A stretch of 64,000 bases of DNA from NCBI RefSeq assembly GCF_026967805.1, contig NZ_JAPVBG010000002.1, positions 766,190 through 830,189 of the forward strand. The letters are read 5' to 3'. Of the stretch, positions 1-64,000 are shown in pieces; the stretch's first letter is position 1; each line of letters begins with the position of its first letter. The notes below the pieces were generated by a model, which saw only the letters and a list, made by a program, of their open reading frames with translations, searched no databases and had not been told where the DNA came from. This DNA comes from Blastococcus sp. VKM Ac-2987 (GTDB taxonomy: Bacteria > Actinomycetota > Actinomycetes > Mycobacteriales > Geodermatophilaceae). The translations under genes were made by a program, and so were the position numbers.

Positions 1-2
1 GC

Positions 3-122
3 CCCGCCGGCGAGCGCGGCGACAAGGGCGAGAAGGGCGAGGTCGGCCCCGCCGGCGAGCGCGGCGACAAGGGCGAGAAGGGCGAGGTCGGCCCCGCCGG
101 CGAGCGCGGCGACAAGGGCGAG
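3..122 (+). repeat. 45-bp tandem repeat inside the collagen-like gene
   Basis: Units at 3-47 and 48-92 are identical and a third matches over its first 30 bases (93-122). Each unit encodes 15 residues (five Gly-X-Y triplets, PAGERGDKGEKGEVG). The array probably extends to the left of the window. Identity at DNA level suggests recent unequal exchange or slippage. Confidence 0.9.
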
Positions 123-809
123 CAGGGGCCGATCGGTCCCCGCGGCGAGGCCGGCGTCCAGGGCGAGATCGGTGCGCAGGGTCCGGAGGGGGAGACCGGC
201 CCGCAGGGCGAGCAGGGTCTGCCCGGCTCCACCGGTCGTCCCGGTGAGCAGGGCGAGCAGGGTGCTGCCGGCGAGACCGGGGCGCGCGGCGAGACCGGCC
301 TGCTCGGTGCGGCCGGTGAGCAGGGCGAGCAGGGTCCCCGCGGTGAGCAGGGACTCCTGGGCGCCCAGGGTCCGCGCGGGGTCATCGGCGAGACCGGCGA
401 CCAGGGCGAGAAGGGCCTGCGCGGCGTGCAGGGCCTGCCCGGCTCCCGGGGCGAGCAGGGCGCGGCAGGTGTCCTCGGCCTGCAGGGCGCACAGGGGGAG
501 CAGGGTCGGTCCGGGCCGGTGGGCCCCGTCGGTCTGCCCGGCGTGCAGGGTCCCCAGGGCCCGGCGGGTCCGGCCTGGCTGCACCAGCCCAGCCCCGCTG
601 AGCTGGTCGCCAAGGTCCGGCGGGCGGCGCTGGACGTCACGCCGCGCACCGTGCTCGACCCGCGGGTGGGCGTGCGCTACGTGGCGACGCTCACCTCGCG
701 CCTGATCAAGCTGCAGGGTGGGCTGCTCCTGCGCGCCGTCGTCGACACCGACGGTGCGGCGAACGAGCGGTCCGCTGACCGCGGGTCGAACGTGCGCTCC
801 ATCGCCTGA
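3..809 (+). CDS. Collagen-like Gly-X-Y repeat protein, 3' part only
   Basis: The gene starts before the window; the open frame runs from base 3 to a TGA at 807-809. About 190 residues are uninterrupted Gly-X-Y triplets rich in Glu, Asp, Lys, Arg and Gln (for example GERGDKGEKGEV and GEQGAAGETG), typical of bacterial collagen-like proteins, which form triple helices without hydroxyproline. A tail of about 78 residues follows (from PAWLHQPSPAEL) with no domain I recognise, no LPxTG and no membrane segment. The role is unknown; surface or spore-coat structural functions are known for other members. A perfect 20-bp hairpin follows the stop. The missing N-terminus prevents any call on secretion. 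Confidence 0.85.
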   Translation, partial: PAGERGDKGEKGEVGPAGERGDKGEKGEVGPAGERGDKGEQGPIGPRGEAGVQGEIGAQGPEGETGPQGEQGLPGSTGRPGEQGEQGAAGETGARGETGLLGAAGEQGEQGPRGEQGLLGAQGPRGVIGETGDQGEKGLRGVQGLPGSRGEQGAAGVLGLQGAQGEQGRSGPVGPVGLPGVQGPQGPAGPAWLHQPSPAELVAKVRRAALDVTPRTVLDPRVGVRYVATLTSRLIKLQGGLLLRAVVDTDGAANERSADRGSNVRSIA

Positions 810-825
810 CCGGCGCAACACCACC

Positions 826-867
826 GAGGGCCGCCTCGTCCTGCCACGGCAGGACGAGGCGGCCCTC
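826..867. terminator. Bidirectional hairpin terminator
   Basis: A perfect 20-bp inverted repeat (826-845 against 848-867, arm GAGGGCCGCCTCGTCCTGCC) lies between the ends of the collagen-like gene (+) and yajQ (-). There is no T-tract, as is usual in high-GC actinobacteria. Confidence 0.75.
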
Positions 868-875
868 CGCGTGGA

Positions 876-1367
876 TCAGCGGTAGTTGTCGAACTGCAGG
901 GCGACGTCGAGGTCGGCCCCGCGCAGCAGCTGCTGCACCGCCTGCAGGTCGTCGCGCTTCTTGCCGCTCACCCGCAGCTGGTCGCCCTGGATCTGCGCCT
1001 GGACCCCCTTGGGGCCCTCGTCGCGGATCAGCTTGGCGATCTTCTTGGCGGTGTCGGACTCGATGCCCTGCTTGATCGTCGCGCCGATCTTGTAGCTCTT
1101 GCCGGAGGACTGCGGCTCGCCGGCGTCGAGCACCTTGAGCGAGATGTTCCGCTTGATCAGCTTCTCCTTGAACACCTCGAGCGCCGCGGCGACCCGCTCC
1201 TCCGTGTCGGCCTGCAGGGTGACGCCATCCTCCCCGGCCCAGGCGATGGTGGCGTTCGTGCCGCGGAAGTCGAAGCGCTGCGAGAGTTCCTTGCCCGCCT
1301 GGTTGAGGGCGTTGTCGACCTCCTGGCGGTCGACCTTGCTCACGACGTCGAAGGATGCGTCGGCCAT
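876..1367 (-). CDS. yajQ: YajQ family nucleotide-binding protein (DUF520)
   Basis: The protein has 163 residues, the normal size of the family, starting [17 protein letters not shown] and ending [11 protein letters not shown]; both ends match YajQ proteins (two RRM-like folds). Some members bind cyclic di-GMP and act as transcriptional effectors (shown in Xanthomonas); others bind nucleotides or RNA, and the role here is not settled. I chose the ATG at 1367 because GGAGAGG lies 6-7 bases upstream; the frame stays open further upstream only by running through the tRNA-Tyr gene. A GGDEF/EAL gene lies 1.3 kb away, so a cyclic di-GMP link is possible but only suggestive. It converges on the collagen-like gene. 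Confidence 0.9.
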
Positions 1368-1447
1368 GTCGTTCCTCTCCGTGCGGGACGGGGCCGCTGC
1401 AGCGGCCCGTCGGTGGGGACCCGTCACGTGCCGGGCCCGCGTCTTGT

Positions 1448-1453
1448 TACTCT
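1448..1453 (+). promoter_or_regulatory. Possible -10 of the tRNA-Tyr promoter
   Basis: TACTCT fits the actinobacterial TANNNT -10 pattern and lies 18 bases before the tRNA. No good -35 is visible at 17-18 bp spacing. Confidence 0.35.
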
Positions 1454-1471
1454 CTCCCGCGTACCAATCGC

Positions 1472-1553
1472 GGCGGGTTGCCCGAGTGGCCAATGGGAGC
1501 GGACTGTAAATCCGTCGGCTTAGCCTACGAAGGTTCGAATCCTTCACCCGCCA
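1472..1553 (+). tRNA. tRNA-Tyr (GTA)
   Basis: Acceptor strands GGCGGGT (1472-1478) and ACCCGCC (1546-1552) pair fully; discriminator A at 1553. The anticodon loop CTGTAAA gives GTA at 1506-1508. A long variable arm of class II and the T-arm GAAGG-TTCGAAT-CCTTC are present. CCA is not encoded. A 14-bp terminator hairpin follows. Confidence 0.95.
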
Positions 1554-1563
1554 CACCCGGTAC

Positions 1564-1595
1564 GACGGCCCCCGACCACCAGGTCGGGGGCCGTC
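1564..1595. terminator. Terminator between tRNA-Tyr and the TadG-like gene
   Basis: Perfect 14-bp stem (1564-1577 with 1582-1595, arm GACGGCCCCCGACC) and a 4-base loop. It serves the tRNA on the plus strand and probably the converging minus-strand gene. Confidence 0.7.
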
Positions 1596-1613
1596 GCCGT
1601 TCCCGGGGTGGGA

Positions 1614-2045
1614 TCAGGGCAGCGTGGGCGCCCGGGCGCTCGAGACGGCCGTCCGCTCGAGCTGCTGACCGCCCAGGAAGAGCCAGCCGAAGGCGATGTC
1701 GACGTGGCGGGTGCACCGCACGGTCACCTCCGCGCCGTCGGTCTCGGCTGCCCAGCTGTCCAGCTGCACCCCGCCGTCGGCCAGCTGGTCGGCCACCGCG
1801 GCTTGCGCCGCGGCACGGGTGAGCGGCAGCTCCGTGCCGACCCCCCGCGCGTAGACGACGGCCTCGTCGGCCTGGTTCGCCGCGGCGAGGGCGGCGCTGT
1901 CGCACACCGACTGGACCCTCTGCTGCTCCAGGAAGGCGTCGGAGGCGGCGATGGCGCCCAGGGTCATCAGGGCGGCGACCAGCCAGCACACCAGGACGAA
2001 GGGCAGCGTCGACCCGCGCTCGCGGTCGTCCTGGGCGGGGCGCAC
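1614..2045 (-). CDS. TadE/TadG-like pilus-assembly or secretion-neighbourhood protein
   Basis: The 143-residue protein has a short charged N-terminus, then GSTLPFVLVCWLVAALMTLG, a single membrane segment, followed by DAFLEQQRVQSVCDSAALAA, the usual Asp-Ala-Ala signature just after the helix in TadE/TadG pseudopilin-like proteins of Flp/Tad systems. The rest is an extracytoplasmic domain without a known motif. Most actinobacterial Tad loci carry it near tadABC and tadE; here no other tad gene is in view, so it may be the detached end of a cluster or an orphan. I chose the GTG at 2045 because TAGGCT lies 7 bases upstream with no Shine-Dalgarno (leaderless pattern); an in-frame GTG at 2081 is the alternative. 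Confidence 0.7.
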   Translation of the reverse strand: MRPAQDDRERGSTLPFVLVCWLVAALMTLGAIAASDAFLEQQRVQSVCDSAALAAANQADEAVVYARGVGTELPLTRAAAQAAVADQLADGGVQLDSWAAETDGAEVTVRCTRHVDIAFGWLFLGGQQLERTAVSSARAPTLP

Positions 2046-2443
2046 GCGCGGCAGCCTAGGCACCCGGGGCCGGTCGTCCACCAGCTGTGGACACGAACTG
2101 TGGACGCTGTGGACGGCGGTTCACCCATCCGACGCACACGCCGGTGACCCCTGTGGACGACGGCGGCGGCGGACCCGGGACGGCGGTCCGCCGCCCCGTT
2201 CCGGCGCCGGGGAGTATCGCCCCTCGCCCGCGGCGCCGCCCGGCGCGCCGACTCACGGACCGTGTGATCAAAGTGGCGGTTGGTCACGACATGACGGCGG
2301 ACGCGGCGTGTCATCACCGACATGCTTGTCGCTAATGGTGACGGGAAGGAGTGTCTCACGCGCGGTCCGTATTCGACGACGCTCTGCCCCCGCGCGTAGA
2401 TGGCTGCCGCTCAGCCAATCAATCGTGCCCAGAGGGAGACGCC
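2046..2443. other. Intergenic region, no clear gene
   Basis: About 400 bases between the TadG-like start and the possible small gene. The minus strand carries the TAGGCT -10-like hexamer (2053-2058) of the TadG-like gene. CGACA and TGTCG arms around 2318-2331, and GTCAT-CACC / GGTGAC around 2310-2343, form small inverted repeats that could be an operator. I see no ORF with convincing coding character. Confidence 0.5.
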
Positions 2444-2530
2444 ATGAACAGCACCGTGCAGCGCAATGTCCAGGCAAGCCGCGGCGTCAAGTGGACGCGT
2501 GGCGTCAAGTGGACGCGTCGGTCGGCCTGA
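2444..2530 (+). CDS. Possible 28-residue peptide gene with duplicated GVKWTR
   Basis: ATG at 2444 is preceded by GAGGGAGA at 7 bases and the frame ends at TGA 2528-2530, giving MNSTVQRNVQASRGVKWTRG and then VKWTRRSA. The peptide is very basic. GVKWTR occurs twice in tandem through an 18-bp direct repeat. A strong hairpin at 2551-2582 follows 20 bases after the stop, so ribosome-binding site, ORF and terminator form a compact unit. I do not recognise the peptide; it could instead be a leader peptide or part of a small RNA. Confidence 0.4.
   Translation: MNSTVQRNVQASRGVKWTRGVKWTRRSA
2483..2518 (+). repeat. 18-bp perfect tandem duplication
   Basis: GGCGTCAAGTGGACGCGT occurs at 2483-2500 and again at 2501-2518, in frame with the small ORF, adding one GVKWTR unit. 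Confidence 0.9.
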
Positions 2531-2550
2531 CCGCCCCTCCCGCCCGTCCC

Positions 2551-2582
2551 GGGGGCGGCCGTTCCGCGGAGCGGCCACCCCC
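2551..2582 (+). terminator. Hairpin after the small ORF
   Basis: GGGGG and GGCCGTTCC (2551-2565) pair with GGAGCGGCC and CCCCC (2568-2582) with one G-T pair, a 1-base internal mismatch and a 2-base loop. Probably a rho-independent terminator in high-GC form. Confidence 0.55.
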
Positions 2583-2673
2583 GAGGGTTCCCTGGACGTG
2601 AACGGCACGTTCCGGCACGGGACCGACTGACCCTTCCGGGGCGGATGGGGCTGGTGGTGAAGGAAGTCGCTGT

Positions 2674-2679
2674 TAGCCT
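2674..2679 (+). promoter_or_regulatory. Possible -10 upstream of the GGDEF/EAL gene
   Basis: TAGCCT matches TANNNT and lies 33 bases before the TTG start, leaving room for a short leader with a GGGAGAGAG ribosome-binding site. No -35 is evident. Confidence 0.35.
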
Positions 2680-2711
2680 TCGCCCGCCCATCGACCCGGG
2701 AGAGAGCGCGG

Positions 2712-5216
2712 TTGCACGTGCCTGAGCAGGACATCAGCGAGCCTCGGCGGCCGCGCCCTGCGCGCAGCCCGTGGACGGTCGCGCTGCTGGGTCTGTCGGT
2801 CGCCTGCCCGGTCGGGGTCCTGCTGCTGCTCGCCGATCAGCCGTTGCGAGTCTCGGCGCCGGTGCTCCTCGCAGTGCTCTTCACCGCGGTGGCCGCGGAG
2901 TGGGTCAATGTCCACGTCGAGTTCCGCCGGCAGAGCTTCCACAGCTCGGCGAGCGAGGTGGCGTTCGTCATCGCGCTGCTCGAGGTGGGTGGCGCATGGA
3001 CCGCTGCCACCCGGGCGGCTGCCGTGGCGGTCGTACTCCTGGCCCAGCGGCTCCCCGCGGCGAAGGTTGCCTTCAACACCGCGGTCGCGGTGCTGGAGGC
3101 CGGGGTCGCCACCGCCATCCTGACGCTCCTGCCGACCGGTGCTCTCGCCGCGCCGTCGACCTGGCTGTCCTGCCTGCTTGCCGTGTTCGCCGCGAACGTG
3201 GTGGGTGCGGGCCTCGTCGCCGGGGCGATCACCTTCACCCAGGGGTACCCCGGCCGCGCGATCTGGACCAGCCTGTTCGTCCCGGTCGTCGTGGTCCAGC
3301 CGGTCGCGGTCACGATCGGGCTGGTCGTCCTCCTGCTGCTGCACACCACGCTGTGGTCGTGGCTGCTGGTCGTGCCCATGGCCGTGGCGCTCGTGCTGGT
3401 CTACCGCCGGTTCGCCGCGGTCACCCGCGAGAGCCACTCGCTCGAGCGGGTCTACGAGTTCGCCCGCCGGGTGGAGGAGATCGAGCCCGACGAGGCCGGC
3501 ACCCGGCAGATCGTCCAGGCCGTGCGCGAGCTGCTCAACGCCGAGCGGGTCGCGCTCTGGCTGCCGCCCTACCTCGACGAGGGGCCCCGGCTCGTCGTGG
3601 CCACCGAGGACGGCGCCGACTGGTACGACGGGCCCGGTGACTCCGACGACCTGGTGCGGCGCCGCGCGGTCGCCTCCACCGGCGGGGCGATCCGGGTCTC
3701 GGTGGGCCGCGCCGACGGGCCCGAGACCGCCGCCCTGGCCCGCCGGGGCGTGTCCGAGCTGCTCGGCGCGCCGGTGACCACGGCCGCCGGCGAACCGGGC
3801 TACCTCGAGGTCTGCGACCGCCGCAGCGACATCGTGTCCTTCGGCCGCAGCGAGCGCGGCGCGCTGGACTCCATGCTCACCCACGTCAACGCCGCGATCC
3901 GGCAGCAGCAGCTGCTGACGCGCATCCGCTACGACGCCGACCACGACCGGCTCACCGGCCTGCCCAACCGGCAGCGGCTCGCCGACGAGGTCAGCCGGCT
4001 GGTGTCGCCCGGCGGTGGCGGGGAGGCGGGGTTGATCCTCGCCTCCCTCGGCACCTACGCCGACGTCACCGACACCCTCGGCCACGCGGCCAGCGACGAA
4101 CTGCTGCTGGTCACCGCCGGCCTGCTGCGCGAGCACGCCCCGCCCCGGGCGCTGCTGGCCCGCATGGAGCGCGAGCAGTTCGCGGTGCTGCTGCCCGGCC
4201 TCTCCCTCGCGGCCACCGAGCAGGCCGCGCGGCGCCTGCGGGAGGGCGCGGCCACCCGTGTCCGGGTGGCCGGGCTCGACCTCGAGGTGTCGCTGACCAT
4301 CGGCGTCGCCGCCGCCCCGGTGCACGGGACCGACGCCGGGACGCTCATGCAGCGGGCCGACGTCGCCCTGCTGGCGGCGGGGAGCTCCGGCGGTGTGGCG
4401 AGCTACCACCCGGTGCTCGACCAGCAGAGCCTCCGCCGGCTGCAGCTGGGCACCGAGCTGGAGCAGGCCATGGCCGACGGCCAGATCGGGGTCGTCTACC
4501 AGCCGGTCATCGACGCCCACACCTCCGACATCGTGTCGGTGGAGACGCTGGTCCGCTGGACCCACCCGCGGTACGGGGCCATCCCGCCCGAGGACGTCAC
4601 CGACCACGTCCTCGACCTCGCGCTCGCACGCTGCCGGCGTTGGCTGGACCAGGGCATCTCGCTGTCGGTCGCGGTCAACGTCTCCGCCCGCTCGCTGAGC
4701 GAGCCGGACCTCGTCGAGCGGGTCCGGGGCGCCCTGGCGCGGCACCAGGTGCCCGGGGAGCTGCTCGTCCTGGAGCTCACCGAGAGCAGCGTCGTCGACG
4801 ACTCGGTGCGCGAGAGCGCGGTCCTGGAGGACCTCCACGCCCTCGGTCTCCGGCTGTCGATGGACGACTTCGGCACCGGCTACTCGTCGCTGTCGCAGCT
4901 GCGGCAGCTGCCCATCGACGAGGTCAAGATCGACAAGTCCTTCGTGCTCACGATGGCCACCAGCCAGGGGGAGTCGTTCATCGCCCGCTCGATCATCGAG
5001 CTGGCGCACAACCTGGGCCTGTGCGTCGTGGCGGAGGGCGTCGAGGACGAGATGACCCGCAACCAGCTGATGGCCATGGGCTGCGACAAGCTGCAGGGGT
5101 TCCTGATCAGCCGCCCGCTGCCGGAGGACCGGCTGGAGAAGTGGCTGCTCGCGCGCACGGGCGTGCGGTCGGCCGCGCCGGGCGCCACCCACCGTCGTCT
5201 GTTCGTCCGGACCTGA
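2712..5216 (+). CDS. Membrane-anchored GGDEF/EAL cyclic di-GMP protein, degenerate GGDEF
   Basis: 834 residues. Residues about 20-235 hold a multi-helix membrane module (ALLGLSVACPVGVLLLLA and further helices), about 245-395 a GAF-like segment, about 400-560 a GGDEF domain and about 575-820 an EAL domain. The GGDEF signature reads MEREQF near residue 485, so cyclase activity is unlikely. The EAL motif reads ETL, but NVSARS, ELTES, DDFGTGYSS, KIDKSF, AEGVED and LQGF are kept, so phosphodiesterase activity is possible; however about 12 residues after IPPED (the FIPLAE region) are missing. The TTG at 2712 is 5 bases after GGGAGAGAG; a GTG at 2718 is the alternative. It is a single gene, followed by two tRNA genes. 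Signal specificity is unknown. Confidence 0.88.
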   Translation: MHVPEQDISEPRRPRPARSPWTVALLGLSVACPVGVLLLLADQPLRVSAPVLLAVLFTAVAAEWVNVHVEFRRQSFHSSASEVAFVIALLEVGGAWTAATRAAAVAVVLLAQRLPAAKVAFNTAVAVLEAGVATAILTLLPTGALAAPSTWLSCLLAVFAANVVGAGLVAGAITFTQGYPGRAIWTSLFVPVVVVQPVAVTIGLVVLLLLHTTLWSWLLVVPMAVALVLVYRRFAAVTRESHSLERVYEFARRVEEIEPDEAGTRQIVQAVRELLNAERVALWLPPYLDEGPRLVVATEDGADWYDGPGDSDDLVRRRAVASTGGAIRVSVGRADGPETAALARRGVSELLGAPVTTAAGEPGYLEVCDRRSDIVSFGRSERGALDSMLTHVNAAIRQQQLLTRIRYDADHDRLTGLPNRQRLADEVSRLVSPGGGGEAGLILASLGTYADVTDTLGHAASDELLLVTAGLLREHAPPRALLARMEREQFAVLLPGLSLAATEQAARRLREGAATRVRVAGLDLEVSLTIGVAAAPVHGTDAGTLMQRADVALLAAGSSGGVASYHPVLDQQSLRRLQLGTELEQAMADGQIGVVYQPVIDAHTSDIVSVETLVRWTHPRYGAIPPEDVTDHVLDLALARCRRWLDQGISLSVAVNVSARSLSEPDLVERVRGALARHQVPGELLVLELTESSVVDDSVRESAVLEDLHALGLRLSMDDFGTGYSSLSQLRQLPIDEVKIDKSFVLTMATSQGESFIARSIIELAHNLGLCVVAEGVEDEMTRNQLMAMGCDKLQGFLISRPLPEDRLEKWLLARTGVRSAAPGATHRRLFVRT

Positions 5217-5287
5217 CTGCTAGAGTTTTCCCCGCACGGTTCGGAAGGGACCTGCGCCCCGGCGCAGACCCGGTCAGCACGGCCAGG

Positions 5288-5293
5288 TACAGT
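5288..5293 (+). promoter_or_regulatory. Possible -10 of the tRNA-Thr promoter
   Basis: TACAGT, 20 bases before the tRNA 5' end, fits TANNNT. A second candidate, TAGAGT, is at 5221-5226. No clear -35. Confidence 0.4.
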
Positions 5294-5312
5294 CTCCGAG
5301 GCTCCGAGCAAC

Positions 5313-5385
5313 GCCCCTTTAGCTCAGTCGGCAGAGCGTCTCCATGGTAAGGAGAAGGTCTACGGTTCGATTCCGTAAAGGGGCT
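5313..5385 (+). tRNA. tRNA-Thr (GGT)
   Basis: Acceptor GCCCCTT (5313-5319) pairs with AAGGGGC (5378-5384); discriminator T at 5385. Anticodon stem TCTCC/GGAGA encloses ATGGTAA, giving GGT at 5346-5348. T-arm CTACGG-TTCGATT-CCGTA. CCA is not encoded. Probably co-transcribed with the tRNA-Met 56 bases downstream. Confidence 0.95.
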
Positions 5386-5441
5386 CTGGCAGTAACCCGA
5401 CCTACCGGTCCTGTCGCGAGACCGGCCCGCGAGGTCATCCC

Positions 5442-5515
5442 GGCGGTGTAGCTCAGCCTGGTAGAGCAAGCGGCTCATAATCGCTGTGTCACCGGTTCAA
5501 GTCCGGTCACCGCTA
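5442..5515 (+). tRNA. tRNA-Met elongator (CAT)
   Basis: Acceptor GGCGGTG (5442-5448) pairs with CACCGCT (5508-5514) with one G-T pair; discriminator A. The anticodon loop CTCATAA (CAT at 5476-5478) is the classical elongator loop, and a standard first acceptor pair argues against the initiator. T-arm ACCGG-TTCAAGT-CCGGT. CCA is not encoded. Confidence 0.93.
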
Positions 5516-5520
5516 CTCAC

Positions 5521-5545
5521 GACGGACCCCGCCCCGGGGTCCGTC
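5521..5545 (+). terminator. Terminator after tRNA-Met
   Basis: Perfect 11-bp stem (GACGGACCCCG, 5521-5531, with 5535-5545) and a 3-base loop, 6 bases after the tRNA. It separates the tRNAs from rpmG, at least in part. Confidence 0.65.
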
Positions 5546-5619
5546 GCCGTGTCGGCCCCGTGCCGGCCCGGCAGCAGGGCCCGACCCGCGGCCCTGTCCC
5601 ACAAGGCTAGGAGAACTCC

Positions 5620-5784
5620 ATGGCAGCCACCGACGTCCGTCCGAAGATCACCCTGGCTTGCCAGGAGTGCAAGAACCGCAACTACATCACCCGCAAGAAC
5701 CGGCGGAACGACCCCGACCGGCTCGAGCTGAAGAAGTACTGCCCGCGCGAGCGCAAGCACACGCTGCACCGCGAGACCCGCTGA
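5620..5784 (+). CDS. rpmG: 50S ribosomal protein L33
   Basis: 54 residues, a small protein of the large subunit near the E site. It matches the zinc-binding form over [20 protein letters not shown] and LELKKYCP, but only three of the four zinc cysteines are present: Cys14, Cys17 and Cys41; the fourth position holds Glu44 (CPRER instead of CPxC). So it is an intermediate between the C+ and C- types. The ATG is preceded by AGGAGAA. It heads the conserved actinobacterial order rpmG-hadA-hadB-(tRNA-Trp)-secE-nusG. Confidence 0.95.
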
Positions 5785-5817
5785 CCGCGGTCCGCGACTG
5801 AGCAGGAGGGCGGGAGC

Positions 5818-6276
5818 ATGACGCTGGACCGAGGACTGGTCGGGCGCAGCTACCCGCCCTCTGCCGTCCACGAGGTCGGCCGGGTGGTGCTCGCCGAGTT
5901 CGCCGCCGCGGTCGGTGTCACCGATCCGGTGCACCTGGACCCGGAGGTCGCCCGTGCCGCCGGCCACCCCGACGTCATCGCGCCCCCGACGTACGCCGTC
6001 GTCGTGTCGCTGGGCGCGGCCAACGTCGTCCTGGACGACCCGGACGTCTCCCTGGACTACAGCCGGGTGGTCCACGGCGAGCAGCGGTTCGCCCACCACC
6101 GGCCCATCCGCGCCGGTGACCGGCTGGTCGCCACCACCAGCATCGAGGCGGTGCGCAGCGTCGGGGGCAACGACCTGCTGACCACGCGGGTCGAGCTGAC
6201 CACCGAGGACGGCGAGGCCGTCTGCACGGCGACGACGATGCTCGTCGCCCGGGGAGCGGACGGGGGAGCGGCATGA
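5818..6276 (+). CDS. FAS1-like/MaoC N-terminal dehydratase subunit, HadA-like
   Basis: 152 residues with a single hot-dog fold of the MaoC_dehydrat_N type (starts GLVGRSYPPSAVHEVG; APPTYAVVVSLG in the middle helix). The hydratase-2 Asp and His motif is absent, as in the non-catalytic partner HadA (or HadC) of mycobacterial (3R)-hydroxyacyl-ACP dehydratase. AGGAGGGCGGGAGC precedes the ATG. The stop overlaps the next gene by ATGA, so both subunits are probably translated in a coupled way. Position between rpmG and secE is the same as in Mycobacterium. Its substrate in an organism probably lacking mycolic acids is uncertain. Confidence 0.85.
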   Translation: MTLDRGLVGRSYPPSAVHEVGRVVLAEFAAAVGVTDPVHLDPEVARAAGHPDVIAPPTYAVVVSLGAANVVLDDPDVSLDYSRVVHGEQRFAHHRPIRAGDRLVATTSIEAVRSVGGNDLLTTRVELTTEDGEAVCTATTMLVARGADGGAA

Positions 6277-6689
6277 GCCGGCCGGAGATCGCCGTCGGCA
6301 CCGAGCTGCCGGACCGGACCTTCCCGGTGACCCGCGCCGACCTGGTGCGCTACGCGGGCGCCTCCAAGGACTTCAACCCCATCCACTGGAGCGACCGGGT
6401 GGCCACGGCCGTCGGGCTGCCCGGGGTGATCGCGCACGGCATGCTCACCATGGCGCTGGCCGCCCGCGCCGTCACCGAGTGGACCGGCGACCCGGCGGCG
6501 CTCGTCGAGTACCAGGTGCGCTTCGGCCGTCCCGTCGTCGTGCCCGACGACGACGCCGGTGCCGAGGTCGTGGTCCGCGGCCGGGTCGCTTCCGTGGGGG
6601 ACGACGGCCGCGCCCGGATCGACCTGACCGTCACCAGCTCCGGTGAGAAGGTCCTCTCGCTCGCCCGCGCGGTCGTCCGCATCCCATGA
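6273..6689 (+). CDS. MaoC-like (R)-hydratase subunit, HadB-like
   Basis: 138 residues, a hot-dog fold carrying the hydratase-2 signature YAGASKDFNPIHWSD at residues 27-41, with likely catalytic Asp33 and His38, and GLPGVIAHGMLT after it. It should be the catalytic partner of the preceding HadA-like subunit, removing water from (3R)-hydroxyacyl-ACP or -CoA. Its start overlaps the upstream stop (ATGA). A strong bidirectional terminator follows. No hadC-like third gene is present, unlike in mycobacteria. Confidence 0.87.
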   Translation: MSRPEIAVGTELPDRTFPVTRADLVRYAGASKDFNPIHWSDRVATAVGLPGVIAHGMLTMALAARAVTEWTGDPAALVEYQVRFGRPVVVPDDDAGAEVVVRGRVASVGDDGRARIDLTVTSSGEKVLSLARAVVRIP

Positions 6690-6702
6690 CCCGGCACCGA
6701 GG

Positions 6703-6747
6703 CCGGCCCCGTCCTCCTCGCACGCCGCGCGAGGAGGACGGGGCCGG
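6703..6747. terminator. Bidirectional terminator between hadB-like and aspC-like genes
   Basis: Perfect 19-bp stem (6703-6721 with 6729-6747, arm CCGGCCCCGTCCTCCTCGC) and a 7-base loop, placed between convergent genes. Confidence 0.8.
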
Positions 6748-6750
6748 TGC

Positions 6751-8007
6751 TCAGCCCGCCTGACCGAGCAGGCGCTGCATGCGGGTGACGCCCTCGACGA
6801 GGTCGTCGTCACCGAGCGCGTAGGACATGCGGACGTAGCCCGGGGTGCCGAAGGCCTCGCCGGGGACGACGGCCACCTCGGCCTCCTCGAGGATGAGCTC
6901 GGCCAGCTCCACGCTGGTCTGCGCGGTCCGCCCGGCGATCGGCCGGCCCAGCAGCCCCTTCACCGACGGGTAGACGTAGAACGCGCCCTGCGGCTCGGGG
7001 CAGGCGATGCCGGGGATGTCCCGCAGCATCGACACGATCGTCTGCCGCCGCCGGTCGAAGGCCTCGCGCATGGTGGCCACCGCGGAGAGGTCACCGTTCA
7101 GCGCCGCGACGGCCGCGGCCTGCGAGACGTTGGCGACGTTCGACGTCGCGTGCGACTGGAGGTTGGTCGCGGCCTTCACCACGTCGGCCGGGCCGACGAT
7201 CCAGCCGACCCGCCACCCGGTCATCGCGTAGGTCTTCGCGACCCCGTTGACGACCACGCATCGGTCGGCCAGCTCCGGGACGACCACCGGCATGGACGGC
7301 GCGGTCGCGCCGCCGTAGGTCAGGTGCTCGTAGATCTCGTCGGTGAGCACCCACAGACCGTGCTCGACGGCCCAGCGGCCGATCTCCTCGACCTGCTCGA
7401 GGGGGTAGACCGCGCCCGTCGGGTTGGACGGCGAGCAGAACAGCAGCACCTTGGTGCGCGGGGTGCGGGCGGCCTCCAGCTGGGCGGCAGACACCAGGTA
7501 CCCGCTCTGCTCGTCGGCGATCACGGGCACCGGGACGCCGCCGGCCAGGCGGATCGCCTCCGGGTAGGTGGTCCAGTACGGGGCGGGCAGCAGGACCTCG
7601 TCCCCCGGGTCGAGCATGGTGGCCAGCGCCTCGTAGACCGCCTGCTTGCCGCCGTTGGTCACCAGGACCTGCGCGGGCGTGACCTGGAGGCCCGAGTCGC
7701 GCGCGGTCTTGGCGACGATCGCCTCCTTGAGCGCCGGCAGCCCGCCCGCGGGGGTGTAGCGGTGCATGGCCGGGGTGCGGGCCGCGGTGATGGCCGCCTC
7801 GACCACGTAGTCGGGCGTCGGGAAGTCGGGTTCACCGGCACCGAAGCCGATCACCGGCTTCCCGGCGGCCTTGAGCGCCTTCGCCTTGGCGTCCACGGCC
7901 AGGGTCGCGGACTCGGTGATCGCGCCGATGCGGCGGGACACGCGCCGCTCGGTGGGCGGCAGCGGGGTCGTGGGGGCGGCGGACTCCGAGGAGGAGGCGG
8001 CGGTCAT
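6751..8007 (-). CDS. aspC: PLP-dependent class I aminotransferase, probably aspartate aminotransferase
   Basis: 418 residues, fold type I. Visible family motifs: [16 protein letters not shown] near the N-terminus, [24 protein letters not shown] (Asn-Pro of the substrate pocket), [11 protein letters not shown] (Asp binding the PLP nitrogen) and [15 protein letters not shown], whose Lys forms the Schiff base. This is the 1-gamma aspartate aminotransferase type common in actinobacteria, found next to secE in several genomes; aromatic or prephenate specificity cannot be excluded. The first 20 residues are a Ser/Pro/Thr-rich extension. The ATG at 8007 has no Shine-Dalgarno, but CACGAT lies 6 bases upstream, a possible leaderless start. 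Confidence 0.9.
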
Positions 8008-8099
8008 GGGACCATCGTGTCAAAGACCACCCTCCGCGCGCGGGCCCCGGTCACGGCTCCGGCGCCGAACCACCCCCGGGGTGCGCCCCGGCCGGGAGG

Positions 8100-8130
8100 T
8101 TGGCTCCCGGCGGAACCGGTCCCGTACACT
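8100..8130 (+). promoter_or_regulatory. Candidate promoter for tRNA-Trp and secE-nusG
   Basis: TTGGCT (8100-8105) and TACACT (8125-8130) are separated by 19 bp, a long but tolerated spacing. The transcript would start about 100 bases before tRNA-Trp. Confidence 0.4.
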
Positions 8131-8234
8131 TGCGGCTCTGGGGCAGCTGACCCCGTCACCGGCGTGCCCCGGATCTCCTCCCGAGGTCGGGTGCCGTCAT
8201 GGCGAGGACGCCGTTCCGGGCCCACCCAGGGCAC

Positions 8235-8310
<76 letters not shown>

Positions 8311-8380
8311 GCAGGACACGAAGACCACCGACCGACGGCCCTCGCGCGAGCGGCCACCACGACGAGGCGAGCGAGGCGCA

Positions 8381-8917
8381 GTGAGCGACGAGAAGCCGGA
8401 CCGCGAGGACGACGCTCGCGCCGCCTCCGACGCCGAGCTCACCGACGAGCAGCTCGACCGCGAGGCCCCGGGGGTCGACGACGCGTCCGCGCTCGAGGCC
8501 GCCGAGGACCAGATCGCCGGTGAGGCGGAGTCCGAGGAGGACAAGGTCGTCGCCGGCACCGGTGACCGGCACGGCCGCCGTCGGGGCCGGATCACCGCCG
8601 AGGGTGACGAGGACGACGAGCCGGCTGCCGGCACGGGCCGGGCCGGGCGATCGGCCACCGCGGCCGGCCGGGACGGCGCCGGGACCCGCTCGCGGGCCGC
8701 GGCGGAGCGGGCCCGCGCCGAGGAGATGCAGCCCCGCCGCTCGCTCGCGCGGTTCCTGCGCGAGGTCGTCGCCGAGTTGCGCAAGGTCATCTGGCCGGGC
8801 CGCCGCGAGCTGATCACCTACACCACCGTGGTGATCATCTTCGTGGCCTTCATCGTCGCGCTCGTCGCCGGCCTCGACCTCCTCTTCGCGCAGGGCGTGA
8901 TCGCCGTCTTCGGCTGA
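8381..8917 (+). CDS. secE: Preprotein translocase subunit SecE
   Basis: 178 residues. The first 115 or so are hydrophilic, mostly acidic and Ala-rich (many Asp and Glu), probably disordered. The conserved SecE core follows: RFLREVVAELRKVIWPGRRE, then one membrane helix (VVIIFVAFIVALVAGLDLLF). SecE clamps SecY in the SecYEG channel. Minimal actinobacterial SecE is 80-150 residues, so the N-terminal tail is long. The GTG at 8381 has a purine-rich GGCGAGCGAGG upstream. It is followed by a small ORF and nusG in one operon. Confidence 0.93.
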   Translation: MSDEKPDREDDARAASDAELTDEQLDREAPGVDDASALEAAEDQIAGEAESEEDKVVAGTGDRHGRRRGRITAEGDEDDEPAAGTGRAGRSATAAGRDGAGTRSRAAAERARAEEMQPRRSLARFLREVVAELRKVIWPGRRELITYTTVVIIFVAFIVALVAGLDLLFAQGVIAVFG

Positions 8918-8962
8918 CCGTCGTCCCGCGCCTGCACACCCCCTGACAAGGAAGAGACCCCC

Positions 8963-9043
8963 GTGATCGAGCTTGCGAGATCACCGATGAGCGCAGCACC
9001 GTCGGTCACGACGCCGACGAGCGCCAGCGAGGAGAAGCAGTGA
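8963..9043 (+). CDS. 26-residue ORF linking secE to nusG (PTSASEE family)
   Basis: GTG at 8963 is preceded by AAGGAAGAG at 6 bases and the frame ends at TGA 9041-9043, which overlaps the nusG GTG (9040) in the form GTGA. The peptide starts [10 protein letters not shown] and ends [10 protein letters not shown] related ORF (starts [10 protein letters not shown], ends PTSASEEET) sits in the same position before nnr at 55473. The GAGGAG near its end is the ribosome-binding site of nusG. Function as a translational coupler is my inference; it might instead be a non-coding repeat that happens to be open. Confidence 0.5.
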
Positions 9044-9927
9044 CCGACCCCCGCGAGCCCTTCGAGACCGACAGTGCGGTCGAAGGCACCGACCTGGACG
9101 ACGCCCGATTCGACGAGCGCGGCACCGCCGACGTCGAGACCGGCGCCGGCGAGACCGGTTCCGCCGAGGGTTCCAGCGACACCGCCGACCTCGACACCGA
9201 CACCGCCGTCTCCGACGTGGCGCCGGAGATCGAGACCGGGAACCCGGACACCCTCGTCAGCGACCCGCTGGCCGCGGCGGCCCCCGACTCCGACGTCGAG
9301 CCGGAGGAGGACGAGGACCCCGCCGAGGCGATGAAGAAGGCGCTGCGGATCGCTCCGGGCGACTGGTACGTCGTGCACTCCTACGCGGGCTACGAGAACA
9401 AGGTGAAGACCAACCTCGAGGCGCGCATCCAGTCGCTGGACGTCGAGGACTACATCTACCAGATCGAGGTGCCCACCGAGGAGGTCACCGAGATCAAGAA
9501 CGGCAAGCGCTCGCAGGTCAACCGCAAGGTGCTGCCGGGCTACCTGCTGGTCCGCATGGAGCTCAACGACGAGTCGTGGGGAGCGGTCCGCAACACCCCC
9601 GGTGTCACCGGCTTCGTGGGGGCCACCTCGAAGCCCTCGCCGCTGACCCTCGACGAGGTCGTCAAGATCCTGGTGCCCGCCACCGCGCCGCAGGCGCCCC
9701 GGGCCACCGAGGCCGCCGCGTCGACCGGCGGTGCCCCGGCCGCCCCGGCCGCCGTCGTCGACTTCGAGGTGGGCGAGTCGATCACCGTCATGGACGGTCC
9801 GTTCGCGACGCTGCCCGCCACCATCAACGAGATCAACGCCGAGCAGCAGAAGCTGCAGGTGCTGGTGTCCATCTTCGGCCGCGAGACCCCCGTCGAGCTG
9901 TCGTTCAGCCAGGTCCAGAAGATCTGA
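9040..9927 (+). CDS. nusG: Transcription termination/antitermination factor NusG
   Basis: 295 residues. An acidic, Thr/Asp-rich tail of about 100 residues precedes the NGN domain ([20 protein letters not shown]), which binds the RNA polymerase clamp. The linker [20 protein letters not shown] leads to a C-terminal KOW domain ([19 protein letters not shown]), which contacts S10 or Rho. Length and acidic tail are typical of actinobacterial NusG. The GTG start is set by GAGGAG 5-6 bases upstream, provided by the preceding small ORF, and the NGN domain would be complete in any case. Followed by rplK. Confidence 0.95.
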
Positions 9928-9971
9928 CCCGGTAACCCGTACGAGCTGTTCAGTCCCAGAAGAAGGAAGTC

Positions 9972-10403
9972 ATGCCCCCCAGGAAGCGGTTGACCGCGGT
10001 CATCAAGCTCCAGATCAAGGCCGGTGCGGCCACCCCCGCGCCGCCCGTGGGTCCGGCGCTCGGCCAGCACGGCGTCAACATCATGGAGTTCTGCAAGGCC
10101 TACAACGCGGCGACCGAGTCGCAGCGCGGCGACGTCGTCCCGGTCGAGATCTCGGTCTTCGAGGACCGGACCTTCACGTTCGTCACCAAGACCCCGCCGG
10201 CCGCGCGCATGCTGCTCAAGGCCGCCGGTGTCGAGAAGGGCTCGGGCGAGCCGCACAAGACCAAGGTCGCCACGGTCACCCGTGACCAGGTGCGCGAGAT
10301 CGCCCAGACCAAGATGGTCGACCTCAACGCCAACGACCTCGAGCAGGCCGAGAAGATCATCGCCGGCACCGCGCGGTCGATGGGCATCACGGTCCAGGGC
10401 TGA
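9972..10403 (+). CDS. rplK: 50S ribosomal protein L11
   Basis: 143 residues, normal length. N-terminal Pro-rich switch region ([20 protein letters not shown]) and C-terminal 23S rRNA-binding domain ending [14 protein letters not shown]11 forms the GTPase-associated centre with the L10-L12 stalk and is the thiostrepton target. ATG with AGAAGGAAG upstream. Paired with rplA, 95 bases downstream. Confidence 0.97.
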
Positions 10404-10498
10404 CCAGCCCGCACCCGCACCACCCAGCACCTGTGGGAGGGCCCCGCCAGGCCCGGACACCACATGACCGGGGCATCCGCCCCCGGAGAGGAATCCCC

Positions 10499-11218
10499 AT
10501 GGCGAAGCACGGCAAGAAGTTCCGCGCCGCGGCCGACAAGGTCGACCGCGACACCCTGTACAGCCCGCTCCAGGCCGCCACGCTGGCCAAGGAGACGTCG
10601 ACGACCGCCTACGACGCCACCGTCGAGGTCGCCATGCGCCTGGGCGTCGACCCGCGCAAGGCCGACCAGATGGTCCGCGGCACGGTCAACCTGCCCCACG
10701 GCACCGGCAAGACCGCCCGCGTCATCGTGTTCGCGACCGGCGACAAGGCGGCCGAGGCCGAGGCGGCCGGCGCCGACGTCGTGGGCTCCGAGGACCTGAT
10801 CGAGCGGATCCAGGGCGGTTTCCTGGACTTCGACGCGGCGATCGCGACCCCTGACCAGATGGCGAAGGTCGGCCGCATCGCCCGCATCCTCGGCCCCCGC
10901 GGCCTGATGCCGAACCCGAAGACCGGCACCGTGACCCCCGACGTCACCAAGGCGGTCAACGACATCAAGGGCGGGAAGATCAACTTCCGCGTCGACAAGC
11001 AGGCCAACCTGCACCTGGTCATCGGCAAGACGTCGTTCGACCAGGCCAAGCTGGTCGAGAACTACGCCGCCGCCCTCGACGAGGTCCTCCGGGCCAAGCC
11101 CTCCTCGGCCAAGGGCCGGTACGTCAAGAAGGTCACCATCTCCACCACGATGGGCCCGGGCATCCCGGTCGACCCGAACCGCACCCGCAACCTCACGGTG
11201 GACGAGCCCAGCGCCTGA
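10499..11218 (+). CDS. rplA: 50S ribosomal protein L1
   Basis: 239 residues, normal length; starts [20 protein letters not shown] and carries the conserved [15 protein letters not shown] loop and [10 protein letters not shown]1 forms the mobile E-site stalk and in many bacteria represses its own L11 operon mRNA. The ATG at 10499 follows GGAGAGGAAT; in-frame sequence upstream is leader. The stop is followed within 3 bases by a 54-bp repeat and then a terminator. Confidence 0.97.
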
Positions 11219-11220
11219 GC

Positions 11221-11274
11221 GACAGCCCCGGGAGCATCGCAGCGAGCAACGAGCGAGGCGCGGACCGGGGCGCG
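11221..11274 (+). repeat. 54-bp dispersed repeat, copy 1
   Basis: Begins GACAGCCCCGGGAGCATCGC, 2 bases after the rplA stop, and matches 50579-50632 (after the carbonic anhydrase stop) at 51 of 54 positions in the same orientation relative to the gene. CCCCGG near the left end pairs with CCGGGG near the right end. Confidence 0.85.
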
Positions 11275-11311
11275 TAGCCACACCATGGGCACTGCCTGAG
11301 CGACGTGCTCC

Positions 11312-11346
11312 GAGGGCCCCGCAGCGCACCGCGCTGCGGGGCCCTC
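11312..11346 (+). terminator. Terminator of rplK-rplA
   Basis: Perfect 16-bp stem (GAGGGCCCCGCAGCGC, 11312-11327, with 11331-11346) and a 3-base loop. Confidence 0.75.
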
Positions 11347-11390
11347 GCACGTCCGGCCGGGGTGCCTCCCGGGCACGTGCCGACATGGCG

Positions 11391-11396
11391 TACCCT
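11391..11396 (+). promoter_or_regulatory. Possible -10 of the rplJL promoter
   Basis: TACCCT, 45 bases after the upstream terminator and 225 bases before rplJ. No convincing -35. Confidence 0.45.
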
Positions 11397-11403
11397 TGTC
11401 GAC

Positions 11404-11620
11404 GTTCCCCCCAAGACCGCTGGTCGTCGCACGTCCACGTGCGATCGAAGGTCCGCAGATGTCGGACGACCCGCGCAGGAGGACGGTTCGAGAGCAGGGC
11501 GCCCACGTGCGCCCGCCCTTCGCCCCGTGCGCCTGCGCCGGGGCGTCTCGTGTCTCCGGGGCGTCGATCGCCCGTCGTCGTGCAGCGTCCAGTGGTCGCC
11601 CGACAGACGAGAGGAGGCCC
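11404..11620 (+). promoter_or_regulatory. Probable L10 leader of rplJ-rplL mRNA
   Basis: A leader of about 217 bases precedes rplJ. It contains CAAGACCGCTGGTCG (11413-11427), which resembles the start of actinobacterial L10 leaders, and GC-rich pairing segments. In many bacteria L10-(L12)4 binds such a leader and represses translation. Recognition is from memory of the motif and position; a covariance search for the L10_leader family would settle it. Confidence 0.45.
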
Positions 11621-12226
11621 ATGCCCACGCAGGCGAAGGCCGCGGTGATCGACGAGATCACCGAGCGGTTCCAGTCGTCCAGCGCAGCGGTGCTCACCGA
11701 GTACCGCGGGCTGACCGTGGCCCAGCTGACCCAGCTGCGCCGATCCCTCGGTGAGGGCAGCAGCTACGCCGTCGTCAAGAACACCCTGACGAAGCGGGCC
11801 GCGAACCAGGTCGGTCACTCCGACCTGGCCCCGCTGCTCAACGGCCCCACCGCGATCGCCTTCATCGAGGGCGACGTCGTCGAGGCCGCCAAGGCCATCC
11901 GCGACTTCGCGCGCGCCAACCCGCTGCTCGTCGTCAAGGGTGGTGTCGTCGAGGGCCGCACCGTCAGCCCCGCCGAGGTCACCGCCCTGGCCGACGTCGA
12001 GCCGCGCGAGGTGCTGCTGGCCAAGCTGGCCGGCGCGATGAAGGGCAACCTGACCAAGGCTGCCGGGCTGTTCCAGGCCCCGCTGTCGCAGGTCGCCCGC
12101 CTGGCCGAGGCGCTCAAGGAGAAGAAGCCCGCCGAGGGTGCCGACTCCACCGCCGACGCCGCTGCTGCCGACACCACGACCGATACCGCTGACACCGCTG
12201 CCGCCGACGCGGCCAGCGACGACTGA
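11621..12226 (+). CDS. rplJ: 50S ribosomal protein L10
   Basis: 201 residues; ATG at 11621 preceded by GAGAGGAGGCCC. The rRNA-binding N-terminal domain ([20 protein letters not shown]) and the helix that binds L7/L12 dimers are complete. A tail of about 35 residues rich in Ala, Asp and Thr ([18 protein letters not shown]) extends past the usual end at about 170 residues. It anchors the stalk dimers encoded by the next gene, rplL, 17 bases downstream. Confidence 0.96.
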
Positions 12227-12243
12227 TCCCAGAAGGAGACACC

Positions 12244-12636
12244 ATGGCCAAGCTTTCCAGCACCGAGCTGCTCGACGCCTTCAAGGAGATGACCCTCCTC
12301 GAGCTGTCCGACTTCGTGAAGCAGTTCGAGGAGACGTTCGACGTCACCGCGGCTGCCCCGGTCGCCGTCGCGGCCGCCCCGGCCGCCGGTGGCGGCGGCG
12401 GTGGCGACGAGGCCGCTGCCGAGCAGGACGAGTTCGACGTCGTCCTCGAGGCTGCCGGCGACAAGAAGATCCAGGTCATCAAGGAGGTGCGCGGCCTGAC
12501 GTCCCTCGGCCTCAAGGAGGCCAAGGACCTGGTCGACAACGCGCCGAAGCCCGTCCTGGAGAAGGTCGCCAAGGACGCCGCGGAGAAGGCCAAGGCCGCC
12601 CTCGAGGGCGCCGGCGCCACCGTCACCGTCAAGTGA
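12244..12636 (+). CDS. rplL: 50S ribosomal protein L7/L12
   Basis: 130 residues. N-terminal dimerisation domain ([20 protein letters not shown]), an Ala/Gly hinge with six consecutive Gly residues, and the C-terminal factor-binding domain with [20 protein letters not shown]. It recruits EF-Tu, EF-G and other GTPases. Preceded by AGAAGGAGAC. Two hairpins follow. Confidence 0.97.
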
Positions 12637-12642
12637 CCCCCC

Positions 12643-12666
12643 ACCCGGCGGTCCCGACCGCCGGGT
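12643..12666 (+). terminator. Hairpin 1 after rplL
   Basis: ACCCGGCGGTC (12643-12653) pairs with 12656-12666, perfect, tiny loop, no T-tract. Probably part of a tandem terminator. Confidence 0.5.
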
Positions 12667-12721
12667 ACGTCACGGCGACGTGACGCCTCCCCCGGCCCGG
12701 CCGGGGAGCGCTTCACCTCGT

Positions 12722-12757
12722 ACAGGGGCCGTCCTCCACCAGGAGGGCGGCCCCTGT
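12722..12757 (+). terminator. Hairpin 2 after rplL
   Basis: 16-bp stem with one G-T pair (12722-12737 with 12742-12757) and loop ACCA. It is the stronger of the two terminators between rplL and rpoB. Confidence 0.65.
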
Positions 12758-12959
12758 CGCACGTCCGGGTGCGGCCGGCGGGTGATGCGCCGGTGAGCCG
12801 GCGCTGCCCGCCACGGGCGGGGCGCGGCTCCCCTGCCGCCCCGGCGTGGCGGTCCCGCCGGGGCGGGGCGGCGTGCATCATGGTGGTGGCGCACGCCCCG
12901 CCGGCCGGTCGCGGTCCTCGTCCAGGGTTGTGGTGCCGGTCGCACCGGTACCCCCCGCG

Positions 12960-12988
12960 TGGACATCGCGCAACACCAGGGGTAGGGT
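12960..12988 (+). promoter_or_regulatory. Candidate rpoBC promoter
   Basis: TGGACA (12960-12965), 17-bp spacer, TAGGGT (12983-12988). The stretch 12758-13188 holds no gene; this hexamer pair is the best promoter in it and would give a leader of about 195 bases before rpoB. Confidence 0.55.
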
Positions 12989-13188
12989 CTCCTGTTGCGC
13001 TGCCCTCTGACTGCCTGCCCGCCGAGACGGGTCACGACGGGTGCCCGGGAATCCTCCTGGCGTCGCCCGCGCTGACCGTCGTAGCGGGCGATCGCGGCCG
13101 TCGCGGACAGCCTCGCCATTACCGACGACGACCCAGGACGACCCGCACCCACCGCCCGCACGTCGTGAGGTCCTTGGAAGGACGCATC

Positions 13189-16695
<3,507 letters not shown>

Positions 16696-16788
16696 CCGGT
16701 AGCCGGCCGGCCCTGAGCGATCGGGGCCGGCCGGCCACCACCTCCAAGCCATAGAAGCGAAGCACTAGCCCCTGAAAGGGGTCACACC

Positions 16789-20694
<3,906 letters not shown>

Positions 20695-20711
20695 TCCCCG
20701 GTAGGTGACGA

Positions 20712-20747
20712 AAGGGCCCCGCGGACCGTCAGGTCCGCGGGGCCCTT
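20712..20747 (+). terminator. Terminator of rpoBC
   Basis: Perfect 16-bp stem (AAGGGCCCCGCGGACC, 20712-20727, with 20732-20747), loop GTCA, ending CCCTT. Confidence 0.85.
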
Positions 20748-20768
20748 CCGTCTGTCCGCGGTCCCCCT

Positions 20769-20850
20769 CCTGATGATCAGGTGACCTGATCATCAGGGGT
20801 CCTGGCTCACCGTCGACAGTGAGCCAGGACCCCACCAGGTGAGCCAGGAC
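20769..20850. repeat. Composite palindromic dispersed element, copy A
   Basis: Three parts: a perfect 29-base palindrome (20769-20797, 14-base arms CCTGATGATCAGGT), a hairpin with a perfect 15-bp stem (GGGGTCCTGGCTCAC, 20796-20810, with 20819-20833; 8-base loop) and a third copy of the inner arm, GGTGAGCCAGGAC (20838-20850). Bases 20772-20850 match 54986-55064 after glmS at 72 of 79 positions. It lies between convergent rpoC and the oxidoreductase gene. Confidence 0.88.
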
Positions 20851-20878
20851 GGCGGGGGTGCCGTCCGTGCGTGCGCGA

Positions 20879-21919
20879 TCAGCCGGCGAGGCGCTTCATG
20901 GTCTCCACGGTCTTCAGCCGGCCCTCGCGGCTGCTGTCCAGGGGCTGCAGCACGAGCGTCGAGACGCCGGCCTCGCGGAAGGCGGCGATCCGCTCCGCGA
21001 CGTGGGACTCCGGGCCGATCAACGCCGACGCCCGCACCAGCTCGTCGGGGACCGCGGCCGCGGCTTCGTCCTTCTTGCCGTCGAGGTAGAGGTCCTGGAT
21101 CGTCTTGGCCTCGGCCTCGTAGCCGTACCGGACGGCGAGGTCGTTGTAGAAGTTCTTGCCGCGGGCGCCCATGCCGCCGATGTAGAGGGCCAGCGTCGGC
21201 CGCACGAAGTCGAGCATCGGCTCGACGTCGTCGCCGATCGCCACCGGGACGCCGGTGATGACCTGCAGCTGACCCAGCGACGGGTCGCGCTTCGCCTTGC
21301 CGGCGGCCAGCGACTCGCCCCACACCGACGCCGCCTTCTCGGGCACGAAGAAGATCGGCTCCCACGCCTCGGCGATCTCGGCGGCGAGCTCCACGTTCTT
21401 CGGGCCCAGCGCGGCCAGCATGACCGGGATCCGCTCGCGGACCGGGGTGTTGATCAGCTTCAGCGGCTTGCCCAGGCCGGTGCCCTGGTCGGCCGGCAGG
21501 GGCACCGAGTACTTCTTGCCCTGGTGGTCCAGGCGCTCGCGGCGCCACACCGAGCGGCAGATCTCGACGATCTCGCGGGTGCGCTGCAGAGGGGCGTCGT
21601 AGGGGAGACCGTGCCACCCTTCGATCACCTGCGGGCCGGAGGCGCCCAGGCCGAGCGTGAAGCGGCCGCCCGACACGAAGTCCAGGCCGGCCGCGGTCAT
21701 CGCGGTGAGCGCAGGGGTGCGGCTGTAGATGGGCAGGATCCCGCTGAGCAGCTCCACCCGCTCGGTGACCGCCGCCAGGTAGCCGAGCTGGCTGACCGCG
21801 TCGAACGTGTACACCTCGGCCACCATGGCGAGGTCGAGACCGGCCGACTCCAGGTCGCGGATCTCCGCCGCCGTCTCCTGGAAGCCGCCGCTGTAGCTGG
21901 CCTGGATGCCGATGCGCAC
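20879..21919 (-). CDS. LLM class (luciferase-like, probably F420-dependent) oxidoreductase
   Basis: 346 residues with the luciferase-like TIM-barrel pattern: RIGIQASYSGGFQET at the first strand, LSGILPIYSRTPALTAMTAA, GRFTLGLGASGPQVIEGWHG, and IPVMLAALGPKNVELAAEIA. Members in actinobacteria usually use coenzyme F420, some FMN; the substrate is not predictable. The GTG at 21919 has GAGGAG 5 bases upstream, so the in-frame upstream extension is not coding. A stand-alone gene on the opposite strand between the rpoBC and str operons, converging on rpoC. It is not part of the usual ribosomal neighbourhood in distant relatives. Confidence 0.87.
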   Translation of the reverse strand: MRIGIQASYSGGFQETAAEIRDLESAGLDLAMVAEVYTFDAVSQLGYLAAVTERVELLSGILPIYSRTPALTAMTAAGLDFVSGGRFTLGLGASGPQVIEGWHGLPYDAPLQRTREIVEICRSVWRRERLDHQGKKYSVPLPADQGTGLGKPLKLINTPVRERIPVMLAALGPKNVELAAEIAEAWEPIFFVPEKAASVWGESLAAGKAKRDPSLGQLQVITGVPVAIGDDVEPMLDFVRPTLALYIGGMGARGKNFYNDLAVRYGYEAEAKTIQDLYLDGKKDEAAAAVPDELVRASALIGPESHVAERIAAFREAGVSTLVLQPLDSSREGRLKTVETMKRLAG

Positions 21920-22095
21920 GTGCACTCCTCTGTGTCGCGGCACCACCGTTGGCGCCGTCCCGCACGCTATCGGTCCCGTCGCGGGGGGCGCGGTGGAGCT
22001 GTCCCACGGCTGCCGGCGGGGGTAGTGTCCGGGCACCTCGGCTGCCGCCCGCGCCCTCCCCGGTCGACCTGTCGACCGGTGTGAGGCACCCGGCT
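21920..22095. other. Intergenic region upstream of the str promoter
   Basis: Upstream region of the divergent oxidoreductase gene and the str operon. No gene visible; the str promoter follows at 22096. The remaining part, 22125-22457, would be the rpsL leader of about 330 bases and shows no ORF I trust. Confidence 0.5.
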
Positions 22096-22124
22096 TTGAC
22101 CGGCTCAGCAGGCACGGGTATCGT
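22096..22124 (+). promoter_or_regulatory. Promoter of the rpsL-rpsG-fusA-tuf operon
   Basis: TTGACC (22096-22101), 17-bp spacer, TATCGT (22119-22124), the closest match to the sigma-70 type consensus in this window. Confidence 0.7.
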
Positions 22125-22457
22125 GGTCAGCCGTGCCCAGGGTGCCCTGGGCCTGCTCCCGTTCGCGGTGCGCCTGGGTGGCCGGAGATGACGAATCTCA
22201 GGGTCGCCGGGGACCGTCCTCCCGGCCCGGCCGGGGTGGGTGGCGGCGCCGAGTCGCGAGGGGCAACCGAGTTCGGTCCGACGCGGACCGGTCCCGGGAA
22301 GGGCGACACACCCGACCGCGTGGACCGGACGATGGAACACGGCCGGGGTCGGGAAGGTTCCGCAAGGGGCCGGCACCCGAGCACCACCGCAGAGCACGAC
22401 CTAGTCAGCAGGTATTCGACAGCTTCACCCAGCGCAGGTAGGAGATCCAGGCCACCC

Positions 22458-22832
22458 ATGCCCACGATCAACCAGCTGGTCCGCAAGGGCCGCGAGGACA
22501 AGGTCGAGAAGACCAAGACCCCGGCGCTGAAGGGTTCGCCCCAGCGTCGCGGAGTCTGCACGCGCGTGTACACGACGACGCCGAAGAAGCCGAACTCGGC
22601 GCTGCGCAAGGTCGCTCGCGTCCGCCTCACCAGTGGCATCGAGGTGACCGCCTACATCCCGGGCGTCGGCCACAACCTGCAGGAGCACTCGATGGTGCTC
22701 GTGCGCGGCGGCCGCGTGAAGGACCTGCCCGGCGTGCGCTACAAGATCATCCGCGGCTCGCTGGACACCCAGGGTGTCCGCAACCGCAAGCAGGCTCGCA
22801 GCCGCTACGGCGCGAAGAAGGAGAAGAGCTAA
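22458..22832 (+). CDS. rpsL: 30S ribosomal protein S12
   Basis: 124 residues, normal for actinobacteria; starts [20 protein letters not shown]. The streptomycin-related lysines are wild type ([12 protein letters not shown] and GVRYKIIRG). S12 lines the decoding centre. The ATG at 22458 is supported by homologous start and AGGAG about 14 bases upstream, a rather long spacing. The stop TAA shares one base with the rpsG start (TAATG). Confidence 0.97.
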
Positions 22833-23302
22833 TGCCGCGCAAGGGCCCCGCGCCGAAGCGTCCGCTGGTCGCCGACCCGGTGTACCAGTCGCCGCTGGTC
22901 ACCCAGCTGGTGAACAAGGTGCTGGTCGACGGCAAGCGTTCGGTCGCCGAGGCGATCGTCTACGGCGCCCTCGAGGGCGCCCGCGCCAAGACCGACACCG
23001 ACCCGGTGGTCACGCTCAAGCGCGCGCTGGACAACGTGAAGCCGGCCCTCGAGGTCCGCAGCCGACGTGTCGGTGGTGCGACCTACCAGGTCCCGGTCGA
23101 GGTCCGCGCCTCCCGCAGCACGACCCTCGGCCTGCGCTGGCTCATCCAGTACAGCCGGGCACGTCGCGAGAAGACGATGACCGAGCGCCTGATGAACGAG
23201 CTGCTCGACGCGAGCAACGGTCTCGGTGCCGCCGTGAAGCGGCGCGAGGACACGCACAAGATGGCCGAGTCGAACAAGGCCTTCGCGCACTACCGCTGGT
23301 AA
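22832..23302 (+). CDS. rpsG: 30S ribosomal protein S7
   Basis: 156 residues, the standard size; [20 protein letters not shown] at the N-terminus and the 16S-binding [16 protein letters not shown]7 starts assembly of the 30S head and is a translational repressor of the str operon in E. coli. The start overlaps rpsL by one base, so it is probably translationally coupled. GAAGAAGGAGAAG precedes it. Confidence 0.97.
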
Positions 23303-23386
23303 CGCACGCCACCAGCGCCCGCCGTCGGCGGGAGCCCCGGGCGATCCCCGGCACCCGCACACGGACCAGGACGAAGAGGAGAAGCA

Positions 23387-25486
<2,100 letters not shown>

Positions 25487-25561
25487 TCCCGGCACCACCC
25501 GAGCACAGCCCGCAATCCCCAGAGCACGCACCACCTGCGTAACCACGAGGAGAGGAACCCA

Positions 25562-26755
<1,194 letters not shown>

Positions 26756-26764
26756 CACCTCGAC

Positions 26765-26794
26765 GGGCGGCGGCCGGGGACCCGGCCGCCGCCC
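26765..26794 (+). terminator. Hairpin between tuf and rpsJ
   Basis: Perfect 14-bp stem (GGGCGGCGGCCGGG, 26765-26778, with 26781-26794) followed by CTTCG. Further small hairpins lie at 26801-26814 and 26810-26825. Probably a terminator or attenuator between str and S10 operons. Confidence 0.6.
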
Positions 26795-26876
26795 TTCGCC
26801 GGGTCCGCGGACCCGCTCGCGGGTCAGCAGACCCACTCGAACTTTCACAACCGATCGGCAGGAGCGAAAACAGGCG

Positions 26877-27182
26877 ATGGCGGGACAGAAGATCCGCATC
26901 CGGCTGAAGGCCTACGACCACGAGGCCATCGACGCATCGGCGCGGCGCATCGTGGAGACGGTGACGAAGACCGGAGCGCGCGTCGTCGGCCCGGTGCCGC
27001 TGCCGACGGAGAAGAACGTGTACGCCGTGATCCGGTCTCCGCACAAGTACAAGGACTCCTTCGAGCACTTCGAGATGCGGACCCACAAGCGGCTCATCGA
27101 CATCCTCGACCCGACGCCGAAGACGGTCGACGCGCTCATGCGCATCGACCTGCCGGCCTCGGTCGACGTCAACATCCAGTAA
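26877..27182 (+). CDS. rpsJ: 30S ribosomal protein S10
   Basis: 101 residues, starts [21 protein letters not shown]10 sits in the 30S head and also binds NusB and NusG in antitermination. ATG at 26877 is fixed by homology; AGGAG lies 14 bases upstream. First gene of the S10 operon; rplC follows after 15 bases. Confidence 0.97.
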
Positions 27183-27197
27183 GGGCTGTTTCCAGAC

Positions 27198-27863
27198 ATG
27201 GCGAGCACATTTCGCGGTCTCCTCGGCGAGAAGCTGGGGATGACCCAGGTTTTCGACGAGAACAACCGTCTCGTGCCGGTGACCGTCGTCAAGGCGGGCC
27301 CGTGTGTGGTGACCCAGGTGCGCACCCCCGAGGTCGACGGCTACTCCGCCGTCCAGATCGGGTTCGGCGACTTCGACCCGCGCAAGGTGAACCGTCCTGA
27401 GGGCGGGCACTTCACCAAGGCGGGCGTGACGCCGCGGCGGCACCTGGTGGAACTCCGCACCTCGGACGCCGGCAACTACACGGTCGGCCAGGAGCTGACC
27501 ACCGACGTGTTCGACGGCGTGGCCAAGGTCGACGTCATCGGCACCAGCAAGGGCAAGGGCACCGCCGGCGTCATGAAGCGTCACGGCTTCAAGGGCCTCG
27601 GCGCGTCGCACGGTACCCAGCGCAAGCACCGGTCGCCCGGTTCCATCGGTGGCGCGTCCACCCCCGGCCGCGTGTTCAAGGGCCTGAAGATGGCCGGCCG
27701 CATGGGTGCGGTGAAGACGACCACGCTCTCGCTGGTCGTGCACAAGGTCGACGCGGAGCGCGGGCTCATCCTGATCAAGGGTGCGGTCCCCGGTCCCAAG
27801 GGTGGCCTGCTCCTCGTCCGCTCCGCGGTCAAGGGTGGCCCCGTGGGGAGTGACGAGAAGTGA
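27198..27863 (+). CDS. rplC: 50S ribosomal protein L3
   Basis: 221 residues. N-terminal [19 protein letters not shown], then the central loop region [20 protein letters not shown] that reaches the peptidyl-transferase centre. L3 is an early 50S assembly protein. The stop overlaps rplD by GTGA. Confidence 0.97.
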
Positions 27864-28636
27864 GCCAGTCCATCGAGACGCGGACCGACCGCCAGGTCGA
27901 CGTCCGCACCCCGGCGGGGGAGACCTCCGGCAGCGTGACGTTGCCCGGTGCGCTCTTCGACGCCAACGCCAACGTCTCGCTGATGCACCAGGTGGTCGTG
28001 GCCCAGCTGGCCGCGGCCCGCCAGGGCACGCACTCCACCAAGACCCGCGGCAAGGTCAGCGGTGGTGGCGCCAAGCCGTACCGCCAGAAGGGCACCGGCC
28101 GCGCCCGCCAGGGCTCGACCCGCGCGCCGCAGTTCGCCGGCGGTGGCACCGTGCACGGCCCGCAGCCGCGCAGCTACGAGCAGAAGACCCCGAAGAAGAT
28201 GAAGGCAGCTGCCCTGCGCGGCGCCCTCTCCGACCGGGCCCGCGAGGGCCGGGTGCACGTGGTCTCCGCGTTCGTCGACGGCGACGCCCCCAAGACACGG
28301 GCGGCGCTGGCCACCCTGCGCGCCGTTACGCAGGCCCCGCGCGTGCTGATCGTCCTGGACCGGGACGACGTCCTGAACTGGGTCAGCCTGCGCAACGTGC
28401 CCGAGGTGCACCTGATCGAGGCCGGCCAGCTCAACACCTACGACGTGCTGGTCGCCGACGAGGTCATCTTCACCGAGGCGGCGCTGGCCGAGTTCGTGGC
28501 CGGGCCGGCCAAGGGCAAGCGTCCGGGCACCGACCTGCCGGACCTCGCCACCTCCGAGATCCCCGGTGGCATCCCGTCCATCGCCCCCGCCGCCGGTGAG
28601 GGCACCGTCGAAGAGACCACCGAGGAGAAGGCATGA
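27860..28636 (+). CDS. rplD: 50S ribosomal protein L4
   Basis: 258 residues, about 50 more than in E. coli; the conserved tunnel loop [20 protein letters not shown] is present, and the C-terminus carries a Glu/Thr-rich tail ([13 protein letters not shown]). L4 lines the exit tunnel and in E. coli regulates the S10 operon. GTG start overlapping the rplC stop; the end overlaps rplW by ATGA. Confidence 0.96.
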
Positions 28637-28935
28637 GCGTCCGCGACCCCCGGGACGTCCTGCTCGCCCCGGTCATCTCCGAGAAGAGCTACGGCCTCCT
28701 GGACGGCAACCAGTACACGTTCATCGTGCGACCGGACGCCAACAAGACGCAGATCAAGATCGCGGTCGAGCAGATCTTCAAGGTGAAGGTCCTCGGCGTG
28801 AACACGATCAACCGCCAGGGCAAGCGCAAGCGCAGCCGCGGTGCGCAGATGGGCAAGCGCAAGGACACCAAGCGCGCCATCGTCAGCGTGGCTGCCGGCG
28901 ACCGCATCGAGATCTTCGGGGGCCCGGGCGTCTGA
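28633..28935 (+). CDS. rplW: 50S ribosomal protein L23
   Basis: 100 residues; [20 protein letters not shown] at the N-terminus and the RNA-binding basic stretch [20 protein letters not shown]23 sits at the tunnel exit and docks trigger factor and SRP. Start overlaps rplD by ATGA. A 75-base spacer precedes rplB. Confidence 0.97.
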
Positions 28936-29010
28936 GGCGGCCGGGCTCCCCGCCCGCCCCACGACCCCGGATCCACGGACCAGAGATAGAAGACAGGGAC
29001 TGAGTCAGCA

Positions 29011-29844
<834 letters not shown>

Positions 29845-29867
29845 GCGGGTAAAGGAGTCTGACAGAC

Positions 29868-30149
29868 ATGCCACGCAGCCTGAAGAAGGGCCCGTTCGTC
29901 GACGACCACCTGCTCGCCAAGGTGGACGCCCAGAACGAAAAGGGCACCAAGAACGTGATCCGTACCTGGTCACGCCGCTCGACGATCATCCCCGACATGC
30001 TGGGCCACACCCTCGCGGTGCACGACGGCCGCAAGCACGTCCCGGTGTTCGTCACCGAGGCGATGGTCGGGCACAAGCTCGGGGAGTTCGCGCCGACGCG
30101 CACCTTCCGCGGCCACATCAAGGACGACCGCCGCTCGCGGCGGGGCTGA
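29868..30149 (+). CDS. rpsS: 30S ribosomal protein S19
   Basis: 93 residues, standard; [20 protein letters not shown] and the rRNA-binding [19 protein letters not shown]. It forms part of the A-site finger bridge in the 30S head. AAAGGAGTC precedes the ATG. Confidence 0.98.
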
Positions 30150-30169
30150 CCAGGTAGAGAGAGATTCAG

Positions 30170-30637
30170 ATGACTTCCCAGTTGGGACAGGAGGCACCGG
30201 TCGCCCGGGCTACGGCCCGCTTCGTCCGCGTGACCCCCATGAAGGCCCGCCGGGTGGTGGACCTGATCCGCTACCTGCCCACGGACGAGGCCCTGGCCCT
30301 GCTGCGGTTCGCGCCGCAGTCGGCCAGTGAGCCGGTCGCCAAGGTCGTCGCCAGCGCGGTGGCCAACGCCGAGCACAACCTGCAGCTGGACCCGGCCGCA
30401 CTCGTGGTCAGCGCGGCCTACGTCGACGAGGGCCCCACGCTCAAGCGGATCCGTCCGCGTGCGCAGGGCCGGGCGTTCCGCATCAACAAGCGGACCAGCC
30501 ACATCACCATCGAGGTGAGCGAGGTGGCCACCAGCGCCGTCCTCGCGCAGAAGTCGCGCAAGGCGCGCCGGGACACCGGTCAGTCCGGCCCGGCCACCCA
30601 GCAGTCCACCAGCAACACGAGGGGAGGGACCCGCTAG
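30170..30637 (+). CDS. rplV: 50S ribosomal protein L22
   Basis: 155 residues. Conserved core [20 protein letters not shown] and the tunnel beta-hairpin [20 protein letters not shown] basic and Ser/Thr/Gln-rich C-terminal tail of about 30 residues ([19 protein letters not shown]) extends beyond the E. coli protein. The stop TAG shares a base with the rpsC GTG. Confidence 0.96.
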
Positions 30638-31578
30638 TGGGTCAGAAGGTCAACCCGCACGGTTTCCGACTCGGGATCACCACCGACTACAAGTCCCGGT
30701 GGTACGCGGACAAGCTGTACAAGGACTACGTCAAGGAAGACGTCGCGATCCGCAAGCTCATGTCCAAGGGCATGGAGCGGGCCGGCATCTCGAAGGTGGA
30801 GATCGAGCGCACCCGTGACCGGGTCCGCGTCGACATCCACACCGCCCGCCCGGGCATCGTCATCGGCCGCCGCGGCGCCGAGGCCGACCGCATCCGCGGC
30901 GAGCTCGAGAAGCTCACCGGCAAGCAGGTGCAGCTGAACATCCTCGAGGTCAAGAACCCCGAGTCCGACGCGCAGCTGGTCGCCCAGGGCGTGGCCGAGC
31001 AGCTGTCCAGCCGGGTCAGCTTCCGCCGTGCCATGCGCAAGGCGATGCAGTCCGCGCAGCGGAGCCCGCAGGTCAAGGGCATCCGGGTGCAGTGCTCGGG
31101 CCGCCTCGGCGGCACGGAGATGAGCCGGTCGGAGTTCTACCGCGAGGGCCGCGTGCCCCTGCACACGCTCCGGGCGAACATCGACTACGGCATCTACGAG
31201 GCCCGCACGACCTTCGGTCGCATCGGCGTCAAGGTGTGGATCTACAAGGGCGACGTCAGCGGCTCGCGCGCCGAGCGGGAGGCCCTCGAGGCCCTCGCCC
31301 AGCGTCAGCAGCGGCGTGAGCGCGCGCAGCGGCCCCAGCGCCGCTCGGGCTCCTCCGGCACCACCGCCGGCGGAACCGAGGCCGGGCGGGCCGCGGTGGA
31401 GTCCTCCACCGGGCCGGTCGCCGACACGACGCCGGCGGCTGCGGAGAGCACCGTCGCGCAGACGTCCGGCGAGTCCGCGACCGAGCAGACCATCGCGCAG
31501 GCCGCGGGTCCCGAGGCCACCGCGGCCGCCGAGACGACCGCTGCCGACAACACGGCGACCGAGAACACGGAGAGCTGA
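30637..31578 (+). CDS. rpsC: 30S ribosomal protein S3
   Basis: 313 residues. KH domain ([20 protein letters not shown]) and C-terminal S3 domain ([20 protein letters not shown]) are complete by about residue 215; a tail of about 90 residues rich in Ala, Thr, Glu and Ser follows, longer than in most actinobacteria and probably disordered. S3 shapes the mRNA entry channel. GTG start overlapping rplV by one base. Confidence 0.96.
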
Positions 31579-31581
31579 GCC

Positions 31582-31998
31582 ATGCTCATCCCACGGCGCG
31601 TCAAGCACCGCAAGCAGCACCACCCCAGCCGATCCGGCCGGGCCAAGGGTGGCACCGAGATCAACTTCGGTGAGTTCGCCATCCAGGCCCTCGAGCCGGC
31701 CTACGTGACGAACCGGCAGATCGAGTCGGCGCGTATCGCGATGACCCGGCACATCAAGCGTGGCGGAAAGGTGTGGATCTCGATCTACCCCGACCGTCCG
31801 CTGACCAAGAAGCCCGCCGAGACCCGCATGGGTTCCGGTAAGGGTTCGCCCGAGTGGTGGGTGGCCAACGTCAAGCCCGGCCGCGTGCTGTTCGAGCTGT
31901 CCGGTGTCGCCGAGCCCGTGGCCCGCGAGGCCATGCGCCGCGCGATCCACAAGCTGCCGATGAAGTGCCGCTTCATCACGCGTGAAGGAGAAGTGTGA
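31582..31998 (+). CDS. rplP: 50S ribosomal protein L16
   Basis: 138 residues, standard; [20 protein letters not shown] and [21 protein letters not shown]16 contacts A-site tRNA and is needed for 50S maturation. It follows rpsC after 3 bases, and its TGA overlaps the rpmC ATG (TGATG). Confidence 0.98.
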
Positions 31999-32231
31999 TG
32001 GCCGCCGGTCTGACCGCTCCCGAGCTGCGCGAGCTCTCTGCTGACGAGCTCGCCTCGCGGCTGCGCGAGTCGAAGGAAGAACTGTTCAACCTGCGGTTCC
32101 AGGTGGCCACCGGCCAGCTGGACAACAACCGGCGACTGCAGACCGTCCGCCGCGACATCGCCCGGATCTACACGATCATGCGCGAGCGCGAGCTGGGTCT
32201 CTCGGTCGCCCCGAACGAGGGTGTGGCATGA
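31998..32231 (+). CDS. rpmC: 50S ribosomal protein L29
   Basis: 77 residues; [20 protein letters not shown] and [20 protein letters not shown] are family features. It lies beside L23 at the tunnel exit. The ATG at 31998 is 7 bases after GAAGGAG; a GTG directly before it is a weaker alternative. The stop overlaps rpsQ by ATGA. Confidence 0.96.
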
Positions 32232-32530
32232 GCGATCCCCAGACGGTGGGCGCTACGTCGTCCGGTCCCGGCCTGGCCGGCCGTGGCTACCGCAAGGTCC
32301 GTGAGGGCCTCGTCGTCAGCGACAAGATGGAGAAGACCATCGTCGTCGAGGTCGAGGACCGCGTGAAGCACGGCCTGTACGGCAAGGTCATCCGCCGGAC
32401 GAGCAAGCTGAAGGCGCACGACGAGCAGGGCGTCGCCGGCATCGGTGACCGCGTGCAGATCATGGAGACCCGGCCGACGTCGGCCACCAAGCGGTGGCGG
32501 CTGGTCGAGGTCATCGAGAGGGCCAAGTAA
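32228..32530 (+). CDS. rpsQ: 30S ribosomal protein S17
   Basis: 100 residues; the S17 OB-fold starts at [20 protein letters not shown] after a 20-residue N-terminal extension and ends [14 protein letters not shown]. Last gene before a 218-base gap with a 17-bp hairpin, so probably the end of the S10 operon. Confidence 0.96.
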
Positions 32531-32641
32531 GCCCGTACCGGGCGGCCCTCCGGGGCCGCTGCGGGTAGGAGTACCCTGAACGACTGGCGCGCACCTCGAC
32601 GTTCTGAGGGGGTCGCGCGCCGCATCCCGGTACCCGTGCTT

Positions 32642-32679
32642 CGGACGCACCGGCGGCTGATCAGCCGCCGGTGCGTCCG
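32642..32679 (+). terminator. Strong hairpin between rpsQ and rplN
   Basis: Perfect 17-bp stem (CGGACGCACCGGCGGCT, 32642-32658, with 32663-32679) around GATC. A TACCCT hexamer at 32572-32577 lies before it but has no -35. The hairpin should end S10-operon transcripts, or act as an attenuator before spc genes. Confidence 0.6.
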
Positions 32680-32748
32680 CACGCGAGTACCGGACAGCCG
32701 GTTCACCGTTCCGGCCCGGCTGTCACCACAAGTATTGGGGAGTAGGAC

Positions 32749-33117
32749 GTGATCCAGCAGGAGTCGCGGCTGCGAGTCGCCGACAACACCGGTGCGAAGG
32801 AGATCCTCTGCATCCGGGTTCTCGGTGGCTCCGGGCGACGCTACGCGGGCATCGGTGACGTCATCGTCGGCACCGTGAAGGACGCGCTGCCGGGCGCCGG
32901 CGTCAAGAAGGGCGACGTGGTCAAGGCCGTCATCGTCCGCACGGTGAAGGAGCGCCGTCGTCCGGACGGCTCCTACATCCGCTTCGACGAGAACGCCGCC
33001 GTCATCATCCGCGACAGCGGCGACCCGCGCGGCACGCGCATCTTCGGCCCGGTCGGCCGGGAGCTGCGCGACAAGCGCTTCATGCGGATCATCTCGCTCG
33101 CCCCGGAGGTGTTGTGA
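32749..33117 (+). CDS. rplN: 50S ribosomal protein L14
   Basis: 122 residues, standard; [20 protein letters not shown] and [21 protein letters not shown]14 forms bridges B5/B8 with the 30S and binds RsfS. GTG start at 32749 preceded by GGGGAGTAGGA. First gene of the spc operon. Confidence 0.98.
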
Positions 33118-33119
33118 TC

Positions 33120-33467
33120 ATGGCTCAGGCAGCCAGCGGGAAGACCCCGTCGATGAAGGTCAAGAAGGGCGACACCGTCCTCGTGCTGTCCGGCAAGGAC
33201 AAGGGCGCGAAGGGCCGTGTCATCGCCGCCTACCCCAAGCTCCAGAAGGTGCTGGTCGAGGGCGTCGGCCGGGTGAAGAAGCACACCCGCATCAGCTCGA
33301 CGCAGCGCGGCGCCCAGCAGGGCGGGATCGTCACGCAGGAGGCGCCCATCCACGTGAGCAACGTGATGGTGATCGACTCCGAGGACAAGCCGACCCGGGT
33401 CGGCTACCGCAAGGACGAGGAAGGCCGCAACATCCGGGTCTCGCGGCGCACCGGTAAGGACCTCTGA
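33120..33467 (+). CDS. rplX: 50S ribosomal protein L24
   Basis: 115 residues; KOW motif in [20 protein letters not shown] and [18 protein letters not shown]24 nucleates 50S assembly. I chose the ATG at 33120, 10 bases after GGAGG; a GTG at 33114 overlapping the rplN stop is possible but lies only 4 bases from the ribosome-binding site. Confidence 0.95.
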
Positions 33468-33469
33468 TC

Positions 33470-34054
33470 ATGAGCGCACCCACCCGTGAGCTGCCCCGCA
33501 TGCTCGCCAACTACCGCGAGAACATCGTGCCTGCGCTGCAGGGCGAGTTCGGCTACGAGAACGTCATGCAGATCCCGCGGCTGACGAAGATCGTCGTCAA
33601 CATGGGCGTCGGCGAAGCCACCCGCGACGCGAAGCTGATGGACGGCGCGGTCCGCGACCTCACCGCCATCACCGGGCAGAAGCCGGCCGTCGTCCGGGCC
33701 CGCAAGTCCATCGCCCAGTTCAAGCTGCGCGAGGGCATGCCGATCGGCGCGAAGGTCACCCTCCGCGGCGACCGCATGTGGGAGTTCCTCGACCGCCTGC
33801 TGTCGCTGGCGCTGCCCCGCATCCGTGACTTCCGCGGCCTCAACGCCAAGCAGTTCGACGGTCACGGCAACTACACCTTCGGGCTGAACGAGCAGTCGAT
33901 GTTCCGCGAGATCGACGTCGACAGGATCGACCGGCAGCGCGGCATGGACATCACGCTGGTCACCACCGCCACCACCGACGAGGAGGGTCGCGAGCTGCTC
34001 CGCCAGCTCGGCTTCCCCTTCGCCGGCCAGCCCGTCGTCACGACCGTCCGCTGA
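33470..34054 (+). CDS. rplE: 50S ribosomal protein L5
   Basis: 194 residues; [20 protein letters not shown] and the 5S rRNA/P-site loop [20 protein letters not shown]. It begins 2 bases after rplX stop in the same TGATCATG arrangement as rplN-rplX. L5 holds 5S rRNA in the central protuberance. Confidence 0.97.
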
Positions 34055-34073
34055 GTCGGGCAGGAGAGAAGCT

Positions 34074-34259
34074 ATGGCCAAGAAGGCGCTGATCAACAAG
34101 GCGGCCCGCAAGCCGAAGTTCGCGGTCCGCGGGTACACCCGCTGCCAGCGGTGCGGTCGTCCGCACTCGGTCTTCCGCAAGTTCGGCCTGTGCCGGATCT
34201 GCCTGCGGGAGATGGCCCACGCCGGGGAGCTCCCGGGCGTGCGCAAGTCCAGCTGGTAG
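34074..34259 (+). CDS. rpsZ: 30S ribosomal protein S14, zinc-binding short form
   Basis: 61 residues with both zinc pairs, Cys24-x2-Cys27 and Cys40-x2-Cys43, in [20 protein letters not shown]. This is the type Z paralogue that stands at the usual spc position; a longer zinc-free form, if any, would be elsewhere. GGAGAGAAGC precedes the ATG. Confidence 0.97.
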
Positions 34260-34418
34260 CAGAGCAGGACCGGGTCGCTCCCCGCCACGACGCGGGGTCC
34301 GGCGGCCCGGGCGTTCCACCCCCTCACCAACGCACCACCGATCGCCGAGAGGCCCACGCGCCAAGTCCGGGAAGACCCGGCGCATGAGGAACCGCGGTGA
34401 GAGAGGCACCACTACGCC

Positions 34419-34829
34419 ATGACCATGACCGACCCGATCGCAGACATGCTGACGCGTGTGCGGAACGCCAACCAGGCGTACCACGACTCCGCGGTCATGC
34501 CGTCGTCGAAGCTCAAGACGCACATCGCCGAGATCCTCCAGCAGGAGGGCTACATCGCCGGCTGGCGCGTCGACGACACCGACAAGGACGGCAACCCCTT
34601 CAAGCAGCTGGTGATCGACCTGAAGTACGGCCCCAACCGCGAGCGGAGCATCGCCGGGGTCCGGCGGGTCTCGAAGCCCGGTCTGCGGGTGTACGCGAAG
34701 TCCACCGCACTGCCCAAGGTGCTCGGCGGCCTCGGCGTGGCGATCATCTCGACCTCGACCGGGCTGCTGACCGACAAGCAGGCGAACAAGAAGGGCGTGG
34801 GTGGGGAAGTCCTCGCCTACGTCTGGTAA
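34419..34829 (+). CDS. rpsH: 30S ribosomal protein S8
   Basis: 136 residues; [20 protein letters not shown] and C-terminal [21 protein letters not shown]8 binds helix 21 of 16S rRNA and represses the spc operon in E. coli. The ATG at 34419 follows GAGAGAGG; an in-frame ATG at 34425 is equally close to homologues. A 159-base gap separates it from rpsZ; I see nothing definite in that gap. Confidence 0.96.
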
Positions 34830-34844
34830 GAGGAGCGAGCAGAG

Positions 34845-35384
34845 ATGTCACGGATCGGACGACTCCCGATCGCGGTGCCCGGTGGTGTCGACGTCGCCAT
34901 CGACGGTCAGACGGTCAGCGTGAAGGGACCCAAGGGCGAGCTTCGCCACACGGTCGCCGCGCCGATCACCGTCGAGCGCGACGAGGACGGCACGCTGCGG
35001 GTGCAGCGCCCCAACGACGAGCGGCAGAACCGCGCCCTCCACGGGCTCTCGCGGACTCTGATCGCCAACATGATCACCGGCGTCACCGAGGGGTACACCA
35101 AGACCCTCGAGATCGTCGGTGTCGGATACCGCGTCCAGGCGCGCGGCTCGGACCTCGAGTTCGCCCTGGGCTTCAGCCACCCCGTGCCGGTGAAGGCCCC
35201 CGAAGGGATCGCCTTCGCCGTCGAGTCGCCGACCCGCCTCCGGGTCAGCGGCATCGACAAGCAGCTGGTCGGTGAGGTCGCGGCCAAGATCCGCAAGATC
35301 CGCAAGCCCGACCCCTACAAGGGCAAGGGTGTGCGGTACCAGGGCGAGGTCGTCAAGCGCAAGGTCGGGAAGACGGGTAAGTGA
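34845..35384 (+). CDS. rplF: 50S ribosomal protein L6
   Basis: 179 residues, standard; [20 protein letters not shown] at the start and [20 protein letters not shown] at the end, binding the sarcin-ricin loop region. The TGA shares a base with the rplR ATG (TGATG). Confidence 0.98.
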
Positions 35385-35791
35385 TGGCTCAGGCAGAGAA
35401 GGCCGCCCGGGTGCACAAGCCCGTCGGCACCGACATCAGCACGGCGCGCCGCGTTTCGCGGCTGCGTCGCCACAACCGGCTGCGCAAGCGGGTCGCGGGC
35501 ACGGCGGAGCGTCCGCGCCTGGCGGTCAAGCGCAGCGCGCGCCACATCCACGTGCAGGTCATCGACGACACCGTCGGCCGCACCGTGGTGAGCGCCTCCA
35601 CGATGGACGCCAGCCTGCGCGGCTCCGAGGGCGACAAGTCCGCCCTCGCCCGTCAGGTGGGTGCCCTGGTGGCCGAGCGCGCGAAGGCCGCCGGCATCTC
35701 GGCGGTCGTCTTCGACCGCGGGGGCAACCGCTACGCCGGGCGCATCGCCGCACTGGCCGACGGTGCCCGCGAGGGTGGGCTGGACTTCTGA
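35384..35791 (+). CDS. rplR: 50S ribosomal protein L18
   Basis: 135 residues with a short N-terminal extension; core [20 protein letters not shown] and [21 protein letters not shown]18 binds 5S rRNA together with L5. The ATG at 35384 overlaps the rplF stop; a GTG just before it is the alternative. Its own stop overlaps the next small ORF by TGATG. Confidence 0.96.
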
Positions 35792-35841
35792 TGACCACCC
35801 ACCCCACCAGCACGAGCGAGCAGATCGAGAGGGACGTCTGA
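35791..35841 (+). CDS. 16-codon ORF between rplR and rpsE
   Basis: ATG at 35791 overlaps the rplR stop (TGATG) and the TGA at 35839-35841 overlaps the rpsE ATG (TGATG again). The peptide is [16 protein letters not shown]; its PTSTSEQ resembles the PTSASEE of the small ORFs before nusG and nnr. The GAGAGGGA inside it is the rpsE ribosome-binding site. It would keep ribosomes moving from L18 to S5; function is inferred only from layout. Confidence 0.45.
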
Positions 35842-36455
35842 TGCCAGGACCACAGCGACGCGGCGGCGGCGCCGGCGGCGGTAACGACCGCCGCGACCGC
35901 CGTGACGGCGGGCGGGGCCCCGGAGGCGCGCCCGCCGAGAAGAGCAACTACATCGAGCGCGTGGTCGCCATCAACCGCGTGTCCAAGGTCGTCAAGGGTG
36001 GTCGGCGCTTCAGCTTCACCGCCCTGGTGATCGTGGGCGACGGTGACGGCACCGTGGGCGTCGGCTACGGGAAGGCCAAGGAGGTGCCCGCGGCGATCGC
36101 CAAGGGCGTCGAGGAGGCCAAGAAGCACTTCTACAAGGTGCCCCGCATCGCCAGCACCATCCCGCACCCCGTGCAGGGTGAGGCGGCCGCCGGTGTCGTG
36201 CTGCTCAAGCCGGCCAGCCCCGGTACCGGTGTCATCGCCGGTGGCCCGGTGCGTGCCGTGCTCGAGTGCGCCGGGATCCACGACGTGCTCTCCAAGAGCC
36301 TGGGCTCGTCCAACCCGATCAACATCGTGCACGCCACGATGCAGGCCCTGAAGGACCTCGTCCGTCCCGAGGAGATCGCGGCCCGCCGCGGTCTGCCCCT
36401 CGAGGACGTCGCCCCGGCCGCCATGCTGCGCGCCCGTGCGGGTCAGGGGGTCTGA
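35841..36455 (+). CDS. rpsE: 30S ribosomal protein S5
   Basis: 204 residues. After an Arg/Gly-rich N-terminal tail of about 35 residues, the S5 domain runs from [20 protein letters not shown] through [19 protein letters not shown] to [20 protein letters not shown]5 acts in decoding accuracy and mRNA unwinding. ATG at 35841 preceded by GAGAGGGA; longer in-frame extensions upstream overlap rplR and are rejected. Confidence 0.97.
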
Positions 36456-36456
36456 G

Positions 36457-36639
36457 ATGGCACAGCTGAAGGTCACCCAGGTCAAGTCGGCCATCGGCAC
36501 CAAGCCCAACCAGCGCCAGACGCTGCGCTCGCTGGGCCTCAAGCGGATCAACGACTCGGTCGTCCAGGAGGACCGTCCCGAGATCCGCGGGATGGTCGCG
36601 ACGGTGCCCCACCTGGTCACCGTCGAAGAGATCAGCTGA
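36457..36639 (+). CDS. rpmD: 50S ribosomal protein L30
   Basis: 60 residues, standard; [20 protein letters not shown] and [20 protein letters not shown]. It starts 1 base after the rpsE stop. The protein lies on the 50S back near 5S rRNA. Confidence 0.97.
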
Positions 36640-36673
36640 CGCTGGTCCGACGAAGCGCTAGTAGGGACATCTC

Positions 36674-37117
36674 ATGACTCTCAAGGTCCACCACCTGCGT
36701 CCGGCCCGCGGCGCCCACACCGCCAAGACCCGCGTGGGTCGCGGTGAGGGCTCCAAGGGCAAGACCGCCGGGCGCGGCACCAAGGGCACCGGCGCGCGGG
36801 GCACCGTCTCCGCGCGGTTCGAGGGCGGGCAGACCCCGCTGAACATGCGGCTGCCCAAGCTCTCGGGCTTCAAGTCGCCCAACAAGGTCGTCTTCCAGGT
36901 CGTCAACCTCGACCGGATCGCGACGCTGTTCCCGGAGGGCGGGTCCGTCAACCCGGACACCCTGGCCGAGGCCGGCGCCGTGCGGCGCGGTCAGCCGGTC
37001 AAGGTGCTCGGCACCGGCGAGCTCGGCGGCGTCAAGGTCGACGTGCACGCGAACGCCTTCTCGACCTCCGCGGCCGAGAAGATCGCCGCGGCCGGAGGCA
37101 GCACCACCCGCATCTGA
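36674..37117 (+). CDS. rplO: 50S ribosomal protein L15
   Basis: 147 residues; [20 protein letters not shown] and [19 protein letters not shown] late 50S assembly protein. Followed by two hairpins, then secY. Confidence 0.97.
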
Positions 37118-37123
37118 CGCCGG

Positions 37124-37161
37124 CGACCCCCGCGACGCGGACAACCGCGCCGCGGGGGTCG
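37124..37161 (+). terminator. Hairpin between rplO and secY
   Basis: CGACCCCCGCG (37124-37134) pairs with 37151-37161; the loop has its own GCG/CGC pairing. A second weaker hairpin (CCCGGTCGCG with CGCGGCCGGG) follows at about 37169-37191, and TAGCCT at 37200-37205 could be a -10 for secY-adk-map. Confidence 0.5.
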
Positions 37162-37230
37162 TCTGCTGCCCGGTCGCGTTCCGCGGCCGGGCTCGTTGCT
37201 AGCCTCACTCGACCGATCAGGGGAGGGCAC

Positions 37231-38541
37231 GTGCTGCAGGCGTTCGCCGCGGCGTTCCGGACGCCAGACCTCCGGCGCAAGCTGTTGTTCTCCCTGGCGA
37301 TCATCGCCCTCTACCGGCTGGGCGCCGCGATCCCGGGGCCCGGCGTCTCCGTGGAGGCGATCAACAGCTGCCTCGAGCAGGCCCAGGCCTCCGACCAGCG
37401 CGACATCTACTCGCTGGTGAACCTGTTCTCCGGCGGCGCGCTGCTCCGGCTGAGCGTCTTCGCGCTGGGGATCATGCCGTACATCACGGCGAGCATCATC
37501 GTGCAGCTGCTGGTCGTGGTCATCCCGCGCTTCGAGCAGCTGAAGAAGGAAGGGCAGTCGGGTCAGGCCAAGCTGACCCAGTACACCCGCTACCTGACGA
37601 TCGCGCTCGCGGTCCTGCAGAGCACCGGCATCATCGCCCTGGCGCGCAGCGGCCAGCTCTTCCCCAACTGCTCCGAGCAGATCATCCCGTCCGAGTCGGT
37701 CTGGACGACGGTCATCCTGGTCGTCACGCTGACCGCCGGTACCGCGCTGATCATGTGGCTCGGCGAGCTGCTCACCGAGAAGGGGATCGGCAACGGCATG
37801 TCCGTGCTGATCTTCACCTCGATCGCCGCGCGCATCCCCGCCGAGGGCGGCTCGATCCTGCAGACCCGAGGCGGCGTCGTCTTCGCCGTCGTCTGCGCCT
37901 TCGCCGTCGTCATCATCGGCACGGTCGTCTACGTCGAGCAGGCCCAGCGCCGCATCCCGGTGCAGTACGCCAAGCGGATGGTCGGCCGCCGCATGTACGG
38001 CGGCACGTCGACCTACCTGCCGCTGAAGGTGAACCAGGCCGGCGTCATCCCGGTCATCTTCGCCTCGTCGCTGCTGTACCTGCCGCAGCTGATCACCCAG
38101 CTGCAGGGCAGCGAGACCGGGGCGGTGCGCCGGTTCTTCGAGAACTACATCATCGACCAGAGCAGCCCGGTCCACGTCGTCGTCTACTTCGCGATGATCA
38201 TCTTCTTCACGTACTTCTACGTGTCGATCACGTTCAACCCGGAGGAACGGGCCGACGACATGAAGCGCTACGGCGGCTTCATCCCGGGCATCCGGCCGGG
38301 CCGGCCCACCGCCGAGTACCTGCAGTACGTCCTGTCCCGGATCACGCTTCCGGGATCGATCTACCTGGGTCTGGTCGCCGTCCTGCCGAACCTCTTCCTG
38401 TCGATCACGCAGGAGGGGCAGAACCAGAACTTCCCGTTCGGTGGTACCGCGGTCCTGATCATGGTCGGAGTGGGGTTGGAGACGGTGAAGCAGATCGAGA
38501 CGCAACTGAACCAGCGGAACTACGAAGGGTTCCTGAAGTAG
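37231..38541 (+). CDS. secY: Preprotein translocase subunit SecY
   Basis: 436 residues with ten predicted membrane helices, the channel of the Sec system. Landmarks: [20 protein letters not shown]-type helix 1 after [25 protein letters not shown]-like ([19 protein letters not shown]), [20 protein letters not shown] in the cytoplasmic loop and [20 protein letters not shown] near the C-terminus. GTG at 37231 preceded by GGGGAGGG. TAG stop overlaps the adk GTG by one base. Confidence 0.97.
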
Positions 38542-39143
38542 TGCGCGTCGTCCTCCTGGGCCCTCCTGGAGCGGGCAAGGGCACCCAGGCGCAGATCATC
38601 GCCGGCGAGCTCGGCGTCCCCGCGATCTCGACCGGGGACATCTTCCGGGCGAACGTGAGCGGGCAGACCGAGCTCGGCCGCAAGGCCAAGGTCTTCATGG
38701 ACGCCGGTGACCTCGTCCCCGACGAGATCACCGTCGCGATGGTGAAGGACCGGCTGGCCGAGGCCGACGCCGCCGGCGGCTTCCTCCTCGACGGGTTTCC
38801 CCGCACGATCTCGCAGGCCGAGCAGCTGCGGGAGTCGCTGACGGAGCTGGGGCACGGCCTGGACCGGGTCCTGGAGCTGGTCGTCGACGAGGAGGAGCTG
38901 GTCCGTCGGCTCTCCGGCCGGCGCATGCTGGTCGACGGCCAGATGGTCCAGCGCGACGACGACAAGCCCGAGACGGTGCGGCACCGGCTGAAGGTCTACC
39001 GGGAACAGACCGCGCCGCTGTCCGGGTTCTACGAGGACGAGGGTCTGCTGGCCCGCATCGACGCGATCGGTGCGGTCGAGGAGGTCACCGCCCGCGCGCT
39101 GGCCGCACTGGGCGCCGACCGCGCGCAGCCGAGCGCAGACTGA
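38541..39143 (+). CDS. adk: Adenylate kinase
   Basis: 200 residues; P-loop GPPGAGKGT at 7-15, [10 protein letters not shown], and [16 protein letters not shown] of the AMP site. The LID is short: [20 protein letters not shown] replaces the longer zinc-type LID, as in other actinobacterial short kinases. It converts ATP plus AMP to two ADP. GTG start overlaps secY by one base, so translation is probably coupled. Confidence 0.96.
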
Positions 39144-39225
39144 TCACCGGGCACCGGAGGCGGGTCTGCACATGACGGGCGGGATCCTCGGCCGCCTTCC
39201 GCTGCTCGCGAAGTGGAGTGGACGC

Positions 39226-40029
39226 ATGATCCAGATCAAGACCCCGCACGAGATCGAGCTGATGCGTGCCGCCGGCCTCGTCGTCGCCGGTGCCATCGCC
39301 GCGGTGCGTGCCGAGGTCCGCCCCGGCGTCACCACCGGGGAGCTCGACGCGATCGCCGAGGACCACATCCGGAGCGCGGGCGCCGTCCCGTCGTTCCTCG
39401 GGTACCACGGCTTCACCGGCAGCATCTGCGCGTCGATCAACGACGAGATCGTGCACGGGATCCCGAGCAAGAGCCGGGCGCTGGCCCTCGGCGACAACAT
39501 CTCCGTCGACTGCGGGGCGATCCTGCAGGGTTGGCACGGGGATTCCGCCGTGACGATGACGGTGGGGGAGCCCTCCGCCGAGGACGCCGCGCTGATGGCG
39601 GTGACCGAGCGGTCGATGTGGGCCGGGCTCGCCAGGGCGGTGGCCGGCGGACGGCTGACCGACATCAGCTCCGCGGTGGAGCAGGAGATCCGGACCGAGG
39701 ACCACCCGTACGGCATCGTCGACAACTACGGCGGGCACGGGATCGGCACGGAGATGCACCAGGACCCGCACGTGCTCAACTACGGCCGCCCGGGCCGCGG
39801 TCCGAAGCTGGTCCAGGGGCTGTGCCTGGCCATCGAGCCCATGGTCACGGTCGGGGACCCGGCGACGGTCGAGCTCGAGGACGGGTGGACGGTGGTGACC
39901 AAGGACGGCTCCCGGGCCGCCCACTTCGAGCACACGGTCGCGATCACGCCGGAGGGCCCATGGGTCCTCACGGCAGAGGACGGCGGCGTCTCCGGTCTCG
40001 CCCCCTTCGGCATCACGCCCCGCACCTGA
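39226..40029 (+). CDS. map: Methionine aminopeptidase, type I
   Basis: 267 residues; IQIKTPHEIELMRAAGLVVA at the N-terminus, metal ligands in NISVDCGAILQGWHGDSAVT, GGHGIGTEMHQDPHVLNYG and the C-terminal Glu in FEHTVAITPEGPWVL. It removes the initiator Met. The ATG at 39226 has GGAG 7 bases upstream and matches the usual start; an in-frame ATG at 39172 (18 residues more) also has GGAGG and cannot be excluded. Follows adk after 82 bases. Confidence 0.95.
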   Translation: MIQIKTPHEIELMRAAGLVVAGAIAAVRAEVRPGVTTGELDAIAEDHIRSAGAVPSFLGYHGFTGSICASINDEIVHGIPSKSRALALGDNISVDCGAILQGWHGDSAVTMTVGEPSAEDAALMAVTERSMWAGLARAVAGGRLTDISSAVEQEIRTEDHPYGIVDNYGGHGIGTEMHQDPHVLNYGRPGRGPKLVQGLCLAIEPMVTVGDPATVELEDGWTVVTKDGSRAAHFEHTVAITPEGPWVLTAEDGGVSGLAPFGITPRT

Positions 40030-40037
40030 GCGGTCCC

Positions 40038-40060
40038 TGACCCGGGCGCGGTCCGGGTCA
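40038..40060 (+). terminator. Probable terminator after map
   Basis: TGACCCGG (40038-40045) pairs perfectly with CCGGGTCA (40053-40060), 7-base loop, 9 bases after the stop. Confidence 0.5.
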
Positions 40061-40084
40061 TGACTGCGGTCACCCGGGACCGGG

Positions 40085-40114
40085 TTGGTGACGGGTGGGG
40101 CGTCAAGGTACAGT
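40085..40114 (+). promoter_or_regulatory. Promoter of the infA-rpmJ-rpsM operon
   Basis: TTGGTG (40085-40090), 18-bp spacer, TACAGT (40109-40114). Leader of about 165 bases to infA. Confidence 0.6.
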
Positions 40115-40284
40115 GGCCGATGGCGTTCGCGCCGTCCTGTCGTCGTGCTGTGGCCGCATGACGCGGGACGCCCTCGCGAGAGCGTCTGCACCACATGTTC
40201 TGCAATCTCCGAGCGCGTCCAGCCGGGCACCGGCGCGGGCGCACGAGGATCCAGTACCACCGAGTCAAGGAGCGCGTGTCGGGC

Positions 40285-40506
40285 ATGGCGAAGAAGGACG
40301 GGGCCATCGAGGTCGAGGGTCGCGTCGTCGAGCCGCTGCCCAATGCGATGTTCCGGGTCGAGCTGCAGAACGGACACCGGGTGCTCGCCCACATCAGCGG
40401 CAAGATGCGGCAGCACTACATCCGCATCCTGCCCGAGGACCGCGTGGTCGTGGAGCTCTCGCCCTACGACCTGACGCGCGGTCGCATCGTCTACCGCTAC
40501 AAGTGA
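40285..40506 (+). CDS. infA: Translation initiation factor IF-1
   Basis: 73 residues, standard; [40 protein letters not shown] and ending RGRIVYRYK, an S1-type OB fold that blocks the A site during initiation. The ATG is fixed by homology; AGGAG lies 12 bases upstream. Confidence 0.98.
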
Positions 40507-40570
40507 CCGCCGGTCCGCACAGCGTGCGGGGTACCGGCACATCGATTTCGAGGAATGAGGGGCGGCACCG

Positions 40571-40684
40571 GTGAAGGTCCAGCCGTCGGTGAAGAAGATC
40601 TGCGACAAGTGCAAGGTGATCCGCCGGCACGGCCGGGTCATGGTCATCTGCGACAACGCCCGGCACAAGCAGCGCCAGGGCTGA
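40571..40684 (+). CDS. rpmJ: 50S ribosomal protein L36
   Basis: 37 residues, encoded from GTG 40571 to TGA 40684: it starts [20 protein letters not shown] and ends RHKQRQG. All four zinc ligands, Cys11, Cys14, Cys27 and His32, are kept, so it is the C+ form. GAATGAGGGGC precedes the start. Small last-assembled 50S protein; lies between infA and rpsM as usual. Confidence 0.97.
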
Positions 40685-40698
40685 GGGAGTACCTGAAC

Positions 40699-41079
40699 AT
40701 GGCACGACTGGCTGGCGTCGACCTGCCCCGCGAGAAGCGGATGGAGATCGCGCTCACCTACATCTATGGCATCGGCAAGCACCACGCCAAGGAGACCTTG
40801 GCCGCGACGGGCGTCAGCCCGGACCTGCGCGCCAAGGACCTCAGTGACGAGGACCTGCTGAAGCTGCGCGACTACATCGACGAGCACTTCCGCGTCGAGG
40901 GTGATCTGCGGCGCGAGGTCGCCGGCGACATCCGCCGGAAGATCGAGATCGGTTGCTACCAGGGCCTGCGGCACCGCCGCGGACTTCCGGTGCACGGTCA
41001 GCGCACCAAGACCAACGCGCGCTCGAGCAAGGGCCCGCGCAAGACCATCGCCGGCAAGAAGAAGGCCGGCAAGAAGTAA
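40699..41079 (+). CDS. rpsM: 30S ribosomal protein S13
   Basis: 126 residues; [39 protein letters not shown] and the basic tail [16 protein letters not shown]. It contacts P-site tRNA and bridges to L5. ATG at 40699 with GAGGGAG upstream; the in-frame extension over rpmJ is rejected. Confidence 0.97.
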
Positions 41080-41177
41080 GCCGCGAGAGCGCGTCGTCGC
41101 AGATCCCGTGAGGGGGGAGCGACAGCGCGCACGCGTGCTGCCTCTCTAGGCCACGAAGAGAAGGACTCGACAGACAC

Positions 41178-41585
41178 ATGCCTCCCAGGGCTCGCACCGC
41201 GGCCGGTGCCAAGAAGGTCCGCCGCAAGGAGAAGAAGAACGTCGCTCACGGTGCTGCGCACATCAAGAGCACGTTCAACAACACGATCGTCTCGATCACC
41301 GACCCCAACGGGAACGTGATCAGCTGGGCCTCCGCCGGCCACGTCGGCTTCAAGGGCTCGCGCAAGTCCACCCCCTTCGCCGCGCAGATGGCCGCCGAGA
41401 ACGCGGCCCGCAAGGCGCAGGAGCACGGCATGCGCAAGGTGGACGTCTTCGTGAAGGGTCCCGGCTCCGGCCGCGAGACCGCCATCCGCTCGCTCCAGGC
41501 CACCGGCCTCGAGGTCGGGCAGATCCAGGACGTCACGCCGCAGCCGCACAACGGCTGCCGCCCCAAGAAGCGCCGCCGGGTCTGA
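41178..41585 (+). CDS. rpsK: 30S ribosomal protein S11
   Basis: 135 residues; [20 protein letters not shown] and the C-terminal [15 protein letters not shown]. It lies on the 30S platform near the E site. The 98-base gap after rpsM holds no clear feature. Confidence 0.97.
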
Positions 41586-41619
41586 CCCGGTCACTGACGA
41601 GACGAAGAGGTAGATAGAC

Positions 41620-42246
41620 GTGGCCCGTTACACCGGAGCCGACTGCCGCCTGTGCCGGCGCGAGAAGATGAAGCTGTTCCTCAAGGGCAGCAAGTGCGAG
41701 TCCCCGAAGTGCCCGATCGAGATCCGGCCGTACCCGCCGGGCGAGCACGGCCGGGGCCGCAGCAAGGACAGCGAGTACCTGCTCCAGCTGCGCGAGAAGC
41801 AGAAGGCCCGCCGCATCTACGGCGTGCTGGAGAAGCAGTTCCGCGGCTACTACGAAGAGGCCAACCGCAAGACGGGCAAGACCGGTGAGGTCCTGCTGCA
41901 GATCCTCGAGTCGCGGCTGGACAACGTGGTCTACCGGGCCGGCTTCGCCGAGTCCCGCGACATGGCGCGCCAGCTGGTGCGCCACGGCCACATCCGGGTG
42001 AACGGCCGCAAGGTCGACATCCCGTCCTACCGGGTCACCGAGAACGACATCGTCGAGGTGGCCGAGAAGTCGCGCACCATGCTGCCGTTCGAGATCGCCC
42101 AGGCCCGCGCCGGCGAGCGCCCCGTGCCGCCGTGGCTCGAGGTCATCAGCAGCCAGCTGCGCGTGCTCGTGCACAGCATCCCGGCCCGCCAGGTGATCGA
42201 CACCCCGGTCCAGGAGCAGCTGATCGTCGAGCTGTACTCGAAGTAA
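41620..42246 (+). CDS. rpsD: 30S ribosomal protein S4
   Basis: 208 residues; unlike most actinobacterial S4 without zinc, this one has Cys9, Cys12, Cys26 and Cys31 ([10 protein letters not shown] and [10 protein letters not shown]), the zinc-knuckle form. The S4 RNA-binding domain follows ([20 protein letters not shown]). S4 nucleates 30S assembly and represses the alpha operon in E. coli. GTG start after GAAGAGG. Confidence 0.96.
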
Positions 42247-42262
42247 GCACCACAGCACCACC

Positions 42263-42296
42263 GGCTCCGGCGGGCGGACAGATGCCCGCCGGAGCC
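42263..42296 (+). terminator. Hairpin between rpsD and rpoA
   Basis: Perfect 13-bp stem (GGCTCCGGCGGGC, 42263-42275, with 42284-42296) and 8-base loop. May lower transcription into rpoA or act in RNA processing. Confidence 0.55.
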
Positions 42297-42352
42297 AGCA
42301 CCACCCCTCACGGCGTCATATGGCGGGTGCCGGAGGACCTGAAGGAGACACA

Positions 42353-43429
42353 ATGCTCATCGCACAGCGCCCCACGCTGACCGAGGAGACCATCTCGGAG
42401 CAGCGCTCGCGGTTCATCATCGAGCCGCTCGAGCCGGGTTTCGGCTACACCCTCGGCAACTCCCTGCGGCGCACGCTGCTGTCGTCCATCCCCGGTGCGG
42501 CGGTCACCAGCATCCGCATCGAGGGCACCCTGCACGAGTTCACCACCGTGCCGGGCGTCAAGGAGGACGTCACCGAGATCATCCTGAACCTCAAGGGTCT
42601 CGTGGTCAGCTCCGACTCCGACGAGCCGGTGACCATGTACCTGCGCAAGCAGGGCCCCGGTGAGGTCACGGCGGCCGACATCGCCCCGCCGGCCGGCGTC
42701 GAGGTGCACAACCCCGAGCTGCACATCGCCACCCTGAACGGCAAGGGCCGGCTCGAGATCGAGCTGGTCGTCGAGCGGGGCCGCGGCTACGTGCCCGCGC
42801 CGCAGAACAAGCAGCCCGGCCAGGAGATCGGCCGCATCCCCGTGGACTCGATCTACTCGCCGGTCCTCAAGGTCACCTACGCCGTCGAGGCGACCCGTGT
42901 CGAGCAGCGCACCGACTTCGACCGCCTCGTGGTCGACGTCGAGAGCAAGCCGTCGATCGCCCCGCGCGACGCCATCGCGTCCGCCGGTTCCACGCTGGTC
43001 GAGCTCTTCGGCCTGCTGCGCGAGCTGAACGTCGACGCCGAGGGCATCGAGGTCGGGCCCAGCCCGGCCGAGGCCGCCGACATCGCGAACTTCTCGATGC
43101 CGATCGAGGACATGGACCTCACCGTCCGGTCCTACAACTGCCTCAAGCGCGAGGGCGTGCACACCGTCGGTGAGCTCGTGACCCGCTCCGAGGCCGACCT
43201 GCTCGACATCCGGAACTTCGGGGCCAAGTCGATCGACGAGGTCAAGATGAAGCTGGCCGCCATGGGCCTCGCGCTCAAGGACAGCCCGCCCGGGTTCATC
43301 CCCACCTCGATCGAGAGCTACGACGAGGGCTACGAGACCGACGCCTACCAGGGCACGGGCGAGTTCGCCCCGGGCTACGAGCAGGCGCAGTACGACGAGG
43401 GCTCCTACCAGGAGACCGAGCAGCTCTGA
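42353..43429 (+). CDS. rpoA: DNA-directed RNA polymerase subunit alpha
   Basis: 358 residues. Alpha [23 protein letters not shown], which dimerises and starts core assembly; alpha [23 protein letters not shown]-type helix-hairpin ([18 protein letters not shown]) and [20 protein letters not shown], which bind UP elements and activators. A C-terminal tail of about 40 residues is rich in Tyr, Glu and Gln ([16 protein letters not shown]), unusual in its Tyr content. ATG at 42353 preceded by GAAGGAGAC. Flanked by hairpins on both sides. Confidence 0.97.
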
Positions 43430-43437
43430 CCGGTGCA

Positions 43438-43470
43438 GGCCGGACGGCGGGGAGCACCCGCCGTCCGGCC
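43438..43470 (+). terminator. Hairpin between rpoA and rplQ
   Basis: Perfect 14-bp stem (GGCCGGACGGCGGG, 43438-43451, with 43457-43470), 5-base loop, extended further by GCAG/CTGC with one bulge. Confidence 0.6.
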
Positions 43471-43589
43471 CTGCCGCGGGGCGCGCCAGACTGACGCCAC
43501 GAGCAGTGCAGCACCACCGCAGTACGGACGACAGCAGCATCACGGATGCAGCCGGCAGCGAGCGCCCGGCCGCCTGAGGAAGGACCGAC

Positions 43590-44219
43590 ATGCCCACCCC
43601 CACCAAGGGCCCCCGTCTCGGCGGGTCCCCCGCGCACGAGCGGCTGATGCTGGCCAACCTGGCCACCTCGCTGTTCGAGCACGGGCGGATCACCACGACC
43701 GAGGCGAAGGCCAAGCGGCTCCGTCCGCTGGCCGAGAAGCTGGTGACCTTCGCCAAGCGCGGTGACCTGCACGCCCGTCGTCAGGTCATGACGACCATCC
43801 GTGACAAGGACGTCGTCCACACGCTGTTCGCCGAGATCGGTCCTCGCTTCGAGAACCGTCCCGGTGGCTACACCCGCATCACCAAGGTCGGTCCGCGCAA
43901 GGGCGACAACGCCCCCATGGCGGTCATCGAGCTGGTCGAGGCCCTGACCGTCGCACAGCAGGCCGTCGGCGAGGCCGAGCGGGCCCGTGGGACCCAGTTC
44001 GCCTCCGGTGCCGGCGCGGCCTCTGCGGCCGGCGAGGTCACGGCGGACGCCGTCGAGCCGACGGACGCCGTCGAGCCCGCCGATCCCGCGGACTCGGCCG
44101 ACAGCGTCGACTCGGTCGACAGCGCCGACTCGGCCGACAGCGCGGACTCGGCGGACACCCCGGACGAGGCCGTCGTCGAGGCGCCGGCCGCTGAGGACGA
44201 GGGCACGGCCGCGCGATGA
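43590..44219 (+). CDS. rplQ: 50S ribosomal protein L17 with long acidic tail
   Basis: 209 residues. The L17 domain ([40 protein letters not shown]) ends near residue 125; the rest is an acidic tail rich in Ala, Asp and Ser encoded partly by an 18-bp tandem repeat. E. coli L17 has 127 residues. The tail is probably disordered and faces the ribosome surface near the tunnel exit. GAGGAAGGACC precedes the ATG. Stop overlaps the next ORF by ATGA. Confidence 0.95.
44091..44156 (+). repeat. 18-bp tandem repeats in the rplQ tail
   Basis: Units at 44091-44108, 44109-44126 and 44127-44144 plus a partial fourth share GACTCGGnCGACAGCGnn, encoding [12 protein letters not shown]. Units differ by 1-3 bases. 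Confidence 0.85.
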
Positions 44220-44605
44220 GCAACCCCGAGAACGTCGCCGGTGCGGGCGCGGCCGGCGTGTCCGCCGGCGGCGGCGACCATGGTGCCACGTTCGAGGGTG
44301 AGACCACCGGTCCCGGCGGGGACACCTCCCCGGCCGTGACCGCATCGTCCCCCGCCCACCCGAGCGTCACCGACGAGGCGCAGGAGATCGTCACCGACGT
44401 CTACAACCCCGACGGTGACCGGCAGGACGACGGCGACGTGACGCCGGAGCCCGAGCGGCAGAACGCCGCGGTCGTCGAGGACCCGGTCCTCTCGCCCGAG
44501 GTCGCCAGCGCGGCCGCTGCGGAGATCGAGGCCGCCGAGCTCGGCGACGCCGCCACGGCCAGCCAGCAGTACCAGGGCGGCGACGCCGCGCCCGACCCGA
44601 AGTGA
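44216..44605 (+). CDS. Hypothetical acidic low-complexity protein
   Basis: 129 residues, starting in an ATGA overlap with the rplQ stop. Codons end mostly in G or C and the composition (Ala, Asp, Glu, Gly, Thr) is like that of the L17 tail just before it. No membrane segment, Cys, or recognised domain; a somewhat ordered part may be [21 protein letters not shown] do not recognise it. It may have arisen by a frame change or extension of the rplQ tail, or be a lineage-specific small protein of the alpha operon. Confidence 0.55.
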
Positions 44606-44612
44606 CCGGCCG

Positions 44613-45476
44613 CTGACCACGGATCAGCGCCAGGACGAGCCCGCCACCGACCCCGGTGGCGGGCTCGTCCGTCTCCGTCTCGCGGTCCAGTACGACGGCA
44701 CGGGTTTCCACGGATGGGCCCGGCAACCGGGCCTGCGAACCGTGCAGGACGAGCTCGAACGGGGCCTGGCCACGGTGCTGCGGACCGACGTGGACCTCAC
44801 CGTGGCCGGCCGCACCGACGCCGGGGTGCACGCCACCGGGCAGGTGGTGCACGCCGACGTGGTCCGCGGCGTGTGGGAGGCGCAGCGGGAGAAGCTGGTC
44901 CGCCGGCTGCGTGGGGTGCTGCCGCCGGACATCGCCGTCGCGCAGGTGGCGGAGGCGCACCCGGACTTCGACGCCCGCTTCGGAGCGCTCGCGCGGCACT
45001 ACGTGTACCGGCTGACCGACGCACCGGCCGGGCCCTCGCCGCTGCGCCGGGCCGACACCGTCGCCTGGCCCCGCCGGCTGGACGCCTCGGCGATGGACCT
45101 CGCCGCCGGCCTCCTGCTGGGCCAGCACGACTTCGCCGCCTTCTGCAGGCGCCGCGAGGGGGCGACGACGATCCGGACACTGCTGCGGCTGACCGTGGCC
45201 CGCTGCCGGGAGGACGACGGCTCCGAGACCGTGCGGGTCGACGCCTCGGCCGACGCGTTCTGCCACTCGATGGTGCGCAGCCTGGTCGGTGGGCTGATCG
45301 CGGTCGGGGAGGGCCGGCGGCCGCTGGACTGGCCGGCCGGCCTCCTCACCCGCACGGAGCGCGCGAACGACGTGCCGGTCGCGCCGGCCCACGGGCTGAC
45401 GCTGGTGGCGGTGGACTACCCGGGCGACGCCGAGCTGGCCGCCCGCGCGACGGTCACCCGCGCCCGTCGGGCCTGA
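44613..45476 (+). CDS. truA: tRNA pseudouridine(38-40) synthase TruA, start uncertain
   Basis: The frame contains complete Tru[20 protein letters not shown], the catalytic Asp in [17 protein letters not shown], and [14 protein letters not shown] near the end. However no ATG, GTG or TTG lies in frame before the conserved N-terminus; the first GTG (44742) would remove [10 protein letters not shown]. The most plausible start is CTG at 44613 (LTTDQRQDE), 7 bases after GAAGTGA. A perfect 15-bp hairpin (44634-44648 with 44655-44669) lies between that CTG and the conserved part. Size from CTG is 287 residues, normal. Follows the hypothetical gene by 7 bases. Confidence 0.75.
44634..44669 (+). terminator. 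Terminator-like hairpin at the 5' end of truA
   Basis: GACGAGCCCGCCACC (44634-44648) pairs perfectly with 44655-44669; loop GACCCC. Position 29 bases after the upstream stop suggests the end of the rplQ operon, yet it lies inside the likely truA reading frame. Confidence 0.5.
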
Positions 45477-45482
45477 CGCCGG

Positions 45483-46148
45483 TCACGGCACGGCGCTGAC
45501 CGCCTCCGGCACGGGCGTCCCGCCGGACACCAGTTCCACGACGGCGCCGTCCCGGGGCGAGTCCAGGAAGGCGAGCAGCACCGCGGCGACGTCGTCGCGG
45601 GGGATGTCGCCCCGGTCCACGTGCCGGTCGAGGGTGACCCGGCCGGTGCCGGGATCGTCGGTGAGGCTGCCCGGCCGCAGGACGGTCACGGCGAGCGCGG
45701 GACGGGCGAGGAGGTCCTGCTCGGCGGCCAGCTTGGCCCGCAGGTAGGCGGCGAACACGTCGTCGACGCCCTCGGGCTGGGCGCCGTCGGCCACCAGGTC
45801 GGCGCCCATGGAGGAGACCAGCAGGTAGGTGCGCACCCCGGCCCGCTCGGCGGCGTCGGCCAGGAGGACCGCGGCGCCGCGGTCGACGGTGTCCTTGCGG
45901 GCCGCGCCGCTGCCGGGCCCGGCTCCGGCGGCGAAGACGACCGCATCGGCGCCGGAGAGGATCTCGGCCACCTCCTCGACCGACGCGGACTCGAGGTCCA
46001 GGACCACCGGCGTGACGCCGTCGTCCTCCAGGTCGGACCGGTGGTCGGGGTTGCGGACGAGGCCGAGGACGGTGTCGTCGCGGGCGGTGAGCAGACGGCC
46101 GAGGCGGCGGGCAACCTGCCCGTGGGCCCCGGCGAGGACGATGCGCAT
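45483..46148 (-). CDS. NAD(P)-binding SDR-like protein (atypical, YwnB/YtfG-like)
   Basis: 221 residues; nucleotide-binding N-terminus MRIVLAGAHGQVARRLGRLL (GxxGxxA form), DLESASVEEVAEIL, VFAAGAGPGSG and SSMGAD as in atypical short-chain dehydrogenases that act as NAD(P)H-binding or quinone/flavin reductase-like proteins. No Tyr-x3-Lys pair of classical SDRs, but Tyr-Leu-x-Ala-Lys (AAYLRAKLAAE) is present. Substrate unknown. Nine bases after mobA on the same strand; TAGGGC lies 6 bases before the ATG. Confidence 0.8.
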   Translation of the reverse strand: MRIVLAGAHGQVARRLGRLLTARDDTVLGLVRNPDHRSDLEDDGVTPVVLDLESASVEEVAEILSGADAVVFAAGAGPGSGAARKDTVDRGAAVLLADAAERAGVRTYLLVSSMGADLVADGAQPEGVDDVFAAYLRAKLAAEQDLLARPALAVTVLRPGSLTDDPGTGRVTLDRHVDRGDIPRDDVAAVLLAFLDSPRDGAVVELVSGGTPVPEAVSAVP

Positions 46149-46157
46149 GCCCAGGCC

Positions 46158-46748
46158 CTACCCGTGACCGCGGCGAGCTACCTCCCGGGCCCGGGCCAGC
46201 TCCTCGGGGGTGTCGCAGTCCAGCCACGGCGGCACCTCGCCCGGCGGCGGGGACGGGTGGTGCCGCTCCACCGCGAGGTCGGCCACGGCGCGGTGCAGCG
46301 CCCGTGGGCCCTCCGGGTCGCCCACCGCCGTGCGCAGCGCCGCCGTGCGCCACACGCCCAGCAGGAGCTGGTCCCGGCCGGTGTCGTCGACGACGAGGAC
46401 CCCGTCCCGGTGCAGGCGCCGGCGCAGCTCGACGACCAGCGCGCGGCTCACGAACGGGAGGTCGCCGGCGAGCACCGCCACGACCTCGGCGTCCACGGCC
46501 GCCAGCCCGGCCCGCAGCGCCGCGACGGGTCCACCGCCCGGTGGGTCCTCGCGGGTCAGGACGACGTCCTGCGGGACCGGCTGGGGAGGGCCGACCACGA
46601 CCCTTCGCCCGGCGTCGGCCACGGCGTCCAGGACGGCGGCGAGCATCGTCCGGTCGCCCACGCGCAGCTGCGGCTTGGCCTGCCCGCCCAGCCGCTGGGC
46701 CCGGCCGCCGGCCAGCACCACGGCCGCGTACGGCGGGAGCTCCTCCAT
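46158..46748 (-). CDS. mobA: MobA-like molybdenum cofactor nucleotidyltransferase
   Basis: 196 residues; the NTP-transferase signature AAVVLAGGRAQRLGGQAKP at 8-26 (the GGRAxRLGG loop and Lys), and VLAGDLPFVSRALV with the metal-binding Asp. MobA joins GMP to molybdopterin; a related MocA-like CMP transferase is the other option. The neighbours fdhD, mog/moaB, moaC and glp support a molybdenum role. ATG at 46748; the only signal upstream is TACGGT 6 bases away, a leaderless arrangement, divergent from fdhD. Confidence 0.85.
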   Translation of the reverse strand: MEELPPYAAVVLAGGRAQRLGGQAKPQLRVGDRTMLAAVLDAVADAGRRVVVGPPQPVPQDVVLTREDPPGGGPVAALRAGLAAVDAEVVAVLAGDLPFVSRALVVELRRRLHRDGVLVVDDTGRDQLLLGVWRTAALRTAVGDPEGPRALHRAVADLAVERHHPSPPPGEVPPWLDCDTPEELARAREVARRGHG

Positions 46749-46754
46749 GGCAGC

Positions 46755-46782
46755 ACCGTAGGCCGCCGGGCGTGGGTACCGT
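46755..46782. promoter_or_regulatory. Back-to-back leaderless-type promoters of mobA and fdhD
   Basis: On the minus strand TACGGT (46760-46755) lies 6 bases before the mobA ATG; on the plus strand TACCGT (46777-46782) lies 7 bases before the fdhD GTG. The two starts are only 41 bases apart and neither has a Shine-Dalgarno. Confidence 0.6.
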
Positions 46783-46789
46783 CCAGGTC

Positions 46790-47617
46790 GTGGGACGAGT
46801 CACCAGCCGCACCCCGGTGCTGCGCATCCGAGGTCAGCACCGCACCACCCGGCCCGACGCCGTCGCCGCGGAGGAGCCCCTGGAGATCCGGCTGAACGGC
46901 ACGCCGCTGGCGGTGACCATGCGGACGCCCGGCGACGACTTCGACCTGGTGCACGGCTTCCTCGCCACCGAGGGCGCGATCCGCGGGGCCGACGACGTGG
47001 CCGGCCTGCGCTACTGCGACTCCGTGGACGCCGACGGGCGCAACACCTACAACGTCGTCGACGTCGACCTCGCCCCCGGCGTGCCGGTACCCGACACCGG
47101 GCTGGAGCGGAACTTCTACACGTCCAGCTCCTGCGGGGTGTGCGGCAAGGCCAGCATCGACGCGATCCGCACCAAGACCGCCTACGACGTCGCCGCCGAC
47201 CCGGTGCGCCTGCCGCTGGAGGTGCTCCTCGCGCTGCCGGACCGCCTGCGGGCCGCCCAGCAGGTCTTCGACAAGACCGGTGGGCTGCACGCGGCGGGGC
47301 TGTTCACGGCCGGCGGGGAGCTGGGAGCGGTGCGCGAGGACGTCGGCCGGCACAACGCCGTGGACAAGGTGATCGGCGACGGCGTCCGCGCCGGCCGGCT
47401 GCCCCTGGCCGGGCACGTGCTGATGGTGAGCGGCCGGGCGAGCTTCGAGCTGACCCAGAAGGCGGCGATGGCCGGCATCCCGGTGCTGGCCGCGGTGTCG
47501 GCGCCGTCGTCCCTGGCCGTGGAGCTGGCCCGCGAGGTAGGCATCACGCTCGTGGGCTTCCTCCGCGGCGACGGCTGCAACGTCTACACCCACCAGGAAC
47601 GCATCCAACTCGACTGA
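46790..47617 (+). CDS. fdhD: Formate dehydrogenase sulfurtransferase FdhD
   Basis: 275 residues; LDLVHGFLATEG-type motif (FDLVHGFLATEGAIRG), the cysteine pair in TSSSCGVCGKASI (Cys115, Cys118) that passes sulfur from IscS-like desulfurases to the molybdenum cofactor, and VGRHNAVDKVIGDGV. Required for active formate dehydrogenase; the enzyme itself is not in the window. GTG at 46790 chosen by the TACCGT 7 bases upstream and the good fit to relatives; upstream in-frame sequence overlaps mobA antisense. Confidence 0.93.
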   Translation: MGRVTSRTPVLRIRGQHRTTRPDAVAAEEPLEIRLNGTPLAVTMRTPGDDFDLVHGFLATEGAIRGADDVAGLRYCDSVDADGRNTYNVVDVDLAPGVPVPDTGLERNFYTSSSCGVCGKASIDAIRTKTAYDVAADPVRLPLEVLLALPDRLRAAQQVFDKTGGLHAAGLFTAGGELGAVREDVGRHNAVDKVIGDGVRAGRLPLAGHVLMVSGRASFELTQKAAMAGIPVLAAVSAPSSLAVELAREVGITLVGFLRGDGCNVYTHQERIQLD

Positions 47618-47742
47618 CACGGGCACGGGAACCTCGGGAGGTGAGCCGCCCCGCGAGGTGACCGCAGGAGCGGCGGCCGGAGGCCTCCGCGACGGAGGTC
47701 AGGATCCGCTCAGCGCGCCTGGGGAACGGCACCTGGCCGCGG

Positions 47743-47761
47743 TGCGGTCCGGAGGACCGCA
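47743..47761. terminator. Small hairpin between fdhD and the mog/moaB-like gene
   Basis: TGCGGTCC and GGACCGCA pair around GGA between the convergent genes. The 150-base gap 47618-47767 also has a GGCCTCCG/CGGAGG pairing near 47681; I see no ORF in it. Confidence 0.45.
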
Positions 47762-47767
47762 ATGTGC

Positions 47768-48262
47768 TCAGTGATCGCCGCCGCGGAGCTGGCTCACCAC
47801 GTGGGGGAGCAGCGGCCCGAGGACGGCGAGGCCGTCCTTCACGCCGCCGGTGGACCCGGGCAGGTTCACGATCAGCGTGCGGGCCGCGGTGCCGGCCACG
47901 CCGCGGGAGAGCACCGCCGTCGGCACCCCGTTGCCGGCCCCGTAGCGCCGGACCGCCTCGGCCAGGCCCGGGGCCTCCCGCTCGAGCACCCGGCGGGTGG
48001 CCTCCGGGGTGACGTCGGTGGGGGAGAGGCCGGTGCCGCCGGTGGTGACCACGACGTCGACGCCGAGGTCGACCGCCGCCCGGAGGACCGCCTCCAGCTC
48101 GTCCACGTCGTCGGGGCGCACGTGCGGCCCCTCGACGGCGAAGCCCAGCTCGCGCAGCCCGGCGGCGACCGCCTGGCCGCTGCGGTCCTCGTAGACGCCG
48201 GCGTAGGCGCGGTTCGAGGCGGTGAGCACCAGCGCCCGAGCGCTCGCGGGGAGCTCGCTCAC
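47768..48262 (-). CDS. MogA/MoaB family molybdopterin adenylyltransferase
   Basis: 164 residues; LVLTASNRAYAGVYEDRSG, VVTTGGTGLSPTDVTPEAT (the MPT-binding TGGTG loop) and NLPGSTGGVKDGLAVL are family motifs. MogA-type enzymes adenylate molybdopterin before metal insertion by MoeA. Some MoaB proteins are inactive, so the symbol is left open. GTG at 48262 overlaps the moaC stop (GTGA); the longer in-frame extension lies over moaC and is rejected. Confidence 0.9.
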   Translation of the reverse strand: MSELPASARALVLTASNRAYAGVYEDRSGQAVAAGLRELGFAVEGPHVRPDDVDELEAVLRAAVDLGVDVVVTTGGTGLSPTDVTPEATRRVLEREAPGLAEAVRRYGAGNGVPTAVLSRGVAGTAARTLIVNLPGSTGGVKDGLAVLGPLLPHVVSQLRGGDH

Positions 48263-48732
48263 CGGGTCCACTCCCCGCTCTTGCCGCCGCTCTTGCGCAG
48301 CAGCCGGACGTCGGTGATGGACGCCCGCGGATCGACCGCCTTCACCATGTCGATCATGGTCAGCCCGGCCACGGTGACCGAGGTCAGCGCCTCCATCTCC
48401 ACGCCGGTGCGGTCGGCGGTGCGGGCGGTGGCGGTGATCTCGACGGCGTCGTCGGTCACCTCGAGCTCGACGGTGACCCCGTGCAGCGCGATGGGGTGGC
48501 ACAGCGGGACGAGGTCGGGGGTCCGCTTCGCCCCGGCGATGCCCGCGATCCGGGCGACCGCGACGGCGTCGCCCTTCGGCACCCCCGTCCCGCGGAGCAG
48601 GGCGACGACCTCCGGGCTGACCAGCACGCGGCCGGCGGCGGTGGCCTCCCGCGCGGTGACCGCCTTGGCGCTGACGTCGACCATGCGCGCGGCACCGTGC
48701 TCGTCGACGTGGGTGAGCCGCGGTCCGGTCAT
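48259..48732 (-). CDS. moaC: Cyclic pyranopterin monophosphate synthase MoaC
   Basis: 157 residues; LTHVDEHGAARMVDVSAKAV, KGDAVAVARIAGIAGAKRTP, LVPLCHPIALHGVTVELEV and GVEMEALTSVTVAGLTMIDM, all typical. It converts the MoaA product to cPMP. Asp and Lys residues of the active site (MIDMVKAVD) are present. ATG at 48732 with AAGGAGG 7 bases upstream. Same operon as the mog-like gene; moaA is not in the window. Confidence 0.95.
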   Translation of the reverse strand: MTGPRLTHVDEHGAARMVDVSAKAVTAREATAAGRVLVSPEVVALLRGTGVPKGDAVAVARIAGIAGAKRTPDLVPLCHPIALHGVTVELEVTDDAVEITATARTADRTGVEMEALTSVTVAGLTMIDMVKAVDPRASITDVRLLRKSGGKSGEWTR

Positions 48733-48751
48733 CGTCTGCCTCCTTCGTCGG

Positions 48752-48796
48752 TCACTGCGTTCCCCTGTCCGTCCCCGCGCTCGCTGCGCTGATCAC
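48752..48796 (-). CDS. 14-codon ORF between glp and moaC
   Basis: GTG at 48796 to TGA at 48752 gives MISAASAGTDRGTQ. The DNA (GTGATCAGCGCAGCGAGCG at its start, GCAGTGA at its end) resembles the beginning and end of the small ORF before nusG. It ends 19 bases before moaC, whose AAGGAGG lies just after the stop. Coding status is doubtful. Confidence 0.3.
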   Translation of the reverse strand: MISAASAGTDRGTQ

Positions 48797-48807
48797 CCGC
48801 CGTGGAC

Positions 48808-50007
48808 TCACTGGAGGGCTCCTTCGATCAGCACGACGTCGACCTCGGCGTCGGCGGGCAGTTCGGTGACGTCCTCGGGGACGACCACCAGGCAGTTGGC
48901 GCGGGCCAGGTGCGCCACCAGGTGCGACCCGGGGCCGCCGACCTGGGATACCACCCCGCCGTCGTAGCGACCGCGCAGGAACTGGCGGCGCCCGGCGGGG
49001 GAGCGCAGCGGGCCGGCCAGCCGGGCGGGCACCCGCAGCCGGTCGGGCGCGGTGTGCCCGAGGGCGCGACGCAGCGCCGGGCGGACGAAGACCTCGAAGG
49101 AGACGAAGGCGCTCACCGGGTTGCCGGGGAGGGTCACCACCGGCACGCCGTCGACCGTGCCGGCCCCCTGCGGCCCGCCGGGCTGCATGGCGACCTTGAC
49201 GAACTCGACGGTGCCCAGCGTGCGGAAGGCGTCCTTGACGACCTCGTAGGCGCCGGCGCTCACCCCGCCGCTGGTGACCAGCAGGTCTGCCGTCGCCAGC
49301 TCGGCGCGCACCGTGGCCAGGAACTGGTCGACGTCGTCGGGGACGAAGTGGAGCCGCCGGGCGGATCCGCCCGCCTCCTCGACCGCGGCGACCAACAGGG
49401 TGGAGTTGGACTCGTAGATCTGCCCGGGGGCGAGCTCCTCGCCGGGCGCGACCAGCTCGCTGCCCGTGGAGAGCACCAGCACGCGGGGACGCCGCCGGAC
49501 GGGCAGCTCGGTGACGCCCACCGCGGCGGCCAGCCCGAGCTGCGCGGCGCCGAGCGGCGCACCGGGGGAGAGGGCGACGGTGCCGGCCGCGATGTCCTCG
49601 CCGGCGCGGCGCAGGTGGCTGCCGGCGGGCGGGCAGTCCCGCAGCTCGACGACGTCGGTGCCGCCGTCGGTGAGCTCCACCGGGACGACGACGTCGGCAC
49701 CCGGGGGCAGCGGGGCGCCGGTCATGATGCGGTGCACGGTGCCCGGCGCCAGCGGCACGACGTCGGTGCGCCCGGCCGGGATGTCCTCGGCCACCGGCAG
49801 CCGTACGGGCAGGCCCGCGCCGCCGACCTCGGCCCACCGGGCGGCGTAGCCGTCCATCGCGGAGTTGTCGAACCCCGGCAGCGCCACGGCGGCGACGACG
49901 TCGCCGGCCAGCACCCGGCCGTGGGCCGCCGCCAGCGGCACCGTCTCCCGGGGGGAGGCCGGCAGCAGGGCGTCCACCACCGCCTGGTGTTCCTCGACCG
50001 TGCGCAC
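48808..50007 (-). CDS. glp: Molybdopterin molybdotransferase (MoeA/Glp, gephyrin-like)
   Basis: 399 residues; VRTVEEHQAVVDALLPASPR, PGFDNSAMDGYA, RIMTGAPLPPGADVVVPVE, VLVLSTGSELVAPGEEL, LVTSGGVSAGAYEVVKDAF and TLPGNPVSAFVSFEVFVRPA are the domain signatures. It inserts molybdate into adenylated molybdopterin. The GTG at 50007 has CAGGAT 6 bases upstream and no Shine-Dalgarno; 11 further residues upstream are possible from an ATG at 50040. Divergent from the carbonic anhydrase gene. Confidence 0.93.
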   Translation of the reverse strand: MRTVEEHQAVVDALLPASPRETVPLAAAHGRVLAGDVVAAVALPGFDNSAMDGYAARWAEVGGAGLPVRLPVAEDIPAGRTDVVPLAPGTVHRIMTGAPLPPGADVVVPVELTDGGTDVVELRDCPPAGSHLRRAGEDIAAGTVALSPGAPLGAAQLGLAAAVGVTELPVRRRPRVLVLSTGSELVAPGEELAPGQIYESNSTLLVAAVEEAGGSARRLHFVPDDVDQFLATVRAELATADLLVTSGGVSAGAYEVVKDAFRTLGTVEFVKVAMQPGGPQGAGTVDGVPVVTLPGNPVSAFVSFEVFVRPALRRALGHTAPDRLRVPARLAGPLRSPAGRRQFLRGRYDGGVVSQVGGPGSHLVAHLARANCLVVVPEDVTELPADAEVDVVLIEGALQ

Positions 50008-50055
50008 CGGCCCATCCTGGCCGATTCCCCCCGGGCGCACCTCGGCGGCCGCCCG

Positions 50056-50061
50056 TTACTG
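50056..50061 (+). promoter_or_regulatory. Possible -10 of the carbonic anhydrase gene
   Basis: TACTGT lies 34 bases before the GTG start; the leader then carries GGAGACGGAGG. No clear -35 in the short divergent spacer. Confidence 0.4.
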
Positions 50062-50094
50062 TCCCCGGCACGACCAGGAGACGGAGGGTGCCGC

Positions 50095-50580
50095 GTGGCC
50101 GAGATCGACCGGATGCTCGAGGCGAACGAGCAGTGGGCGGAGCAGTTCCCCGGCAGCAAGCCGGTCGCGCCGGCGCGGAAGGTCGCCGTCGTGGCCTGCA
50201 TGGACTCCCGCATGCCGCTGTTCGGCCTGCTGGGTCTCGCGGTCGGCGACGCGCACGTCATCCGCAACGCCGGCGGCGTCATCACCGAGGACACCATCCG
50301 CTCGCTGACCATCTCCCAGCACCTGCTCGGCACCCGCGAGACCGTGCTGGTGCACCACACCGACTGCGGCCTGCAGAAGAGCAACGACGTCGACTTCGCC
50401 GACCTGGTCGAGAAGGCGACCGGCCGGCGCCCGCCGTGGGCGGCGCGCACCTTCACCGACGTGGACGCCGACGTGCGCGAGTCGATGCGGCTGCTGCGCG
50501 ACTCCCCGTACCTGCTCTCGCACGAGGTGCGGGGCACGGTGTACGACGTCGAGACCGGTCGGCTGCGCGAGGTCCGCTGA
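50095..50580 (+). CDS. Beta-carbonic anhydrase, small type
   Basis: 161 residues; VAVVACMDSRMPLFGLLG with zinc ligand Cys35 and the Asp37-Arg39 dyad, and VLVHHTDCGLQ with His87 and Cys90. It interconverts carbon dioxide and bicarbonate in the cytoplasm; the small actinobacterial type is about 163 residues. GTG start after GGAGACGGAGGG. A 54-bp repeat begins at its stop codon. Confidence 0.93.
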   Translation: MAEIDRMLEANEQWAEQFPGSKPVAPARKVAVVACMDSRMPLFGLLGLAVGDAHVIRNAGGVITEDTIRSLTISQHLLGTRETVLVHHTDCGLQKSNDVDFADLVEKATGRRPPWAARTFTDVDADVRESMRLLRDSPYLLSHEVRGTVYDVETGRLREVR

Positions 50581-50632
50581 CAGCTCCGGGAGCATCGCAG
50601 CGAGGAACGAGCGAGGAGCGGACCGGGGCGCG
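50579..50632 (+). repeat. 54-bp dispersed repeat, copy 2
   Basis: Overlaps the last two bases of the carbonic anhydrase stop codon; 51 of 54 bases equal 11221-11274. Differences at the 7th base (T for C) and two single G/C or A/C changes. Confidence 0.85.
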
Positions 50633-50688
50633 GAAGCGGACGGTGGGCCGGTCCCCTGAGCGGAGGGCGTCGCTCGGTGGCTCCCTGG

Positions 50689-50694
50689 TATCGT
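50689..50694 (+). promoter_or_regulatory. Possible -10 of rplM-rpsI
   Basis: TATCGT, identical to the -10 of the str promoter, 110 bases before rplM. The -35 region is poor. Confidence 0.45.
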
Positions 50695-50804
50695 GACCGG
50701 CTGGCGCGCGCAAGCCGGCTGGTGCCCGCGCGTCGTTCCTGTCTCCCGTGCTCGGTGAGGCGATCCCACCAGCCATCCCGACGACGACGGAGGACACGAG
50801 CGCC

Positions 50805-51248
50805 GTGCGCACGTACACCCCCAAGCCCGGTCAGGTCGACCGGGCCTGGCTCGTCATCGACGCCACCGATGTGGTGCTCGGTCGACTGGCCAGCCAGACC
50901 GCGCAGCTCCTGCGCGGCAAGCACAAGCCCCAGTACGCCCCGCACGTGGACGTCGGCGACTTCGTCGTCATCGTCAACGCCGGCAAGGTCGCCCTCACCG
51001 GGTCGAAGCGGGACGACAAGGTCGCCTACCGCCACTCCGGCCACCCGGGCGGCCTGAAGACCATCAACGTCGGCGACCAGCTTCGCACGCACCCCGACCG
51101 CGTCGTCGAGCGCGCGATCAAGGGCATGCTGCCGCACAACAGCCTCGGTCGGCAGATGCTCAAGAAGCTCAAGGTCTACGCCGGCCCGGAGCACCCGCAC
51201 GCCGCGCAGCAGCCCCAGACCTACGAGATCAAGCAGGTGGCCCAGTGA
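50805..51248 (+). CDS. rplM: 50S ribosomal protein L13
   Basis: 147 residues, exactly the usual length from the GTG at 50805: [20 protein letters not shown], then [20 protein letters not shown] and [20 protein letters not shown]. An early 50S assembly protein. GGAGG lies 11 bases upstream. The stop overlaps rpsI by GTGA. Confidence 0.97.
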
Positions 51249-51664
51249 CCAGCGCTCTGACCGTGACCGACGCCGAGGGGCGTCCGGTCCAGACCGTCGG
51301 GCGGCGCAAGGAAGCGGTCGTCCGCGTCCGGCTGCTCCCCGGCACCGGCCAGTTCAAGCTGAACGGCCGCACCCTCGAGGAGTACTTCCCCAACAAGGTG
51401 CACCAGCAGCTCATCCGTGAGCCGTTCGTGACCCTGGAGAAGGGCGAGCAGTACGACGTCGTGGGCCTGCTCAAGGGCGGCGGCGTCACGGGTCAGGCCG
51501 GCGCGCTGCGCCTGGCCATCGCCCGCGCCCTCATCGAGATCGAGGCCGAGGACCGCCCGGCCCTCAAGAAGGCCGGCTTCCTGACCCGTGACCCGCGGGT
51601 CAAGGAGCGCAAGAAGTACGGGCTCAAGAAGGCCCGCAAGGCGCCTCAGTACTCCAAGCGCTGA
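51245..51664 (+). CDS. rpsI: 30S ribosomal protein S9
   Basis: 139 residues; [20 protein letters not shown], and the C-terminal [12 protein letters not shown] whose Lys-Arg end reaches P-site tRNA. GTG start overlapping rplM; followed 20 bases later by glmM, the same order as in Mycobacterium. Confidence 0.97.
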
Positions 51665-51684
51665 CCGGCACGGCTGCACCGGTT

Positions 51685-53031
51685 ATGGGGGGGAGACTCT
51701 TCGGGACCGACGGCGTCCGCGGTCGGGCCAACTCCGACCTCACGCCGGAGCTGGCCCTCTCGGTGGCCCGTGCCGCCGCAAGCGTGCTCGCCGACCGCGA
51801 CGGGACCTCGCGTCCCGTCGCGGTCGTCGGCCGTGACCCCCGCGCCAGCGGGGAGATGCTCGAGGCCGCGGTCGTCGCGGGTCTCACGAGCGCCGGAGCC
51901 GAGGTGCTCCTCGCCGGGGTGGTCCCCACGCCGGCGCTGGCCTGGCTCACCGGCCGCAGCGACGCCGACCTCGGCGTCATGATCTCCGCCAGCCACAACC
52001 CGATGCCGGACAACGGCATCAAGCTGTTCAGCCGGGGCGGGCACAAGCTGCCCGACGCCGTCGAGGCCGCGATCGAGCTGGCGGTGACCTCCGGCTCCTC
52101 TGACGGGCACCGCCCCACCGGTGGCCAGATCGGCCGCGCCCGCGCGCTCGCCGACGGTGGCGACGCCTACGTCGATCACCTGCTGTCGACCGTGGACCGC
52201 CCGCTGACCGGGCTCTCCGTCGTCGTCGACGCAGCGCACGGCGCCGCCGCCACCGCCGCGCCCGAGGTCTACCGCCGCGCCGGGGCCACCGTGCACGCGA
52301 TCGGCTGCGACCCCGACGGCTGGAACATCAACGACGGGGTCGGGTCGACGCACCTGGGTCCGCTGATCGAGGCGGTCCGCGAGCGCGGCGCCGACATCGG
52401 CGTCGCCCACGACGGGGACGCCGACCGCTGCCTGGCCGTCACCGCCGCGGGCGAGGTCGTCGACGGCGACGCCATCCTCGCGGTGTGCGCGCTGGCCCTG
52501 CACGAGCGCGGGGCTCTGAAGTCCGACACCGTCGTCGCGACGGTCATGAGCAACCTCGGCTTCCACCACGCGATGCGCGACGCCGGCATCTCGGTGAGCA
52601 CCACCGCCGTCGGTGACCGCTACGTGCTGGAGGCGCTGCGCGCCTCCGACCTGAGCCTCGGCGGGGAGCAGAGCGGGCACCTGGTCTTCCTGGAGCACGC
52701 CACCACCGGCGACGGGCTGCTCACCGGCCTCGCCCTGCTGTCCCGGATGGCCGCGACCGGCGCCTCGCTGGCGGAGCTGACCTCCGTGGTGCAGCGGCTG
52801 CCGCAGGTGCTGGTCAACGTCCCCGTCCACGACCGGCTGGCCGTGGCCGCGAGCGACGAGGTCGCCGCCGCCGTCAACGCCGTCGAGTCGGAGCTCGGCG
52901 ACTCCGGCCGCGTGCTGCTGCGGCCGTCGGGTACCGAGCAGCTGGTCCGGGTGATGGTGGAGGCCCCCACGCAGGAGCAGGCCGACGAGGTCGCCCAGCG
53001 TCTCGCGGCCGTCGTCGCGGCGGTCCGCTGA
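51685..53031 (+). CDS. glmM: Phosphoglucosamine mutase
   Basis: 448 residues; [20 protein letters not shown], the catalytic phosphoserine Ser103 in [17 protein letters not shown], the metal loop [13 protein letters not shown] and the phosphate-binding [15 protein letters not shown]. It converts glucosamine-6-phosphate to glucosamine-1-phosphate for UDP-GlcNAc. ATG at 51685 without a clear Shine-Dalgarno, probably served by ribosomes from rpsI 20 bases upstream. Confidence 0.96.
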
Positions 53032-53102
53032 CCCGGCTCGCCCACCTCACCCGTCGGAGCGTCCCCGTCCGCGGGTGAGCACGGCTGCACGACCGGCCCC
53101 GG

Positions 53103-53108
53103 TACCCT
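53103..53108 (+). promoter_or_regulatory. Leaderless-type -10 of glmS
   Basis: TACCCT ends 7 bases before the glmS ATG; no Shine-Dalgarno in between. No glmS ribozyme is visible in the 84-base gap. Confidence 0.5.
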
Positions 53109-53115
53109 CGGTCCA

Positions 53116-54978
53116 ATGTGCGGCATCGTGGGATACGTCGGCCCCCAGGACGCTACCGGCGTCGTCCTCGAGGGGCTGCGCCGGCTCGAGTACCGCGGGT
53201 ACGACTCGGCCGGCATCGCCGTCGTCGCCGCCGGTGAGCTGAGCTCGGCGAAGAAGGCCGGCAAGCTGGCCAACCTGGAGAAGGTGCTGGCCGACCAGCC
53301 GCTCCCGGCGGCCACCATCGGCATCGGGCACACCCGCTGGGCCACCCACGGCGGCCCGACCGACCGCAACGCCCACCCGCACGTGTCCGCCGACGGCTCC
53401 GTCGCGGTCATCCACAACGGGATCATCGAGAACTTCGCGGCGTTGCGCGCCGAGTGCGAGACGGCCGGGATCGAGTTCACCTCCGAGACCGACACCGAGG
53501 TGGTCGCCCACCTGCTGGCCGCGGTCTACGAGAGCACCCCGGCGGGCCCCGGGCGGCTGGCCGAGGCCATGCGCGCGGTCTGCCAGCGGCTTGAGGGCGC
53601 CTTCACCCTCGTCGCCACGCACGTCGCCGAGCCCGACACCCTGGTCGCCGCCCGGCGCAGCAGCCCGCTGGTGGTCGGCGTCGGGGAGGGCGAGTACTTC
53701 CTCGGGTCCGACGTCGCCGCGTTCATCGGCCACACCCGCGAGGCCCGCGAGCTCGGCCAGGACCAGGTCGTGGAGATCGACCGCACCCGCGGCCTCTCGG
53801 TCACCGGCTTCGACGGGACGCCGGCCGAGCCGACGGCCTACACGGTCGACTGGGACGCCGCCGCCGCCGAGAAGGGCGGCTACGACTGGTTCATGCTCAA
53901 GGAGATCGCCGAGCAGCCGCAGGCGATCGCCGACACCCTGCTGGGCCGCCTGGCCGAGAACGGCGAGCTGGTGCTCGACGAGGTGCGCCTGTCGGACCAG
54001 GAGCTGCGCGACATCGACAAGATCTTCGTCGTCTCCTGCGGCACCAGCTACCACGCCGGCCTGATCGCGAAGTACGCCATCGAGCACTGGACCCGCATCC
54101 CCGTCGAGGTGGAGGTGGCCAGCGAGTTCCGCTACCGCGACCCGGTCCTCGACCGATCCACCCTCGTCGTCGTCATCAGCCAGTCCGGCGAGACGATGGA
54201 CACGTTGATGGCGCTGCGGCACGCCAAGGACCAGAAGGCCCGCGTGCTGGCCATCTGCAACGCCAACGGCTCGACCATCCCGCGGGAGTCCGACGCCGTC
54301 CTCTACACCCACGCCGGCCCCGAGATCGCCGTCGCCTCGACCAAGGCGTTCCTCGCCCAGATCGTCGCCTGCTACCTGGTGGGGCTGTTCCTGGCGCAGG
54401 TGCGCGGGGTGAAGTACGAGGACGAGGTCGCCGCGATCGTCGACGACCTGCGCCGGCTGCCCGAGGCCGTGACCGAGGTGCTCACCGGCATGGAGGAGGT
54501 GCGCGCGCTGGGTCGCTCCCTGGCCGACGCGGGCACGATCCTCTTCCTGGGGCGCCACGTCGGCTTCCCGGTGGCGCTCGAGGGCGCGCTGAAGCTCAAG
54601 GAGCTGGCCTACATCCACGCCGAGGGCTTCGCCGCGGGTGAGCTGAAGCACGGGCCGATCGCCGTCATCGACCAGGGCACCCCGGTCATCGTCATCGTGC
54701 CGTCGCCGCGCAGCCGGAACTCGGTGCACGGCAAGGTCGTCTCGAACATCCAGGAGGTCCGGGCGCGCGGGGCACGCACGATCGTCATCGCCGAGGAGGG
54801 CGACGACGACGTGGTGCCCTACGCCGACCACCTGATCCGGGTGCCGCGCACGCCCACGCTCATGGCCCCGGTGGTCACGACGGTGCCGCTCCAGGTGCTG
54901 GCCTGCGAGATCGCCGACACCCGTGGCTACGACGTCGACCAGCCGCGGAACCTGGCCAAGAGCGTCACCGTCGAGTAG
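53116..54978 (+). CDS. glmS: Glutamine-fructose-6-phosphate aminotransferase
   Basis: 620 residues. Glutaminase domain with Cys2 nucleophile (MCGIVGYVG), GHTRWATHGGPTDRNAHPH and a full insert; two SIS isomerase domains with VVISQSGETMDTLMALRHAK and CGTSYHAGLIAKYAIE; the C-terminus ends DQPRNLAKSVTVE as needed for activity. Makes glucosamine-6-phosphate, the substrate pathway of GlmM upstream. The start must be ATG 53116 because Cys2 has to follow it. Confidence 0.97.
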   Translation: MCGIVGYVGPQDATGVVLEGLRRLEYRGYDSAGIAVVAAGELSSAKKAGKLANLEKVLADQPLPAATIGIGHTRWATHGGPTDRNAHPHVSADGSVAVIHNGIIENFAALRAECETAGIEFTSETDTEVVAHLLAAVYESTPAGPGRLAEAMRAVCQRLEGAFTLVATHVAEPDTLVAARRSSPLVVGVGEGEYFLGSDVAAFIGHTREARELGQDQVVEIDRTRGLSVTGFDGTPAEPTAYTVDWDAAAAEKGGYDWFMLKEIAEQPQAIADTLLGRLAENGELVLDEVRLSDQELRDIDKIFVVSCGTSYHAGLIAKYAIEHWTRIPVEVEVASEFRYRDPVLDRSTLVVVISQSGETMDTLMALRHAKDQKARVLAICNANGSTIPRESDAVLYTHAGPEIAVASTKAFLAQIVACYLVGLFLAQVRGVKYEDEVAAIVDDLRRLPEAVTEVLTGMEEVRALGRSLADAGTILFLGRHVGFPVALEGALKLKELAYIHAEGFAAGELKHGPIAVIDQGTPVIVIVPSPRSRNSVHGKVVSNIQEVRARGARTIVIAEEGDDDVVPYADHLIRVPRTPTLMAPVVTTVPLQVLACEIADTRGYDVDQPRNLAKSVTVE

Positions 54979-54985
54979 TCCCGTC

Positions 54986-55064
54986 GATGATCAGGTGACC
55001 TGGTCATCAGGGGTCCTGGCTCACGGTCGACGGTGAGCCAGGACCCCGTGCGGTGAGCCAGGAC
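54986..55064. repeat. Composite palindromic dispersed element, copy B
   Basis: Starts 7 bases after the glmS stop. The 15-bp hairpin GGGGTCCTGGCTCAC (55010-55024 with 55033-55047) is perfect; the flanking GATGATCAGGTGACC palindrome has one changed base (CTGGTCATCAGG instead of CTGATCATCAGG) and a changed outer end; the third arm GGTGAGCCAGGAC is at 55052-55064. It probably terminates glmS mRNA. Confidence 0.88.
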
Positions 55065-55077
55065 GACGGCGGGGCGG

Positions 55078-55083
55078 CAGACT
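55078..55083 (+). promoter_or_regulatory. Leaderless-type -10 of acpS
   Basis: CAGACT ends 6 bases before the acpS GTG; the same hexamer CAGACT (57003-57008) lies 7 bases before the alr GTG. The first base departs from TANNNT. Confidence 0.4.
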
Positions 55084-55089
55084 GGACCG

Positions 55090-55476
55090 GTGATCATCGG
55101 AGTCGGGATCGACGTCGTGCCGGTGGAGCGTTTCGCCGAGTCGCTCACCCGGACACCGGGGTTGCGGGACCGGCTGTTCACCGCGGACGAGCAGCGGACC
55201 CCGTCGGGGTCTCCGCGCACCGGTGAGTCGCTGGCCGCCCGATTCGCCGCCAAGGAGGCGCTCGCCAAGGCCCTCGGCGCCCCCGGCGACCTGCGCTGGC
55301 ACGACGCCGAGGTGACCGTCGGCGAGCACGGCCGCCCGCACCTCGTGGTCCGCGGCTCGGTGGCCGGCCGGGCGGCGCAGCTCGGCGTCACCGCCTGGCA
55401 CGTCTCGCTCAGCCACGACGGCGGCATCGCGTCGGCGGTCGTGGTCGCCGAGGGGCTGGGCCGGGAGACCACATGA
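55090..55476 (+). CDS. acpS: Holo-[acyl-carrier-protein] synthase
   Basis: 128 residues; [19 protein letters not shown] with metal ligand Asp8, [13 protein letters not shown] with Glu56, and [20 protein letters not shown]. Transfers phosphopantetheine from CoA to acyl carrier proteins. GTG at 55090 is fixed by Asp8 spacing. The stop overlaps a small ORF by ATGA. Confidence 0.95.
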
Positions 55477-55556
55477 CCGAGCGTGCGAGGTCATGCAGGA
55501 GCAGAGCATGGCGCCCGATCGCGGATCCGACGAGCGCCAGCGAGGAGGAGACGTGA
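55473..55556 (+). CDS. 27-residue ORF linking acpS to nnr (PTSASEE family)
   Basis: ATG at 55473 overlaps the acpS stop (ATGA) and the TGA at 55554-55556 overlaps the nnr GTG at 55553 (GTGA). The peptide starts [18 protein letters not shown] and ends PTSASEEET. Compared with the ORF before nusG it shares Met, Glu3, Ala-Arg-Ser and the whole PTSASEE block; both end in DNA reading ACGAGCGCCAGCGAGGAG, which is the ribosome-binding site of the next gene. A coupler role is inferred. Confidence 0.5.
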
Positions 55557-57019
55557 TCGGGCTGCACACCGCCGCGGAGGTCCGGGCGGCCGAGGCCCCG
55601 CTGCTGGCGTCCCTGCCCGACGGTGCGCTCATGCAGCGCGCGGCCGCCGGGCTGGCCACCGTCTGCCTGCGGCTGCTGGGCCGCTCCTACGGTGCCCGCG
55701 TCGCCCTGCTGGTCGGATCGGGCGACAACGGTGGCGACGCGCTGTTCGCCGGCGCCCGGCTGGCCGCGCGGGGTGCCCGGGTCACCGCCGTGCTGCTCGA
55801 TCCCGGGCGGGCGCACGCCGCCGGCCTGTCCGCGCTGCGCGCCGCCGGCGGGCGCAGCCTGGCGCCCGGGGCCGCCGGGCCCGTGCTCGACCGTGCCGAC
55901 CTCGTCCTCGACGGGATCGTCGGCATCGGCGGGTCCGGCGGGCTGCGGCCGGCGGCCGCGGCACTGGTCGAGCGGGCGGCCGCGGGACCCGCGCTGATGG
56001 TCGCCGTCGACGTGCCGAGCGGGGTCGACGCCGACACCGGCGCCGTCGACGGCGCGGCGTTCCCGGCCACGCACACCGTGACCTTCGGTGCGGTCAAGCC
56101 GGGGCTGGTCGTGGGCGCGGGACGTGGCTGCGCGGGCGAGGTGCATCTGGTCGACATCGGGCTCGGCCCGCACCTCCCGCGGCCCTCCGCGTTCCGGCTC
56201 ACCGACGCCGACGCGGCGGTGCGGCTGCCGCTCCCGGACGCCGACGACGACAAGTACTCGCAGGGCGTGGTCGGCGTGGTCGCCGGCTCGGCCACCTACC
56301 CGGGCGCCGGTGTGCTCTGCACCGGAGCCGCCCTGCGCACCCGGCCCGGCCTCGTCCGCTACGCCGGCACCGCCGCCGACGGCGTGCGGGCCGCCTGGCC
56401 GGAGGCGCTCGTGACCGCCGGCCGTCCGGCCGACGCCGGCCGGGTGCAGGCCTGGGTGGTCGGTCCCGGCACGGGCACCGACGACGACGCGCGCAGCGTC
56501 CTGGCCGAGGTGCTCGGCACCGACCTGCCGGTGCTGGTGGACGCCGACGCGCTGACGATGCTCGCCCGCGAGCCGGAGCTGGTGCGGGGCCGGGCGGCGC
56601 CCACCGTGCTGACGCCGCACGACCGGGAGTTCGCCCGCTTCGGCACCGAGCCCGGCGACGACCGGATCGGGGCCACGCGCCGGCTGGCGGCCGACCTGGG
56701 CGCCGTCGTCCTGCTCAAGGGCGAGGCCACCGTGGTCGCCGACCCGGACGGCACCGCCTTCGTCAACGCCACCGGCACCCCGTGGCTGGCCACGGCCGGC
56801 ACCGGCGACGTGCTGTCCGGCATCACCGGTGCGCTGCTGGCCGGCGGCCTGCCGGTCGCGGAGGCGGCCGCCGTCGCCGCCCACGTGCACGGGCGGGCCG
56901 GCCAGCTCGCCGCCGCGCAGGGCCCGCTGATCGCCGGCGACCTCGTGCGGCACCTGCCCGCGGCCGTCGACCGGGTGCGCGGTGCCCGGTCCGGCGGCCT
57001 GCCAGACTCGGGGCCGTGA
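55553..57019 (+). CDS. nnr: Bifunctional NAD(P)H-hydrate epimerase / ADP-dependent dehydratase
   Basis: 488 residues. The N-terminal YjeF_N epimerase domain (about 1-210) has VGSGDNGGDALFAGARLAAR and VDVPSGVDADTGAVDG; the C-terminal dehydratase (about 225-485) has VVAGSATYPGAGVLCTGAAL, LTPHDREFARF and the nucleotide-binding ATAGTGDVLSGITGALLAGG. It repairs hydrated NADH and NADPH. GTG at 55553 directly after GAGGAGGAGAC; 20 extra in-frame residues upstream belong to the repeat. The stop overlaps alr by GTGA. Confidence 0.94.
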   Translation: MIGLHTAAEVRAAEAPLLASLPDGALMQRAAAGLATVCLRLLGRSYGARVALLVGSGDNGGDALFAGARLAARGARVTAVLLDPGRAHAAGLSALRAAGGRSLAPGAAGPVLDRADLVLDGIVGIGGSGGLRPAAAALVERAAAGPALMVAVDVPSGVDADTGAVDGAAFPATHTVTFGAVKPGLVVGAGRGCAGEVHLVDIGLGPHLPRPSAFRLTDADAAVRLPLPDADDDKYSQGVVGVVAGSATYPGAGVLCTGAALRTRPGLVRYAGTAADGVRAAWPEALVTAGRPADAGRVQAWVVGPGTGTDDDARSVLAEVLGTDLPVLVDADALTMLAREPELVRGRAAPTVLTPHDREFARFGTEPGDDRIGATRRLAADLGAVVLLKGEATVVADPDGTAFVNATGTPWLATAGTGDVLSGITGALLAGGLPVAEAAAVAAHVHGRAGQLAAAQGPLIAGDLVRHLPAAVDRVRGARSGGLPDSGP

Positions 57020-58152
57020 CGAACGGGACCGGGGCCGAGGTGGTCGTCGACCTCGACGCGATCGCGGCGAACACCGCGGTGCTGCGCGAGCGCGTGCGCC
57101 GCCCCCTCATGGCGGTGGTGAAGGCCGACGGCTACGGGCACGGGCTGGTCCCCGCGGCGCGGGCGACGCTGGCCGGCGGGGCCGACCAGCTCGGAGTCGC
57201 CGTCCTGGACGAGGCGCTGGTGCTGCGGGCCGCCGGGATCACCGCGCCGGTGCTCGCCTGGCTGCACGGGCCGGGCGCCGACTTCGCGGCGGCGCTGGCC
57301 GCCGACGTCGAGGTGTCGGTCAACGCCGCGTGGGGCCTCTCGGAGGTGGTGGCCGCCGCCCGGGCGACGGGCCGCTCCGCCCGGCTGCACCTGTTCGTCG
57401 ACACGGGGCTCTCCCGCGAGGGCGCACCCATGAGCGAGTGGCCCGGGCTGGTGGAGGCCGCGGCGCGGGCCCAGGCTGACGGCGACGTCGTCGTGGTCGC
57501 CGTCTGGAGCCACCTCGCCTACGCCGACGCCCCCACGCACCCCACGATCGCGGCCCAGGTGCGGGTGTTCGAGGAGGCGGTCGCCGTCGCGCGCGCGGCC
57601 GGGCTGACCGATGCCCGCTGCCACCTGGCGAACTCCGCGGCCACGGTGGCGCTGCCGGGGACGTGGTTCGACATGGTGCGCCCGGGCATCGCCGTCTACG
57701 GGCTGGACCCGCTCGGCGGGGACGCCGCCGACCACGGCCTCCGGCCGGCGATGACGGTGCGGGCCCGGGTCGCGCTGACCAAGCGGGTGGCCGCAGGGGC
57801 CGGCGTCTCCTACGGGCACACCTACGCCACCGCGGCGGAGACGACCCTGGCGCTCGTGCCGGCGGGCTACGCCGACGGGGTACCCCGGGCCGGGGGGAAC
57901 CGGGCTCCGGTGCTCGCGGCCGGGCGGCAGCGGACTATCGCCGGGCGGGTGTGCATGGACCAGTTCGTCCTCGACGTCGGGGACGACGCCGTCGCGCCAG
58001 GCGACGAGGTCGTGCTCTGGGGCCCCGGGGACCGGGGCGAGCCGACGGCCCAGCAGTGGGCGGACGCCGTCGACACGATCCACTACGAGCTCGTCACCCG
58101 GATCGGGGGCCGCTTCGCCCGCCGGTACGTCGGCTCGGCGGGGGCGGTCTGA
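57016..58152 (+). CDS. alr: Alanine racemase
   Basis: 378 residues; the PLP Lys36 lies in PLMAVVKADGYGHGLVPAAR, the second catalytic base Tyr266 in GAGVSYGHTYATAAET, and the C-terminal domain has GRVCMDQFVLDVGDD. Supplies D-alanine for peptidoglycan. GTG overlaps the nnr stop; CAGACT lies 7 bases before it, which may add a leaderless transcript. TGA overlaps the next ATG (TGATG). Confidence 0.96.
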   Translation: MTNGTGAEVVVDLDAIAANTAVLRERVRRPLMAVVKADGYGHGLVPAARATLAGGADQLGVAVLDEALVLRAAGITAPVLAWLHGPGADFAAALAADVEVSVNAAWGLSEVVAAARATGRSARLHLFVDTGLSREGAPMSEWPGLVEAAARAQADGDVVVVAVWSHLAYADAPTHPTIAAQVRVFEEAVAVARAAGLTDARCHLANSAATVALPGTWFDMVRPGIAVYGLDPLGGDAADHGLRPAMTVRARVALTKRVAAGAGVSYGHTYATAAETTLALVPAGYADGVPRAGGNRAPVLAAGRQRTIAGRVCMDQFVLDVGDDAVAPGDEVVLWGPGDRGEPTAQQWADAVDTIHYELVTRIGGRFARRYVGSAGAV

Positions 58153-59345
58153 TGGCGCGCACCCGCCCGCCCGCGGGCCGGCGTCCCCGGGGGCGCACCG
58201 CCGGCCTGCTCGGCGCCGTCGTCGGGCTCGCCGCGGCCGGCACCGCCGCCGGCGTGGCCGTCAGCCGGATCGCCGCGCGCCGCGTGCGCGCCGCCGAGCT
58301 CGGGCCGGCCGCGGAGCTGCCGCGCGAGCTGACCGAGGGGCAGCTCCGCCGGGTCGACCCGCTGGGCGTCGAGGCCCGGCCGGCCGACCGCACCGCGCTG
58401 GTGCAGACCGGAGACGGCGTCCCGCTGAACGTGGAGGAGATCGGGCCGCGGGACGCACCGCTCACCGTCGTCTTCGTGCACGGCTACACCCTGTCGATGG
58501 CGTCGTGGGCGTTCCAGCGGCGCACGCTCGCCGCGGAGCTGGCCACCGGGAACGGGCACCGTCCCCGGGCGCGCCTGGTCTTCTACGACCAGCGCGGCCA
58601 CGGCTCCTCCGGCCGGGGGGCGGCGGAGCACTCCACGATCGAGCAGCTGGCCGCCGACCTCGCCTCGGTCCTGGACGCCCGCGTCCCGCGGGGGCCGATC
58701 GTCCTCGTCGGGCACTCCATGGGCGGGATGACCGTCATGGGCCTGGCCGCGACCCGGCCGGAGCTGTTCGGCAGCCGGGTGCGGGGCGTGGCGCTGATCG
58801 CCACCTCCAGCGGCGGCCTGGCCGAGCTCAGCTTCGGCCTGCCCGAGATGCTCACCCGCCTCCGCGCTACGGTGCTGCCGGTCGCCGCCTGGACGATGCG
58901 GCACCGGCCCGCCTTCGCCGAGCGCAGCCGCCGGGTGGCCGCCGAGCTGGTGTCCGCGGCGACGAAGGCGCTGTCGTTCGGCTCGGCGGACGTCGACCCC
59001 GCACTGGTCCGCTACGTCGATGCCATGATCGCCGGCACCCCCGTCGACGTGATCGCGGAGTTCTACCCGGCGCTGGCCGGTCTCGACGAGACCGGCCGGC
59101 TGGAGCCGCTGCGCCGGGTGCCCACGCTCGTGCTGACCGGGGACCGGGACCGCATGATCCCCATGGAGCACAGCGAGCTCATCGTGGAGCGGCTGGCGCA
59201 GACGGGGGAGAACGCCGTCGACTACGTGGTCGTCCCGGGGGCCGGGCACATGGTCACGCTCGAGGAGCCCGACGAGGTGAGCCGCGCGCTCACCGCCCTG
59301 CTGCGGCGCGTGGCCGCCGGCCGCACGGCGGGCGCGACCAGCTGA
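58152..59345 (+). CDS. Alpha/beta hydrolase with N-terminal membrane segment
   Basis: 397 residues; after an Arg/Pro-rich start, residues about 17-40 (TAGLLGAVVGLAAAGTAAGV) form a membrane segment. The hydrolase domain has VVFVHGYTLSMASWAFQRR (oxyanion HG), FYDQRGHGSSGRG, the nucleophile Ser189 in VLVGHSMGGMTVMG, an acid in LTGDRDRMIP and His in PGAGHMVTLEEP. Substrate unknown; this position between alr and tsaE is common in actinobacteria. The start overlaps the alr stop. Confidence 0.9.
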   Translation: MARTRPPAGRRPRGRTAGLLGAVVGLAAAGTAAGVAVSRIAARRVRAAELGPAAELPRELTEGQLRRVDPLGVEARPADRTALVQTGDGVPLNVEEIGPRDAPLTVVFVHGYTLSMASWAFQRRTLAAELATGNGHRPRARLVFYDQRGHGSSGRGAAEHSTIEQLAADLASVLDARVPRGPIVLVGHSMGGMTVMGLAATRPELFGSRVRGVALIATSSGGLAELSFGLPEMLTRLRATVLPVAAWTMRHRPAFAERSRRVAAELVSAATKALSFGSADVDPALVRYVDAMIAGTPVDVIAEFYPALAGLDETGRLEPLRRVPTLVLTGDRDRMIPMEHSELIVERLAQTGENAVDYVVVPGAGHMVTLEEPDEVSRALTALLRRVAAGRTAGATS

Positions 59346-59367
59346 GGAGCGCTCCGCGCCCCGCGGT

Positions 59368-59373
59368 TAGGGT
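59368..59373 (+). promoter_or_regulatory. Leaderless-type -10 of the uracil-DNA glycosylase gene
   Basis: TAGGGT ends 6 bases before the GTG at 59380, so transcription should start at or next to the start codon. Confidence 0.6.
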
Positions 59374-59379
59374 GCGCGG

Positions 59380-60018
59380 GTGGCCGCTCCCCGTCCGCCC
59401 CGGTTCGACGCCGGCGCCGCCGAGGTGGCGCGCACCGCGGCGGCCGCCCGCGACTGGGCGTCGCTCGCTGCGGCGGCACGGCCCTGCACGGCCTGCCCCG
59501 AGCTGGCCGCGACCCGGCAGCACGTCGTGGTGGGCGACGTCCCGCCCACCGGCCGCCCGCGCTTCGTGCTGGTCGGCGAGGCGCCCGGTGCCACCGAGGA
59601 CGAGACCGGCCGGCCTTTCGTCGGCCGGTCCGGGGCGCTGCTGGACCAGTTGCTGACCGAGGCGGGGCTGGCCCGGGCCGACGCCGCCGTGCTCAACGTG
59701 GTCAAGTGCCGCCCCCCGGCGAACCGGACGCCGCGGTCGGTCGAGGTGCAGCGCTGCGGCGGCTGGCTCCGGCGGCAGCTGGAGCTGCTCGACGCGCCGG
59801 TCGTCGTCGCGCTCGGCCTGTCCTCGGCCAAGTGGTTCCTCGGCCCGCGCACCGTGCTGGCCGGCGTCCGCGGCCGGCCGCACGACGTCGACGGCCGGGC
59901 GGTCTGGGCCACCTACCACCCGTCGGCCGCCATCCGGTTCGGCCCGAAGGGGGCTCCCCGCGCCGGGCTGCTGGCCGACCTCACGGCCGTCGCCGGGTCG
60001 CTGGAGGGCACCGCGTGA
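59380..60018 (+). CDS. Uracil-DNA glycosylase, family 4-like (iron-sulfur)
   Basis: 212 residues. GEAPGATEDETGRPFVGRSG carries the water-activating loop with GEAPG; NVVKCRPPANRTP and VWATYHPSAAIRFG are the other motifs. Four cysteines at 36, 39, 110 and 126 are spaced as in 4Fe-4S family 4 enzymes. It removes uracil from DNA; family 5 is the main alternative. The GTG at 59380 is supported by TAGGGT 6 bases upstream. Stop overlaps tsaE by GTGA. Confidence 0.88.
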   Translation: MAAPRPPRFDAGAAEVARTAAAARDWASLAAAARPCTACPELAATRQHVVVGDVPPTGRPRFVLVGEAPGATEDETGRPFVGRSGALLDQLLTEAGLARADAAVLNVVKCRPPANRTPRSVEVQRCGGWLRRQLELLDAPVVVALGLSSAKWFLGPRTVLAGVRGRPHDVDGRAVWATYHPSAAIRFGPKGAPRAGLLADLTAVAGSLEGTA

Positions 60019-60467
60019 AGCGCGCGCACGAGCTGCCCACCCTCGCCGACACCCACGCCCTGGGCGAGGCGCTGGCCGGGCTGGCCCGCCCCGGCGACCT
60101 GCTGGTGCTCGTCGGGCCACTGGGTGCGGGCAAGACCGCCCTCACCCAGGGCATCGGTGCCGGGCTGGGCGTCCGGGAGCCGGTCACCTCGCCGACGTTC
60201 GTCATCGCCCGCGTGCACCGCGACGGCCGCATCCCCCTGGTGCACGTCGACGCGTACCGCCTGGGCGGGCACGCCGACGTCGACGACCTCGACCTCGATG
60301 TCACCGTCGCCTCGTCGTTGACCGTGGTCGAGTGGGGGCAGGGGCTCGTCGAGCAGCTGGCCGACGAGCACCTCGAGGTGCGGCTGGACCGCCGTGAGGA
60401 CGACGTCCGCACGGCGCTGCTCGTGCCGCACGGCCCCGGCTGGGCGGACCGGGTCGACGCGGCCTGA
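60015..60467 (+). CDS. tsaE: tRNA t6A biosynthesis ATPase TsaE
   Basis: 150 residues; Walker A GPLGAGKT at 34-41, VREPVTSPTFVIARVH and VHVDAYRLGG, and VVEWGQGLVEQL (Walker B-like Glu-Trp). It powers the TsaBDE complex that forms t6A37 in ANN-decoding tRNAs. GTG start overlapping the glycosylase stop; tsaB and tsaD lie downstream. Confidence 0.95.
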   Translation: MKRAHELPTLADTHALGEALAGLARPGDLLVLVGPLGAGKTALTQGIGAGLGVREPVTSPTFVIARVHRDGRIPLVHVDAYRLGGHADVDDLDLDVTVASSLTVVEWGQGLVEQLADEHLEVRLDRREDDVRTALLVPHGPGWADRVDAA

Positions 60468-60483
60468 GCCCCTTGCCGGCCGC

Positions 60484-60489
60484 TAGCCT
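60484..60489 (+). promoter_or_regulatory. Leaderless-type -10 of the GNAT gene
   Basis: TAGCCT ends 7 bases before the GTG at 60497; the 29-base gap after tsaE has no Shine-Dalgarno. Confidence 0.5.
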
Positions 60490-60496
60490 TCCGCTC

Positions 60497-61021
60497 GTGG
60501 ACGTGCGGGTGGAGCTGGTCGAGCTGAGCCCGGCCGCGCTGCGCGCCCTCGCCGACGGCGACCTCGCCGCCGCCGAGGCAGCGGCGCCGGTGCCGCTGAG
60601 CCCGTACCTCGCCGGCCCCGAGTGCCGCTGGGTCTGGGGCATCCGGGCCGAGCAGGTGGGCACCGATCCGGCCAGCGCACGCTGGATCACCCGCGTGGTG
60701 CGCGACCCCGACCGGCAGCTGACCGTCGGCCGGGCCGGCTTCCACGGACCGCCGGACGCCTCGGGCACGGTGGAGGTCGGTTACTCGATCGATCCGGAGC
60801 ACCGGCGGCGGGGGTACGCGCGAGCGGCGCTGCGGGCGCTCCTGGCCTGGGCGGCCGACGAGCCGGCGGTCACGACCGTGCGCGCGGCGGTCGCGCCGGC
60901 GAACGTCGCCTCCCGCGACCTGGTGCTCGCCGAGGGCTTCCGGGCGGTCGGGGAGCAGATCGACGAGGAGGACGGCCCGGAGATCGTCTACGAGGTGGCC
61001 GCCGGCACTCGCCTACGCTGA
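60497..61021 (+). CDS. GNAT N-acetyltransferase, RimJ/RimL-like
   Basis: 174 residues; acetyl-CoA loop HRRRGYARAALRALLAWA and the C-terminal ANVASRDLVLAEGFRAVGE typical of the RimJ/L branch. Substrate unknown. GTG at 60497 gives DVRVELVELSPAALRALADG after Met and fits the TAGCCT upstream; a slightly longer in-frame start would overlap that hexamer. Unlike rimI further down it is not usually part of the t6A set. Confidence 0.85.
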   Translation: MDVRVELVELSPAALRALADGDLAAAEAAAPVPLSPYLAGPECRWVWGIRAEQVGTDPASARWITRVVRDPDRQLTVGRAGFHGPPDASGTVEVGYSIDPEHRRRGYARAALRALLAWAADEPAVTTVRAAVAPANVASRDLVLAEGFRAVGEQIDEEDGPEIVYEVAAGTRLR

Positions 61022-61027
61022 GCGGTC

Positions 61028-61663
61028 GTGCTGGTCCTCGCGCTCGACACCGCCACCCCGACGCTCGTCGCCGGGCTGGCCCGCTGGTCGGCCGACGGCG
61101 GCGCCACCGTGCTCGCCGAGCGCGCCGTGCCTTCGGGGACGAAGCACGCCGAGCTGCTCACGCCCGCGATCCAGGGGGTGCTCGCCGACGCCGGTCTCGG
61201 GCTCGACCAGGTCGGGGCGGTGGTCACCGGCCTCGGTCCCGGGCCGTTCACCGGGCTGCGCGTCGGCGTCGTGACCGCCGCCGCGCTCGCCGACGCCCGG
61301 GGGCTGCCGGTGGTGGGGGTCTGCTCGCTGGACGCCGTCGGCTCCGGCGCCCGCACGGTGGTCACCGACGCCCGGCGCAAGGAGGTCTACTGGGCCGCCT
61401 ACGACGCGAGCGGGGCGCGCACCGAGGGGCCGGCCGTCGTGCGGCCCGAGGAGCTCGACCGGCCCGGGCCGTTCGCCGGCGACCCGGCGTTCGCCGCGCG
61501 GCTGGGGGCCGAGGTGCTCGCGGCCGACGTGACCACCGAGGGGCTGCTGCGCGCCGCCGGCCCGCAGCTGGCCGACCCGTCGTCGGCCGGGCCACTGGTG
61601 CCGCTGTACCTGCGCCGTCCGGACGCGGTGCCGCCGACGTCGATCAAGGCGGTGACGCAGTGA
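61028..61663 (+). CDS. tsaB: tRNA t6A biosynthesis protein TsaB
   Basis: 211 residues; [39 protein letters not shown] and [20 protein letters not shown]. An inactive ASKHA-fold partner that binds TsaD. TACGCT ends 8 bases before the GTG, another leaderless candidate. Stop overlaps rimI by GTGA. Confidence 0.94.
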
Positions 61664-62106
61664 CCCGGCTCCGGCCGATGCGGCTGGCCGACCTGCCGGC
61701 GGTGATGGCGCTCGAGGAGGAGCTCTTCGCCCCCGACACCTGGACGGCGGCGATGTACCGCGACGAGCTGGCGCAGACCGACACCCGCCACTACCTCGTG
61801 GCCGACCACGACGGCGCCGTCGTGGGCTATGCCGGGCTGATCGCCTACGACGACGAGGCGCACGTCGCCACGATCGGCGTCACCGGCGCCCGGCAGGGCG
61901 AGGGTCTCGGCGCCCTGCTGCTGGATGCCCTGCTGGCCGAGGCCGACCGGCGACGCAGCCCCGTGGTGCTGCTGGAGGTGCGCGCCGACAACGAGGTCGC
62001 CCAGGGGCTCTACCGGCGGCGCGGGTTCACCGAGATCGGCCGGCGCCCGAAGTACTACCAGCCCAGCGGGACAGACGCCGTTGTCATGAAGCGGGAGAAG
62101 CTGTGA
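61660..62106 (+). CDS. rimI: Ribosomal protein S18-alanine N-acetyltransferase RimI
   Basis: 148 residues; [40 protein letters not shown], acetyl-CoA loop [18 protein letters not shown] and [20 protein letters not shown]. The position between tsaB and tsaD is the usual one for rimI. GTG start overlaps tsaB and the stop overlaps tsaD, both GTGA. Confidence 0.92.
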
Positions 62107-63140
62107 CGCAGGAACCGATCGTGCTGGGGTTCGAGACCTCGTGCGACGAGACCGGTGTGGGCATCGTGCGCGGGCGCACGCTGCTCGCCGACGCGCTGGC
62201 CACCTCGATGGAGGAGCACGAGCGCTTCGGCGGCGTCGTCCCGGAGATCGCCTCCCGGGCGCACCTGGAGGCGATGGTGCCCACCGTGCACCGCGCCCTC
62301 GCCGACGCCGGCATCGCTGCCTCCGACGTCGACGCGGTGGCGGTCACGAGCGGGCCCGGGCTCACCGGCGCGCTGCTGGTCGGCGTCGCCGCCGCGAAGG
62401 CCTACGCGCTGGCCCTGGGCAAGCCGCTCTACGGGGTCAACCACCTGGCCGCGCACGTCGCCGTCGACGAGCTGCAGCACGGGCCGCTGGCCGAGCCCTC
62501 GATCGCGATGCTCGTCTCCGGCGGCCACAGCTCGCTGCTGCTCGTACCGGACCTCGCGCAGGAGGTGCAGTCGCTGGGCCGCACGATCGACGACGCCGCG
62601 GGCGAGGCGTTCGACAAGGTCGCCCGGGTGCTCGGCCTGCCGTTCCCCGGCGGCCCGCCGATCGACCGGGCCGCCCGCGACGGCGACCCGTCGGCGATCG
62701 CATTCCCGCGGGGCCTCACCGGCTCCCGCGACCCGGCCTACGACTTCTCGTTCTCGGGGCTGAAGACCGCCGTCGCCCGGTGGGTGGAGGCCCGGCAGCG
62801 CGCCGGGGAGCCGGTGCCGCTGGCCGACGTCGCCGCGTCCTTCCAGGAGGCGGTCGCCGACGTGCTCACCGCCAAGGCGGTGCGCGCCTGCCGGGACCAC
62901 GGCGTCGACCACCTGGTGCTCGGCGGGGGAGTGGCGGCCAACTCGCGGCTGCGGGCGCTGGCCGAGGAGCGGTGCGCCGCGGCCGGCATCGTGCTGCGGG
63001 TGCCCAGCCCGAAGCTGTGCACCGACAACGGCGCGATGGTGGCCGCGCTCGGGTCGCGCCTGGTCGCCGCCGGCGTGGCGCCGTCGGCCCCCGACCTCGG
63101 GGCCGACAGCTCCCTGCCGATCGACGTCGTCAGCCGCTGA
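62103..63140 (+). CDS. tsaD: tRNA N6-adenosine threonylcarbamoyltransferase TsaD
   Basis: 345 residues; [17 protein letters not shown], metal ligands His114 and His118 in [41 protein letters not shown] and the C-terminal [12 protein letters not shown] with the metal Asp. It transfers the threonylcarbamoyl group to A37. GTG overlaps rimI. Its 3' end overlaps the end of the converging methyltransferase gene by 11 bases. Confidence 0.96.
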
Positions 63141-64000
63141 CGTCGCACACCAGTGCGGTCGGGGCGCCGGCGACGCGGGTGACGACGACGGTCGCCGTCC
63201 CGGCGGCGTCGGTGCGCAGCCGGCGGGCGAGCGTCTCCGGCTCGATCGCCGAGCCGCGCTTCTTCACCACGACCCGGCCGACCCCGCGCTCGCGCAGCAG
63301 CGCCTTCAGCTTCTTGAGGTTGAACGGCAGCACCTCGTCGACCCGGTAGGAGCTGACCCACGGGGAGCCCGCCGGGCCGACGGAGGTCAGGTAGGCGATC
63401 GTCGGGTCGACCAGGGTCGCGCCGAGGTCGGCGGCCACCAGGGAGACCAGACCCGACCGGATGACCGCCGGGTCGGGCTCGTGCAGCCAGCCGCGGACGG
63501 GTCCGGCCGGGGCGGGGCCGGGGTCTGCGTCAGCGGTCAGCTCGTGCACGACGCCGTCGCGGACGAGGGCGGCTCGCCGCCAGGCCGTCGAGACCGCCGG
63601 CCCCCAGAGGAGCGCCTCGACGATCGAGCCGCCGACCGACACCCACTCCGCCTCGATGCCGGCCGGCACGCGGTCGTGGTCCAGCCCGGGCGCCACCTTC
63701 ACCACCGACGTCGGCATCTTCGCCAGCAGCATCGCGACGGTCGACCAGGGCGGCGACCACCGGTCGGGGTCGAGCTGCCGCCGTCCGCCGGCCCGCCGGG
63801 CGGGGTCGAGGACGGCGGCGCCGCAGCCGGCCACCTCGCCGCCCCGGGCCGCCTCGACCAGCTCCACCGCGTCGCCTGCCACCACCCAGACGTCGTCGTC
63901 CACCCCGAGCGCGGCGGCGTTGAGCGCGGTCAGCTCGCGGGCGACCGGGTCCAGGTCGACGGCCAGCACGCGCGCGCCGGCGCGGGCCAGCGCGATCGTG
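63130..64000 (-). CDS. SAM-dependent methyltransferase with THUMP-like domain, 5' end outside window
   Basis: The gene runs off the right edge; about 289 C-terminal residues are visible. [14 protein letters not shown] is motif I/II of a class I methyltransferase, and [14 protein letters not shown] the DPxR catalytic-type loop (motif IV). The C-terminal part, with [33 protein letters not shown] and [18 protein letters not shown], matches the THUMP-like module of actinobacterial methyltransferases of unknown substrate. Converges on tsaD with an 11-base overlap. Confidence 0.85.

Follow-up and report, generated by a model that had tools for sequence, protein, structure and literature searches.

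REP/RAYT and IS200/IS605-type elements are short and palindromic, with a tetranucleotide at the end. The MIRUs, for which Supply et al. 1997 is said to be the source of the description, are used in strain typing; to our knowledge, how they spread and what their function is are still open. According to the part of PMC12548453 that was available, the MIRUs of mycobacteria are apparently mobile, are inserted at start codons and contain an internal ORF which is coupled to the gene that follows at a spacing of -4; those of the senX3-regX3 spacer are said, in the available part of PMC4213456, to be confined to M. leprae and the tuberculosis complex.

The element described here, carried by Blastococcus and soil bacteria related to it, is a new and widespread relative in kind of the MIRU with a sequence of its own. 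The original prediction, which was made from one stretch of DNA, knew of no described family of this kind; this does not stand, as the mycobacterial MIRUs are the kind already described (PMC12548453, in the part available). The element is probably a short, non-autonomous mobile element that is targeted to NTGA and survives as a ribosome relay.

Two copies at acpS-nnr and before nusG

The window is the whole stretch of 64,000 nucleotides of Blastococcus sp. VKM Ac-2987 that was analysed. The small ORFs at 55473-55556 and 8963-9043 are two copies of a dispersed element which usually measures 81 nt from NTGA to NTGA. The features of both copies and their neighbours are as follows.

55090 to 55476, + strand: acpS, the gene upstream of the first copy; PF01648 (ACPS)
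55473 to 55556, + strand: copy of the element at the acpS-nnr junction; 84 nt, with ATGA as head and GTGA as tail; profile E 1.8e-21
55473 to 55494, + strand: 5' hairpin of the acpS-nnr copy, supported by covariation; ATGACC (55473-55478) with GGTCAT (55489-55494) and a tandem G-A step within; contains the ORF start codon
55519 to 55556, + strand: 3' hairpin of the acpS-nnr copy, less strongly supported; outer stem TCGCG (55519-55523) with CGTGA (55552-55556), weaker than the 5' stem; tandem-GA core 55528-55547
55542 to 55547, + strand: Shine-Dalgarno-like GAGGAG for nnr, 5 nt before the nnr GTG; alignment columns 67-72
55553 to 57019, + strand: nnr, the gene downstream of the first copy; PF03853 (YjeF_N) and PF01256 (Carb_kinase)
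8963 to 9043, + strand: element copy before nusG; 81 nt, 26-aa ORF from GTG 8963 to TGA 9043; profile E 1.3e-24
8963 to 8984, + strand: 5' hairpin of the nusG copy, GTGATC with GATCAC; absent from this copy's MFE (folded one base off, 8964-9044)
9029 to 9034, + strand: Shine-Dalgarno-like GAGGAG for nusG, provided by the element
9040 to 9927, + strand: nusG, the gene downstream of the second copy; PF02357 (NusG)

As predicted, the first ORF bridges acpS and nnr by start and stop overlaps. Its ATG at 55473 lies within the acpS stop (ATGA, 55473-55476), its 27 aa take up the entire length of the copy and it ends in a TGA (55554-55556) that shares bases with the GTGA of the nnr start (55553-55556), with the expected Shine-Dalgarno, GAGGAG, placed 5 nt before the GTG. 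The overlaps held only in part for the copy before nusG: the TGA of the 26-aa ORF does overlap the nusG GTG at 9040, but there is none with the upstream gene, secE (an identity backed by Pfam), as the copy begins 45 nt beyond the end of secE, at precisely the position of the nusG start codon. Within the window ACGAGCGCCAGCGAGGAG has exactly 2 occurrences, and since two or more matches were reached in 5/100 shuffles when up to 3 mismatches were allowed, the two window matches alone are only mildly surprising.

Copies in the genome and their spread

A 16-base core was found in 9 exact copies in the 4.6-Mb genome, compared to 0 for the reversed control, and a profile built from 14 copies detected 18 copies in the same genome at E < 1e-8, both window copies belonging to this family. 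The window ORFs are therefore copies of a dispersed element, as the similarity between them had suggested.

All 23 genomes searched in the genus, inferred to be Blastococcus, matched at E <= 0.001, with 4-62 copies per genome among the matches listed; up to 150 candidates were scored per genome and the counts are those of the best matches listed. Copies here are profile matches, and the set that was read consisted of 96 chosen regions and automatic loci, where 153 aligned rows gave 151 unique genus copies, weak ones to E 0.001 taken in. A size of 81 nt was shared by 115 of the 151, and forms of 69, 78 and 84 nt likewise end on NTGA.

Matches at E <= 0.001 were present in 229 of 397 genomes sampled from the order, 74 of the 229 being in Geodermatophilaceae; in a listing that omits 148 non-matching genomes, one genome of the window's own family stood without a match, and many of the matches outside the family were single and weak. 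A 20-base hairpin pattern was found in at least 114 stretches of named genomes, and the element profile gave 84 matches at E <= 0.01 on the 80 of these that were listed. Strong profile matches, among the stretches listed, were to Geodermatophilus, Blastococcus, Modestobacter, Pseudonocardia, Prauserella, Actinophytocola, Kutzneria and Solihabitans, that is, to genera of the Geodermatophilaceae and Pseudonocardiaceae, and the other listed taxa mostly have just the short pattern in common. Sixteen more distant genomes, selected for having matches, contain variants including a 69-nt form, and the head frame ends on NTGA in 25 of the 29 loci that were read (of 30; L423 was left out). An origin as plasmid or phage cargo was rejected, as one 81-nt query gave no match in the plasmid and phage collections.

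Several variants were observed. Three loci of one other family (L409, L410 and L414) carry a 69-nt form without the GCGCCAGCGAG core, which is still in frame and is in tandem in places, and four loci of other families (L418, L419, L429 and L433) carry VSERSERTI-type variants with a different head (GTGAGCGAGC..AGCGAGCGAAC). Related to the latter are the GCGAAC genus copies (5/114), where a G-A step takes the place of two ordinary pairs.

Gene junctions and unoccupied sites

The 151 genus copies fall into 139 units, each a single copy or an array; 10 are tandem arrays, and an NTGA is present at the head in 127 and at the tail in 126. ORFs of at least 100 codons end at the head in 102/139 and start at the tail in 122/139, compared to 220/811 and 400/811 for control NTGA sites on the same strand. 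Both flanking ORFs are present for 88/139, compared to 93/811 control NTGA sites in the same DNA and on the same strand (Fisher p 1.6e-37). For 37/139, no upstream ORF of at least 100 codons ends in the head, which counts against the relay reading.

At acpS-nnr the element is carried by 3/23 genomes, and in 19/23 it is absent and nnr starts at a plain NTGA; the one other genome, G022, has a shortened remnant with the frame and overlaps kept. At secE-nusG, where 22 of the 23 genomes were read (G011 was left out), 4 have the element, 1 has an odd spacer and 17 are without it. The copy number at this site is 1 in G000, G020 and G021 and 2 in G005, and the element is inserted exactly between an older Shine-Dalgarno-like sequence and the nusG start. 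In a tree of these genomes (with the nnr part missing for G011 and G021) the carriers fall within one 11-genome group, yet stand beside sisters without the element; several of the forks are unsettled. The patchy occupancy is likely to be the result of repeated gain or clean loss, and may reflect loss by recombination instead of movement. The enrichment at junctions and the sites unoccupied in relatives agree with the prediction of amplified, apparently mobile DNA.

A dedicated enzyme would presumably move the element. Mobility by a Y1 transposase was considered and rejected, as PF01797 was found in 0/23 genus genomes by a search which was positive in 5/14 named genomes used as control; PF01797 was the only transposase sought, and none was linked to the element. 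Despite the likeness to REP/RAYT and IS200/IS605-type elements, which are similarly short and palindromic with an end tetranucleotide, the element differs from them in having hosts without PF01797, in sitting on start codons and in having an ORF. A MITE has inverted repeats at its termini in common with a full-length transposon; the ends of the element are direct NTGA.

A neutral peptide in a maintained frame

The peptide had been predicted to be dispensable, and its amino acids are indeed not conserved: pN/pS is 0.93 between orthologous copies, compared to 0.33 in the following genes (first 100 codons), and differences at the three codon positions number 126/146/117 in the element ORF and 245/217/626 in the following genes. 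For the codon and stem tests, only copies of the 81-nt class or orthologues of equal length were taken, and list neighbours were compared instead of all pairs; pairs in the downstream-gene control had to be more than 70% identical and to have long ORFs, and the orthologous groups, obtained from blastn of both flanks, may merge a few different insertions.

One open frame runs from head to tail in 111/151 genus copies, and the frame is intact in 54 of the 74 copies scored from named taxa (10 of the 84 rows were too short to be included). Few stops occur in forward frame 1 (2/110), but there are also few in frame 3 (8/110), which counts against the relay reading. The frame-shift test drew on 251 copies from all sets, of which 172 were scored and 79 were set aside (21 with no head NTGA, 49 with no recognised core and 9 with no tail NTGA and ORF). 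With the core in its usual frame, 151/154 copies are in frame with the NTGA. Where the core frame is shifted (18 copies), a second change near the end returns 9 to the NTGA and 9 remain out of frame; this proportion is not significant when compared to 1/3 (p 0.11). The tail length has, on the other hand, changed by a non-multiple of 3 in 11/18 shifted copies, compared to 3/154 unshifted (Fisher p 1.5e-10; 1.7e-9 with repeats removed). The peptide is thus a by-product while the frame is maintained. The original prediction had named a ratio near 1, and broken frames at random positions, as evidence against it; the first is what was found, but the frame is kept and the copies are enriched at junctions.

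Copies of 79 and 80 nt were also seen, at L324, L282, L047 and L082 (one site) and alike at L084. As the frame of the 79-nt copies continues into the downstream gene, it may be that the element extends the N-terminus of that gene's product.

A proposed ribosome relay

A relay is favoured over a useful peptide because pN/pS is near 1, the frame is kept and junctions are enriched, and judged from sequence it appears to be the best-supported function. The element would enter DNA exactly at an NTGA (a start codon plus A), in most cases one where the stop of one gene overlaps the start of another, and would leave an NTGA at both its ends. Its frame opens on the upstream NTGA and closes on the downstream one, and it provides a Shine-Dalgarno 5 nt ahead of the start of the downstream gene. 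A ribosome that has finished the upstream gene would then translate a throw-away peptide of 26-27 codons before being handed to the next gene; with a frame from NTGA to NTGA and a supplied Shine-Dalgarno, the ribosome of the upstream gene would thus be delivered to the next. Two tandem G-A hairpins would hold the peptide start codon, and the Shine-Dalgarno and start of the next gene, respectively, and translation would open them in turn. The proposed handing over of a ribosome at an NTGA overlap is as in translationally coupled upstream ORFs, but the element is dispersed at many unrelated genes, at sites which are unoccupied in relatives.

The alternative which survives best, although we regard it as unlikely, is that the element is purely selfish DNA, with hairpins that serve transposition or replication as single-stranded DNA, an ORF that is a side effect of landing on NTGA and a frame kept mainly by a multiple-of-three ancestral length. 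The uniform length of most copies (81 nt in 115/151) and the neutral amino acids would be expected from this, and a structure at the DNA level is possible, as G-U (12) and A-C (8) in the 5' stem give no clear favour for RNA. It accounts poorly for the two-step frame restoration (11/18 compared to 3/154), for the stem compensations at orthologous sites given below and for the 69-, 78- and 84-nt forms that still end on NTGA. From the frame restoration and the orthologous compensations, selection or a templated process after insertion is needed.

Covariation of two hairpins

The 5' stem is formed by the head NTGANC and its partner GNTCAN; pair 5-18 is GC in 51, CG in 42, TA in 11 and AT in 4 of 114 copies, and inside the stem a tandem G-A step (110/114) is followed by two G-C pairs. 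This hairpin is based on covariation over 14 own-genome copies, 104 distinct alignment rows and 64 sites. The percentage paired, the double-change cells and the covariation score of the stem were, in every set, above those of each of the 500 shuffles and of every slid version; the weaker statistics, counts of pairs and pair types, were reached by up to 197/500 shuffles (14-copy set) and 50/500 (named set). Between orthologous copies 8 double compensations were found in the 5' stem, compared to 0.91 expected.

The 3' part fits C-GA-C-GA-GC-loop-GC-GA-G-GA-G, with the G-A steps in 98 and 105 of 114 copies, and its 3' strand is the Shine-Dalgarno. The outer stem, which includes the start codon of the next gene, is weaker, with 70.5% of cells paired. 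In the 81-nt class with an ATGA tail, 7/7 copies (5 sites) have the matching T at column 47; in six further copies with T at this column, the ATG lies three bases further on. Double compensations between orthologous copies number 5 in the 3' core (46-48/77-79), compared to 0.97 expected, and 6 over the whole 45-50 3' stem, compared to 3.71 by chance and with 30 one-sided breaks. Covariation supports both hairpins, each with tandem G-A steps, the 3' hairpin being less strongly supported than the 5'. It fits RNA or single-stranded DNA as the structured form alike; in the proposed relay the hairpins would act in RNA.

Unusually stable folding was rejected, as the energies of the six copies folded were ordinary (z -0.37 to -1.50). 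The 5' stem is visible in 3/6 minimum-energy folds, the acpS-nnr copy of the window not being among them, as its 5' hairpin region is paired differently when folded alone. The structural case rests on covariation for these two reasons. A known Rfam RNA family was also rejected, as window positions 55300-55750 gave no match at E <= 1, and the whole window and 6 loci gave only 4 tRNAs at the gathering score.

Compensatory changes in stems can also be made by DNA template switching between the arms, or quasi-palindrome correction, with no selection on structure. This would explain why pair 5-18 occurs in all four Watson-Crick types and why the arms are often perfectly matched, but copying of an arm would tend to make the G-A steps perfect palindromes, and these non-Watson-Crick steps are kept in 98-110/114 copies, with one replaced by standard pairs in 7/114. 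We consider this explanation improbable for the element, compared to the ribosome relay.

Regulatory sites and small proteins

The copies could instead be promoters or regulatory sites of the downstream gene, as stated for the MIRUs of the M. tuberculosis senX3-regX3 spacer, which can drive regX3 expression (PMC4213456, in the part available). This is very improbable here, as the placement follows start codons and frame, not distance from start codons, and the nusG copy separates the start codon from the native Shine-Dalgarno-like sequence. An ordinary gene for a functional small protein is hardly credible and was rejected, for although a peptide pattern is recognisable across copies, pN/pS is 0.93, entire second halves are read in another frame and 6 element peptides matched no Pfam or NCBIfam family. 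In the annotation of actinobacteria, some genes of 26-27 aa that are spurious, and some starts that are misplaced, may be due to the element.

Comparison with MIRUs

The query motif, which we take to be the MIRU core, was detected (with up to 1 mismatch) in 32/60 genomes from a different genus within the order, inferred to be Mycobacterium. These MIRU-type loci frequently form arrays in which the period is about 50-55 bp and the ends are NTGA, and 27 of them fit a hairpin that contains three tandem G-A steps (25, 25 and 27 of 27). The outer stem has 11 double-change cells, compared to 2.6 in shuffles, none of which was as high; it is 95.1% paired with covariation 0.148, and although a control slid by +3 had 12 double-change cells, it was only 58.6% paired with covariation 0.044. 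The alignment holds 27 of 30 loci (L400 and L402, not motif-oriented, and L394, with a 3-nt gap, were left out), and the search motif itself fixes columns 20-40.

By analogy the element appears to work like a MIRU. Both are short dispersed repeats with NTGA at start codons and an ORF at -4 spacing (PMC12548453, in the part available), and both have tandem arrays, a Shine-Dalgarno-like end and apparent mobility (the same source and the MIRU-type loci read here). In the element, NTGA lies at both ends on neighbouring start/stop codons (head 127/139, tail 126/139), a small internal ORF spans the unit (111/151 intact) and tandem arrays are of variable copy number (10/139; 1 or 2 copies at the nusG site). 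Sequence homology to MIRU was not found: the best match of the element profile at MIRU sites in 30 MIRU-type loci was 11.5 bits (E 0.065), matches of a MIRU profile overlapping the element in 30 Blastococcus loci were at E 0.4 or worse, and only a short GAGC..GCGA..GAGGAG pattern is in common. The two nevertheless seem, from their sequences, to share a fold plan, with the differences that the Blastococcus element has an extra 5' hairpin containing its own start codon and that its 3' outer stem takes in the start codon of the next gene. The tandem G-A hairpin was found here and is in no MIRU definition that we met; no description of the element, or of this hairpin in MIRU, was found in the open-access literature, and the term MIRU is absent from the main text, in the part available, of the ribosome-profiling paper PMC9094748.

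Tentatively, Actinobacteria may harbour a broad class of selfish DNA, with MIRU as one branch, made harmless by acting as a ribosome relay, where a tandem-GA RNA hairpin hides the next RBS and is opened only by ribosomes reading the dispensable frame of the element. If this is true, insertion at a start codon would keep operon coupling, as the hairpin would open only to ribosomes in the frame of the element. The element would be a second family, with no homology found to MIRU and in non-mycobacterial hosts, in which the hairpin is conserved, the copies of one genome can number dozens and the unoccupied sites are clean. Its copies are natural replicates for testing whether start-codon insertion is tolerated through a translation relay, and it offers coupling parts for operon design.

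The presence of a MIRU-type motif in 32/60 probable Mycobacterium genomes contrasts with the confinement of the senX3-regX3 spacer MIRUs stated in the available part of PMC4213456. One Blastococcus locus (L033 610-2999; G000:C1, near 1778697-1778931) has 3 head-to-tail copies between a histidine kinase gene (PF06580) and a LytTR response regulator gene. Its period of 77 bp is that of the 77-bp MIRU form (PMC4213456, in the part available), and the array recalls the MIRUs between senX3 and regX3, although the two-component system is a different one.
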